DNA from: Bacteroidales bacterium
GTDB taxonomy: Bacteria > Bacteroidota > Bacteroidia > Bacteroidales > UBA932
Assembly (NCBI GenBank): GCA_017439305.1
Contig: JAFSJK010000039.1
Span: 1 to 40,314, forward strand
Length of the DNA stretch: 40,314 nt
Reading direction: 5' to 3'
Part shown: in pieces, positions 1 through 40,314 of the stretch
Numbering within the stretch: position 1 is the first letter of the stretch
Layout of the letters: every line of letters begins with the position of its first letter
Made by a program: the position numbers and the translations under genes
Notes under the pieces: generated by a model
Told to the model about the DNA's origin: nothing
Database searches by the model: none
Seen by the model: only the letters and a program-made list of their open reading frames with translations

Positions 1-15
1 CAAAAAGTTATAGAA

Positions 16-321
16 ATGAGCCAGAAAATCAGAATCAAACTCAAGTCGTACGACCACATGCTCGTGGACAAGTCCGCCAGCAAGATCGTCGATACAGTGA
101 AGGCTACCGGTGCAAAGGTCAATGGTCCCATTCCCCTTCCTACCCACAAGAAGATCTTCACTGTGAACCGCTCGACCTTCGTGAACAAGAAGTCCCGCGA
201 GCAGTTCGAACTCGACTCCTATGTCCGTCTTCTGGACATCGACGATTCCAATGCGAAGACCGTCGACGCCCTCATGAAGCTCGAACTCCCTTCCGGTGTC
301 GAGGTCGAGATCAAGGTCTGA
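16..321 (+). CDS. rpsJ: 30S ribosomal protein S10
   Basis: The 101-residue product is full length for S10, a small-subunit head protein that also acts in transcription antitermination as NusE. It starts [14 protein letters not shown] and carries the conserved stretches [12 protein letters not shown] (about residues 33-44) and [14 protein letters not shown] (about 52-65). The ATG lies 15 bases into the window and the stop is TGA. In most Bacteroidota rpsJ is followed directly by rplC and the rest of the S10 operon. Here it is followed by two hairpins and a glutamine synthetase gene, so it probably ends an upstream rpsL-rpsG-fusA type transcript lying outside the window. Confidence 0.98.
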
Positions 322-385
322 GGTCGATAAATTCGACCCTGCAAGGCAAAATGGTCTGGGATGCATTGCATTCCGGACCATTTTT
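322..385 (+). terminator. Rho-independent terminator after rpsJ
   Basis: Two hairpins follow the rpsJ stop codon. A small one pairs GGTCGA (322-327) with TCGACC (333-338). A longer one begins near 349 and folds back to about 380; its arms AATGGTC and GACCATT extend inward through two G-U pairs, and it is followed at once by five T residues (381-385). This is a standard intrinsic terminator and should separate rpsJ from glutamine synthetase transcription. Confidence 0.85.
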
Positions 386-396
386 GCTTATCTTTG
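366..396 (+). promoter_or_regulatory. Bacteroidota-type promoter of glutamine synthetase
   Basis: TTG at 366-368, a 20-base spacer, then TATCTTTG at 389-396 match the Bacteroidota -33/-7 consensus (TTTG or TTG, N19-21, TAnnTTTG). The -33 element lies inside the rpsJ terminator hairpin and the -7 element just after its T-run. Transcription should begin around 401-403, about 15 bases before the ATG. Confidence 0.7.
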
Positions 397-416
397 ACAC
401 TTCGAAAAACGGACTT

Positions 417-2594
417 ATGATGGACAGATTCAACCTGGTGCGGGAATCCTTCATGAAGAAGGCATGTCCCGTGGAGATGCCAGAAGGGCTCCCTTCGGAG
501 TATTTCGGCGAACTGGTCTTCGACCGGAAGAAGATGCAGAAGTACCTGGATGTCAAAACGTTCTACGCACTTTTGGAATGCATTGAGGGTGGAAAACCCT
601 TGGACCGCAAGACGGCTGACGGCGTAGCCCGCGGCATGAAAGAGTGGGCTTTGGAACATCACGTCACCCACGTGACGCACTGGTTCCAGCCCCTGACCGA
701 AGGCACGGCGGAAAAGCATGACTCCCTCATCGACTACGACGGAAAGGGCGGCGTCATCGAGCGATTTGACGGCTCGATGCTCGCCCAGCAGGAACCGGAC
801 GCCTCGTCTTTCCCCAGCGGCGGCCTCCGGGCTACCTTCGAAGCCCGCGGCTACACGGCCTGGGATCCCACCTCCCCGGTGTTCATCCAGTATGACACGC
901 TTTGCATCCCCACGGTGTTCATTTCGTACACCGGCGAAGCCCTGGACTACAAAACCCCTCTGAAGAAGGCCCTGAAGGCCGTTTCGGACGCGGCGGTCCC
1001 CATCTGCCGCCTGTTCGACCCGGCCGTGAACAAGGTCTATTCCTATCTGGGCTGGGAACAGGAGTATTTCCTCGTGGACGAGGAACTGTTCGCCGCCCGT
1101 ACGGACCTGATGATTACCGGGCGGACGCTGTTCGGACATAATTCCTCGAAGGACCAGCAGCTGGACGACCATTATTTCGGCGCCATCCCGCTCCGGGTCG
1201 CCGCGTTCATGCGTGACCTGGAACTCGCCGGACACCGCTTGGGCATTCCCATCAAGACGCGGCATAACGAGGTGGCTCCCAATCAGTTCGAACTGGCTCC
1301 CATCTATGGGGAGACGAACCTCGCGAACGACCAGAACCAGTTGCTGATGAATGTCATGCACTCCACGGCCCGTCGGCACGGGTTTGTGGTGCTCCTGCAC
1401 GAAAAACCCTTCGACGGGGTGAACGGCTCGGGCAAGCACAACAACTGGTCGCTTGGGACCGATACCGGCGTTCCGCTCATGGCGCCCGGCAAGGACGCCC
1501 TGGGAAACCTGCAGTTCATCACGTTCTTTGTGAACGTACTCGCTGCGGTCCAGAAACACAATGCCCTGTTGAAGGCCACCATCGCCAGCGCGACCAATGC
1601 GCACCGGCTCGGCGCGCACGAGGCACCGCCAGCCATCGTCTCCGCCTTCCTGGGGCGCACGATGACGGAAGTGCTGCACAAGCTGCTGGAAGTTCCCTCC
1701 GACACGCCCATCGAAATCGCCGGCAAGAAAGGCTCCCGGATGGGTCTGGTGGAGATCCCGGAAATCTTCCTGGACAACACCGACCGCAACCGCACCTCGC
1801 CCTTCGCCTTCACCGGCAACCGCTTCGAGTTCCGCGCCGTGGGGTCCAGCGCCAACTGCGCCGGCGCGATGACCACCCTGAACGCCGCCGTGGCCGAGCA
1901 GCTGCTGGACTTCAAGGCGGAGGTCGACAAGGAACTGGCGGCCGGCAAGTCCTTGCAGGTGGCCGTGATGGACACACTGAAACCCGTCATCGCCACCATC
2001 ATCGACACGGTGTGTTTCGACGGCAACGGCTACACGGACGAATGGAAGGCCGAGGCCGCCCGCCGCGGCCTGGACACCGAGAGCTGCGTTCCCGATATGT
2101 TCAAGGAGTTCCTGAAGCCCGCCTCGGTGGAGATGTTCGCCCGGACCGGCGTCTATACCGAGAAGGAGCTGGAGGCCCGCAACGAGGTCAAATGGGAAAC
2201 CTACGCCAAAAAGGTCCAGATCGAAGCCCGCGTAATGGTGCGGATGTCCATCAACCACATCATCCCCGCCGCCGTCGCCTACAAGTCGTCGCTCCTGCGG
2301 GAAGTCTCCCTGTATGAGAAAGTTTACGGCGACACGGAGGGCTGCGCCAGCGAGCTGGCCATCCTGGACGACATCACCCGCTACGTGGAGGAAGTCCGCC
2401 AGCGTGCCCGCCAGGTCGAAGACGCCCGGGTGGAGGCCGATACCATCGAGGACGCCTATGCCCGCGCCAAAGCCTTCTCCGACATCGCCGGCATGCTCTT
2501 CGCCCTCCGCAAGCCCATCGACGCGCTGGAGGAAGTCGTGGACGACAAGCTCTGGCCGCTTCCGAAGTACCGCGAGCTGCTGTTCATTTCGTAA
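417..2594 (+). CDS. glnN: Type III glutamine synthetase (GSIII)
   Basis: ATP-dependent synthesis of glutamine from glutamate and ammonium in the cytoplasm. About 725 residues, as usual for GSIII and much longer than GSI. Family motifs are all present: THWFQPLTEGTAEKHD near the N-terminus, NEVAPNQFELAPIY, NGSGKHNNWSLGTDTG (nucleotide-binding region), HRLGAHEAPPAIVSAFLG and GNRFEFRAVGSSANCAG. The frame is open back to 351, but that segment is terminator and promoter, so the start is the ATG at 417 or its neighbour at 420 (MMDRFNLVRESF). It is transcribed alone: a terminator lies upstream and a tRNA unit with its own promoter downstream. No frameshift or missing motif is seen. Confidence 0.97.
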   Translation: MMDRFNLVRESFMKKACPVEMPEGLPSEYFGELVFDRKKMQKYLDVKTFYALLECIEGGKPLDRKTADGVARGMKEWALEHHVTHVTHWFQPLTEGTAEKHDSLIDYDGKGGVIERFDGSMLAQQEPDASSFPSGGLRATFEARGYTAWDPTSPVFIQYDTLCIPTVFISYTGEALDYKTPLKKALKAVSDAAVPICRLFDPAVNKVYSYLGWEQEYFLVDEELFAARTDLMITGRTLFGHNSSKDQQLDDHYFGAIPLRVAAFMRDLELAGHRLGIPIKTRHNEVAPNQFELAPIYGETNLANDQNQLLMNVMHSTARRHGFVVLLHEKPFDGVNGSGKHNNWSLGTDTGVPLMAPGKDALGNLQFITFFVNVLAAVQKHNALLKATIASATNAHRLGAHEAPPAIVSAFLGRTMTEVLHKLLEVPSDTPIEIAGKKGSRMGLVEIPEIFLDNTDRNRTSPFAFTGNRFEFRAVGSSANCAGAMTTLNAAVAEQLLDFKAEVDKELAAGKSLQVAVMDTLKPVIATIIDTVCFDGNGYTDEWKAEAARRGLDTESCVPDMFKEFLKPASVEMFARTGVYTEKELEARNEVKWETYAKKVQIEARVMVRMSINHIIPAAVAYKSSLLREVSLYEKVYGDTEGCASELAILDDITRYVEEVRQRARQVEDARVEADTIEDAYARAKAFSDIAGMLFALRKPIDALEEVVDDKLWPLPKYRELLFIS

Positions 2595-2610
2595 TTTCCC
2601 GAAAGTTTGC

Positions 2611-2618
2611 TAATTTTG
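2611..2618 (+). promoter_or_regulatory. -7 element upstream of the tRNA gene
   Basis: TAATTTTG matches TAnnTTTG and lies 28 bases before the tRNA 5' end. The -33 region has only a weak TTTC (2587-2590) at a suitable distance. It overlaps no coding sequence. Confidence 0.5.
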
Positions 2619-2646
2619 CAACGCGAAACGGGCCTTGTGCCCGCCC

Positions 2647-2720
<74 letters not shown>

Positions 2721-2723
2721 CAG

Positions 2724-2755
2724 AAAAAAAGACTGCCATGCCGGCAGTCTTTTTT
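2724..2755. terminator. Bidirectional terminator between the tRNA and the minus-strand lipoproteins
   Basis: GACTGCC (2731-2737), loop ATGCC, GGCAGTC (2743-2749), flanked by an A-run on the left and a T-run on the right. It can therefore end both the tRNA transcript and the minus-strand transcript arriving from 2773. Confidence 0.9.
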
Positions 2756-2772
2756 CGTGGCTCCATTGAGGA

Positions 2773-3480
2773 TTAGCGGACGAACTCTTTCAGGAGCTTG
2801 TGGAGGAGCTCGCTGACATAGGAAGTCTCTTCGGGATGGGAGCCGAAGGTCGGAGTCTCGTTGACAAAATGGACGACGCGGTCCGTCTCCCCGTCAATGA
2901 CGGCGCAGTAGAGGACGTTGCCGTACGGGTCGCTGACGTAGTAGTTCTGGGACGGATTGGTCAGGCCGCGGATACCGGTCAGATTCTCGATGGCTTTGTC
3001 GAGGACTTTGGAGGCCGCTTTCTCGATCTTTTCCCTCTGGTAGCCAGCCTTGGTCTGGACATAGCCGTAGGAGTAGATCACGATACCGTAGCGGAGGCCG
3101 CTCTTGTCCATCATTCTCTTGAGGGACTTGGGGACGCGGAGGCGGTCCGCCTTGGCCGGATCCACATTCGGGAAGGTCTGCAACCACTTTGCGATGTCCG
3201 CATTCTCCCCTTCGTAGTCAGCGGGGATCATGTCGGAGAAGGGGAAGCGTTCCGATTCGATGATATTCGTAATCACCCTCGTCGCCGTTGCGGAAGAGTT
3301 CTCGTTGTAGAATCCTTTCCCGTCATCGCCGTACAGGACGATGTAGGAATAAGGCTGGATGAAGGCATACTCCGGAATGGAGGCCAGGTTCACGTTGGAA
3401 CTCGTGTAACGGGAGGGGCCACAGGCAGCCAAGAGCAGGAGGGCGGAGAAGCCGAGGATCAGATGTCGGATACTTTTCAT
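2773..3480 (-). CDS. Hypothetical lipoprotein
   Basis: 235 residues. A signal peptide ends in the lipobox LLLAAC (Cys20), so the mature protein is predicted to be lipid-anchored. I recognise no domain. The mature part is mixed alpha/beta with an aromatic-rich start (EYAFIQPYSYIVLYGDDGKG) and a C-terminal segment that includes YVSDPYGNVLYCAVIDG. It lies 44 bases downstream of another lipoprotein gene on the same strand with no -7 element between, so the two are probably one transcript ending at the shared terminator at 2724-2755. The function is unknown. Confidence 0.85.
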   Translation of the reverse strand: MKSIRHLILGFSALLLLAACGPSRYTSSNVNLASIPEYAFIQPYSYIVLYGDDGKGFYNENSSATATRVITNIIESERFPFSDMIPADYEGENADIAKWLQTFPNVDPAKADRLRVPKSLKRMMDKSGLRYGIVIYSYGYVQTKAGYQREKIEKAASKVLDKAIENLTGIRGLTNPSQNYYVSDPYGNVLYCAVIDGETDRVVHFVNETPTFGSHPEETSYVSELLHKLLKEFVR

Positions 3481-3524
3481 TGAGTGGATATTATTTAAGT
3501 TAAGTTGTTTCTTTTCAGGACAGG

Positions 3525-4421
3525 CTATTTGCAGACGGGGCGGATGGTGCGGCCTTGCTCCGTGCCGCTGCTCCCCCTGTAAACGCCACTGGAGTCAAAG
3601 TTGATGCGCCAGGCTGCCTGCGGATACCAGAGATCGTTTTCATCCCCAATCTCATAACCGCCGGCCGTTTGGGACCAATAGACACCTCCGGTTCCGGCAT
3701 CGACCAGCGTACGGCCTTTCCAGAAGCCGGCGGCGGGAAGGAAGATGCTGTTGCCAGTGCTGTTGCTCGTGACCAGATAACCGTTTACGCCTTTCTGGGA
3801 AGTCCAGGTCCAGGTACACTTTTTCCGGAGTTCCGTCCATTGGGCATCCGTCGGAGTCTTCCAGGTTCCACCCAGCTTGATGGACGCGATGTCCAATTCG
3901 GGGCCGTCACCCTTGCGGCGGGCCCTGACGTATTCCGTCTTGGAATATTCAGAAATGGCGCCCCAGGAGTAATACCCGCCGAAATCTTCCGGATACGCCG
4001 CGTCCAGGTTGCAGGAACACCATTTTACGGAAAGGCCCAAGTCCACGGCGTGCATGGGCTCGGAGAAGTCTTCTGTGGTAAAGGAACTCATCTCGCCGAC
4101 CAGGGAGGTGGCATTCACGCGTACGAAGGCCTTGTAATAATACGTTGTCTGCGGACGCAGGCCCTTGACAACCGTCGCGAACGCGCCGTCGCCGCCCACC
4201 TCGGGAGACCGGTATTCCCGGGTCTGGCTGGCTTCGAAGTTCTCGGTAGTGGAAACGAAGAAACCCACTTCCTTGAGGGTGGTCAGATGCTCCTTGGCGA
4301 CTTGGCCGTAAAGCGTGGCCGTACCTTCGTCGACCTGGGAGACACCCGTGGTTACCGGCTGTTTTTCCGCGCAGGAAAAAACCATCAGCAAAAGGGCGAG
4401 ACAAAAGATGCTTCTTTTCAT
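3525..4421 (-). CDS. Lipoprotein with fibronectin-III-like and FISUMP-type domains
   Basis: 298 residues counted from MKRSIFCLALLLMVFSC; Cys17 is the lipidated residue. An upstream in-frame ATG at 4445 overlaps the promoter and is disfavoured. Residues of about 24-120 resemble an FN3-like beta-sandwich (LRPQTTYYYKAFVRVN). From about 123 the protein has VDLGLSVKWCSCNLDA, then GGYYSWG, and ends GRTIRPVCK. This is the pattern of the Fibrobacter succinogenes major paralogous domain family, common in surface lipoproteins of Bacteroidota. Its ligand is unknown. It is probably surface-exposed and co-transcribed with the lipoprotein gene at 2773-3480. Confidence 0.85.
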   Translation of the reverse strand: MKRSIFCLALLLMVFSCAEKQPVTTGVSQVDEGTATLYGQVAKEHLTTLKEVGFFVSTTENFEASQTREYRSPEVGGDGAFATVVKGLRPQTTYYYKAFVRVNATSLVGEMSSFTTEDFSEPMHAVDLGLSVKWCSCNLDAAYPEDFGGYYSWGAISEYSKTEYVRARRKGDGPELDIASIKLGGTWKTPTDAQWTELRKKCTWTWTSQKGVNGYLVTSNSTGNSIFLPAAGFWKGRTLVDAGTGGVYWSQTAGGYEIGDENDLWYPQAAWRINFDSSGVYRGSSGTEQGRTIRPVCK

Positions 4422-4442
4422 AAAAGTAGTGGTTAGTATCTT

Positions 4443-4473
4443 CAAAAATACGATTTAAAACGGACAAATCAAA
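4443..4473 (-). promoter_or_regulatory. Promoter of the minus-strand lipoprotein pair
   Basis: Read on the minus strand: TTTG (complement of 4470-4473), 19-base spacer, TATTTTTG (complement of 4443-4450). This is an excellent Bacteroidota match, 21 bases ahead of the ATG at 4421. Confidence 0.75.
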
Positions 4474-4481
4474 TAAATGCT

Positions 4482-4489
4482 TATTTTTG
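4482..4489 (+). promoter_or_regulatory. -7 element of the symporter gene, leaderless geometry
   Basis: TATTTTTG ends 8 bases before the ATG at 4498, so the transcript would start at or within a few bases of the start codon. No clear -33 TTG is seen. It is back-to-back with the lipoprotein promoter. Confidence 0.55.
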
Positions 4490-4497
4490 TACGATAG

Positions 4498-5706
4498 ATG
4501 GACCGGAAAAAGAGCTCTTTTTTCAAGAATTACGGAGCCACGCTTCTCCTCTTGCTGGGATTGTTGGCTGGCGGCGTGTTGGGTGCGCTCCTGGGGGAGA
4601 GCGTCCGGGTCCTGCGTCCTGTCGGGATGCTGTTCCTGAACCTGGTCTTCGTGCTGGTCGTCCCGCTGGTCTTCTTCTCCGTTGCCCGCTCCCTCGTGGT
4701 GATGCATGAGAGCGGTGTCATCGGGAAGGTACTGGGGACGGCCCTGGGCGTCTTCCTGTTCATGTCCCTGGTGGCAGGCATATTCTCTTTCGGGCTGATG
4801 TCCGTCTGGAATCCCTTTGCCCGGATGACCGTCGATGCGGGGAGCGCGGACCTTGCCGGCGCGGACGCCTTGAATCTGGGCGACGCCATCGTTGCCGCCT
4901 TGACGGTGGACGATTTCCCATTGCTGTTTTCCCGTGAGCATCTGCTTCCGCTCATCCTTTTCGCGGCGCTTTTCGGCCTGGCCGTCGCCCTGCTCGGCCA
5001 GCGTGCCTCCTTGGTCCGGCAGTTCGTCGAAGAAGGTGAATCCGTCGTCATGAAGATGATGGAACTGGTCATGAAACTGGCCCCCATAGGCATCGGCTGC
5101 TATTTTGCCGATACGGTAGGACAGCTGGGCGGGCAGATTGTCGGGGATTATCTGGAGATTTTCCTGGTGGTCTGTGCGGCCAGCGCCGTCTGTTACGGAC
5201 TCTTCTATACCCTCTTTGCCCTGTTCTGCCATATTCCGCCGGGCAAGTTCTGGAAAGCGATGATTCCTCCCTCCGCCACGGCTGTGGGTACCAGTTCATC
5301 GGCGGCCTGCCTTCCGGTCAACCTCGCTGCGGCAAGGACCCTGGGCGTGAGTGACAAAATCGCGGACGGAGTCATTCCGCTGGGAACGAACCTGCACAAG
5401 GACGGATCTGTCATCACTTCCGTCGCCAAGGTTCTTTTTGCGCTGTATTTCTTCCATATGATGCCGGACGGTGCCGGGGCCGCCGCCCTGATCATCCTGC
5501 TGGCGATTCTGGAGAGCGTGGTCGTTGGGGCCATCCCCGTGGGGGGCATGACGGGGGAGATCCTCCTTTGCGCCGTGCTCGGACTGGACCCCTCCTTTGC
5601 CGCTACACTCCTGATTATCGGCACCATATGCGACATCCCCGCCACGCTTCTCAACGCAACGGGGAATCTGGTTGCTTCCCTTTTGGTCCACCGGCTGGTG
5701 AAATAG
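4498..5706 (+). CDS. Dicarboxylate/amino acid:cation symporter family protein (SDF/DAACS)
   Basis: 402 residues, the normal length for the GltP/DctA/GltPh superfamily of inner-membrane secondary transporters. The order of hydrophobic segments and both re-entrant hairpins can be followed: the serine-rich tip GTSSSAACLPVN (about residues 264-275) and the HP2 region AIPVGGMTGE. The TM7 cation motif, NMDGT in the archetype, reads LHKDGS (residues 299-304). In TM8 the D-x-x-R-T-x-x-N-x-x-G-D signature reads DIPATLLNATGN (379-390), so the substrate Arg is Ala and the final Asp is Asn. The fold is clear; substrate and coupling ion are not those of a classical glutamate transporter. It converges on the acyltransferase gene with 3 bases between stop codons. 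Confidence 0.92.
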   Translation: MDRKKSSFFKNYGATLLLLLGLLAGGVLGALLGESVRVLRPVGMLFLNLVFVLVVPLVFFSVARSLVVMHESGVIGKVLGTALGVFLFMSLVAGIFSFGLMSVWNPFARMTVDAGSADLAGADALNLGDAIVAALTVDDFPLLFSREHLLPLILFAALFGLAVALLGQRASLVRQFVEEGESVVMKMMELVMKLAPIGIGCYFADTVGQLGGQIVGDYLEIFLVVCAASAVCYGLFYTLFALFCHIPPGKFWKAMIPPSATAVGTSSSAACLPVNLAAARTLGVSDKIADGVIPLGTNLHKDGSVITSVAKVLFALYFFHMMPDGAGAAALIILLAILESVVVGAIPVGGMTGEILLCAVLGLDPSFAATLLIIGTICDIPATLLNATGNLVASLLVHRLVK

Positions 5707-5709
5707 CTT

Positions 5710-6891
5710 TTATTTCCTGCGTTTGAGCCAGTGTTCCGTGAGCCACGCGCGGACGGGCAGGTCATATGCCTTGAAGACGCAGCGCGCCAGGAGGATGGAC
5801 AGGAAAAGGACACCGGCGGCGACGGCAATGTGCTGCCAGAGCGGGGCGTCGCCATGCTCGGCCACCCAGTTCATCTGCATGTACATCAGGGGGTAATGCG
5901 TGATGTAGATCGGGTAGGAAAGATCTCCCAGCCACTTGCAGACGGCCGTGCTCCGCTTGTCGGTCGTCGTGGAACCCGCTCCCGCAAGCACGATGAGCGG
6001 GAAGAGCAGCAGGATGGTGACGGCCTGGAAAAGCCCGTCGGGAACCCCTTGTTTTCCGCCGATGCAGGGGATGGACAGGAGGACGACGATGGCCAGGCTG
6101 CACCACCAGAAACCGCCTTTCAGTCGGATGGGCGAGCCGCTGGGATTGCCTTCGGTGCGGTGCGCCGGCAGGATCCGGGAGATGAGCAGGCCGCACAGGA
6201 ACGGATACAGCAGCCGGGTGAAGCCGATATAGAGCTGGTCCGGTGTCAGGGACCAGCCGCCGATGACGTTATACTGCGGCCGGTGCAGCAGGCCGAAGAC
6301 GTTCCAGCCCATCGTCAGATCCAGGGTGAAAAAAGCGCAGACGACGCACAGGATAGCCAGGGCCACCTTCGGCAAATGCCTGAGAATGAATGCATAAAGG
6401 ATATTGCCGATATACTCGAAGGTCAGGGTCCACTGGGGGCCGTTGAAGGAATTGAGCTCTCCCCATCCGCGGATGTCCAGGCTGTTGGGGCAGGGAAGGA
6501 TGAACAGGCCCATCACCAGGCAAAGGAGGAACTTCCAGAGCGGGGTCTTCAGCGTTTCGGGGAACGCCGTCCCGGAGAAGAAGAACAGCGCCGCGCCGAT
6601 GAGCGTGCCCATGATCACCATCGGGTGCAGGCGGGTCAGCCGCCGCTTGAAGAAGCCCCAGGTGGTCATCCTGTCCCAGCGGTCATCGTAGGCGTAGCCG
6701 ATGACGAAGCCGCTCAGCACGAAGAAGAAATCCACTGCCAGATAGCCGTGGTTGATGATCTGGTACGCCGGCCCCTTGCTGTAGGTTTCGAACAGGTGGA
6801 ACAGCACCACCATCAGCGCGGCGACGCCGCGGAGTCCGTCCAGGATCTCATAACGGGGCTTGGATGCCAGGTAGACGTTTTCCTTTGCCAT
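5710..6891 (-). CDS. Acyltransferase family 3 membrane protein
   Basis: 393 residues with about ten hydrophobic segments, typical of the OafA/NolL-like acyltransferase-3 family that O-acetylates or otherwise acylates cell-surface sugars in the inner membrane. The family N-terminal signature is clear: RYEILDGLRGVAALMVVLFH (about residues 13-32) and VDFFFVLSGFVIGYAYDDRW. The C-terminus ends in basic residues (EHWLKRRK). No SGNH domain is fused. The acceptor glycan cannot be deduced, and no capsule or O-antigen genes are adjacent. The promoter is on the minus strand near 6920-6950, divergent from the DUF554 gene. Confidence 0.92.
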   Translation of the reverse strand: MAKENVYLASKPRYEILDGLRGVAALMVVLFHLFETYSKGPAYQIINHGYLAVDFFFVLSGFVIGYAYDDRWDRMTTWGFFKRRLTRLHPMVIMGTLIGAALFFFSGTAFPETLKTPLWKFLLCLVMGLFILPCPNSLDIRGWGELNSFNGPQWTLTFEYIGNILYAFILRHLPKVALAILCVVCAFFTLDLTMGWNVFGLLHRPQYNVIGGWSLTPDQLYIGFTRLLYPFLCGLLISRILPAHRTEGNPSGSPIRLKGGFWWCSLAIVVLLSIPCIGGKQGVPDGLFQAVTILLLFPLIVLAGAGSTTTDKRSTAVCKWLGDLSYPIYITHYPLMYMQMNWVAEHGDAPLWQHIAVAAGVLFLSILLARCVFKAYDLPVRAWLTEHWLKRRK

Positions 6892-6919
6892 AGTATGCTT
6901 TGTATCTCGCTGAAGATTA

Positions 6920-6950
6920 CGAAGGTAGAGAAATCTTTGTATCTTTGCAA
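6920..6950 (-). promoter_or_regulatory. Candidate promoter of the acyltransferase gene
   Basis: Minus strand: TTG (complement of 6948-6950), 20-base spacer, TACCTTCG (complement of 6920-6927), one mismatch from TAnnTTTG. Its -33 end overlaps the -7 box of the divergent DUF554 gene. Confidence 0.4.
6940..6947 (+). promoter_or_regulatory. -7 element of the DUF554 gene, leaderless geometry
   Basis: TATCTTTG ends 9 bases before the ATG at 6957. The in-frame ATG further upstream (6900) would place the promoter inside the gene, so the downstream ATG is preferred. Confidence 0.55.
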
Positions 6951-6956
6951 GGCCAT

Positions 6957-7640
6957 ATGCTCGGAACCATCGTCAATACCGCCTGCATCGTCGCCGGCAC
7001 CCTCATCGGGACCCTTTTCAAAAAGGGCCTCGGGGAGAAATACACGAAGACGCTGTTCAACGCGATGGGCCTTGCTTCCATCGCCTTGGGAGCCAATTCC
7101 TTCGTGCAGAACATGCCCAAGAGCGAGTTCCCGGTGCTGTTCATCCTGTCGCTCGCCATCGGCGGCCTCATCGGCACGGCCCTGGACCTGGACGGAAGGG
7201 TGAAGCGCCTCCTGGCGAAAAAGGGCGGCGACAGCTTCGCAAAAGGCCTCATTTCGGCCTGCCTGCTTTACTGCATCGGCACTTTTTCCATCGTCGGCCC
7301 GGTCCTCAGCGCCCTGCAGGGGGACAATACCTTCCTGTACACGAATTCCACGCTGGACCTGGTGACCTCGACGGTCTTCGCAACCACCTACGGCATCGGC
7401 ATGATCCTCGCGGCGCCCATCCTGTTCTGTTGGCAGGGCGCCATCTGGCTGGCCGCCACCCTGGCCTCCTCCAGCCCCATCTTCCAGGGCACGCTGGTCA
7501 ATGAACTCGCCATCGTGGGCGGCGTCCTGATTATCGCTTCCGGCCTCTCCATCCTGGACGTCAAGGACTGCAAGACACTGAATTACATCCCCGCCCTTCT
7601 CGTCCCGGTCCTCTGGTTCCTGGTGAAGGGGCTGTTCTGA
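6957..7640 (+). CDS. DUF554 family membrane protein (YdfK-like)
   Basis: 227 residues, starting MLGTIVNTACIVAGTLIGTLFKKGL, the characteristic opening of the DUF554 family. Glycine-rich hydrophobic segments follow (ALGANSF, IGGLIGTALDLDGRV, KGLISACLLYCIGTFSIVGP), with about six to seven membrane spans. The family is widespread and thought to be a small-molecule transporter or channel, but its function is not established. The upstream extension to 6900 is rejected because it is hydrophilic and contains the promoter. The stop codon is 2 bases from that of the convergent gene at 7643. Confidence 0.9.
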   Translation: MLGTIVNTACIVAGTLIGTLFKKGLGEKYTKTLFNAMGLASIALGANSFVQNMPKSEFPVLFILSLAIGGLIGTALDLDGRVKRLLAKKGGDSFAKGLISACLLYCIGTFSIVGPVLSALQGDNTFLYTNSTLDLVTSTVFATTYGIGMILAAPILFCWQGAIWLAATLASSSPIFQGTLVNELAIVGGVLIIASGLSILDVKDCKTLNYIPALLVPVLWFLVKGLF

Positions 7641-7642
7641 GA

Positions 7643-9637
7643 CTATTTTTTATCCAGGAATTCCACGATCGGACCGCACGGATTCAGCGAATGCGGATGA
7701 TGGGCGCAGCCGGTCTTGCCGATGAGCGAAAGCCGCCGGCAGCCGGCCAGGTCGAAGGTTCCGAACTGCTGCTCGAAGGGGACGATCGGATCCGCTGCGC
7801 CATAGACGACGATGATGGGAATCTTCTTGATCCGGTCGAAATGGTCCCGGGCATAGGTGTAGAAGGCCTCCGGGGCAATACCCTTGGCCTCCCACGCCTG
7901 GGCGGCAGACTGGACATAAGGATTGCGCGTGAACCTGGTAAGGTCGCACAGCGGGGCGTCCAGGTAGAGTTTGTCCACCCGGTCGGGGTGGTTTTCGGCA
8001 TAGAGCAGGGAGAACCATCCGCCCCGGCTCAGGCCCTCCAGGACCACTTTCTTCGACAGGCCATGCTTCTTGCGTGCATAATCCGCGAATTCCGTGAAGG
8101 CATCCTGTGCATCCGGAGAGGCATATTCGTCCATCAGGTCTAGCAGGCCGAAGGACCAGCCCCGCGCGAGAAGGGTGTCATCTACCTGGGCGAAAGCGCC
8201 GATGAAGGCCGGCCGGGCGATCCAGCGCCCGTTCGCCCCCGGCGGGACGATGAAGACGGCGCGGCGGCCGCGGATGACGGTTTCCTCCACAGTAAAGCCT
8301 TTTTCGGCATAGATCTGCTCCCAGGGTTTGTAGGGCGGGTTTTCGACCGCCCTTTCCGGCATCTTCGGGTCCAAAGGCCGTTCACCGCGGAGCATCCGGG
8401 CACCTTCCCCGGTCAGGAAAAGATAGTGGTCGGACGGTTTCCCGTCCATTCCCACGAACTTGGCGACGGTGCTCACGGGCGGATTGTCGGTCACCTTGAA
8501 GATGGCCGTACCCTCGTTGACCTCGTCGAACATCGCCACATACAGCATCTCGGCGCCGGTCTTGACCGCCGTGTAAATCTGTGACCAGTAGAACTTTCCG
8601 CCTTGACGGGGGATGCTCGCGAGCGGCTTTTCTCCGCCGATATCGTTCATGTCGTCCCCGCCCCGGCTCAGGTTGTACCAGCTGAAGCCGGGATACACCA
8701 GCGGGACATATTCCACCCCGTTCGCCGCGCACCATTCCATGTCCTTGCGGATCATGTCGGCATAGCGGTTCATCTCGAAATGCAGCAGCGGCGTGAAGCG
8801 CTGGACCATCCAGGGCAGGACCAGGTCGGCCATCCGGATCAGATCGTGCAGATAAGGGTCCTGGACGCAGTCGCTGAAGAGCTCCCGCCAATAGGTAGGA
8901 ACGCCCAGCATCACGCTGCAGCCGCCGTATTCGGGATCGTTGTGAAGAAAGTCGATGAGCTCCGCCAACTTGATGTCCCGGATGTCATACGGGCGGTCCG
9001 GAAAACCGACGCCCCAGATGACCACAAGGGGTTTCCCGTTATGGTACAGATACTGGTTCGGCCGGCTGTACGATGTGACTTTCAGGCTGTCTACCAGGAA
9101 CTTCCAGTCGTCGATGAGCAGCGTGCAGTCCTCGCTCCGGTTCGGGTCCAGGCCCGAAAGGTCATACATCACCGAAATGGCGCGGCCGTTCTCTCCGGCA
9201 TACTTCAGCGCGTGGCGGAGTACCGTCACGGAATGCTGACGGGAGCCGTGCCGAGGCCGGCAACTTCCGTAGAAACGCTGCAGGAACACGCCGTCCAGCC
9301 CATACTCCCGCATCCACCGGAAATGCGTTGCGACCGTCTGCTCGTCGTCTGAGCAGAAGAACCGCGCCGTGGAACCGTCGGACATCTTGAGTCCCGTCGG
9401 ATACGTGTGCTCGTACTCGCTCACGTCCGGCCACATGTCGATATGGATTCGGTTCTCGTCGGGGTACATCACCCCTTTGCCGTCATTGTGGAACCAGCCC
9501 TGATACCCGGCCATCACCAGTCCCTTGTAAGAGGGATGGGCCGATTCGGGATCGTGCCGGAAACCGGTGCCCTGGGCCCGGGCGCCGAGTGCCGCTGCCA
9601 TGCCCAGCAGCAAAAACAGAGTACGGAAAGCTTTCAT
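7643..9637 (-). CDS. Secreted two-domain enzyme: GH71/99-like domain fused to an alpha/beta-hydrolase
   Basis: 664 residues from MKAFRTLFLLLGMAAALGARAQ, a signal peptide probably cut after ARA. The earlier in-frame ATG (9679) lies upstream of the promoter. Residues of about 25-400 resemble the GH71/GH99-like group found in Bacteroidota: GLVMAGYQGWFHNDGKG, WMREYGLDGVFLQRFYGS and MFDEVNEGTAIFKV. From about 440 there is an alpha/beta-hydrolase with nucleophile elbow GLSRGG (Ser537), acid in GAADPIVPF (Asp616) and a histidine in CAHHPHS (646-649). The likely role is glycan cleavage coupled with removal of an ester or acyl group. Substrate is not evident and no SusC/D is adjacent. Confidence 0.88.
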   Translation of the reverse strand: MKAFRTLFLLLGMAAALGARAQGTGFRHDPESAHPSYKGLVMAGYQGWFHNDGKGVMYPDENRIHIDMWPDVSEYEHTYPTGLKMSDGSTARFFCSDDEQTVATHFRWMREYGLDGVFLQRFYGSCRPRHGSRQHSVTVLRHALKYAGENGRAISVMYDLSGLDPNRSEDCTLLIDDWKFLVDSLKVTSYSRPNQYLYHNGKPLVVIWGVGFPDRPYDIRDIKLAELIDFLHNDPEYGGCSVMLGVPTYWRELFSDCVQDPYLHDLIRMADLVLPWMVQRFTPLLHFEMNRYADMIRKDMEWCAANGVEYVPLVYPGFSWYNLSRGGDDMNDIGGEKPLASIPRQGGKFYWSQIYTAVKTGAEMLYVAMFDEVNEGTAIFKVTDNPPVSTVAKFVGMDGKPSDHYLFLTGEGARMLRGERPLDPKMPERAVENPPYKPWEQIYAEKGFTVEETVIRGRRAVFIVPPGANGRWIARPAFIGAFAQVDDTLLARGWSFGLLDLMDEYASPDAQDAFTEFADYARKKHGLSKKVVLEGLSRGGWFSLLYAENHPDRVDKLYLDAPLCDLTRFTRNPYVQSAAQAWEAKGIAPEAFYTYARDHFDRIKKIPIIVVYGAADPIVPFEQQFGTFDLAGCRRLSLIGKTGCAHHPHSLNPCGPIVEFLDKK

Positions 9638-9653
9638 GTCGCCTTTTTTCTGC

Positions 9654-9661
9654 CAAAGATA
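9654..9661 (-). promoter_or_regulatory. -7 element of the GH71/99-esterase gene
   Basis: CAAAGATA on the plus strand reads TATCTTTG on the minus strand, 16 bases ahead of the ATG at 9637. The 92-base gap from the radical SAM gene suggests separate transcription. The -33 element is not clear. Confidence 0.55.
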
Positions 9662-9729
9662 AAGGCATCCCCTTTCCAAATGCCTTAACCCATCCTTAAA
9701 AAAGGCTTAAATGCCGGGGCCTGTGGAAA

Positions 9730-10785
9730 TTACGGTCCGAGCGTCTTGGAATAATGGCACTGGAGCACCTCCGGGGAGGGACCATGCCAGTTGTGCATGC
9801 CGCCGCCGAGGCAGTTGCGCCATTCCCGGCAGCCGGCGCAGCGGCCCGTCCGGGCCCAGCTGCGGTCGCGGAACGGCTGGAAGCGCTGCTCCCACACTTC
9901 GTAGAGATTATCCTCATAGATGCTGCCCTGCGAGAACCGGTCCCGGTCGATGTTGGGACAGGCCGAAATGCGGCCGTCGATGAGGACGGAGGCGATGTTG
10001 ATGCCGGCGTGGCAGAAATACCGCACGGGCCGGACCTTCTCCTCGTAGCGCCCGAGGTATCCTTCGCAGCTGAAAGTGACAAGCATCGGACCGCCCTCCT
10101 CCCGTTTTTCCCGGATGAAGTCCATCAACTGGACGAATTCCGCGTCGGAGAGCAGCATGTCGGGATCCGACGCCGCCCGGCCGATGGGGATGATGGTGAA
10201 TAGTCGCCACTGTTTCAGGCCCATGCCCTTGAGCAGGTCGTACATGGCCGGCAATTCCCCAAGGTTCCGCTTGTTCACGCAGGTGACGACGTCGGCGTTG
10301 AGGCGTGGCTCCCGGGCGAACAGGTCGATGGCGCTAAGAACCCGCCGGTAGCTTCCCGGCATTCCCCGCATCCAGTCATGGGAGGCTTCCAGCCCGTCCA
10401 GGCTCACGGTCAGGACCCCCATTCCCGCTTCGAGGAGCCGGCGCTGCATCGCTTCGTCATAAAACCATCCGTTGGAGACCATCCCCCAGCCGAAGCCCCG
10501 CCGGCGGATTTCGCGGCCGGCCTCGACGATGTCGGGCCTCAGCAGCGGCTCCCCGCCCGTCAGCACCACCGTGAAGCCCTTGGGCCGGTGCTTCTGCGGA
10601 ATTGTGTCCAGCGCCCCGAGGAAATCCTCCAGCGGCATATCCTTCTCCCGGCTCTGCACGGAGCAGTCGCTCCCGCAGTGACGGCAATGGAAATGGCACC
10701 GCGTGGTGCACTCCCAGAACAGGTAGTTCAGTTCGTGCACACGGGTTTCATTGTCCCGGAACAGGCGGAAAAGGAAAGGATTCAT
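9730..10785 (-). CDS. Radical SAM/SPASM protein of the rSAM/lipoprotein type
   Basis: 351 residues starting MNPFLFRLFRDNETRVHELNYL. The radical SAM cluster motif CHFHCRHC gives Cys30, Cys34 and Cys37 (CX3CX2C). Then come LTGGEPLLRPD and a C-terminal SPASM region with many cysteines (CHAGINIAS, ACPNIDRDRF, CAGCREWRNC, and a final CHYSKTL) able to bind auxiliary Fe-S clusters. SPASM enzymes modify ribosomal peptides or proteins. The N-terminus and the divergent small lipoprotein recall the TIGR04133/TIGR04134 rSAM/lipoprotein pairing as I remember it from Bacteroidota. The alternative start at 10803 overlaps the -7 box. The modification is unknown. Confidence 0.9.
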   Translation of the reverse strand: MNPFLFRLFRDNETRVHELNYLFWECTTRCHFHCRHCGSDCSVQSREKDMPLEDFLGALDTIPQKHRPKGFTVVLTGGEPLLRPDIVEAGREIRRRGFGWGMVSNGWFYDEAMQRRLLEAGMGVLTVSLDGLEASHDWMRGMPGSYRRVLSAIDLFAREPRLNADVVTCVNKRNLGELPAMYDLLKGMGLKQWRLFTIIPIGRAASDPDMLLSDAEFVQLMDFIREKREEGGPMLVTFSCEGYLGRYEEKVRPVRYFCHAGINIASVLIDGRISACPNIDRDRFSQGSIYEDNLYEVWEQRFQPFRDRSWARTGRCAGCREWRNCLGGGMHNWHGPSPEVLQCHYSKTLGP

Positions 10786-10789
10786 GCTG

Positions 10790-10797
10790 CAAAGATA
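10790..10797 (-). promoter_or_regulatory. -7 element of the radical SAM gene, leaderless geometry
   Basis: The minus strand reads TATCTTTG, ending only 4 bases before the ATG at 10785. The transcript would begin essentially at the start codon. A TTG at the -33 side is 23 bases away, slightly too far. Confidence 0.5.
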
Positions 10798-10816
10798 ATC
10801 CACGGAACCGCTTCAT

Positions 10817-10855
10817 CTTGCAAAAAAATCCGTATTTTGTGCAAGATTCCGTATT
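10817..10855. promoter_or_regulatory. Possible operator between the rSAM and lipoprotein genes
   Basis: The 111-base divergent region holds an inverted repeat, CTTGCA (10817-10822) and TGCAAG (10840-10845), with partly symmetric A/T tracts inside. Overlapping it is an 8-base direct repeat TCCGTATT at 10829-10836 and 10848-10855 (19-base period, about two helical turns). A seven-base TATTTTG at 10833-10839 could be a variant -7 box for the plus strand. The arrangement fits a site for a dimeric regulator controlling both genes. Confidence 0.4.
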
Positions 10856-10896
10856 GGACGGGATTTTAAACCCGGATAACCCAAAGAACCTGACCC

Positions 10897-11274
10897 ATGA
10901 AGTGGCTGCATAACCTTTTGAAAGGCGTTTCGCTGACCGGAGCACTGTTCGTGTTCCAGGCTTGCTATGGTACACCGCAGGATCCGTTGAATGATGAGCG
11001 GGGCGTGGCTCCGATGTCCTTTTCCCTGGTCTCCCACACAACGGGAGCACCGTTGGAAGGCATCCGGGTCCTGGTCAAGGACTGGGGGGACCTGCGTGAG
11101 ATCGGGACGACCGATGCTTCCGGCCGTTGCCGGGTGGAAATCCCTTATTACCGGAACCAGATGGGGCCTTATCTGACCTTTGAGGATCCGCAAGGGCAGT
11201 ACGGCACCAGGGACACGACGCTGGCGGACCTGCGGGAACGCGATATCGTCATCAAAATGGACGCTGTCCGATGA
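10897..11274 (+). CDS. Small lipoprotein, predicted partner of the radical SAM enzyme
   Basis: 125 residues. The signal peptide MKWLHNLLKGVSLTGALFVFQAC gives lipidated Cys23, followed directly by YGTPQDPLND, the short ACYG-type start I associate with rSAM-linked lipoproteins (TIGR04134). The rest looks like a small beta-sandwich of the carboxypeptidase-regulatory/transthyretin kind: TTGAPLEGIRVLVKDWG, IGTTDASGRCRVEIPYY. The sequence contains only two other potential modification hot spots that stand out: a single internal Cys (in SGRCRVE) and a Tyr/Asn/Gln-rich loop (YYRNQMGPYLTFEDPQGQYG). Its stop overlaps the next start (ATGA at 11271), implying coupled translation. Confidence 0.87.
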   Translation: MKWLHNLLKGVSLTGALFVFQACYGTPQDPLNDERGVAPMSFSLVSHTTGAPLEGIRVLVKDWGDLREIGTTDASGRCRVEIPYYRNQMGPYLTFEDPQGQYGTRDTTLADLRERDIVIKMDAVR

Positions 11275-11885
11275 AGAATCCGCATTTGATCGCCCTGTTC
11301 CTGCTTCTGGGATTCTCTTCCGTCGTTTACGGGCAGGAAGGATTCCGGAAGCGGTTCTCTCTGGAACTGGGTGCCGGACAGGGCCCTTTGCACATGCAGT
11401 TTGTTTCCCCTTCGTGGAGTGCGAAAAAGGTTTTGGCCGAAAAGGGTCAGCGGGCCGACACGGGTGACGGTATCTATCCGGCGATCGCCCTGTCCGGCGT
11501 CTTGCGCACTTCGCCCCGGTGGGAAACCGTCGCGACGGCCTGCGTTTCCTGGAGCCATTGCCGGATCAGGCAGTATGATACGTTCGGCATCGACCCGCAG
11601 GGGAAGCCCCGTTATGACCTCACGAAAGGAACGCCGGCCGGCTGGAAAGACCTTTCGCCCGCCTTTTCCCTGACTGTCCAGGAACGTGTCGCCTGGAATC
11701 CGGAGTGGAAGGTCCGGATGTATTCGGCCTTCGGTCTCGGCATTCCGCTCGTCGACTTTGTTCCGCTTCCGTCGCTGACGCCCGTCGGTTGCAGCTATGG
11801 CGGCGAGCACCTTTATTTTTACGCGGAAATACCTCTTTCCCCCTACGCCACCGGCTTTCACGCGGGAATAGGTTGGAGCTTTTGA
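11271..11885 (+). CDS. Outer-membrane beta-barrel protein coupled to the rSAM-linked lipoprotein
   Basis: 204 residues. The signal peptide MKNPHLIALFLLLGFSSVVYG is followed by alternating amphipathic strands such as RFSLELGAGQGPLHMQF, WETVATACVSWSH and VRMYSAFGLGIPLVDF, ending in a C-terminal Phe (HAGIGWSF), the usual barrel-assembly signal. At this size an eight-stranded barrel is plausible. No specific family is recognised. The 4-base ATGA overlap with the lipoprotein gene argues that the two proteins act together in the outer membrane, perhaps as a barrel-lipoprotein pair at the surface. Confidence 0.82.
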   Translation: MKNPHLIALFLLLGFSSVVYGQEGFRKRFSLELGAGQGPLHMQFVSPSWSAKKVLAEKGQRADTGDGIYPAIALSGVLRTSPRWETVATACVSWSHCRIRQYDTFGIDPQGKPRYDLTKGTPAGWKDLSPAFSLTVQERVAWNPEWKVRMYSAFGLGIPLVDFVPLPSLTPVGCSYGGEHLYFYAEIPLSPYATGFHAGIGWSF

Positions 11886-11894
11886 TCGGCATCA

Positions 11895-11953
11895 GGCAGA
11901 AGACAGTGGTCCGGACCGACTTTTTTCGGAGGTCCGGACCACTGTCTTCTGCC
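11895..11953. repeat. Perfect 23-bp inverted repeat with 13-base loop
   Basis: Left arm 11895-11917 and right arm 11931-11953 are exact reverse complements; the loop 11918-11930 contains six T residues. Each arm ends in the self-complementary decamer GGTCCGGACC. The element begins 10 bases after the barrel gene stop and would form a very stable hairpin that could end or protect the upstream mRNA. No T-run follows the right arm, so it is not a standard intrinsic terminator. Confidence 0.9.
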
Positions 11954-11979
11954 CGTCTTGTTGATAACTTTTTTCGGAG
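11919..11979 (+). repeat. 13-base direct repeat ACTTTTTTCGGAG, two copies
   Basis: One copy (11919-11931) occupies the loop of the 23-bp inverted repeat; the second (11967-11979) lies 48 bases downstream, near the expected -33 region of the dnaE promoter. Confidence 0.8.
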
Positions 11980-11996
11980 AATTCGGGACTGTATGC

Positions 11997-12004
11997 TATC
12001 TTTG
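11997..12004 (+). promoter_or_regulatory. -7 element of dnaE
   Basis: TATCTTTG lies 20 bases before the dnaE ATG. The -33 side is TTTTCG (about 11971-11976), inside the second copy of the 13-base direct repeat. Confidence 0.6.
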
Positions 12005-12024
12005 TTATCCTAACCGATCGCACC

Positions 12025-15000
12025 ATGTCCTTCGTACACCTGCACGTACATACCCAATATTCCATCCTGGACGGACAGTCGTCCATCGATAACCTGTTCA
12101 AGCGCGCCGAGGAGCTGGGAATGCCCGGCCTCGCGATCACGGACCACGGGAACATGTACGGCGTCAAGGAGTTCTTCAAGTACGCCAAGAAGCATCCGTC
12201 GGTGAAACCCATCATCGGGTGCGAGGTGTATGTGTCCAAGGGCGACCACCGGGTGAAGGAGAAAGGGTATTACCACCTGATCCTCCTGGCGAAGAACTAT
12301 CAGGGATACAAGAACCTGGTGAAGATCGTGTCCACGGCGCACATCGAGGGCATGTATTACCGTCCCCGCGTGAGCCACGAGGTGCTGGAGAAGTACCACG
12401 AGGGCCTGATCTGCTCGTCCGCCTGCATGGCCGGCGAAGTCCCCCGCGCCATCCTGGCCGGCGACATGGCGAAGCTGGACGAGGTGATCGGATGGCACAA
12501 GAGGGTGTTCGGGGACGACTACTATCTGGAGGTCATGCTCCACAAGACGGAGGTCCCGGGCCAGTCAAGGGAGGTCTACGACAACCAGATGGTCTACAAC
12601 AAGGTCATCTTCGAGGTGGCGGAGAAGTATGGCGTGAAGGTCGTTGCCACGAACGACGTCCACTTTGTCCGGAAGGAGGACGGGCCGGTCCACGATAGGC
12701 TTATCTGCCTGACCACCAATGCGTTCATCGACGACCCCGACCGTCTGCACTACACCCAGCAGGAGTTCCTCAAGAGCGAGGAGGAGATGCACGCCCTGTT
12801 CCCGGACCATCCGGAGGCCATCGCCAACACCCTGGAGGTCCTGGACAAGGTGGAGTCCTATTCCATCGACCGCGACCCGGTGCTCCCGGTATTCGAGATT
12901 GACCCGGCCTTCATGGCCGACATCGACGCCCAGATGGAAAAGTACAAGGAGGTCATCGATGCGGGCCGGTGCGACAAGAAGGGCAACTACCGCGGCGACG
13001 GCTTCTGCCATTCGGTCGCCTACCTGTGCCACCTGACTTACGAGGGCGCGCGCCAGCGCTATGGTGACACCCTCACGGAGGAGCAGGCCGAACGCATCGA
13101 CTTCGAGCTCAAGACCATCTCCAGGATGGGTTTCCCGGACTATTTCCTCATCGTCCAGGACTACATCGCCGCTTCCCGCGCGATGGGGTCGATGGTGGGC
13201 CCGGGCCGTGGCTCCGCGGCGGGTTCGGTGGTAGCCTACTGCCTGAAAATCACGAACTTGGATCCGATCCGATACCAGCTCCTGTTCGAGCGCTTCCTCA
13301 ATCCGGACCGGATTTCGATGCCGGATATCGACGTGGACTTCGAGGATCTTCCCAAGGCCCACGCCTACGTGGAACAGAAGTATGGGGCGGACCATGTGGC
13401 CCGCGTCATCACCTTCGGTACGATGGCCGCGAAGAGTTCCATCAAGGATGTCGCCCGCATCAGCCACGTCACCATCGACGAGTCCAACCGCTTGACCAAG
13501 ATGGTCCCCGACCGCCTGAGCGAGAAAAAGGAGCGGGAGTACCCCTACAATCCGAAACTGGATGAACTGAAACCGGGTTTCAAGGTCGTGGAAAAGGAGG
13601 TCGAGGAGGACGATCCCGAACACGAAGGCCAGAAAATCAAGGTCAAGAAGTCCTTCCAGCGGGGCATGGAGGATGTCGACGTGAAAATTACCCTCCCGAA
13701 CTGCTACCGCCTGGTTCCGGAGTTCATCGAAGAGCTCAAGAACGGTCCGGAGCTGAACAAGGAGGTCCTGGAATATGCAAAGGCCCTGGAGGGCAGCGTG
13801 CGCCAGACGGGCATGCACGCCTGCGCCACCATCATCGGCCGGGGCGACCTGACGGAATATCTCCCCATCACCCTGGCGAAGGATAAGGAAACGGGCGAGG
13901 ACGTGCGCACTTCGCAGTATGACGGCCACTACATCGAGGATGTGGGCATGCTCAAGATGGACTTCCTGGGGCTCAATACCCTGGCCATCATCCATAACTG
14001 CCTGAACCTCATTAAGGAACGTTTCGGGGAAGACATCGATATCGAGGCAATTCCCATCGACGACAAGCCAACCTACGAGCTCTATGGCCACGGCGACACC
14101 GTGAGCGTGTTCCAGTTTGAATCCGAGGGGATGCAGACGTGGCTGCGGCAGCTTCACCCCGAGCGTTTCGAGGACCTTATTGCCATGAACGCCCTCTATC
14201 GGCCCGGTCCGATGGATTATATCCCGGATTTCGTCGCGCGGAAGCAGGGCGAGCAGGCCATCGAGTATGACCTGCCGGACATGGAGGAATACCTGAGCGA
14301 CACCTATGGAATCACGGTGTACCAGGAGCAGGTGATGCTGCTGTCCCAGAAGCTGGCCGGTTTCACCAAGGGCCAGGCCGACACGCTCCGCAAGGCGATG
14401 GGCAAGAAGCAGATCGAGACCCTGAACTCCTTGAAGGGCAAGTTCATGGAGGGCGGCATGGCGAAGGGACATCCGGAAAAGGTCCTGGACAAGATCTGGA
14501 AGGACTGGGAGAAATTCGCCCAATATGCCTTCAACAAGTCCCATGCTACCTGCTATGCCTGGGTGAGTTACCAGACTGGCTGGCTCAAGTGCCATTATCC
14601 GTCCGAATTCTTCGCCTCCTGCCTGACGGCCGCCAAGAGCATGGAGGAAATCAAGAAGATCATGGACGACTGCCGGAGCCACGGCATCCGGATCCTGAGC
14701 CCGGACGTGAACGAAAGCGCGGCGGATTTTACCGTGAACAAGGACGGGGACGTGCGCTTCGCCCTCAGCGGCATGAAGGGTTTCGGCGCGAACATCGTGG
14801 AGGCGATCCTCAAGGATCGGGACGAAAACGGCCTGTACTCAGACATTTACGATTTCGTGGAACGGATGGCCGGGACGGTGAACCGCAAGGCGTTCGAGAC
14901 GCTGCTGTATGCCGGCGCCTTCGACAGCCTGGGTATCCAGCGTCGCCAGTTCGAACTGCCCGGCCGCAGCGGCCAGCCTTTCATCGACGAAATCGTCCGT

Positions 15001-15807
15001 TACGGGGAGCTCTTCCGCGCCGACACCGTCGATGCGGCCGCATCCCTGTTCGGCGACATCGAGGAAATGAAGCCCGACCGTCCCGTCATTCCGGAGATGA
15101 CGGGCGATCCCGACCTCCTGCAGCAGCTGCAACGGGAAAAGGAGCTGGTGGGCATGTACCTGTCTTCCCATCCGCTGGAGCCGTTCGCCTTCGAGATCGA
15201 CACGTTCACCACCTGCAAGATGGCGGATCTTGAAGGTGTCATCGCGAAATGCGAGCAGGCGAAAAAGACGGCCAAGGTATGCGTGGCGGGCCTTGTGACG
15301 GAATACAAGTCACTGTTGACCAAGAAGGGACAGCCGTATTCCAAGACCTCGCTGGAGGATTATTCTGGCAGCTATGAACTGACGCTGTTCGGCAAGGATC
15401 ACGAGGCGTTCTTCAAGTATATGGTCCCGCACGACGCCCTGTTCCTGGAAGGTGTCGTCGAGGAAAAGTATTTCCTCAAGCCCGAAGAACGGGCCCAGGG
15501 CAAAACCGCCCCGTATGTGTTCAAACTGAGGAAAGTGACGATGCTGGGCAATGTTTCGGAAGAGTTCCTGAAGGGGTTCGTCCTGAACATCGACACCCCG
15601 ATGCTCACCCCGTCTTTCCGCGAGGACCTCGTGAAAGTGATCCGGAAACACAAGGGAAACACCCCGCTGGAGATGTTCCTCTACGATCCCCAGACCCGCT
15701 ACCGGATCCAGTTCAAATCCAACAAGTACCAGGTCCGGGTATCCACCGAACTGCTCTCCGACCTTCGCCGCATCGGCGTGGACCGCTGCGAACCGCTACG
15801 GAAATAG
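12025..15807 (+). CDS. dnaE: DNA polymerase III subunit alpha
   Basis: 1260 residues, the replicative polymerase catalytic subunit. An N-terminal PHP domain opens with FVHLHVHTQYSILDGQ and ITDHGNMYG. The palm has GPGRGSAAGS and the metal-binding motif PDIDVDF (about residues 433-439). It continues ITFGTMAAKSSIKDVAR, LYRPGPMDYIPDF, the helix-hairpin-helix region, and a C-terminal OB-fold (VCVAGLVTEYKSLLTKKGQPYSKTSLEDYSG begins near residue 1090). A charged insert after PYNPKLDELKPGF (about 515-550) is unlike the E. coli protein. The gene is intact. Its stop codon directly abuts that of the convergent DUF4421 gene, with no base between. Confidence 0.98.
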   Translation: MSFVHLHVHTQYSILDGQSSIDNLFKRAEELGMPGLAITDHGNMYGVKEFFKYAKKHPSVKPIIGCEVYVSKGDHRVKEKGYYHLILLAKNYQGYKNLVKIVSTAHIEGMYYRPRVSHEVLEKYHEGLICSSACMAGEVPRAILAGDMAKLDEVIGWHKRVFGDDYYLEVMLHKTEVPGQSREVYDNQMVYNKVIFEVAEKYGVKVVATNDVHFVRKEDGPVHDRLICLTTNAFIDDPDRLHYTQQEFLKSEEEMHALFPDHPEAIANTLEVLDKVESYSIDRDPVLPVFEIDPAFMADIDAQMEKYKEVIDAGRCDKKGNYRGDGFCHSVAYLCHLTYEGARQRYGDTLTEEQAERIDFELKTISRMGFPDYFLIVQDYIAASRAMGSMVGPGRGSAAGSVVAYCLKITNLDPIRYQLLFERFLNPDRISMPDIDVDFEDLPKAHAYVEQKYGADHVARVITFGTMAAKSSIKDVARISHVTIDESNRLTKMVPDRLSEKKEREYPYNPKLDELKPGFKVVEKEVEEDDPEHEGQKIKVKKSFQRGMEDVDVKITLPNCYRLVPEFIEELKNGPELNKEVLEYAKALEGSVRQTGMHACATIIGRGDLTEYLPITLAKDKETGEDVRTSQYDGHYIEDVGMLKMDFLGLNTLAIIHNCLNLIKERFGEDIDIEAIPIDDKPTYELYGHGDTVSVFQFESEGMQTWLRQLHPERFEDLIAMNALYRPGPMDYIPDFVARKQGEQAIEYDLPDMEEYLSDTYGITVYQEQVMLLSQKLAGFTKGQADTLRKAMGKKQIETLNSLKGKFMEGGMAKGHPEKVLDKIWKDWEKFAQYAFNKSHATCYAWVSYQTGWLKCHYPSEFFASCLTAAKSMEEIKKIMDDCRSHGIRILSPDVNESAADFTVNKDGDVRFALSGMKGFGANIVEAILKDRDENGLYSDIYDFVERMAGTVNRKAFETLLYAGAFDSLGIQRRQFELPGRSGQPFIDEIVRYGELFRADTVDAAASLFGDIEEMKPDRPVIPEMTGDPDLLQQLQREKELVGMYLSSHPLEPFAFEIDTFTTCKMADLEGVIAKCEQAKKTAKVCVAGLVTEYKSLLTKKGQPYSKTSLEDYSGSYELTLFGKDHEAFFKYMVPHDALFLEGVVEEKYFLKPEERAQGKTAPYVFKLRKVTMLGNVSEEFLKGFVLNIDTPMLTPSFREDLVKVIRKHKGNTPLEMFLYDPQTRYRIQFKSNKYQVRVSTELLSDLRRIGVDRCEPLRK

Positions 15808-16944
15808 TCAGAAGCGTACGTTGATTTTTGCCTCCACCGACAGGTCGTAAAAGTCTCCGCGCGTATTCACTTTCGTGCGCAGCCGTCCCTGCTCTTCAGA
15901 CACTTCGGTTTCGACGCCGTGGAAGCCGAATCGGTCGTAACTGGCTGAGAGAGTGATGTTGACCCGGTTGATACTGTAGCAGAGCGCGCTCCGGGCCGTA
16001 CCGGTAAAGGCCGGTTTTCCCTGGTAGCGGACCTGGAGGATTCCATCGGCTGTCCGCTGCTCTGTCTGGATGTGGTTGTAGAAGGAGAGCATCGGGAGCG
16101 CCGTCGCATTGACTGTCAGGTTGCGCAGGCCGCCGGCCGTCTTCGGGTCGGTGGGATCGCGGTGGAACAGCACCCAGTTGAAGGAATAGCCGCCTCCGGC
16201 GGACACCTGTTGCGTCGTGTATCGCCGCAGGTCCTTGAGCCGGCTCCAAAGGGGGTCCCTATCGTCCAGGGAGAAGTCTCCCTGCAGGTATTTTGCCGTC
16301 ACCAGCCAGGATCCGGCGCTGCGGCGCTGGAGAATCCTCCCGTTGTAGGTGGCCCCAAACACGAATCTGCTGCGGTTGAAGGCATAAGTCGCGTCGAGGG
16401 TGAAGTTCCGCATTTCGCCGGGGTAGGCGGAGGCCAGGTCGACAGGCGGAAGGCCGTCGAAGGTCAGCGTTCCGACGGGATACTGGTTGATCTTGTAATA
16501 CTGGATCCGGGCCGTATAACAGGAGCCGGTCAAGCCGAAAGAAAAGTATCGGTCGTGATCCTCCTTTCTCTTGCCGACGCGGATGCCGTAACCGAGCCGC
16601 AGGGCGCCGTAGCCGGCGGCGATTCCCATTTTCCAGTAAGGACGGTTCTGGAGACCCGTTTCCATCGTTCCGGTCAGGACCTGCGGGACCGTCCCCATCA
16701 GGTCGGTCACGGTGATGTCGCTGTGCAGGTCTGCGCCCAGCCGGATGAACTGGTCCTCCTGGGCGGCGGTCCATTTGAGCGTAGGCTGGAACACGTATGT
16801 GGAGTCGAGCGTTTTGTTGCGGGCGGTCAGGCCGTTGAAAATGCTCCGGGCGGTCCGGACCACCCAGGACGGCTGCTTTTCCTGGGCGGCCGCCGTCAGG
16901 GCCCCCAGAAGCAGGACAGTTGCCAGCAGGATCCTCCTTTCCAT
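15808..16944 (-). CDS. DUF4421 family outer-membrane protein
   Basis: 378 residues from MERRILLATVLLLGALTAAAQ, a cleavable signal peptide. The upstream in-frame extension to 17085 lies within the divergent gene and is rejected. The body has the features of DUF4421 proteins of Bacteroidota: STYVFQPTLKW near the N-terminus, YGIRVGKRKEDHDRYFSFGL, and many alternating beta strands ending in Phe (SVEAKINVRF). It is predicted to be an outer-membrane beta-barrel of unknown function. It faces a membrane-anchored regulator gene across a 45-base region with overlapping promoters, so the two may be oppositely regulated. Confidence 0.87.
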   Translation of the reverse strand: MERRILLATVLLLGALTAAAQEKQPSWVVRTARSIFNGLTARNKTLDSTYVFQPTLKWTAAQEDQFIRLGADLHSDITVTDLMGTVPQVLTGTMETGLQNRPYWKMGIAAGYGALRLGYGIRVGKRKEDHDRYFSFGLTGSCYTARIQYYKINQYPVGTLTFDGLPPVDLASAYPGEMRNFTLDATYAFNRSRFVFGATYNGRILQRRSAGSWLVTAKYLQGDFSLDDRDPLWSRLKDLRRYTTQQVSAGGGYSFNWVLFHRDPTDPKTAGGLRNLTVNATALPMLSFYNHIQTEQRTADGILQVRYQGKPAFTGTARSALCYSINRVNITLSASYDRFGFHGVETEVSEEQGRLRTKVNTRGDFYDLSVEAKINVRF

Positions 16945-16952
16945 ATCCTCTG

Positions 16953-16979
16953 CAAAGATAACTTTTTTCATTATCTTTG
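16953..16979. promoter_or_regulatory. Overlapping divergent -7 elements
   Basis: CAAAGATAA (16953-16961) and TTATCTTTG (16971-16979) form a 9-bp inverted repeat separated by 9 bases. Each arm contains a TATCTTTG -7 box, one per strand, 8 and 10 bases from the respective ATGs (16944 minus, 16990 plus). The -33 region of each promoter would lie beside or under the other's -7 box, so RNA polymerase cannot occupy both at once. Confidence 0.7.
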
Positions 16980-16989
16980 TAAGGTGAAG

Positions 16990-17967
16990 ATGCGTTTTGC
17001 ATACTTGGTTTTGCTTCTTCTCGCCTTTTCCTGCGGACGGGGCGACCCGGCGCTGCATACGGCGGAACGGGTCGTGGAAGACCATCCGGACAGCGCCCTG
17101 TATATCCTGGACGGCATTTCAAGGGTCGACCTGAAGACGGACCGCGAGAAGGCAGAGTATGATTATCTGTCTGCGGAAGCCTTTTACAGGACTTATTTCT
17201 TCCTGGACGATCCCACCGAGGCGGCGCTGGAGCGGGCCTGTTTCTGGTTCGACGAGAATGGTCCCGCAATGGAACGGATGCGTGCCTGGGAGCTGATGGG
17301 TACGGTCCAGACGGCCGTGGGGCGATATGGAAGCGGGATGGTTTCCTTCCGGAAGGCCGGAGCCGTCGCGCGGGAAATCGAACGCTCTCGGAACCGGATC
17401 GGCATGCTGGCCCTGCTGATCCTGGCCGTCCTGTCCACCCTGGTCCTGTATTCCTGGGCCCGGAAGATCCAGACAGAGCGGCTGTTGGAAGAGAAGCAGG
17501 CGGAGAATGAGCGGTACATGTCCGCCGCGGAAGACCTTCAGTCCAAACTTGCGGCGATGAAAGCCGACCGGCCGAAAATCGGCGGACTGGATACCCTGGA
17601 CCGCCTGTGCGAACAGTATTATGTCTTTGAGGGAACTTCCAACCTGCAGCCTCGCATTCTCGGCGAGGTAAAGTCCATCGTGGAAGGGCTCCGGAGTGAT
17701 GCCAAGGTCCAGAAGAACCTGGAGCAGGCCCTTGACGAGCGCTCCGGCGGCGTGATGAAGCGCCTCCGCGCCGCCTTCCCCAAATGGAAGGACGAGGACT
17801 TCCTCCTGTACCTCTTCACCGCTTCCGGCTTCTCCGCCACTACCATCTCCACGCTGCTGGAGAAAGACAAACCCTACGTCTACAATCGCCTTTACCGTCT
17901 CAAGGAGCGCATCAAAGCCTCCTCATCGCCAGACAGCGGGGATTTCCTGGCGTGTCTGGAGAAGTAG
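16990..17967 (+). CDS. Membrane-anchored helix-turn-helix regulator with lipobox
   Basis: 325 residues from MRFAYLVLLLLAFSCGRGD, a lipobox-like signal (Cys15). About 120 residues of helical, TPR-like periplasmic sequence follow (HTAERVVEDHPDSALYILDGIS is typical). Then come one membrane span (MLALLILAVLSTLVLYSW, about 139-156), a coiled-coil (ERLLEEKQAENERYMSAAEDLQSKLAAMK), and a cytoplasmic end with a helix-turn-helix-like segment (FPKWKDEDFLLYLFTASGFSATTISTLLEKDKPYVYNRLYRLKERI). Similar TPR-membrane-HTH proteins are common in Bacteroidota and thought to be signalling regulators. This one has a short sensor part. It is the divergent partner of the DUF4421 gene. Confidence 0.82.
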   Translation: MRFAYLVLLLLAFSCGRGDPALHTAERVVEDHPDSALYILDGISRVDLKTDREKAEYDYLSAEAFYRTYFFLDDPTEAALERACFWFDENGPAMERMRAWELMGTVQTAVGRYGSGMVSFRKAGAVAREIERSRNRIGMLALLILAVLSTLVLYSWARKIQTERLLEEKQAENERYMSAAEDLQSKLAAMKADRPKIGGLDTLDRLCEQYYVFEGTSNLQPRILGEVKSIVEGLRSDAKVQKNLEQALDERSGGVMKRLRAAFPKWKDEDFLLYLFTASGFSATTISTLLEKDKPYVYNRLYRLKERIKASSSPDSGDFLACLEK

Positions 17968-18086
17968 CGCCAACTGCGAGGCGAAGGTCGGCCCGTGGGC
18001 AGATATTTCCAATCTCTCAATTTCTATTTTTCTGATTTCCAGCGTTTTATGATTCTGCGATGCGAGTTTGCAGGCCGGAGTTGTCA

Positions 18087-18117
18087 TTGATTTCGCGCTT
18101 TTCCGGGGGTAACTTTG
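18087..18117 (+). promoter_or_regulatory. Promoter of the first tonB gene
   Basis: TTG (18087-18089), 20-base spacer, TAACTTTG (18110-18117). The ATG is at 18148. The in-frame ATG at 18115 overlaps the -7 box and is rejected. The 180-base gap 17968-18147 shows nothing else I can support. Confidence 0.75.
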
Positions 18118-18147
18118 CACCAAGTCAAACCCTTAACACATTGCGCC

Positions 18148-18837
18148 ATGGAAATCAAGAAAACTGAAAAGGCCAGCCTCGAAAACAAGCGGCTGATCTT
18201 TGCCGAGCTGGGGCTCATCGCGGCCCTCCTCGTGGTCTTCGCGGGATTTGAAAGCTCCACCCGCGCGAAAGAAGTCGCTCTTCTGCAGGGAAATACCAAA
18301 ATCGAAGACCCGTACGACATCGTGGCTATCCCGCTGGATACGCCGCCTCCCGCACCGGAAGCGCCGGCCCTGCCGATGCTGTCGGACGAGCTGGAGATTG
18401 TCGACGACGACGTTACCGTGGACCTGGACTTCCAGAGCCTGGACGATACCGATATCCCGGTGGATATCCAGGCATACCGGAACCAGGAAGTCGTTGAGCA
18501 GGAAGTGGAGGAAGAGGTGCTGCCGTTCGTCGCCGTCGAACAGAAGCCCTCCTTCCAGGGCGGCGATGCCAATGATTTCTCCCGTTGGGTGAATGCCCGG
18601 CTTCAGTATCCGGAGATCGCCAAGGAGAACGGCGTGGACGGGACGGTCTACCTCCAGTTCACGATCGGCTCCGACGGCAGGATGCAGGACGTGAAGGTCC
18701 TCCGTTCGCCGGACGAGTCCCTCGCCCGCGAAGCGGTCCGGGTGGTGGCGAGTTCTCCGAAATGGGAACCGGGACGCCAGCGGGACCGGGCCGTAAAGGT
18801 CTCCTATACCTTCCCGGTCGTGTATCGGCTACGCTAG
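18148..18837 (+). CDS. TonB family energy transducer, paralogue 1
   Basis: 229 residues starting MEIKKTEKASLENKRLIF, the usual start of Bacteroidota TonB proteins, with one membrane span (AELGLIAALLVVFAGF, about 19-36). A Pro- and acid-rich periplasmic linker (TPPPAPEAPALP) leads to a C-terminal TonB domain (about 130-229: KPSFQGGDANDFSRWVN, YPEIAKENGVDGTVYLQF, ending YTFPVVYRLR). It passes proton-motive force to outer-membrane receptors such as SusC. No exbB/exbD genes are nearby. A close paralogue follows 196 bases downstream. Confidence 0.93.
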   Translation: MEIKKTEKASLENKRLIFAELGLIAALLVVFAGFESSTRAKEVALLQGNTKIEDPYDIVAIPLDTPPPAPEAPALPMLSDELEIVDDDVTVDLDFQSLDDTDIPVDIQAYRNQEVVEQEVEEEVLPFVAVEQKPSFQGGDANDFSRWVNARLQYPEIAKENGVDGTVYLQFTIGSDGRMQDVKVLRSPDESLAREAVRVVASSPKWEPGRQRDRAVKVSYTFPVVYRLR

Positions 18838-18868
18838 TGAACGACCGGATTTTGATGGTTAACGACAT

Positions 18869-18925
18869 GTAATCGGCGGGTTGCGAGAAATGTTAAAAAT
18901 GCGTTTTTCGTAACCTGCTGATTAT
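18869..18925 (+). ncRNA. Long RNA hairpin between the tonB paralogues
   Basis: Segment 18869-18890 pairs with 18904-18925 over 22 base pairs around a 13-base loop (18891-18903). Seventeen pairs are Watson-Crick. All five others are G on the left against T on the right, so they pair as G-U only in RNA made from the plus strand; the minus strand would have A-C mismatches. No T-run follows. It could be a processing or stabilising element of the first tonB mRNA, a weak terminator, or a small structured RNA. Confidence 0.65.
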
Positions 18926-18972
18926 CAATACTATTATTGCGCGCCCCTGCGAGAAAGAAAATAGAGGTATTC

Positions 18973-19003
18973 TTGCACCCTTGCGCGGGAATGCCGACCT
19001 TTG
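18973..19003 (+). promoter_or_regulatory. Candidate promoter of the second tonB gene
   Basis: TTG (18973-18975), 20-base spacer, GACCTTTG (18996-19003), one mismatch from TAnnTTTG. The ATG is at 19034, about 30 bases downstream. Confidence 0.5.
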
Positions 19004-19033
19004 CATCAGTGAAAAACCACAAAATCCAAAGAT

Positions 19034-19726
19034 ATGGAAATCAAGAAATCTGAAAAAGCCAGCTTGGAGAACAAGAAGCTTCTCTTCACGGAGATCGGTC
19101 TTGTCGCCGCCCTCGCCATTGTGTGGGGAGCGTTCGAGTATTCCTCCAAGGAAGCACAGGTGGCTACCCTCGAGGATACCACCCAGGTGCTCGTCGAAGA
19201 AGAAATGGTCGCTATCCAGAACGAGACCCCTCCGCCGCCGCCCGAGGCCCCGAACATCCCCGTCCTGTCCGACCAGATCGACATCGTGGACGATGACATC
19301 AAGCTCGACGACGACATGTTCATGAACCTCGAAGACGACAACACCGGCGTCGAGATCATGGACTACAAGGAAGCCGAGGTCGTGGAAGAGGAAGTCGAGG
19401 AGGAAGCCATTCCGTTCCAGCTCGTTGAACAGAAGCCGTCCTTCAATGGCGGCGATGCGAACGAGTTCTCGAAGTGGGTGAACTCCAAGCTTGTCTATCC
19501 GGAAATCGCGAAGGAAAACGGTGTGCAGGGTCGTGTCACCCTCCAGTTCACCGTGGAAGCCGACGGCCGCGTGACCAACGTGAAGGTCCTCCGTGGTGTG
19601 GACGAGTCCCTGGACAAGGAAGCTGTCCGCGTCGTTTCCAGCTCCCCGAAGTGGAAGCCCGGCAAGCAGCGTGACCGCGCCGTCAAGGTGACCTACACCT
19701 TCCCGGTGATCTTCCAGCTCCGCTAA
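19034..19726 (+). CDS. TonB family energy transducer, paralogue 2
   Basis: 230 residues with the same layout as the preceding gene: MEIKKSEKASLENKKLLF, one membrane span (IGLVAALAIVWGAFEY), an acidic and Pro-rich linker (ETPPPPPEAPNIPVLSDQIDIVDDD), and a C-terminal TonB domain (KPSFNGGDANEFSKWVN through YTFPVIFQLR). The C-terminal domains of the two proteins are nearly alike, while the linkers differ more, so this is a tandem duplication with drift. Followed after only 2 bases by the ThiL-like gene, with which it is surely co-transcribed. Confidence 0.93.
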   Translation: MEIKKSEKASLENKKLLFTEIGLVAALAIVWGAFEYSSKEAQVATLEDTTQVLVEEEMVAIQNETPPPPPEAPNIPVLSDQIDIVDDDIKLDDDMFMNLEDDNTGVEIMDYKEAEVVEEEVEEEAIPFQLVEQKPSFNGGDANEFSKWVNSKLVYPEIAKENGVQGRVTLQFTVEADGRVTNVKVLRGVDESLDKEAVRVVSSSPKWKPGKQRDRAVKVTYTFPVIFQLR

Positions 19727-19728
19727 CG

Positions 19729-20745
19729 ATGGCCGAACGCTTTTCGGATATCGGAAAAGTAGAGGCGATAGACCAGCTCTATCGCCTCTCTGCTTATCAT
19801 CCCGTCCCGGGTCTCACCTACAGCGCCGACAAGGGAGGCAAGGTCCATACCGCCGCACGGATGTACCTGGAAGGCATTGATTTCAACCTCGTGTACTTCC
19901 CGCTCAAGCACCTGGGATATAAGTGCGTCGTAGGCGTCGTGGGTGAGCTTTACGCCACCCTCGCGCATCCGAAGCTCCTGAACGTGATCCTGGGCATTTC
20001 GGCCAAACTGGACCTGGACCAGATCAAGGAACTGTGGACGGGAATCACGGTCGCGGCGAAGGAACACGGTTTCGAAGCGGTGAACCTGGACCTGCAGCCC
20101 TCGAACAACGGGCTGTACGTCAGCCTGGCCGCCACGGGGGAGACCTCCCTTCTGACCGACAAGCGGCGGATGGCGGCCAAGTCCAAGGACCTCCTGTGCC
20201 TGTCCGGCAACCTCGGCGCCGCCTATCTGGGCCTGCAGGTGCTGGAGCGTGGCCGGAAGGAGTTCGAAAAGACCGGTGACCAGCCTGACATGACCCCCTG
20301 GCGGATGCTGGTGGGCGATTATCTGCGTCCGGAACTGGACGCGGGCGTGGTCTCGAAGCTGGAGGATGCGGAAATCTATCCTTCCTACGGCTATTTCATC
20401 ACCAGGGGGTTATCCGATGCGCTCAAGCGCCTTACCCGCGACAGCGGCCTCGGCGCCAAGGTCTATGCCGACCGTATCCCCTTCGAAGGCAACTCCTTCC
20501 AGTTGGGCAAGGAGTTGGATATCGACCCTATCTCGGCGGCGATGAACGGCGGCGACGACATGCGCCTCCTCTTCACGGTTCCCATTCTCCAGATGGAAAA
20601 GTTCCGCCGGGACTTCCAGACCTTCGACATCATCGGCCACCTCGCCCAGCCCGAAGTCGGCGCTGTCCTCGTCACTCCGGAGGGCGTCGAGTTTCCGGTA
20701 AAGGCACAGGGCTGGAAAGAGGCCGATGATGCCTATCTCCCGTAG
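19729..20745 (+). CDS. ThiL/AIR-synthase-like protein lacking catalytic aspartates
   Basis: 338 residues. The fold follows thiamine-monophosphate kinase: LEGIDFNLVYFPLKHLGYK (48-65), SGNLGAAYLGLQVLERG (159-175), LRPELDAG (199-206), GGDDMRLLFTVP (274-285). The metal- and ATP-binding aspartate motifs of ThiL are replaced. GIGDDAA is replaced by GLTYSADKGG (28-37), STD by HTAA (40-43), NxSD by VVGE (70-73), GGDT by NLDLQPSNN (119-127), and DxSDGL by FITRGL (223-228). Only the late GGxD motif remains. It is therefore probably not an active ThiL; it may be a pseudo-kinase or have another ligand. It lies 2 bases after tonB and its end overlaps the convergent phosphatase gene by 13 bases. Confidence 0.83.
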   Translation: MAERFSDIGKVEAIDQLYRLSAYHPVPGLTYSADKGGKVHTAARMYLEGIDFNLVYFPLKHLGYKCVVGVVGELYATLAHPKLLNVILGISAKLDLDQIKELWTGITVAAKEHGFEAVNLDLQPSNNGLYVSLAATGETSLLTDKRRMAAKSKDLLCLSGNLGAAYLGLQVLERGRKEFEKTGDQPDMTPWRMLVGDYLRPELDAGVVSKLEDAEIYPSYGYFITRGLSDALKRLTRDSGLGAKVYADRIPFEGNSFQLGKELDIDPISAAMNGGDDMRLLFTVPILQMEKFRRDFQTFDIIGHLAQPEVGAVLVTPEGVEFPVKAQGWKEADDAYLP

Positions 20746-21980
20746 CGGGCTTTGAAAGCGTCCCAGGAGTAGTAGGGCCAGAGGTCCGTGGCCAGGGGGA
20801 GGTGCGCTTCTTCGCCGTTGAGCAGGACCTTGAACAGGATTTCCGGGTAGCGCCTGGAGCGGTAGAAGACCAGCTGGATGTTGGCGCCCATGGGGACGCG
20901 GTAGGTCTGGCACCAGGTGAAGATGTCGTCGGAGCGCTCGACGTCGTGTCCCATGCCGTCCACGTCCAGGATCATCATCAGGGGAAGGATCGTGTAGTCA
21001 TGTCCGAAGCGGAGGTCGGCACCCACGCGGCCCGCAGCGATGCGGTCGTCGGCCTTGGCGATGATGTCGTCCACGATGGGCTGATACCCCAGGTGGGTGG
21101 CCCAGGCCTCGGCATAGAACTGGAAATCATCGACTTTCCAGAGCGCCACCAGTTCGTCGGTGGTGAACAGGTCGCGGAAATCCAGCGACGTTTCCAGGCT
21201 GTTCATGCCCGCAGCGAAGAACCAGAGATAGGAGACCAGCCCCCACTGCTTGTCCGCGGGAACAGTCTTGTCCACGTCCTTGAACAGCCGTGCGAGGATG
21301 GCCTTGCTGTCCACGGTCCGCTGGATATACTGTGCCCAAGTCTCGTCAAACTTGACCGGCGTCTGCTCGAAGTTCTTGTCCCTGAAGGGGTTGCCGCTGT
21401 CCTGGGGAAGGATGGCCGGCAGGAACACCTTGCCGAAGTTCTCGAAGAGGTCGATTTTCGGGTTCATTCCCTTGAGCCCCTGGCAGAAGGCGGACATGGT
21501 CATCACGCAGCGGGTGGAGGTGGATGTCCACGCACGGACCTCCGCCCCGTCCGGGAAGATCTTCGGGAAATTCAGGTACATCCGCTCCGCTAGCTTCTCC
21601 TGCTGCTTCCAGCCCCGGTAAGACAAGTCTCCCACCCGGTAGCGGACCTCCGGATACAAGCTGTCGAAACGGCGCTTGTAGTCCGCGCCCAACTCCGTCA
21701 GGTTGTCGGATTCCGCAGCGGAAGACAGGGCTTCCCTGATTTTCTCGTACAGGTCGCTCTGCCAGGCATAGCGGGCGCCATGCCGGCCGTAGTGGCTGAT
21801 ATAGAAGGGTTTGTATCCCTTCGGGGCCTTGGTGAGTGTGGCCGGACCGGTCGGACAGAGATAGTCGGTGCCGGCCAGCAGTTCAGGGTGCGCCCGGAGG
21901 TGGGCGTCGATGTCGGGCTGCTGGGCCCGGGCCACCAGAACGGCCGCCGCGAAAAGGACGGAAAGGAGGATTCTTCTCAT
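20733..21980 (-). CDS. Secreted histidine phosphatase (acid phosphatase/MINPP-like)
   Basis: 415 residues from MRRILLSVLFAAAVLVARAQ, a signal peptide. The catalytic motif of the histidine phosphatase clan-2 is at residues 63-71 (HYGRHGARY, nucleophile His67), and the proton-donor pair HD is in FGHDYTILPL (His327-Asp328). This group contains acid phosphatases and phytases of the MINPP kind, active in the periplasm or at the surface. The start overlaps the stop of the upstream regulator gene as ATGA (21977-21980), so it is the last gene of the GH20-regulator-phosphatase operon. It may remove phosphate from the locus's glycan or simply scavenge it. The 3' end overlaps the convergent ThiL-like gene by 13 bases. 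Confidence 0.88.
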   Translation of the reverse strand: MRRILLSVLFAAAVLVARAQQPDIDAHLRAHPELLAGTDYLCPTGPATLTKAPKGYKPFYISHYGRHGARYAWQSDLYEKIREALSSAAESDNLTELGADYKRRFDSLYPEVRYRVGDLSYRGWKQQEKLAERMYLNFPKIFPDGAEVRAWTSTSTRCVMTMSAFCQGLKGMNPKIDLFENFGKVFLPAILPQDSGNPFRDKNFEQTPVKFDETWAQYIQRTVDSKAILARLFKDVDKTVPADKQWGLVSYLWFFAAGMNSLETSLDFRDLFTTDELVALWKVDDFQFYAEAWATHLGYQPIVDDIIAKADDRIAAGRVGADLRFGHDYTILPLMMILDVDGMGHDVERSDDIFTWCQTYRVPMGANIQLVFYRSRRYPEILFKVLLNGEEAHLPLATDLWPYYSWDAFKARYGR

Positions 21981-23146
21981 GTCGTATGCTGTTTTCGTTG
22001 TTTCTCTCTCCACTGGAGCGGCGTGCAGCCGTAGATCTGCTTGAACCGGCGGGCGATGCTCTTGGTGTCGTTCTCGCCCATGGAGAGGGCGATGCTCATC
22101 ACCTGCTCGTCGGTTTCCTGCAACTGCTCGGCGAAGTACTTGAGTTTCAGTTCGGTAATATATTCATATAGGGTCTTTCCGGTGACATCCTTGAAGCGCC
22201 GTTCCAGGAGACGGCGGGACAGGGCGGCCTCGGTCATCACGTCCCGGACCGAGATCTTCCTTTTCACGTTCCGGTGGATGAACAGGATGGCCTTCAGGAT
22301 CTGCTGGTCGTTCGTGGCGAAGGCTGCCGTGGACATCCGCCCCACGATCTTGACGGGCTGCAGGACGACGTCCTGGGCCGGAAGGGCCGGATCCGCGACC
22401 ATCCGTTCGATGAGGGCCGCCGTCTGCCGTCCTCCCTCTTCGATGTCCACCAGAATGCTGGACAGGGAGGCGCTTCCCAGGCTGCACAGGGTCTCGTCGT
22501 TGTCCACGCCCATCACGGACACTTCCGACGGAATCCGGATGCCCGCGGAGTGGCAGGCTTCGACAAGATTCGCCCCCTGGTTGTCGTCGCAGGCCATGAT
22601 GGCGATGGGCTTGGGGATCATCTCCAGCCATTCCCGCAGCCGGTTCCGCTGGTAGTACCAGACCATTTCGATCTCCTGCATCCGGTAAGTGTAGAAATTG
22701 TCCCCGTACCCGGCCGCCTCCACTTCCCGCCGGAATCCCTCGCAGCGTTCGTCCGACCAGCAGACATCGTTGAATCCGAAGAATCCGAAATTCCGGAAGC
22801 CCCTGTCCAGGAAGAACCGGGCCGCCATTTTCCCGGTGCCCAGATAGTCGCCCGTGACATTGGGAACGGAAGTGAAGCGCTGCTTGTAGTCCTGGGCCAG
22901 GACGAGGATCCCGTTTTCGCGGAACAGGTCCAGGTCGTCCGTCGGCTCGAACTGACCGATGACGGCGTCTATTTCCCATTCTTTCGCGACGCGGATGACC
23001 CCGGGAATGCCGATCTTCTCCTTATAGGAGGTGGGCATCCGGCGGACGATCCACTGTTCCTTGCGTCGGGAGTAGTCCACGATGCCCGCGAGGAACTTGT
23101 GCGAGAAGGATTCCGTGAAGTCGGAAATGATCAGGATTCGGATCAT
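21977..23146 (-). CDS. XylR-like transcriptional regulator (LacI-type sensor plus AraC HTH)
   Basis: 389 residues. Residues of about 1-270 form a periplasmic-binding-protein-like sugar sensor (ILIISDFTESFSHKFLAGIVDYSR, NGILVLAQDYKQRF, IMACDDNQGANLVEACHSAGIRIPSEVSVMGVDND). About 280-385 is an AraC-type double HTH (FIHRNVKRKISVRDVMTEAALSRRLLERRFKDVTG, SMGENDTKSIARRFKQIYGCTPLQWRE). This architecture, known from E. coli XylR, binds a sugar in the N-domain and activates operons. It starts 7 bases after the GH20 gene and overlaps the phosphatase gene. It is the obvious candidate regulator of the divergent utilization genes at 25440 onward. Confidence 0.93.
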   Translation of the reverse strand: MIRILIISDFTESFSHKFLAGIVDYSRRKEQWIVRRMPTSYKEKIGIPGVIRVAKEWEIDAVIGQFEPTDDLDLFRENGILVLAQDYKQRFTSVPNVTGDYLGTGKMAARFFLDRGFRNFGFFGFNDVCWSDERCEGFRREVEAAGYGDNFYTYRMQEIEMVWYYQRNRLREWLEMIPKPIAIMACDDNQGANLVEACHSAGIRIPSEVSVMGVDNDETLCSLGSASLSSILVDIEEGGRQTAALIERMVADPALPAQDVVLQPVKIVGRMSTAAFATNDQQILKAILFIHRNVKRKISVRDVMTEAALSRRLLERRFKDVTGKTLYEYITELKLKYFAEQLQETDEQVMSIALSMGENDTKSIARRFKQIYGCTPLQWREKQRKQHTT

Positions 23147-23153
23147 CTGGGGT

Positions 23154-25226
23154 CTAATGGCGATGATAGGAAATGCCGATGGAATCGTAATAGGGATACT
23201 CCCGTTCCACGACGGTCGTGAAGAAACGGTCGAAATCCTCCACGAAGGCGGGATCGTCCGGCTGCGTGGTATCCGCCCACGCCGGGGAGGCGTTCCAGCC
23301 GCGCTCGAACAGTCCGAGCGCCTTGGGGAACAGGTAGTAAGTCACGTGGTCGAAGCAGCGGAGCGTTTCCGCCCAGAGCTGCCCCTGTACGCCGATGATG
23401 AAGGGTTTTCCTTCCGCGCTCAGGACCGGTTTCCCTTCACCGGCAGCCGCCAGTTCCGTCGGCCGCCCCTTGTCGTCCCAGCGGACGCTGCGGTAAATGT
23501 CGTACGGGAGGAAGGAGAAAGAGCGCCGCTCGTCCACATACCCGCCCCAGTTATGGCCGCGCTCGGTCTTGGACGGGTTGTAAGCGAAGTCAAAGTAAGC
23601 ATTGGAGGAGTTGGACAGGACCACGGGAACACCCTCGTTGGCATAGGTATAGGCCAACTGGTCCCGACCTCGGGAAACGGCCCACAGGTTCGTGAATGCC
23701 AGGTTCTTCCGCAGCCGGTCGAAGGTGGCTGGCTCGAGGTGCTGTCCCACTTCCTGCCAGCCGGCGAGTTTCACGCCCTTCGCCTCTGCGATGTCCAGCA
23801 CGCGGTTGATATAGTAGTCCTTGAGCCAGCCGATGTCCGTCTTTCCGTTCGCTTCCATCAGCGCCCGGCAGGCGGGAGAGCCCACCCAGGCACCCTCCGG
23901 TACCTCGTCTCCACCCACGTGGATGGCCTCCAGCGGAACGCCGGCCTCGGCATACAGGGCAATCAGTCCGTCGAAAACCTTCCCGATGAAAGCGTAGGTG
24001 GACGGGAGCGCGACGTTGATGGCATTGTCGGTATAGTCCTGTACGGACACATACTTGGAGGTGTCCTCCGGTTCGGAAAGCAGATAAGTCGTGTCGCCGG
24101 TCGTCCGGGCCCGGTATTCCATCGCCTTGACGGCGGCGCGGGAGTGTCCCGGCGTGTCGAACTCCGGAATGACCCGGATGTGGCGGGCGTCGGCATAACG
24201 GAGGATATCCACGAAGTCGGCGTGGGAATAGTATCCGTTGCCCATCGTCTCCGTATCGTTGCGGTCCGGCGTCATGCAATAGGTGGGCATCAGGGCGTCG
24301 GGTTCCTCGATGGAACCATCCTCCTTCAGGACCGGAATGCCGCGGTATGCACCATAGGAAGTGAGTTCCGGCAGACCGTCGATCTCCACTCGCCAGCCCT
24401 CGTCGTCCCCCATGTGCAGGTGCAGTCGGTTGACTTTGTAATGGGACAATATGTCAATGAGTTTCAAGAGGTTGTCCTTCTTTGTGAAGTTCCGGCTGAT
24501 GTCCAGCATGATGCCGCGGTACGGGAGGTCCGGCCAGTCTTCCACGACGGCGGAGGGGACTGTCGAAGCACGGCGCAGGTTGTCCAGGGTGACGGTGGCG
24601 TAGTAAGCGCCGTCGGAATCGGCCGCCTCGACCGTCACTTCGCCGTTCAGGGTAATCCGGTACCAGCCGGGACGCTGTCCCTCGACATAGGTGACGGGAA
24701 CGTCATCGGGAATTGCCGTTGTGGACGGGCCGGCCGGATCCACCACGATTTTTTTCAGGCGGGGAATCATGTCGAAGACACTCAGGTCCACGTGGTTCCA
24801 GGCAAATCCGGGCATCGGTTCCGCGGGCAGGAAGACATATTCCGCCTCCACGGGGACGGGCTTTTTCCCCTTCCGCTGCAGATAGAACCCTTCCGGCGCC
24901 CGGCACTGGTTCGCCAGGGGCCGGGCCTCGTATTTCAGGACGAGATCCCCTTTGCCACGGTCCTTCCCGGGAGCGAGCCGGTAGAGTGTTCCGCCCAGAT
25001 GTTCGATGGTCCCTTCACCCTCCAGTACCTGGACGGGTGTCCGGAACTGGCTGAACCAGAGGGTCCAATCCCCGCCGGCGGGCGGATTGACAAGCGCGAG
25101 CGTGTGGGTGGCCCTGCCGGAATCGGGGTCAGTGGACCCTTCCGTCCAGACGACGCGGGAAGGCGTGGAACAGGCTGCACCCAACATGGCGGCCAGAAGC
25201 AGGCAGAAGAGGGATTTCATGCGCAT
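23154..25226 (-). CDS. GH20 beta-N-acetylhexosaminidase lipoprotein
   Basis: 690 residues. The signal peptide MRMKSLFCLLLAAMLGAAC gives lipidated Cys19, and translation could also start at the second Met. An N-terminal GH20b-like domain (VTYVEGQRPGWYRITLNGEVTVEAADSDGAYYATVTLDNL) precedes the GH20 barrel: GIMLDISRNFTKKDNL, LHLHMGDDEGWRVEIDGLPELT, VIPEFDTPGHSRAAVKAM, and the catalytic pair in HVGGDEVPEGAW (Asp440-Glu441). It removes terminal beta-linked GlcNAc or GalNAc by substrate-assisted catalysis. It heads the minus-strand operon, divergent from the ROK/GH2 operon. Confidence 0.95.
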   Translation of the reverse strand: MRMKSLFCLLLAAMLGAACSTPSRVVWTEGSTDPDSGRATHTLALVNPPAGGDWTLWFSQFRTPVQVLEGEGTIEHLGGTLYRLAPGKDRGKGDLVLKYEARPLANQCRAPEGFYLQRKGKKPVPVEAEYVFLPAEPMPGFAWNHVDLSVFDMIPRLKKIVVDPAGPSTTAIPDDVPVTYVEGQRPGWYRITLNGEVTVEAADSDGAYYATVTLDNLRRASTVPSAVVEDWPDLPYRGIMLDISRNFTKKDNLLKLIDILSHYKVNRLHLHMGDDEGWRVEIDGLPELTSYGAYRGIPVLKEDGSIEEPDALMPTYCMTPDRNDTETMGNGYYSHADFVDILRYADARHIRVIPEFDTPGHSRAAVKAMEYRARTTGDTTYLLSEPEDTSKYVSVQDYTDNAINVALPSTYAFIGKVFDGLIALYAEAGVPLEAIHVGGDEVPEGAWVGSPACRALMEANGKTDIGWLKDYYINRVLDIAEAKGVKLAGWQEVGQHLEPATFDRLRKNLAFTNLWAVSRGRDQLAYTYANEGVPVVLSNSSNAYFDFAYNPSKTERGHNWGGYVDERRSFSFLPYDIYRSVRWDDKGRPTELAAAGEGKPVLSAEGKPFIIGVQGQLWAETLRCFDHVTYYLFPKALGLFERGWNASPAWADTTQPDDPAFVEDFDRFFTTVVEREYPYYDSIGISYHRH

Positions 25227-25301
25227 GGTCAGTCAGTTTTAGTTTCCGAAGTCAAAGATGGGAAAAATAATCATGCGATAAAACGATTTGACGCGAATTG
25301 T

Positions 25302-25313
25302 GTATTCAAATAC
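25302..25313. promoter_or_regulatory. Palindromic site in the GH20/ROK divergent region
   Basis: GTATT (25302-25306), CA, AATAC (25309-25313). It sits midway between the divergent starts and just upstream of the ROK promoter, a natural position for an activator such as the XylR-like protein. Confidence 0.35.
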
Positions 25314-25324
25314 GCAAATATTCG

Positions 25325-25354
25325 TTTGTTGAGGACGGAACGTTTCTATTTTTG
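25325..25354 (+). promoter_or_regulatory. Promoter of the ROK-GH2-phosphatase-GH18-SusCD operon
   Basis: TTTG (25325-25328), 18-base spacer, TATTTTTG (25347-25354). The expected start near 25360 leaves an 80-base leader, long compared with other genes in this window. Confidence 0.65.
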
Positions 25355-25364
25355 CAAAAAAAGA

Positions 25365-25409
25365 GGACGCGTGCAAAAGATTTTTAAAATCTTTTATAAA
25401 GTCGCGTCC
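25365..25409 (+). promoter_or_regulatory. Nested inverted repeats in the ROK leader
   Basis: The outer arms GGACGCG (25365-25371) and CGCGTCC (25403-25409) enclose an inner perfect inverted repeat: AAAAGATTTT (25375-25384), one T, AAAATCTTTT (25386-25395). It could be an mRNA leader structure or, as DNA, a 21-base operator downstream of the promoter. Confidence 0.6.
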
Positions 25410-25439
25410 GCTATACCTTAATTATAGCACGAAAAAACT

Positions 25440-26267
25440 ATGATCCTGGGCATTGATATCGGAGGTACGAACCTCAGCTTCGGCTTGGTCGAAGGTGGGA
25501 AAGTCATGCAAGGCTTTTCCACGCCGTCGTTCCCGTCGGGAGCGACCATGGAGCAGACGTTGGACGACCTGTCCTCCCACATCCGCCGGATCCTGCATCC
25601 CGGTACGTCCAAAATCGGCATCGGCGTCCCTTCCGTCGTGGATGTCAAGCGCGGCATCGTCTACGATACCCAGAACATCCCGTCCTGGAAGGAAGTTCCC
25701 CTGAAGGAATACCTGGAGGACTGCTTCCGCATCCCGGTCGCCGTGAACAACGACGCGAACTGCTATGCGATGGGTGTCTATGGGTCCTATCCGGCCGAGG
25801 CCAAGCCCGAGACCCTGGTCGCCGTCACACTCGGGACCGGCGTGGGCTTCGGCATCGTCAACGAAGGCAGGCTTTTCTGCGGCGCCAACTGCGGTGCCGG
25901 TGAATTGGGCTGTCTTCCCTACGGGGATTCCATCCTGGAGGACTATTGCAGCAAGAAATTCTTCACCGGGGCCGGCTGGAACAGCCTGGATGCCTTCAAG
26001 GCCGCCGAGGCGGGGGATCCCGCCGCCCTGCTGCTGTTCGAAGAATTCGGCCGCCATCTCGGCGCCCTCGTCACCACGGTGATGTACGCCTACGACCCCG
26101 ACTGGATCGCCCTTTCGGGCGGCATCGCGAACAACTATCCGTTCTTCTGCCAGGCGATGGAAGGCTATGTCCGGGAGCACTACCCGTACCGGAAGGCCCT
26201 CGAGCGTCTGGAAATCGACATTTGCACCGACCATAACCTGCCGGTTCTCGGCGCAGCCCTGATCTAG
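25440..26267 (+). CDS. ROK family sugar kinase
   Basis: 275 residues. The N-terminal phosphate-binding motif is LGIDIGGTNLSFGLV (3-17), the catalytic Asp is in VAVNNDANCYA, and the second phosphate motif is VTLGTGVGFGIV. The ROK signature region reads GANCGAGELGCLPYGDSILEDYCS; it lacks the CxCGxxGCxE zinc motif of NagK and Mlc, as in several Bacteroidota ROK kinases. There is no HTH, so it is an enzyme and not a repressor. With GH20, GH2 and GH18 neighbours the likely substrate is GlcNAc or glucosamine, though glucose cannot be excluded. First gene of the operon, 4 bases before GH2. Confidence 0.93.
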   Translation: MILGIDIGGTNLSFGLVEGGKVMQGFSTPSFPSGATMEQTLDDLSSHIRRILHPGTSKIGIGVPSVVDVKRGIVYDTQNIPSWKEVPLKEYLEDCFRIPVAVNNDANCYAMGVYGSYPAEAKPETLVAVTLGTGVGFGIVNEGRLFCGANCGAGELGCLPYGDSILEDYCSKKFFTGAGWNSLDAFKAAEAGDPAALLLFEEFGRHLGALVTTVMYAYDPDWIALSGGIANNYPFFCQAMEGYVREHYPYRKALERLEIDICTDHNLPVLGAALI

Positions 26268-26271
26268 CCCC

Positions 26272-28797
26272 ATGAACAAGCTTTGCTATTTGCTTTCCCT
26301 CGCCGTCGTTACGGCCGCTTGCGCCGGGAACGCCGCACCTTCCGGAAACCGCCAGGTCCTGACCGGCGGCTGGACCCTCACGCGCGAAGGCGCTGCGGAG
26401 AAATTCTCCGCCCAGGCCCCCTCCACCGTCGCCGGCACCCTGTACGAAGCCGGTTATTTCGGCGAAGGCCTCCTGGAGGGGCGCGCGTACGAAAAAGTGG
26501 ACAAATCGATCTTTGACGATACCTGGACCTACACCACCACCTTTGCCGGCAAGCCCGCCAAGGGGCAGCACGCCGAACTTGTGTTCGACGGGCTGAACTA
26601 CTATGCCGACGTATTCCTGAACGGGAAGCAGATTGCTTCGTCCGACACGACTTTCGGACCCTTCATCCAGCGGAAATATGACGTCACGAAGCTTCTGAAA
26701 AAGCGCAACAAACTGGAAGTCAAGCTCCGCAGGGCGCAGAGCGGCGACCTGAACATCGGCTTCGTGGACTGGAATCCCCGTCCGCTGGACGAGAGCATGG
26801 GCATCACCCGCCCGGTCACGCTGCACACCTCCGGCGCCGTATCCATCGAGGAGGTCTATGTCGTTCCCGACCTGGACACGGATACTTTCGCGACGGCGGA
26901 CCTCAAGGTCCGCGTCCGGCTCCATAACCGGAAGAGCCGCCCCGTCGAGGCCGTCATCTCCCTGGAACTGGGTAATGGCGACCCGGTCCGTCCCGAGATT
27001 TACGGAACGGCCTCCATTCCGGTGTCCCTCGGCCCCGGAGACCTGAAGGAGTTCGAGCTCACGCCTTCCGAGGCGGCCCTCCTGCACATCGACCATCCGC
27101 GCGTGTGGTGGACCTATGACCTCGGCACGCCCGAAATGTACCGGATCAATGTCCAGGTGAACGAGGGCGGCGCCCTCTCCGACGAAAAGGACACCGATTT
27201 CGGCATCCGCAAGATAGAAAGCCGCCTCACGGAGGACCATTACCGCCAGTTCACCCTGAACGGCAAGGACATCCTCCTCAAGGGCGCCGGCTGGACCGAC
27301 GACATCTTCCTCCTGGACTCGCCGGAGTCCATCGCCCGCCAGGTCGACTACGTGAAGGACATGAACCTGAACCTCATCCGCTTCGAGAACATCTGGGGCA
27401 AGGACGACTTCGTGTACGATCTCTGCGACCACCGGGGCGTGCTCGCCCTCGTAGGCTTCAGCTGCCAGTGGGAGTGGGAGGATTACTGCGGCCTTCCGGA
27501 GGTCGGCCACTTCGGCTGCATCAACGGCAAGGAGGTCGAGGACCTCGCTTTCGCCTATTTCCGCGACCAGGTGACGCGCCTGCACAACCATCCGTCCGTG
27601 ATTGCCTGGCTCACCGGCAGCGACCGGATTCCGAACCCGGACCTGGAACAGCGCTATCTCGCCCTCTTCGAGCGGGAGGACTACCGTTCCTATGTGTGCT
27701 CCGCGAAGAATATGAAGAGCCTGGCCGGCTGGTCCGGTGCCAAGATGGAAGGCCCGTACGAGTGGGTGGGTGCCGATTATTGGTACAAGGACAACGAGGC
27801 GGGCGGCGCTTTCGGCTGGAATACGGAAACCGGCATCGGCGCGAACCTGCCGCAGCTGGAATCCTTGAAAAGGATGATTCCGGAAGAGGCCCTGTGGCCG
27901 CTGTCCGACGTGTGGGATTACCACTGCACCGCGTCCTCGTCCGCCATGAACACGACGAAGGTGCTGCAGGAGACCGTGAATGGCCTGTACGGCGGTTTCG
28001 ACTCCCTGGAGGACTTTGTCCGCAAGGCTCACGCCGTGGACTATGACGGTACCCGCGCGATGTTCGAGGCATTCCGCGTACGCGTTCCCAAATCCACCGG
28101 TATCGTCCAGTGGATGCTGAATTCCGCCTGGCCGTCCCTGTACTGGCAGCTCTATGACTGGTATGGCATCCCGACCGCGGGTTATTATGGCACCAAGAAG
28201 GCCTGCGAGCCCATCCAGTTGCTGTTCGATTACGCCACGCGGAAGGTCTATGCGGTGAATGAGAGCGGCGATGCCGCCCCGCACGCGCTGCAGGCGACGC
28301 TGAAGGTCTTCGATGCGGATTCGAAGCTCATCGGACAGGAGACCAAGGCCATCAAAGTGGGCTACCGCGAGGTGCTTCCGGTTTTCGACCTCAAGCGTTA
28401 CGACGGCAAGCCGCACTTCGTCGCCCTGACCCTGACCGATGAGTCCGGCCCTGTTGCGGACAACTTCTACTGCCTGCCCGCGAAGGACAACGAGTACAAC
28501 TGGAAGAAAACCAACTGGTACATTACCCCCGTCACCGCCTATGCCGACCTCGCCTTTGTTTTCAAACGGCCTGAGGCCGACGTAGAGATGAGTGTGGAGG
28601 GGAACAAGGTCACCCTGACGAACAAATCCGGCGTCATCGCCTACCAGAACATCCTGAAGGCGAAGGATGCCGCCGGGAACCTCGTCCCTTCCGCCTTCTG
28701 GAGCGACAATTTCTTCCCGCTTCTCCCGGGCGAGACCCGGACGGTTACCTGTGAAACCGAGGCGGCAGACGTGCATTTTGAATTGGATAAGAAATAG
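26272..28797 (+). CDS. GH2 enzyme resembling exo-beta-D-glucosaminidase
   Basis: 841 residues with a lipobox-like signal peptide (MNKLCYLLSLAVVTAAC, Cys17). A sugar-binding domain (DDTWTYTTTFAGKPAKGQHAELVFDGLNYYADVFLNGKQI), an immunoglobulin-like domain and a TIM barrel follow. Where most GH2 enzymes have an Asn-Glu acid/base, this has WLTGSD (Asp451). The nucleophile is in WNTETGIG (Glu519). The Asp acid/base in a GSD motif is, as I recall, the hallmark of the CsxA-like exo-beta-D-glucosaminidase subfamily, which releases glucosamine from chitosan oligomers. Beta-mannosidase is the main alternative. Confidence 0.88.
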   Translation: MNKLCYLLSLAVVTAACAGNAAPSGNRQVLTGGWTLTREGAAEKFSAQAPSTVAGTLYEAGYFGEGLLEGRAYEKVDKSIFDDTWTYTTTFAGKPAKGQHAELVFDGLNYYADVFLNGKQIASSDTTFGPFIQRKYDVTKLLKKRNKLEVKLRRAQSGDLNIGFVDWNPRPLDESMGITRPVTLHTSGAVSIEEVYVVPDLDTDTFATADLKVRVRLHNRKSRPVEAVISLELGNGDPVRPEIYGTASIPVSLGPGDLKEFELTPSEAALLHIDHPRVWWTYDLGTPEMYRINVQVNEGGALSDEKDTDFGIRKIESRLTEDHYRQFTLNGKDILLKGAGWTDDIFLLDSPESIARQVDYVKDMNLNLIRFENIWGKDDFVYDLCDHRGVLALVGFSCQWEWEDYCGLPEVGHFGCINGKEVEDLAFAYFRDQVTRLHNHPSVIAWLTGSDRIPNPDLEQRYLALFEREDYRSYVCSAKNMKSLAGWSGAKMEGPYEWVGADYWYKDNEAGGAFGWNTETGIGANLPQLESLKRMIPEEALWPLSDVWDYHCTASSSAMNTTKVLQETVNGLYGGFDSLEDFVRKAHAVDYDGTRAMFEAFRVRVPKSTGIVQWMLNSAWPSLYWQLYDWYGIPTAGYYGTKKACEPIQLLFDYATRKVYAVNESGDAAPHALQATLKVFDADSKLIGQETKAIKVGYREVLPVFDLKRYDGKPHFVALTLTDESGPVADNFYCLPAKDNEYNWKKTNWYITPVTAYADLAFVFKRPEADVEMSVEGNKVTLTNKSGVIAYQNILKAKDAAGNLVPSAFWSDNFFPLLPGETRTVTCETEAADVHFELDKK

Positions 28798-28802
28798 ATA
28801 CG

Positions 28803-29963
28803 ATGAATAGAACAGTTTTGTTGGTATGGTTGGTCCTTGGCTGGTCCGTCTGCGCCCTTGCCCAGACGGACCCCGGCCGGGATCTTTCCAAATACGCAGA
28901 CGACAAGTTCGGCGATGATGACAAATACACCGTCGAGACGCCCTATGAGACCGTGACGGTGAAGCAGCCCCGTTCCAGGAAGGTCAAGAACGTGATCGTG
29001 ATGATCGGCGACGGCATGTGCATGGAGACCGTGACCATCGGCTGGACCCTGAACGGGGGGCACCTGAACCTGGACAACTTCCCGGTGGCCGGCTATTCCC
29101 GCACTTACTGCACGGACCGGCTCATCACCGATTCCTGCGCCGGCGGCACCGCCATCTCTTCCGGCGCGAAGACCAAATACGGCTACATCGGCCAGGACGT
29201 GGACGGCAATCCCTTCGAGACGCTGCTGCACTACGCCCAGAAGAAGGGCATGCGGACCGGCCTTGCCGTGACCTGCCGCATCAATGACGCCACGCCGGCG
29301 GACTTTGTCTGCCACGCTCCCGACCGCCATCTGGAAGCGGAAATCGCCGCCCAGTTCGTGGACAGCGGCGTCGACTTCATCGTCGGCGGCGGACGCAAGT
29401 TCTGGGACCAGCGCGAGGACGGGCGGAACCTCATCGAGGAGATGAAGGCGAAGGGCTACAACTTCGTGGAAAAGCGCGAGGACATGGCCGGCATCCATGA
29501 CGGCAAGCTCCTCGGCCTGTTCGCTCCGCTGGACATGGACCCGTGCCTGGACCGCGGCCCTGTGCTGGAAGACAGCGCGGAGAAGGCCTTGGAACTGCTG
29601 GACAACAGGAAGGGCTTCTTCCTGATGATCGAAGGGTCCCAGATCGACGACTGGGCGCACCGCAACAAGGTGGGCTACATGGCCGAAGAGATGTTCGATT
29701 TCGACAAGACCATCGGCAAGGTCCTGCAATGGGCGGAGAAGGACGGGCATACCCTCGTCATCGTGACGGCGGACCACGGAACCGGTGGTGTCACCCTGGT
29801 GGGCGGCAGTCTCGAGGACCGGTCTGTAAAAGTGCATTATTCCACGAAGGGTCACCACGGCATCGTGGTTCCGGTCTTCGCCTATGGCCCTCACGCCGAG
29901 GACTTCGTGGGCGTCTATGAAAACTCGGAACTGTCCAACCGGATCCGTAATCTGATGAAATAG
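28803..29963 (+). CDS. Secreted alkaline phosphatase
   Basis: 386 residues with signal peptide MNRTVLLVWLVLGWSVCALAQ. Alkaline phosphatase motifs appear in order: NVIVMIGDGMC (metal Asp), ITDSCAGGTAISSGAKT with nucleophile Ser111, FFLMIEGSQIDDWAHRN (metal ligands), VIVTADHGTGGVTLVGG and STKGHHGIVVPVFAYGP. It hydrolyses phosphate monoesters in the periplasm. It lies 5 bases after GH2 and 1 base before GH18, so it belongs to the sugar operon rather than to a phosphate regulon, suggesting a phosphorylated sugar substrate. No Pho box is recognised. Confidence 0.95.
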   Translation: MNRTVLLVWLVLGWSVCALAQTDPGRDLSKYADDKFGDDDKYTVETPYETVTVKQPRSRKVKNVIVMIGDGMCMETVTIGWTLNGGHLNLDNFPVAGYSRTYCTDRLITDSCAGGTAISSGAKTKYGYIGQDVDGNPFETLLHYAQKKGMRTGLAVTCRINDATPADFVCHAPDRHLEAEIAAQFVDSGVDFIVGGGRKFWDQREDGRNLIEEMKAKGYNFVEKREDMAGIHDGKLLGLFAPLDMDPCLDRGPVLEDSAEKALELLDNRKGFFLMIEGSQIDDWAHRNKVGYMAEEMFDFDKTIGKVLQWAEKDGHTLVIVTADHGTGGVTLVGGSLEDRSVKVHYSTKGHHGIVVPVFAYGPHAEDFVGVYENSELSNRIRNLMK

Positions 29964-29964
29964 C

Positions 29965-31242
29965 GTGAATACCGGCATCCGCATACCGATTATCGCCGCA
30001 GGGGTAGGATTGTTCCTTTCCCTGCTCGCCGTATCCTGCGACAAACCGGCGCCGAACAATTTCGTGATCGAGGCCCCCAAACCCGGGGGTAGCAACGGCA
30101 ATGGAAGTGGCAACGGCAACGGGAATGGCTCTACGACGAATCCGGGGAACGATCCTTCGACGGGCACGGGAACCGGTTCGGAGACCGGCACCCTGTGCAC
30201 CGACATCGGCCAAACCCCGATCATCCTGGCATACTTCACCGAGTACACCGAGACCCTCCCGGAGGTGACGCTCCTCACCCATATCAACTATGCCCACGGC
30301 CGCTTCAAGAACCCCAAGACGGGCGACGGCGGTATCGTGATCACCGAATCCAAGAAGGCTCCCATCAGCAGCGTGGTGGCCCTCAAGAGCAAGAATCCCA
30401 ACCTGAAGGTCATGCTGATGATCGGCGGCTGGGGCGGACACGCCGACGGCTTCTCCGAGATGGCCAAGAGCGACGCCAAGCGGACGGCGTTCTGCCAGAG
30501 CGTGAAGTCGCTCCTCGACAAGCACAAGCTGGACGGCGTGGACATCGACTGGGAATATCCCACCGTGTCGGCCGACAACGAGACCGGCAGCGACCCGATG
30601 GACACCCAGAACTTCAACCTTGTGCTCAAGGAACTCCGCGAGACCCTGGGGACGTCCAAGATCATATCCTTCGCCTCGTCCTCCAGCGGCAAATACGTGG
30701 ACTGGAAGACAGCGATTAAGTACATTGATTATGTGAACGTGATGACCTACGACATGGGCGCGGCCCCGAACGGGCACAATTCGCCGTTGCACAAGTCCAG
30801 CCGCTTCACGCACCGGAGCTGGGACGAGGCCGTGGATGCCCACGTCAAAGCCGGCGTGCCCAAGGACCGGCAGGTGATGGGCGTCCCGTTCTACGGGAAG
30901 GCGGAGAAGAACCCGGCCGAAGGCACCAAGATCTTCGAGTACTCCGTGAAGTACTACGAGATACCGGACATCCTGAACAAGGGAACGTACAAGGGCAAGC
31001 CCCTTGCCCGTGCGGTCCACCGCCAGTGGGAGCCCACCTCGATGGTTCCTTTCCTCGTCGATGACGCGGGAAAGGTCGTCCTGTCCTATGACGACCCGGA
31101 ATCCGTGGAGGCGAAGGGAACCTACGTGACGGCGAACGGACACCTCGGGGCGATGTTCTGGGAATACCGCGGCGATACCGGCGACCACGCCTTGCTGAAG
31201 GCGCTGACCCGGTCGGTGTACGGAAAGGAGACAGTATTGTAA
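29965..31242 (+). CDS. GH18 chitinase-like lipoprotein
   Basis: 425 residues, starting at GTG (29965); no in-frame ATG occurs before the catalytic domain and the GTG is one base after the previous stop. The signal peptide ends LSLLAVSC (Cys26), followed by a low-complexity Gly/Asn/Ser/Thr linker (about 42-75). The GH18 barrel has YFTEYTETLPEVTLLTHINYA, LKVMLMIGGWGG and the DxxDxDxE signature in LDGVDIDWEYP (Asp190, Asp193, Asp195, Glu197 as acid), then VMTYDMG and GHLGAMFWEYRGD. It cleaves beta-1,4-linked GlcNAc, as chitinase or endo-N-acetylglucosaminidase. The tether suggests cell-surface action. Confidence 0.93.
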   Translation: MNTGIRIPIIAAGVGLFLSLLAVSCDKPAPNNFVIEAPKPGGSNGNGSGNGNGNGSTTNPGNDPSTGTGTGSETGTLCTDIGQTPIILAYFTEYTETLPEVTLLTHINYAHGRFKNPKTGDGGIVITESKKAPISSVVALKSKNPNLKVMLMIGGWGGHADGFSEMAKSDAKRTAFCQSVKSLLDKHKLDGVDIDWEYPTVSADNETGSDPMDTQNFNLVLKELRETLGTSKIISFASSSSGKYVDWKTAIKYIDYVNVMTYDMGAAPNGHNSPLHKSSRFTHRSWDEAVDAHVKAGVPKDRQVMGVPFYGKAEKNPAEGTKIFEYSVKYYEIPDILNKGTYKGKPLARAVHRQWEPTSMVPFLVDDAGKVVLSYDDPESVEAKGTYVTANGHLGAMFWEYRGDTGDHALLKALTRSVYGKETVL

Positions 31243-31279
31243 ATGTTTGATATATAACTTATAACTAAACTAACAACCC

Positions 31280-34200
31280 ATGAAACAGAAAGTAGTCCAT
31301 TTGACAAAGCTGGCTGCCGTTCTGTGTCTGCTGGCCGGACTGTGGGGAGGCGTCGCCTCCGCGCAGAACCGGGGCATTACCATCAAGGGTAGTGTGGTGG
31401 ACGGAGACGGATTGCCGGTGATCGGTGCGGGCGTCACCCTCCGGGGGACGACCACCGGCGTGGCTGCCGATGCGGACGGTAACTTCACCCTCATCGTTCC
31501 CGGTGAGGATGCGGTGCTGGAAGTGTCGGCCCTGGGCTATGTCACCGAGGTGGTGACGGTCGGAGGGCAGCGGACGTTCACCGTCGTGCTGCGGGACGAC
31601 ACCCAGACCCTGGACGCCACGGTCGTGGTCGCGTACGGTACGCAGACGAAGGCTACGGTGACGGGAGCGTTGACCTCCATCGACAACAAGGCGCTCATCA
31701 AGGCGCCTGTGGCCGACGTCACCAACATCCTCGCCGGCCAGATGCCGGGCGTCACCACCATCCAGGAGACCGGCCAGCCCGGTGAAGACTACGCCAAGAT
31801 CTACATCCGAGGCGTAGGTTCCCTCTCTGATTCCAACGCCAGTCCGCTCATCCTCGTGGACGGTGTCGAGCGTCCCCTGAACACGGTGGACCCGAACGAA
31901 ATCGAGAGCCTGTCCGTCCTGAAGGACGCTGCCTCCACGGCGGTGTTCGGCGTGCGCGGTGCGAACGGTGTCATCATCGTCACCACCAAGCGCGGCGACG
32001 CGGGCAAGCCGAAGATTTCCGTGAGTTCCATCACGGGTCTCCAGGCGCCGATGTCCTACATCGAACAGTGCGACAGCTACGATTTCGCCAGGTACTACAA
32101 TGTGTACCAGTGGAACGACGGCAAGACGGAACCGGGCCTGTACTTCACCCGCGAGGCCATCGAGGCCTACCGCACGGGCTCCGATCCCATCATGTACCCG
32201 AACACCCACTGGAACGAGCTGATGTTCCGCAAGGCCTTCCTCCAGACCAAGAACAACATCAACATCTCCGGCGGTTCGGACAAGGTCCGCTACTTCGTGT
32301 CCATGGGCTACATGTTCCAGAACGGTCTGTTGAAGCAGATCCCGGGCGTCACCTACGACAACAACTACGCGTACAACCGGTACAACTACCGCGCGAACCT
32401 GGACTTCAAGCTCACCGAGACCACGGACATGAAGTTCAATATCAGCGGTGTCATCGGCAACACCCGCGAGCCGCTGAACAGCAACCGCGACAATATCTGG
32501 ACGCTGACGATGCTGTGGGCCCACCCGACGGCCTCTCCGGGCATCGTGAACGACATGCCGGTGACGGTGGTCTCCTACGACGCCCTGCCGGACGGCCTGA
32601 CCAAGTGGAACGGCTGGGAGTACTACTACTGGTCCGGTTACCAGTCGCAGTACAAGACCACCCTGGGCATGGACATGACCATCACCCAGAAGCTGGACTT
32701 CATCACCGAAGGCCTCAGCGCCTCGGTCAAGGGCAGCTATGACACCGACATGGCCCTCACCAAGAAGCGCACCGGTTCCGGCGGTTACCACCAGACCATC
32801 GAATATGCCTCCTGGGCCGACAACTCCGGCCTGTACATGGCCGACCCGGCCTTCGACCGCACCTACGTGCCGGTCATCAGCGGCAGCCAGCCTACCCTGA
32901 GTTACGGCGAGTCCTCGGACGACGACAAGAGCTGGTACCTGGAGGCCCGCATCGACTATAAGCGCAAGTTCGCGCACAAGCATTCGGTGAGCGGCCTGCT
33001 GCTGTACAACCAGTCCCGCGACTACTATCCTTCGAAATACAGCTGGCTGCCGTACGGCTATGTGGGCTGGGTCGCCCGCGCCACCTACGGCTATGCCGAC
33101 AAATACCTCGTCGACCTCAGCGCCGGTTACAATGGCTCCGAGAACTTCGCCCCGGGCAAGACCCGGTACGGCCTGTTCCCGTCCGGCTCCCTGGGCTGGG
33201 TGGTTTCCGAGGAAAAATTCATGAAGAAACTTCCCTGGGTGGACTTCCTCAAGCTCCGCGCCTCCATCGGCCTCGTCGGTAACGACCAGGGCAATTCCGT
33301 CCGCTTCATGTACATGGACGGTGTCTGGAACGATGCCGGCGCCTATTACTTCGGCACCGGCAAGAGCGACGGCGTCCCGCGCTACGAACTGGGCACCCCG
33401 GGCAACAAGGGCGTTACCTGGGAGACCGCGCTCAAGGCCAATGTCGGTCTGGACTTCGACCTGTTCAACTACCGGCTGCACTTCTCCGGCGATATCTTCC
33501 AGGAGCACCGCACCGGCATCCTGATTTCCCCGCGCTCGCTGCCCGCGATCATCGCCACCTCCCTCCCGAACATGAACCTGGGTGTCGTGGACAACCGCGG
33601 TTACGAGATCGAACTCGGCTGGAACGACCACATCGGCAGTTTTACCTACGATATCAACGCCAACGTCACCTTCGCCCGCAACACGATTATCGAAGAGGAT
33701 GAGGTGGAGCCCGAATTCGAGTACCAGCGCGAGACCGGCGGTTCCACCGGCCGCTACATGCTGTACCAGTTCGAGCGCCTGTACCAGAAGAGCGACTTCT
33801 ACATCGATGCCGATGGCGTGCAGCGCCTGAATCCGGACCTCCCGCAGCCTTCCAACACCGTGTATCCCGGCGACTGCATGTACAAGGACCTCAGCGGCGA
33901 CAATGTCATCGACGGCCGTGACCGGATGTACGACGGTTATCCCAACCGGCCGGAGTATCTGTTCGGTTCCAACTGGAAATTCGGTTACAAGGGCTTCAAC
34001 ATGAGCCTGAACTGGGTGGCCGCAACGAACGTGAGCCGTGTGTGGAACGACGACTACCGGATTCCGTTCACGAACTCGGGACACCGCGGCCTCCTGAAGA
34101 TCTTTGCGGAGAATTCCTGGATTGACAACGACAACCCGTGGGCGCCCGGCCGTGAGGACGGCACCCTGCCGCGCTTCACCAAGACCAACTATCCGTGGAA

Positions 34201-34456
34201 CTCCATGGACTCCACCCTCTGGACCGTGGACTCCTCCTACCTCCGTCTGAAGAGCGCCAGCTTCGGCTACACCTTCACCCGCAACAAGTTCTTCGACAAG
34301 CTGGGGATCAGTTCCCTGGGCCTGATGTTCACGGGCTACAACCTCTGGACCCTCTCGAAGATGACCCTGCAGGATCCGGAAGCGAAGTCCAGCTCTTCCC
34401 GCGGCCAGTACCCGCTGGTCAAGACCTACAACCTGTCCCTGAGCATCAATTTCTAA
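31280..34456 (+). CDS. SusC/RagA TonB-dependent outer-membrane transporter 1
   Basis: 1058 residues. The signal peptide ends ASAQ, then a carboxypeptidase-regulatory-like N-terminal extension (ITIKGSVVDGDGLPVIGAGVTLRG, about 35-110), a TonB-box-like segment (LDATVVVAYGTQ) and the plug. The SusC signature VFGVRGANGVIIVTTKRG is at 222-239. A 22-strand-type barrel follows and ends in Phe (YNLSLSINF). An EF-hand-like loop DLSGDNVIDGRDR lies in the last third. It imports oligosaccharides with its SusD partner, powered by TonB. It starts 37 bases after GH18 and 12 bases before SusD; I see no convincing own promoter. Confidence 0.97.
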   Translation: MKQKVVHLTKLAAVLCLLAGLWGGVASAQNRGITIKGSVVDGDGLPVIGAGVTLRGTTTGVAADADGNFTLIVPGEDAVLEVSALGYVTEVVTVGGQRTFTVVLRDDTQTLDATVVVAYGTQTKATVTGALTSIDNKALIKAPVADVTNILAGQMPGVTTIQETGQPGEDYAKIYIRGVGSLSDSNASPLILVDGVERPLNTVDPNEIESLSVLKDAASTAVFGVRGANGVIIVTTKRGDAGKPKISVSSITGLQAPMSYIEQCDSYDFARYYNVYQWNDGKTEPGLYFTREAIEAYRTGSDPIMYPNTHWNELMFRKAFLQTKNNINISGGSDKVRYFVSMGYMFQNGLLKQIPGVTYDNNYAYNRYNYRANLDFKLTETTDMKFNISGVIGNTREPLNSNRDNIWTLTMLWAHPTASPGIVNDMPVTVVSYDALPDGLTKWNGWEYYYWSGYQSQYKTTLGMDMTITQKLDFITEGLSASVKGSYDTDMALTKKRTGSGGYHQTIEYASWADNSGLYMADPAFDRTYVPVISGSQPTLSYGESSDDDKSWYLEARIDYKRKFAHKHSVSGLLLYNQSRDYYPSKYSWLPYGYVGWVARATYGYADKYLVDLSAGYNGSENFAPGKTRYGLFPSGSLGWVVSEEKFMKKLPWVDFLKLRASIGLVGNDQGNSVRFMYMDGVWNDAGAYYFGTGKSDGVPRYELGTPGNKGVTWETALKANVGLDFDLFNYRLHFSGDIFQEHRTGILISPRSLPAIIATSLPNMNLGVVDNRGYEIELGWNDHIGSFTYDINANVTFARNTIIEEDEVEPEFEYQRETGGSTGRYMLYQFERLYQKSDFYIDADGVQRLNPDLPQPSNTVYPGDCMYKDLSGDNVIDGRDRMYDGYPNRPEYLFGSNWKFGYKGFNMSLNWVAATNVSRVWNDDYRIPFTNSGHRGLLKIFAENSWIDNDNPWAPGREDGTLPRFTKTNYPWNSMDSTLWTVDSSYLRLKSASFGYTFTRNKFFDKLGISSLGLMFTGYNLWTLSKMTLQDPEAKSSSSRGQYPLVKTYNLSLSINF

Positions 34457-34468
34457 ACCGAGCGAACC

Positions 34469-36298
34469 ATGAAGAAGACATTCAAATACATCGCCATCGC
34501 CCTCGTGGGGGCGGGCCTGGTCGCTTGTGAGAGCATGAAACTGGGAGACGCCGGCCTGTCCAAGGCTCCGGAAACCTCCGGCGCCACCATCGACACCCTG
34601 TTCGCTTCCCTGAAGGATGCCGACAAGGTGCTGGCTTCGGCCTACTATTATCTTCCGTACGGCCTGATCTCCGACTTCGACTCCAAGATGGGAGGCGATT
34701 TCCTGGAGTCCATCACCGACCACTACGTCAGCAACAAGCATTCGGACAGCGACGGTCCGAACAACCTGTACTATTCCGGCGGTCTTTCCGCCAACCTCAC
34801 GGGCTCCTATGCCGGCGGCGAAACCTACCGCTTCGGCAGCGAGAAGGACTACACGGCCATCCGCTATGCCTGGCTGTTCCTGGAGAATGCCGACCGCATC
34901 CCGGGCGCCGACCCGGCGGAACTCGCGAAGAAGAAGGCCGAGGCCAAGGTTTGCATGGCCATTGCCTATTCGAACATGCTCCGCTACCTGGGCGGCGTTC
35001 CCATCCTGGACCACGCCGTGGATCCCGCCGAGGAGATGCATTATCCGCGCAACACCTTCGCGGAGACCGTGGATTTCATCGTGAAGCTCTGCGACGAGGC
35101 CGCTCCGGACCTGCCCTGGGCCGTGAGCGCCGCGGAGGACGGCCGCATGACGCGCGCCGCCGCCCTGGGTCTCAAGCTCCGGGTCCTGTGCTTCGCCGCC
35201 TCTCCGACCTTTAACTCCAACACCAAGTGGCACCCGCAGGCCGATGAGTACACCTGCTACGGCAACTATGACCCCGCCCGCTGGCAGGCCGCCAAGTCCG
35301 CCGCGGACGAGTTCATGCGTCAGCAGCTCGCGAACGGCCACTATGCGCTTTGTGAAGCGCAACCGGACCCCGTGACGGGCCTCATCTCCCCGCGCGCCTA
35401 CCGTCTTGCCTACCGCAAGGGTTACTTCGAGCGCGGCAGTTCCGAGAGCATCATCTCCATCCGCAAGTCCAACAGCACCAGCTATCACGACAAGCATTTC
35501 GAGGTGCAGGGCTCCTACGGCAGCGGTGCCACCCTCGACTGGGTGAACAAGTTCCCGTGGGCCGACGGCGAGCCGTTCCCGGACGACTTCCCCTGGGAGG
35601 ACAAGGCCTCCTGGCCCGAGCATCCGTTCTTCAAGCCGGATCCGCTCGGTACGCTGAAAGTGAACGGCGCCACGTTTACCGAGACCCGGGATCCCCGTCT
35701 GTATGAGAACATCGGCGTGCCCGGAGACATCTGGCGCGACGGTTCCGTTGGACGCGGCTATGACAACCACAAGTACCACCAGGACGGCTGCACCGGTTTC
35801 CTGATGATGAAGTTCGTCCTGCAGCAGAACACCGACCGCTCCCAGCCGCAGCACTGGCCCTTCATGCGTTTCGCGGAAGTGCTCCTGAACTGCGCCGAGG
35901 CCTATAACGAGGCGGACGGCGGTCCGTCCGACAAGGCGTATGCCTGGGTGAACGCCGTACGCGCCCGCGTCGGCCTCCCCGGCCTGCCCGAAGGCCTGTC
36001 GCAGGAGGAGTTCCGCAAGGCCCTCATCCTGGAACGCGAACTCGAGTTCGGCTTCGAGGAGGTCCGCTGGTTCGACATGGTCCGCTGGGGCCTGACCGAG
36101 GCGTTCACCACCCCGCTGAGGGGCCTGACGTCCAACGGCGACAACAACAACGCGGCGACCGTCTTCACCTTCAAGGAGAAGGAAGCCTATCCGCCGCGCA
36201 GCTGGTACACCAGCTGGGACACCAAGTGGTATCTCGCCCCCATCCCCGCCCTGGAGATCAACAAAGCCTACGGGATGACTCAGAATCCGGGTTGGTAA
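34469..36298 (+). CDS. SusD/RagB glycan-binding lipoprotein 1
   Basis: 609 residues. The signal peptide MKKTFKYIAIALVGAGLVAC gives lipidated Cys20. SusD features are the helical TPR-like segments (AIRYAWLFLENADRI, KVCMAIAYSNMLRYLGGVPILDHAVDP, ALGLKLRVLCFAASPTFN) and the C-terminal RagB domain (FAEVLLNCAEAYNEA, ILERELEFGFEEVRWFDMVRWG, WYLAPIPALEINKAYGMTQNPGW). It caps SusC and captures the glycan at the surface. It is longer than a typical SusD of about 520-560 residues. Confidence 0.96.
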   Translation: MKKTFKYIAIALVGAGLVACESMKLGDAGLSKAPETSGATIDTLFASLKDADKVLASAYYYLPYGLISDFDSKMGGDFLESITDHYVSNKHSDSDGPNNLYYSGGLSANLTGSYAGGETYRFGSEKDYTAIRYAWLFLENADRIPGADPAELAKKKAEAKVCMAIAYSNMLRYLGGVPILDHAVDPAEEMHYPRNTFAETVDFIVKLCDEAAPDLPWAVSAAEDGRMTRAAALGLKLRVLCFAASPTFNSNTKWHPQADEYTCYGNYDPARWQAAKSAADEFMRQQLANGHYALCEAQPDPVTGLISPRAYRLAYRKGYFERGSSESIISIRKSNSTSYHDKHFEVQGSYGSGATLDWVNKFPWADGEPFPDDFPWEDKASWPEHPFFKPDPLGTLKVNGATFTETRDPRLYENIGVPGDIWRDGSVGRGYDNHKYHQDGCTGFLMMKFVLQQNTDRSQPQHWPFMRFAEVLLNCAEAYNEADGGPSDKAYAWVNAVRARVGLPGLPEGLSQEEFRKALILERELEFGFEEVRWFDMVRWGLTEAFTTPLRGLTSNGDNNNAATVFTFKEKEAYPPRSWYTSWDTKWYLAPIPALEINKAYGMTQNPGW

Positions 36299-36316
36299 TC
36301 TAAAAAGTGCCCGAAT

Positions 36317-39064
36317 ATGAAAAGATTGTTTGCATACATCATAACCCTTCCGCTTCTGCTCGCCGGCGCGACGGTTTCCGCCCAGGAGAACGTGTCGCCG
36401 CTGGATTCCGTCCAGCTGGGAAACCTGTTCCAGCTCCGGGCGGGCGGCGCCCTTTCCGCGGGCGGCTGCCTCTTCGAGAAGAGCCCTGAAGTGGACATCG
36501 CGAATGCCCTGTACGGGCAGTTCTCCGGCCTGCTGGTGAAGAACAGTTCCAGCACCTACGACTCCAACCGGTCCCGGCTGAAGCTCTCCCTCCGCCTGCA
36601 CGGACACAGCCCGCTTCTCCTGGTGGATGGTTTCCCCCGCGACCTGGACGACCTGGAGGGCGTGGAGATTGACAGGATCGAGATCCTCAAGGATGCCTCC
36701 GCTGCGGCGCTGTACGGCGTAAAGGGCGGCAACGGCATCATCTCCATCACGACCAAGCGCGGCAAGGATTCCCCGCTGAAGGTGACGGCCCAGTACCAGT
36801 ACGGTCTCCAGACGATGTTCCGTACGCCCGAGTTCGCCGACGCCTACACCTACGGCTTCCTGGTGAACGAGGCCCGCACGCTGGACGGCCTGCCCGCCAA
36901 GTACAACGACGCGGAGCTTTTCGCCCTGTACAGCGGCCAGTATCCGTATGCGTATCCGAATGTCAACTGGTGGAACGAGGTGTTCCGCGACCATGGCGAC
37001 AACCACCAGGCCGAGTTCACCTTCACCGGCGGCAACCGCAACTTCCGCTATTTCGCCGCGGTCGACTACCTGAAGGAGAACTTCCTGTACAAGAAGGCTT
37101 CCGCCGACGACCGCTACAACGCGAACCACTATGACAACCGCCTGGGCATCCGCGCGAACGTGGACGTGAACATCACGCCTTCCACGCTGATGAAGATCGG
37201 CGTGAAGGCCCGTCTTGCGGAATTCAACCAGGGTTATTATTCCGGCCGCATCGAGAGTACGCTCTACACCCTGCCTGCCGCCGCCTTCCCCGTGATGCAG
37301 GCGGACGGCGTGTATGGCGGAACCTCCCTGTACGGCGCCGTCAATCCGGTGGCCGTGATGCAGGAGAACGGCCAGCGCCAGTGGTCCCAGACCAAGGTGT
37401 TGGCGGACATCCTGCTCCGCCAGGACCTTGGGATGCTGGTTCCCGGCCTGTCCGCCGACGCGAACGTGGCCTTCGACTACATCGGCCTCCAGTACGAACG
37501 TGCTTCCAAAGACTGGCAGTACTCGGAGCTCGTAAGCACCGTGGCGGCCCAGAACAACCAGAGTTACATCCTGAGCGAGCAGAAGTATTATGGCGTGAGT
37601 TCCAAGACGGTGGATTACGACCACTATTTCTACGGCCTGCAGATGAAGATGGAACTCCAGGCCCGCCTGAACTGGGAGCGGGATTTCGACGCCCACCACG
37701 TGGAGGCGCACGCCGCCTACCGGCAGCGCTCCTGGATCCTCAGCGGCCAGAACAATTCCTCCAAGACCCAGGAAATCCTGGGCACGGTGAGCTATAACTG
37801 GAAGAAGCGCATCTTCGCCGACGTGGTCGTGAACCGTTCCGGTTCCGCCTACATGCCCAAGGGCAAGCGCTTCCACTGGTATCCGGGCATCAGCCTTGCC
37901 GCCGTGGTCCTGGACGGAGACCCGTACCTCAAATTGTACGGCTCCGCGGGCCTCAGCGGTTCCGACGGCGATCTGGAGCACGAGCTCTGGCGCCAGAACT
38001 ACGTGAGCGGCAACAGCTACTACTTCGGCGCCAGCGGCGGAACCAGCTTCAGCGGCCGTACTGAGGGCCCGATGGCGGCTGTCACCCTTGCCCCGGAACT
38101 CTCCCGCAAGGCAACCGCCGGCATCGAACTCGGCCTGTTCGGCAAGCGCCTGACGATCAACGCGGAAGGCTTCATGGAAGACCGCCGCAACATCCTCATC
38201 ACCCCGTCCAACATCTCGGGGGTGATCGGTGTGGACGTAAACGAGCAGAGCATCGGCGAGGAGACCTTCAAGGGGGTCGACCTCAACGTCGCCTGGAACA
38301 ACCGCCACGGAGACTTCGAGTACGGCCTGTACGCCAACGGCGGCTGGCTGTTCACCAAGGTCATCGACGACGGCCAGGCCTACCAGATGTACGATTACCT
38401 GTACCACAAGGGCAACCCCGTGGGCCAGCGCTACGGCCTCGAGGTGATCGGCATCTTCCAGAACCAGATGGAAATCAACAACAGCCCGCAGCAGACCTTC
38501 GGCGCCGTCAAGCCCGGTGACCTGAAGTACCGCGACCAGAACGGGGACGGCATCATCGACAAGCAGGACCGCGTGAAGATGTTCGGCAGTTCAACGCCGC
38601 TCCTGACCTTCGGTTTCGGCCTGCATCTCGGCTACAAGGGCTTCAAGGCCTTTGCCGATTTCCAGGGTGTGACCGGGGTCACCATCGACCTCCTGGATTC
38701 CCCGCTGTACCAGCCGCTCGTCTCCAACGGCACCATCTCCCAGACCTTCCTGAACCGGGAAGTCACCTGGGCCCCGGGCCGCGAGATGTACGCCACCATG
38801 CCGCGTCTCACCACGCAGGAGAACCCGAACAACTACCAGGCGAACTCGCTGTGGTACCGCGACGGTTCCTTCATCAAGCTCCGGAACGCAGGCATCTCCT
38901 ACACCATCCCGAAGAAAGTGCTGAAACTGTCCGACGTCACCCTTTCGCTGACGGGGACGAACCTCTTCAGCACGGACAACATTCACTTCGCGGATCCCGA
39001 GCAGCTGGGCGCCTACTATCCTTCCCTGAGGACCTTCTGGGCCGGCATCAAGTTCAACTTCTAA
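36317..39064 (+). CDS. SusC-like TonB-dependent transporter 2, without N-terminal extension
   Basis: 915 residues. The signal peptide ends VSAQ and, unlike SusC1, there is no carboxypeptidase-regulatory-like domain: after about 55 residues the plug begins (ANALYGQFSGLLVKN). The segment between GLLVKN and LLLVDGFP is short compared with SusC1, and the GIRIRG-type sequence is absent. The plug signature ALYGVKGGNGIISITTKRG starts at about residue 131. The barrel is complete and ends FWAGIKFNF, with an EF-hand-like loop DQNGDGIIDKQDR. It is presumably the partner of the SusD2 that follows after 13 bases. No TonB box of the VVVxYG kind is visible. Confidence 0.95.
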   Translation: MKRLFAYIITLPLLLAGATVSAQENVSPLDSVQLGNLFQLRAGGALSAGGCLFEKSPEVDIANALYGQFSGLLVKNSSSTYDSNRSRLKLSLRLHGHSPLLLVDGFPRDLDDLEGVEIDRIEILKDASAAALYGVKGGNGIISITTKRGKDSPLKVTAQYQYGLQTMFRTPEFADAYTYGFLVNEARTLDGLPAKYNDAELFALYSGQYPYAYPNVNWWNEVFRDHGDNHQAEFTFTGGNRNFRYFAAVDYLKENFLYKKASADDRYNANHYDNRLGIRANVDVNITPSTLMKIGVKARLAEFNQGYYSGRIESTLYTLPAAAFPVMQADGVYGGTSLYGAVNPVAVMQENGQRQWSQTKVLADILLRQDLGMLVPGLSADANVAFDYIGLQYERASKDWQYSELVSTVAAQNNQSYILSEQKYYGVSSKTVDYDHYFYGLQMKMELQARLNWERDFDAHHVEAHAAYRQRSWILSGQNNSSKTQEILGTVSYNWKKRIFADVVVNRSGSAYMPKGKRFHWYPGISLAAVVLDGDPYLKLYGSAGLSGSDGDLEHELWRQNYVSGNSYYFGASGGTSFSGRTEGPMAAVTLAPELSRKATAGIELGLFGKRLTINAEGFMEDRRNILITPSNISGVIGVDVNEQSIGEETFKGVDLNVAWNNRHGDFEYGLYANGGWLFTKVIDDGQAYQMYDYLYHKGNPVGQRYGLEVIGIFQNQMEINNSPQQTFGAVKPGDLKYRDQNGDGIIDKQDRVKMFGSSTPLLTFGFGLHLGYKGFKAFADFQGVTGVTIDLLDSPLYQPLVSNGTISQTFLNREVTWAPGREMYATMPRLTTQENPNNYQANSLWYRDGSFIKLRNAGISYTIPKKVLKLSDVTLSLTGTNLFSTDNIHFADPEQLGAYYPSLRTFWAGIKFNF

Positions 39065-39077
39065 ACCGGGAGACGAT

Positions 39078-40314
39078 ATGAAAAAGTTACTCTATATCCT
39101 GACGGCCGCGCTGCTTGCGGCGGGCTGCAACTTCCTGGATTTCGACGAGTCCTCCAGTGACTACACCCGTGAGGACATGTACTTGACGTACAGCAATATC
39201 CAGAAGATGCTCACGAACATCTACGGATATATGCCCAACAAGGACATCGCCGACGTGGGCAGCGCCCTGCGCGACTGCGGTTCCGACGACGCCGAGTACG
39301 GCGACCCGGACGCCAGCGTGCAGCGTTTCACGAACGGCAACTGGACGGCCCTGAACACCGTGGACGACAAGTGGAGCCTGTTCAACGGCATCCGCTCCGC
39401 GAACGAGTTCCTCGAGTCCATCGGGACCGTGGACCTGTCCATGTACAAATATGACAACAAGTACCAGCGCTGGCTGGAGCACCTCGCGTACTATCCGTAC
39501 CAGGCGAAGGTCCTGCGCGCGTACTTCTTCTTCGAGCTGGCCCGCCGCTACGGCGACATCCCGATGCCGCTGACGATGCTCACGGCGGAGGAGGCCAACG
39601 AGATTGCAAAGACACCCTTCGACGAGGTCATCGATTTCATCGTGGCCGAATGCTCCGAATCCGCTGCCAACCTGCCCGACACCTATGTGGGCCTGCTGGA
39701 CGACGAGATTGGCCGCGTCACCCGGGGCTTCGCCCTCGCGGTGAAGGCCAAGGCGCTCCTGTACGCCGCCTCCCCGCTGCATAATCCTTCGGGCGACAAG
39801 TCCAAGTGGCAGAAGGCGGCCGCTGCGGCGAAGGAACTCATGGACCTCGGGATTTACCAACTGGATCCCGCTGAGAAAGCGAACAACTACCTGTCCCAGG
39901 AAGTGATCTTCGCCATCATGCGTTCCGAGAGCCAGAGCTTCGAGCGCTACAACTTCCCGGTGCGGTTTACCGAGGGCGAGCGCACGTCCATCGCGGGAAC
40001 CTATCCCACCCAGAACCTGGTGGATGCGTTCCAGACGGCGAACGGCTATGACATCACCCTCGAGTCCGACGGTTGGAAGACCAGTGATCCCGCTTTCGAC
40101 ATCACGAAGCCGTACGAGGGCCGCGACCCGCGCTTCGCCCGCACGATCCTCGCCAACGGCATGCCTTTCAAGGGCACCACGATCGAGACCTTCGTGGGCG
40201 GCCGCGACTATTCCGCGACCCGCAGCGACCTGGGTTCCCCGACCGGGTACTACCTCCGCCGCTACATCCAGGAAAGCACCAGCTTCACCCCGGAGAACAC
40301 GGTGACGAACAAGC
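39078..40314 (+). CDS. SusD/RagB glycan-binding lipoprotein 2 (partial, runs off the window)
   Basis: The frame is open from ATG 39078 to the window end (412 codons) with no stop. It begins MKKLLYILTAALLAAGC with lipidated Cys17, followed by NFLDFDESS, the typical SusD start. Other SusD features are SNIQKMLTNIYGYMP, LFNGIRSANEFLE, AKVLRAYFFFELARRYGDIPMPLTML, GFALAVKAKALLYAASPLHNPSGD and DPRFARTILANGM. It is preceded after 13 bases by SusC2, so the locus has two complete SusC/SusD modules in one direction. Only the C-terminal RagB end is missing. Confidence 0.94.
   Translation, partial: MKKLLYILTAALLAAGCNFLDFDESSSDYTREDMYLTYSNIQKMLTNIYGYMPNKDIADVGSALRDCGSDDAEYGDPDASVQRFTNGNWTALNTVDDKWSLFNGIRSANEFLESIGTVDLSMYKYDNKYQRWLEHLAYYPYQAKVLRAYFFFELARRYGDIPMPLTMLTAEEANEIAKTPFDEVIDFIVAECSESAANLPDTYVGLLDDEIGRVTRGFALAVKAKALLYAASPLHNPSGDKSKWQKAAAAAKELMDLGIYQLDPAEKANNYLSQEVIFAIMRSESQSFERYNFPVRFTEGERTSIAGTYPTQNLVDAFQTANGYDITLESDGWKTSDPAFDITKPYEGRDPRFARTILANGMPFKGTTIETFVGGRDYSATRSDLGSPTGYYLRRYIQESTSFTPENTVTNK

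Follow-up and report, generated by a model that had tools for sequence, protein, structure and literature searches.

A TIGR04133 radical SAM enzyme paired with a lipoprotein carrying an invariant Tyr-Gly: a candidate splicease-like system in Bacteroidales

Introduction

The splicease PlpXY is described as acting at an X-Tyr-Gly sequence, from which tyramine is excised and an alpha-ketoamide is left (PMC10533398); splicing is recognised by the corresponding mass loss, -135.0757 Da. MYG and LYG are given as natural sites, tags such as PIRPLYGLPI have been tested (PMC10533398, PMC11002830, PMC10373908), and splicease products are reported to be protease inhibitors (PMC10373908, PMC11117315). The InterPro entry IPR026482 is named for PlpX (PMC11002830). 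On a Nostoc plasmid, we found an enzyme that passes the TIGR04103 cut-off (853 bits against 725), flanked by a Nif11 precursor ending in ALYGLPPELF and by a 71-residue ORF in the place of PlpY. PlpX is probably itself a TIGR04103 member, to judge by the likeness of the two clusters and by IPR026482, which we take to be the same family. Scott and colleagues are said to have reported, in 2022, splicing broadly across bacteria.

Two other families come close to the locus described here. NCBIfam lists TIGR04133 (a radical SAM enzyme) and TIGR04134 (a lipoprotein) as hypothetical equivalogs, and a literature search by family name, with the main splicease survey outside its scope, retrieved no paper naming either of these orphan families. 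It is possible, if on balance improbable, that the 2022 work already includes these lipoproteins. The TIGR03913 GDL-motif/DUF1843 system falls in the same enzyme clade and has Tyr-Gly in several of its peptides, but those are short and have no signal peptide.

Results

A radical SAM gene diverges from a lipoprotein gene coupled to a third gene

We analysed a stretch of 40,314 nucleotides (hereafter the window) from a rumen/gut-type Bacteroidales bacterium. An earlier note had pointed to a SPASM radical SAM gene, divergent from a gene for a 125-residue lipoprotein, with a stop codon that runs into the start of a 204-residue gene (ATGA). All three neighbouring genes were confirmed and could be placed exactly:

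9730..10785, minus strand: TIGR04133-family radical SAM/SPASM enzyme, 351 residues from an ATG start picked by homologues
10786..10896, no strand: intergenic stretch separating the divergent genes of enzyme and lipoprotein and presumed from sequence to hold the promoters
10897..11274, plus strand: candidate substrate lipoprotein, 125 residues, predicted mature start CYGTPQDP, mature domain weakly Ig/transthyretin-like
10897..10962, plus strand: lipoprotein signal peptide, residues 1-22, with conservation like that of a RiPP leader (identity 0.72, against 0.33 in the mature part)
10963..10971, plus strand: Cys-Tyr-Gly codons, the lipobox cysteine and candidate X-Tyr-Gly site, unchanged in all 79 aligned lipoproteins
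11271..11885, plus strand: probable outer-membrane beta-barrel protein, 204 residues, its gene overlapping the end of the lipoprotein gene by 4 nt (ATGA)

The enzyme ORF itself reaches a GTG at 10803 (9730-10803, 357 residues), the ATG at 10785 being favoured by the homologues. A second pair lies on contig 14 of the same genome, where a TIGR04133 enzyme (564 bits) and a TIGR04134 lipoprotein (88 bits) both score above their cut-offs, together with an 81-residue lipoprotein carrying LMYGVPP.

The resemblance to TIGR04133/TIGR04134 suggested in the earlier note held for the enzyme, which scored 457.3 bits against the TIGR04133 cut-off of 425, and fell short for the lipoprotein, which reached 19.4 bits (E 0.0008) against a TIGR04134 cut-off of 39.8. 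The window thus shares with that pair an enzyme above cut-off and an adjoining lipoprotein, but differs in that its enzyme belongs to a clade of its own, its lipoprotein stays below cut-off with Tyr-Gly right at the lipobox, its genes are divergent, and a barrel gene is coupled to the lipoprotein gene. The TIGR04134 model matched 33 of 47 aligned relatives (E up to 0.1), and the window lipoprotein is a sub-threshold relative of TIGR04134.

The enzyme family is sister to the TIGR04103/TIGR03913 group

The SPASM domain of the window enzyme matched Pfam PF13186 (30.8 bits, cut-off 21.5); TIGR04085 was not among the NCBIfam matches listed for the window (25 of 75). TIGR04103 was the second-ranked NCBIfam model for both the window and the contig 14 enzymes, and only sixth for a Treponema enzyme, though the window enzyme stayed far below its cut-off (135.8 bits against 725). 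A PDB sequence search with the enzyme returned BlsE, PqqE and SkfB as nearest entries and gave no lead.

A 53-row tree united 30 TIGR04133 rows, hand-picked as the window, 12 of the 80 related loci and 17 of the 36 other loci described below, with 12 rows of the TIGR04103/TIGR03913 group (support 100/99); NirJ, AhbD-like, TIGR04053, MftC and PqqE sequences and one Treponema enzyme lay on the other side of the branch. The same grouping was recovered in a thinned 42-row tree (98/98), and the AU test, with groups defined only once the tree was known, rejected placing TIGR04133 with NirJ/AhbD-like/TIGR04053 (p 0.012) or with MftC (p 0.042). In this tree the stem of TIGR04133 is long and joins other long branches, and the treekit software warns of long-branch joining. 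Within TIGR04133, the window branch formed a separate clade (99/99). NirJ was found in none of 148 genomes of the phylum.

TIGR04133 and its sister clade share residues that are rare outside, among them W199 and a GS following the cluster motif. They differ in their SPASM cysteines: one cysteine of the CX3C motif, present in 12 of 12 sister-clade rows, is replaced by Gly (29) or Ser (1) in all 30 TIGR04133 rows. Cysteines 47, 175 and 246, in turn, are present throughout TIGR04133 (30/30) but seldom outside it (0-2 of 12 and 0-2 of 11). The loss of one SPASM cysteine and the gain of others look as if the auxiliary cluster had been re-ligated, and the chemistry of TIGR04133 may therefore differ from that of a splicease.

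Enzyme and lipoprotein form the conserved unit

Scanning the window enzyme against contigs of named genomes returned 123 relatives, the best 80 of which we call the related loci. A lipoprotein beginning its mature part with Cys-Tyr-Gly (CYG lipoprotein) was detected by an N-terminus profile in 75 of them at E values up to 1, one (L050) through an edge-truncated piece with E 0.03; at E 1e-9, 78 lipoproteins from 74 loci pass. The profile found none in L025, L047, L071, L072 and L074 (5/80); in L074 the enzyme lies at the contig edge, and in L025 a barrel remnant adjoins it. The 78 lipoproteins mostly precede the enzyme on the same strand (48), others being divergent (27) or behind it (3); for 42 of the 48, the distance to the matched enzyme start is -7 to 39 nt.

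A relative of the third gene occurred in 29 of the 80 loci, and directly behind the lipoprotein in 27 (26 by scripted tally plus L036 by coordinates), with a 4-nt overlap of the two genes in 19 of 26. When neighbouring ORFs of at least 55 residues within 3.5 kb were clustered by BLAST, the merged enzyme/lipoprotein cluster covered all 80 loci and the barrel 24, and the next most frequent family reached 8 of 80. No recurrent family that could stand for PlpY emerged from these clusters, which a diverged, shorter or more distant gene would escape. By these counts, enzyme and lipoprotein are the unit and the barrel is an addition of the window branch. The conserved neighbourhood anticipated in the earlier note was thus borne out for the pair (75/80), while the barrel, there a possible third component, was weakened in that role: the trio occurs in 27 of 80 loci only, which rules out a universal third part.

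The 204-residue protein matched no NCBIfam or Pfam family, and a PDB sequence search was also without match. It has a signal peptide, an invariant terminal Phe and a beta-type hydrophobic alternation that was equalled by 20 of 1000 column shuffles, and is probably an outer-membrane beta-barrel. The surface placement that the earlier note read from the coupled barrel found no support in the lipoproteins. The export signal published for Bacteroidetes lipoproteins is described as lying at positions +2 to +6 (PMC5080379), and none of the 78 relatives has two acidic residues there; this known signal is ruled out.

The pair co-occurs across genomes

In an even draw of 101 genomes of the genus, TIGR04133 was present in 61 and the CYG lipoprotein, by profile, in 30. 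TIGR04133 was present in 29 of these 30 genomes and in 32 of the 71 that have no such lipoprotein (p 2e-7); the sole exception among the 30 was a 68% complete genome (G061). Restricting the comparison to genomes with completeness of 90% or more and contamination of 5% or less gave 18/18 versus 30/47 overall (p 1.9e-5). Since the genomes are related, both p-values overstate independence. In nine of the 30 genomes (G017, G023, G033, G042, G047, G049, G051, G071 and G089), all from fragmented assemblies, the lipoprotein lay on a contig other than that of the sole, canonical-branch enzyme; in G023, G047 and G051, lipoprotein and barrel were together on that other contig. A class-wide draw contained TIGR04133 in 4 of 295 genomes, the window's own genome included. 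TIGR04133/TIGR04134 are therefore common in this genus and sparse class-wide, and occur also in Parabacteroides, Phocaeicola and a Treponema.

The signal peptide and Tyr-Gly are the conserved parts of the lipoprotein

The 78 relatives and the window lipoprotein could be aligned in register. Cys, Tyr and Gly of the CYG were each invariant (79/79), and the following residues varied, with Thr next in 55 and then Pro in 60 sequences. A YGxP motif is thus ruled out as an invariant of the window branch, the Pro being replaced in 19 of 79 and the Tyr-Gly never.

Conservation is concentrated upstream of this site. Mean identity was 0.72 in the signal peptide and 0.33 in the mature part among the long forms (n = 57), and 0.77 against 0.27 among the short forms (n = 22); the signal peptide is common to long and short forms (identity 0.70). 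It was more conserved than the mature part in 99.9% of 1596 long-form pairs and in all 231 short-form pairs. Barrel proteins served as control: for 26 of them, from the same loci or the window, identity was 0.35 in the signal peptide and 0.42 in the rest, with the signal peptide ahead in only 26.5% of 325 pairs, which is the ordinary pattern and opposite to that of the lipoproteins. Identities by codon position in the lipoprotein signal peptide (0.77/0.87/0.45) indicate that selection acts on the protein. RiPP leaders behave in this way, and ordinary lipoprotein signals do not.

The short forms (22/79), only 60-76 residues long, consist of a signal peptide, CYG and an acidic tail. The n-region, hydrophobic region and Cys lipobox of the lipoprotein were judged by inspection; the lipobox, FQAC, departs from the usual pattern at positions -3 and -2, though Phe at -3 is also seen in related GFSSC lipoproteins. 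A PDB search with the window lipoprotein returned weak transthyretin-like matches (best E 0.0088).

X-Tyr-Gly recurs at other TIGR04133 loci and in the sister clade

We also examined 36 TIGR04133 loci that do not belong to the window branch. Thirty come from the genus, namely L115-L143 (29) and the one of the window's own genome (L001), and are the best 30 of 53 matches at or above 496 bits; three (L144-L146) come from the wider class, and three are on plasmid records of Parabacteroides (L149, a simpler pair with EYGSP from the commensal Parabacteroides distasonis), Treponema (L150) and Phocaeicola (L152). In every one, a lipoprotein-like ORF close to the enzyme contains Y[G/A]xP; 34 of the loci were found by script, and two (L126, EYGSP; L132, EYGMP) were missed by it and are visible in the locus listing. 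The dipeptide is Tyr-Gly in 32; L117, L119, L123 and L128 carry only LLYAVPNVPY. Among the 46 scripted motifs, X was Glu (19), Met (17), Leu (6), Cys (3) or Ala (1), followed after Tyr by Gly (42) or Ala (4), so that four of the six Leu-type motifs are the Tyr-Ala ones.

The carriers are not homologous. They include Ig/TTR-like proteins and short helical proteins with a C-terminal motif (LLYGVPNVPY in L133, ALYGPPSSIY in L145), and the motif may be N-terminal, internal, C-terminal or doubled, two copies being found in L131, L135 and L140. As background we took, from the 80 loci and the window, 82 further ORFs with a lipobox and a length of 100 residues or more; since the lipobox pattern recognised none of the CYG family, this set holds other lipoproteins only. 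YGxP occurred in none of the 82 and Tyr-Gly in six, within the first 60 mature residues.

The Nostoc TIGR04103 core has the same XYGxP motif as the TIGR04133-linked lipoproteins. DUF1843-type peptides of the sister clade carry Tyr-Gly near the N terminus in 5 of 8 cases (L161, 2/2; L153, 2/3; L151, 1/3), the rest having Tyr-Ala (two in L151) or Tyr-Met (one in L153). Other partners are an unannotated 35-residue ORF ending in PVMYGTGVRM (L148), a C-terminal LLYGTPPVPLY (L163) and two KYGYP (L165); no clear Tyr-Gly partner was found in L162, L164 and L166. As Tyr-Ala is found in both clades, the Gly may be replaceable.

Discussion

Like the PlpXY/TIGR04103 Nif11 maturases, the TIGR04133 enzymes belong to a clade of SPASM proteins in which X-Tyr-Gly sequences recur in the presumed substrates (CYG in the window branch, YGLP in Nostoc). 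The two differ in how substrates would be presented, the leaders being Nif11 or NHLP in the former, whereas those of TIGR04133 appear to be lipoproteins with signal peptides. An invariant Tyr-Gly beside the lipobox cysteine and a splicease-type sister group allow a definite chemistry to be proposed, and we suggest that TIGR04133 enzymes are splicease-like and act on lipoproteins at Tyr-Gly with the signal peptide as leader, a reading to which we give an even chance. The lipoprotein as likely substrate, already proposed in the earlier note, is supported, and the putative target is narrowed to two residues; that it is modified at all we infer from the pairing and the conserved site.

The enzyme would bind the lipoprotein in the cytoplasm, before export, through the conserved signal peptide, and would act at Tyr-Gly, here adjoining the lipobox cysteine, most likely by tyramine excision. 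Sec export, lipidation of the cysteine and cleavage by signal peptidase II would follow, as on the ordinary lipoprotein route. What results would be a protein anchored in the membrane and bearing a reactive ketoamide at or close to the lipid anchor; because X is the lipobox cysteine itself in the window branch, the ketoamide would there sit on the lipidated residue. In the sub-branch of the window, a barrel protein would be co-produced with the lipoprotein and may serve to hold or display it.

The most serious alternative is that the same Tyr-Gly undergoes another radical reaction (cross-link, hydroxylation, epimerisation, Tyr oxidation or one of decarboxylation type) that leaves the backbone whole. 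The altered SPASM ligand set (30/30 against 12/12 rows) and the replacement of Tyr-Gly by Tyr-Ala in 4 of 36 loci speak for it; the splicease motif XYG(xP) is, however, found in the sister clade too, and the Pro after Gly in L130, L134, L140 and L145 should, we reason, be unfavourable for a three-residue cyclophane. On this evidence we regard such a reaction as rather unlikely, though well worth weighing.

Tyr-Gly could instead be a sorting or barrel-docking signal, the substrate of the enzyme lying elsewhere, as might be read from the 4-nt lipoprotein/barrel overlap (19/26 loci) and from the separate contigs of lipoprotein and enzyme in 9 of 30 genomes, whose assemblies are fragmented. Yet the lipoprotein is followed by no barrel in 53 of 80 loci, the matched enzyme start, on the same strand, comes -7 to 39 nt after the end of the lipoprotein in 42 of 78 cases, enzyme and lipoprotein co-occur (p 2e-7) and Tyr-Gly is C-terminal in some carriers, so we hold this to be improbable. 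A sactipeptide- or ranthipeptide-like thioether from the CYG cysteine, although that residue is invariant in the window branch, is very improbable, because 36 of 46 motifs at the other TIGR04133 loci have Glu or Met as X, which places the cysteine outside the general site and leaves the lipobox to explain it. The same variation of X rules out a general cysteine cross-link.

More tentatively, the lipoprotein pathway may double as a RiPP pathway, with the signal peptide as leader, signal peptidase II as leader protease, and a lipid-anchored protein or lipopeptide with an alpha-ketoamide at the lipidated cysteine as product. The 60-76-residue forms with an acidic tail would then be minimal, and the Ig/TTR-like and barrel-coupled forms elaborations. 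We consider this possible but doubtful. The protease inhibition reported for splicease products is the sole ground on which a role such as a tethered protease trap may be suggested by analogy.

If the proposed action at Tyr-Gly is true, TIGR04133 enzymes would place a reactive backbone electrophile in membrane lipoproteins, and splicease chemistry would extend from secreted peptides to anchored proteins.

Cysteine pattern and occurrence of TIGR04133 enzymes

In the window enzyme (9730-10785, minus strand), the residues concerned are 47, 175, 246 and 335: a SPASM cysteine is replaced by glycine family-wide, and three extra cysteines are invariant. This pattern of loss and gain looks as if an auxiliary cluster had been re-ligated in TIGR04133 enzymes. 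Further loci encode a TIGR04133 enzyme or a TIGR04103-type relative:

G000:C14:54296-55824 (L001, same genome as the window), second TIGR04133/TIGR04134 pair
L150 3797-6089 (Treponema saccharophilum plasmid pTS1), TIGR04133 enzyme and CYGMP lipoprotein
L159 1206-5865 (Tropicibacter oceani plasmid), TIGR04103/TIGR03913-type enzyme
L165 2949-3599 (Bacteroidales genome), 214-aa protein with two C-terminal KYGYP repeats

L001 encodes an additional lipoprotein of 81 aa containing KLMYGVPPGRF. In L150, carried by a spirochaete, an invertase-type recombinase gene adjoins the pair, whose presence there possibly reflects transfer out of Bacteroidota.

Other genes in the window

7643-9679, minus strand, 678-aa ORF
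15808-17085, minus strand, DUF4421 family protein (83.9 bits)

The C-terminal part of the 678-aa ORF is an alpha/beta-hydrolase (Pfam Abhydrolase_1, residues 524-579); the long N-terminal part, which lacks a Pfam match, gives the impression of a glycan-acting domain.

Tyr-Gly motifs beside TIGR04103-type enzymes

Genes for trypsin-like and M23 peptidases lie next to that of the L159 enzyme, and the phosphotransferase encoded upstream carries FYGLPPG close to its N terminus, perhaps by chance. The gene of the 214-aa KYGYP protein in L165 adjoins a TIGR04103-like enzyme, and this protein is a candidate new splicease-type substrate.
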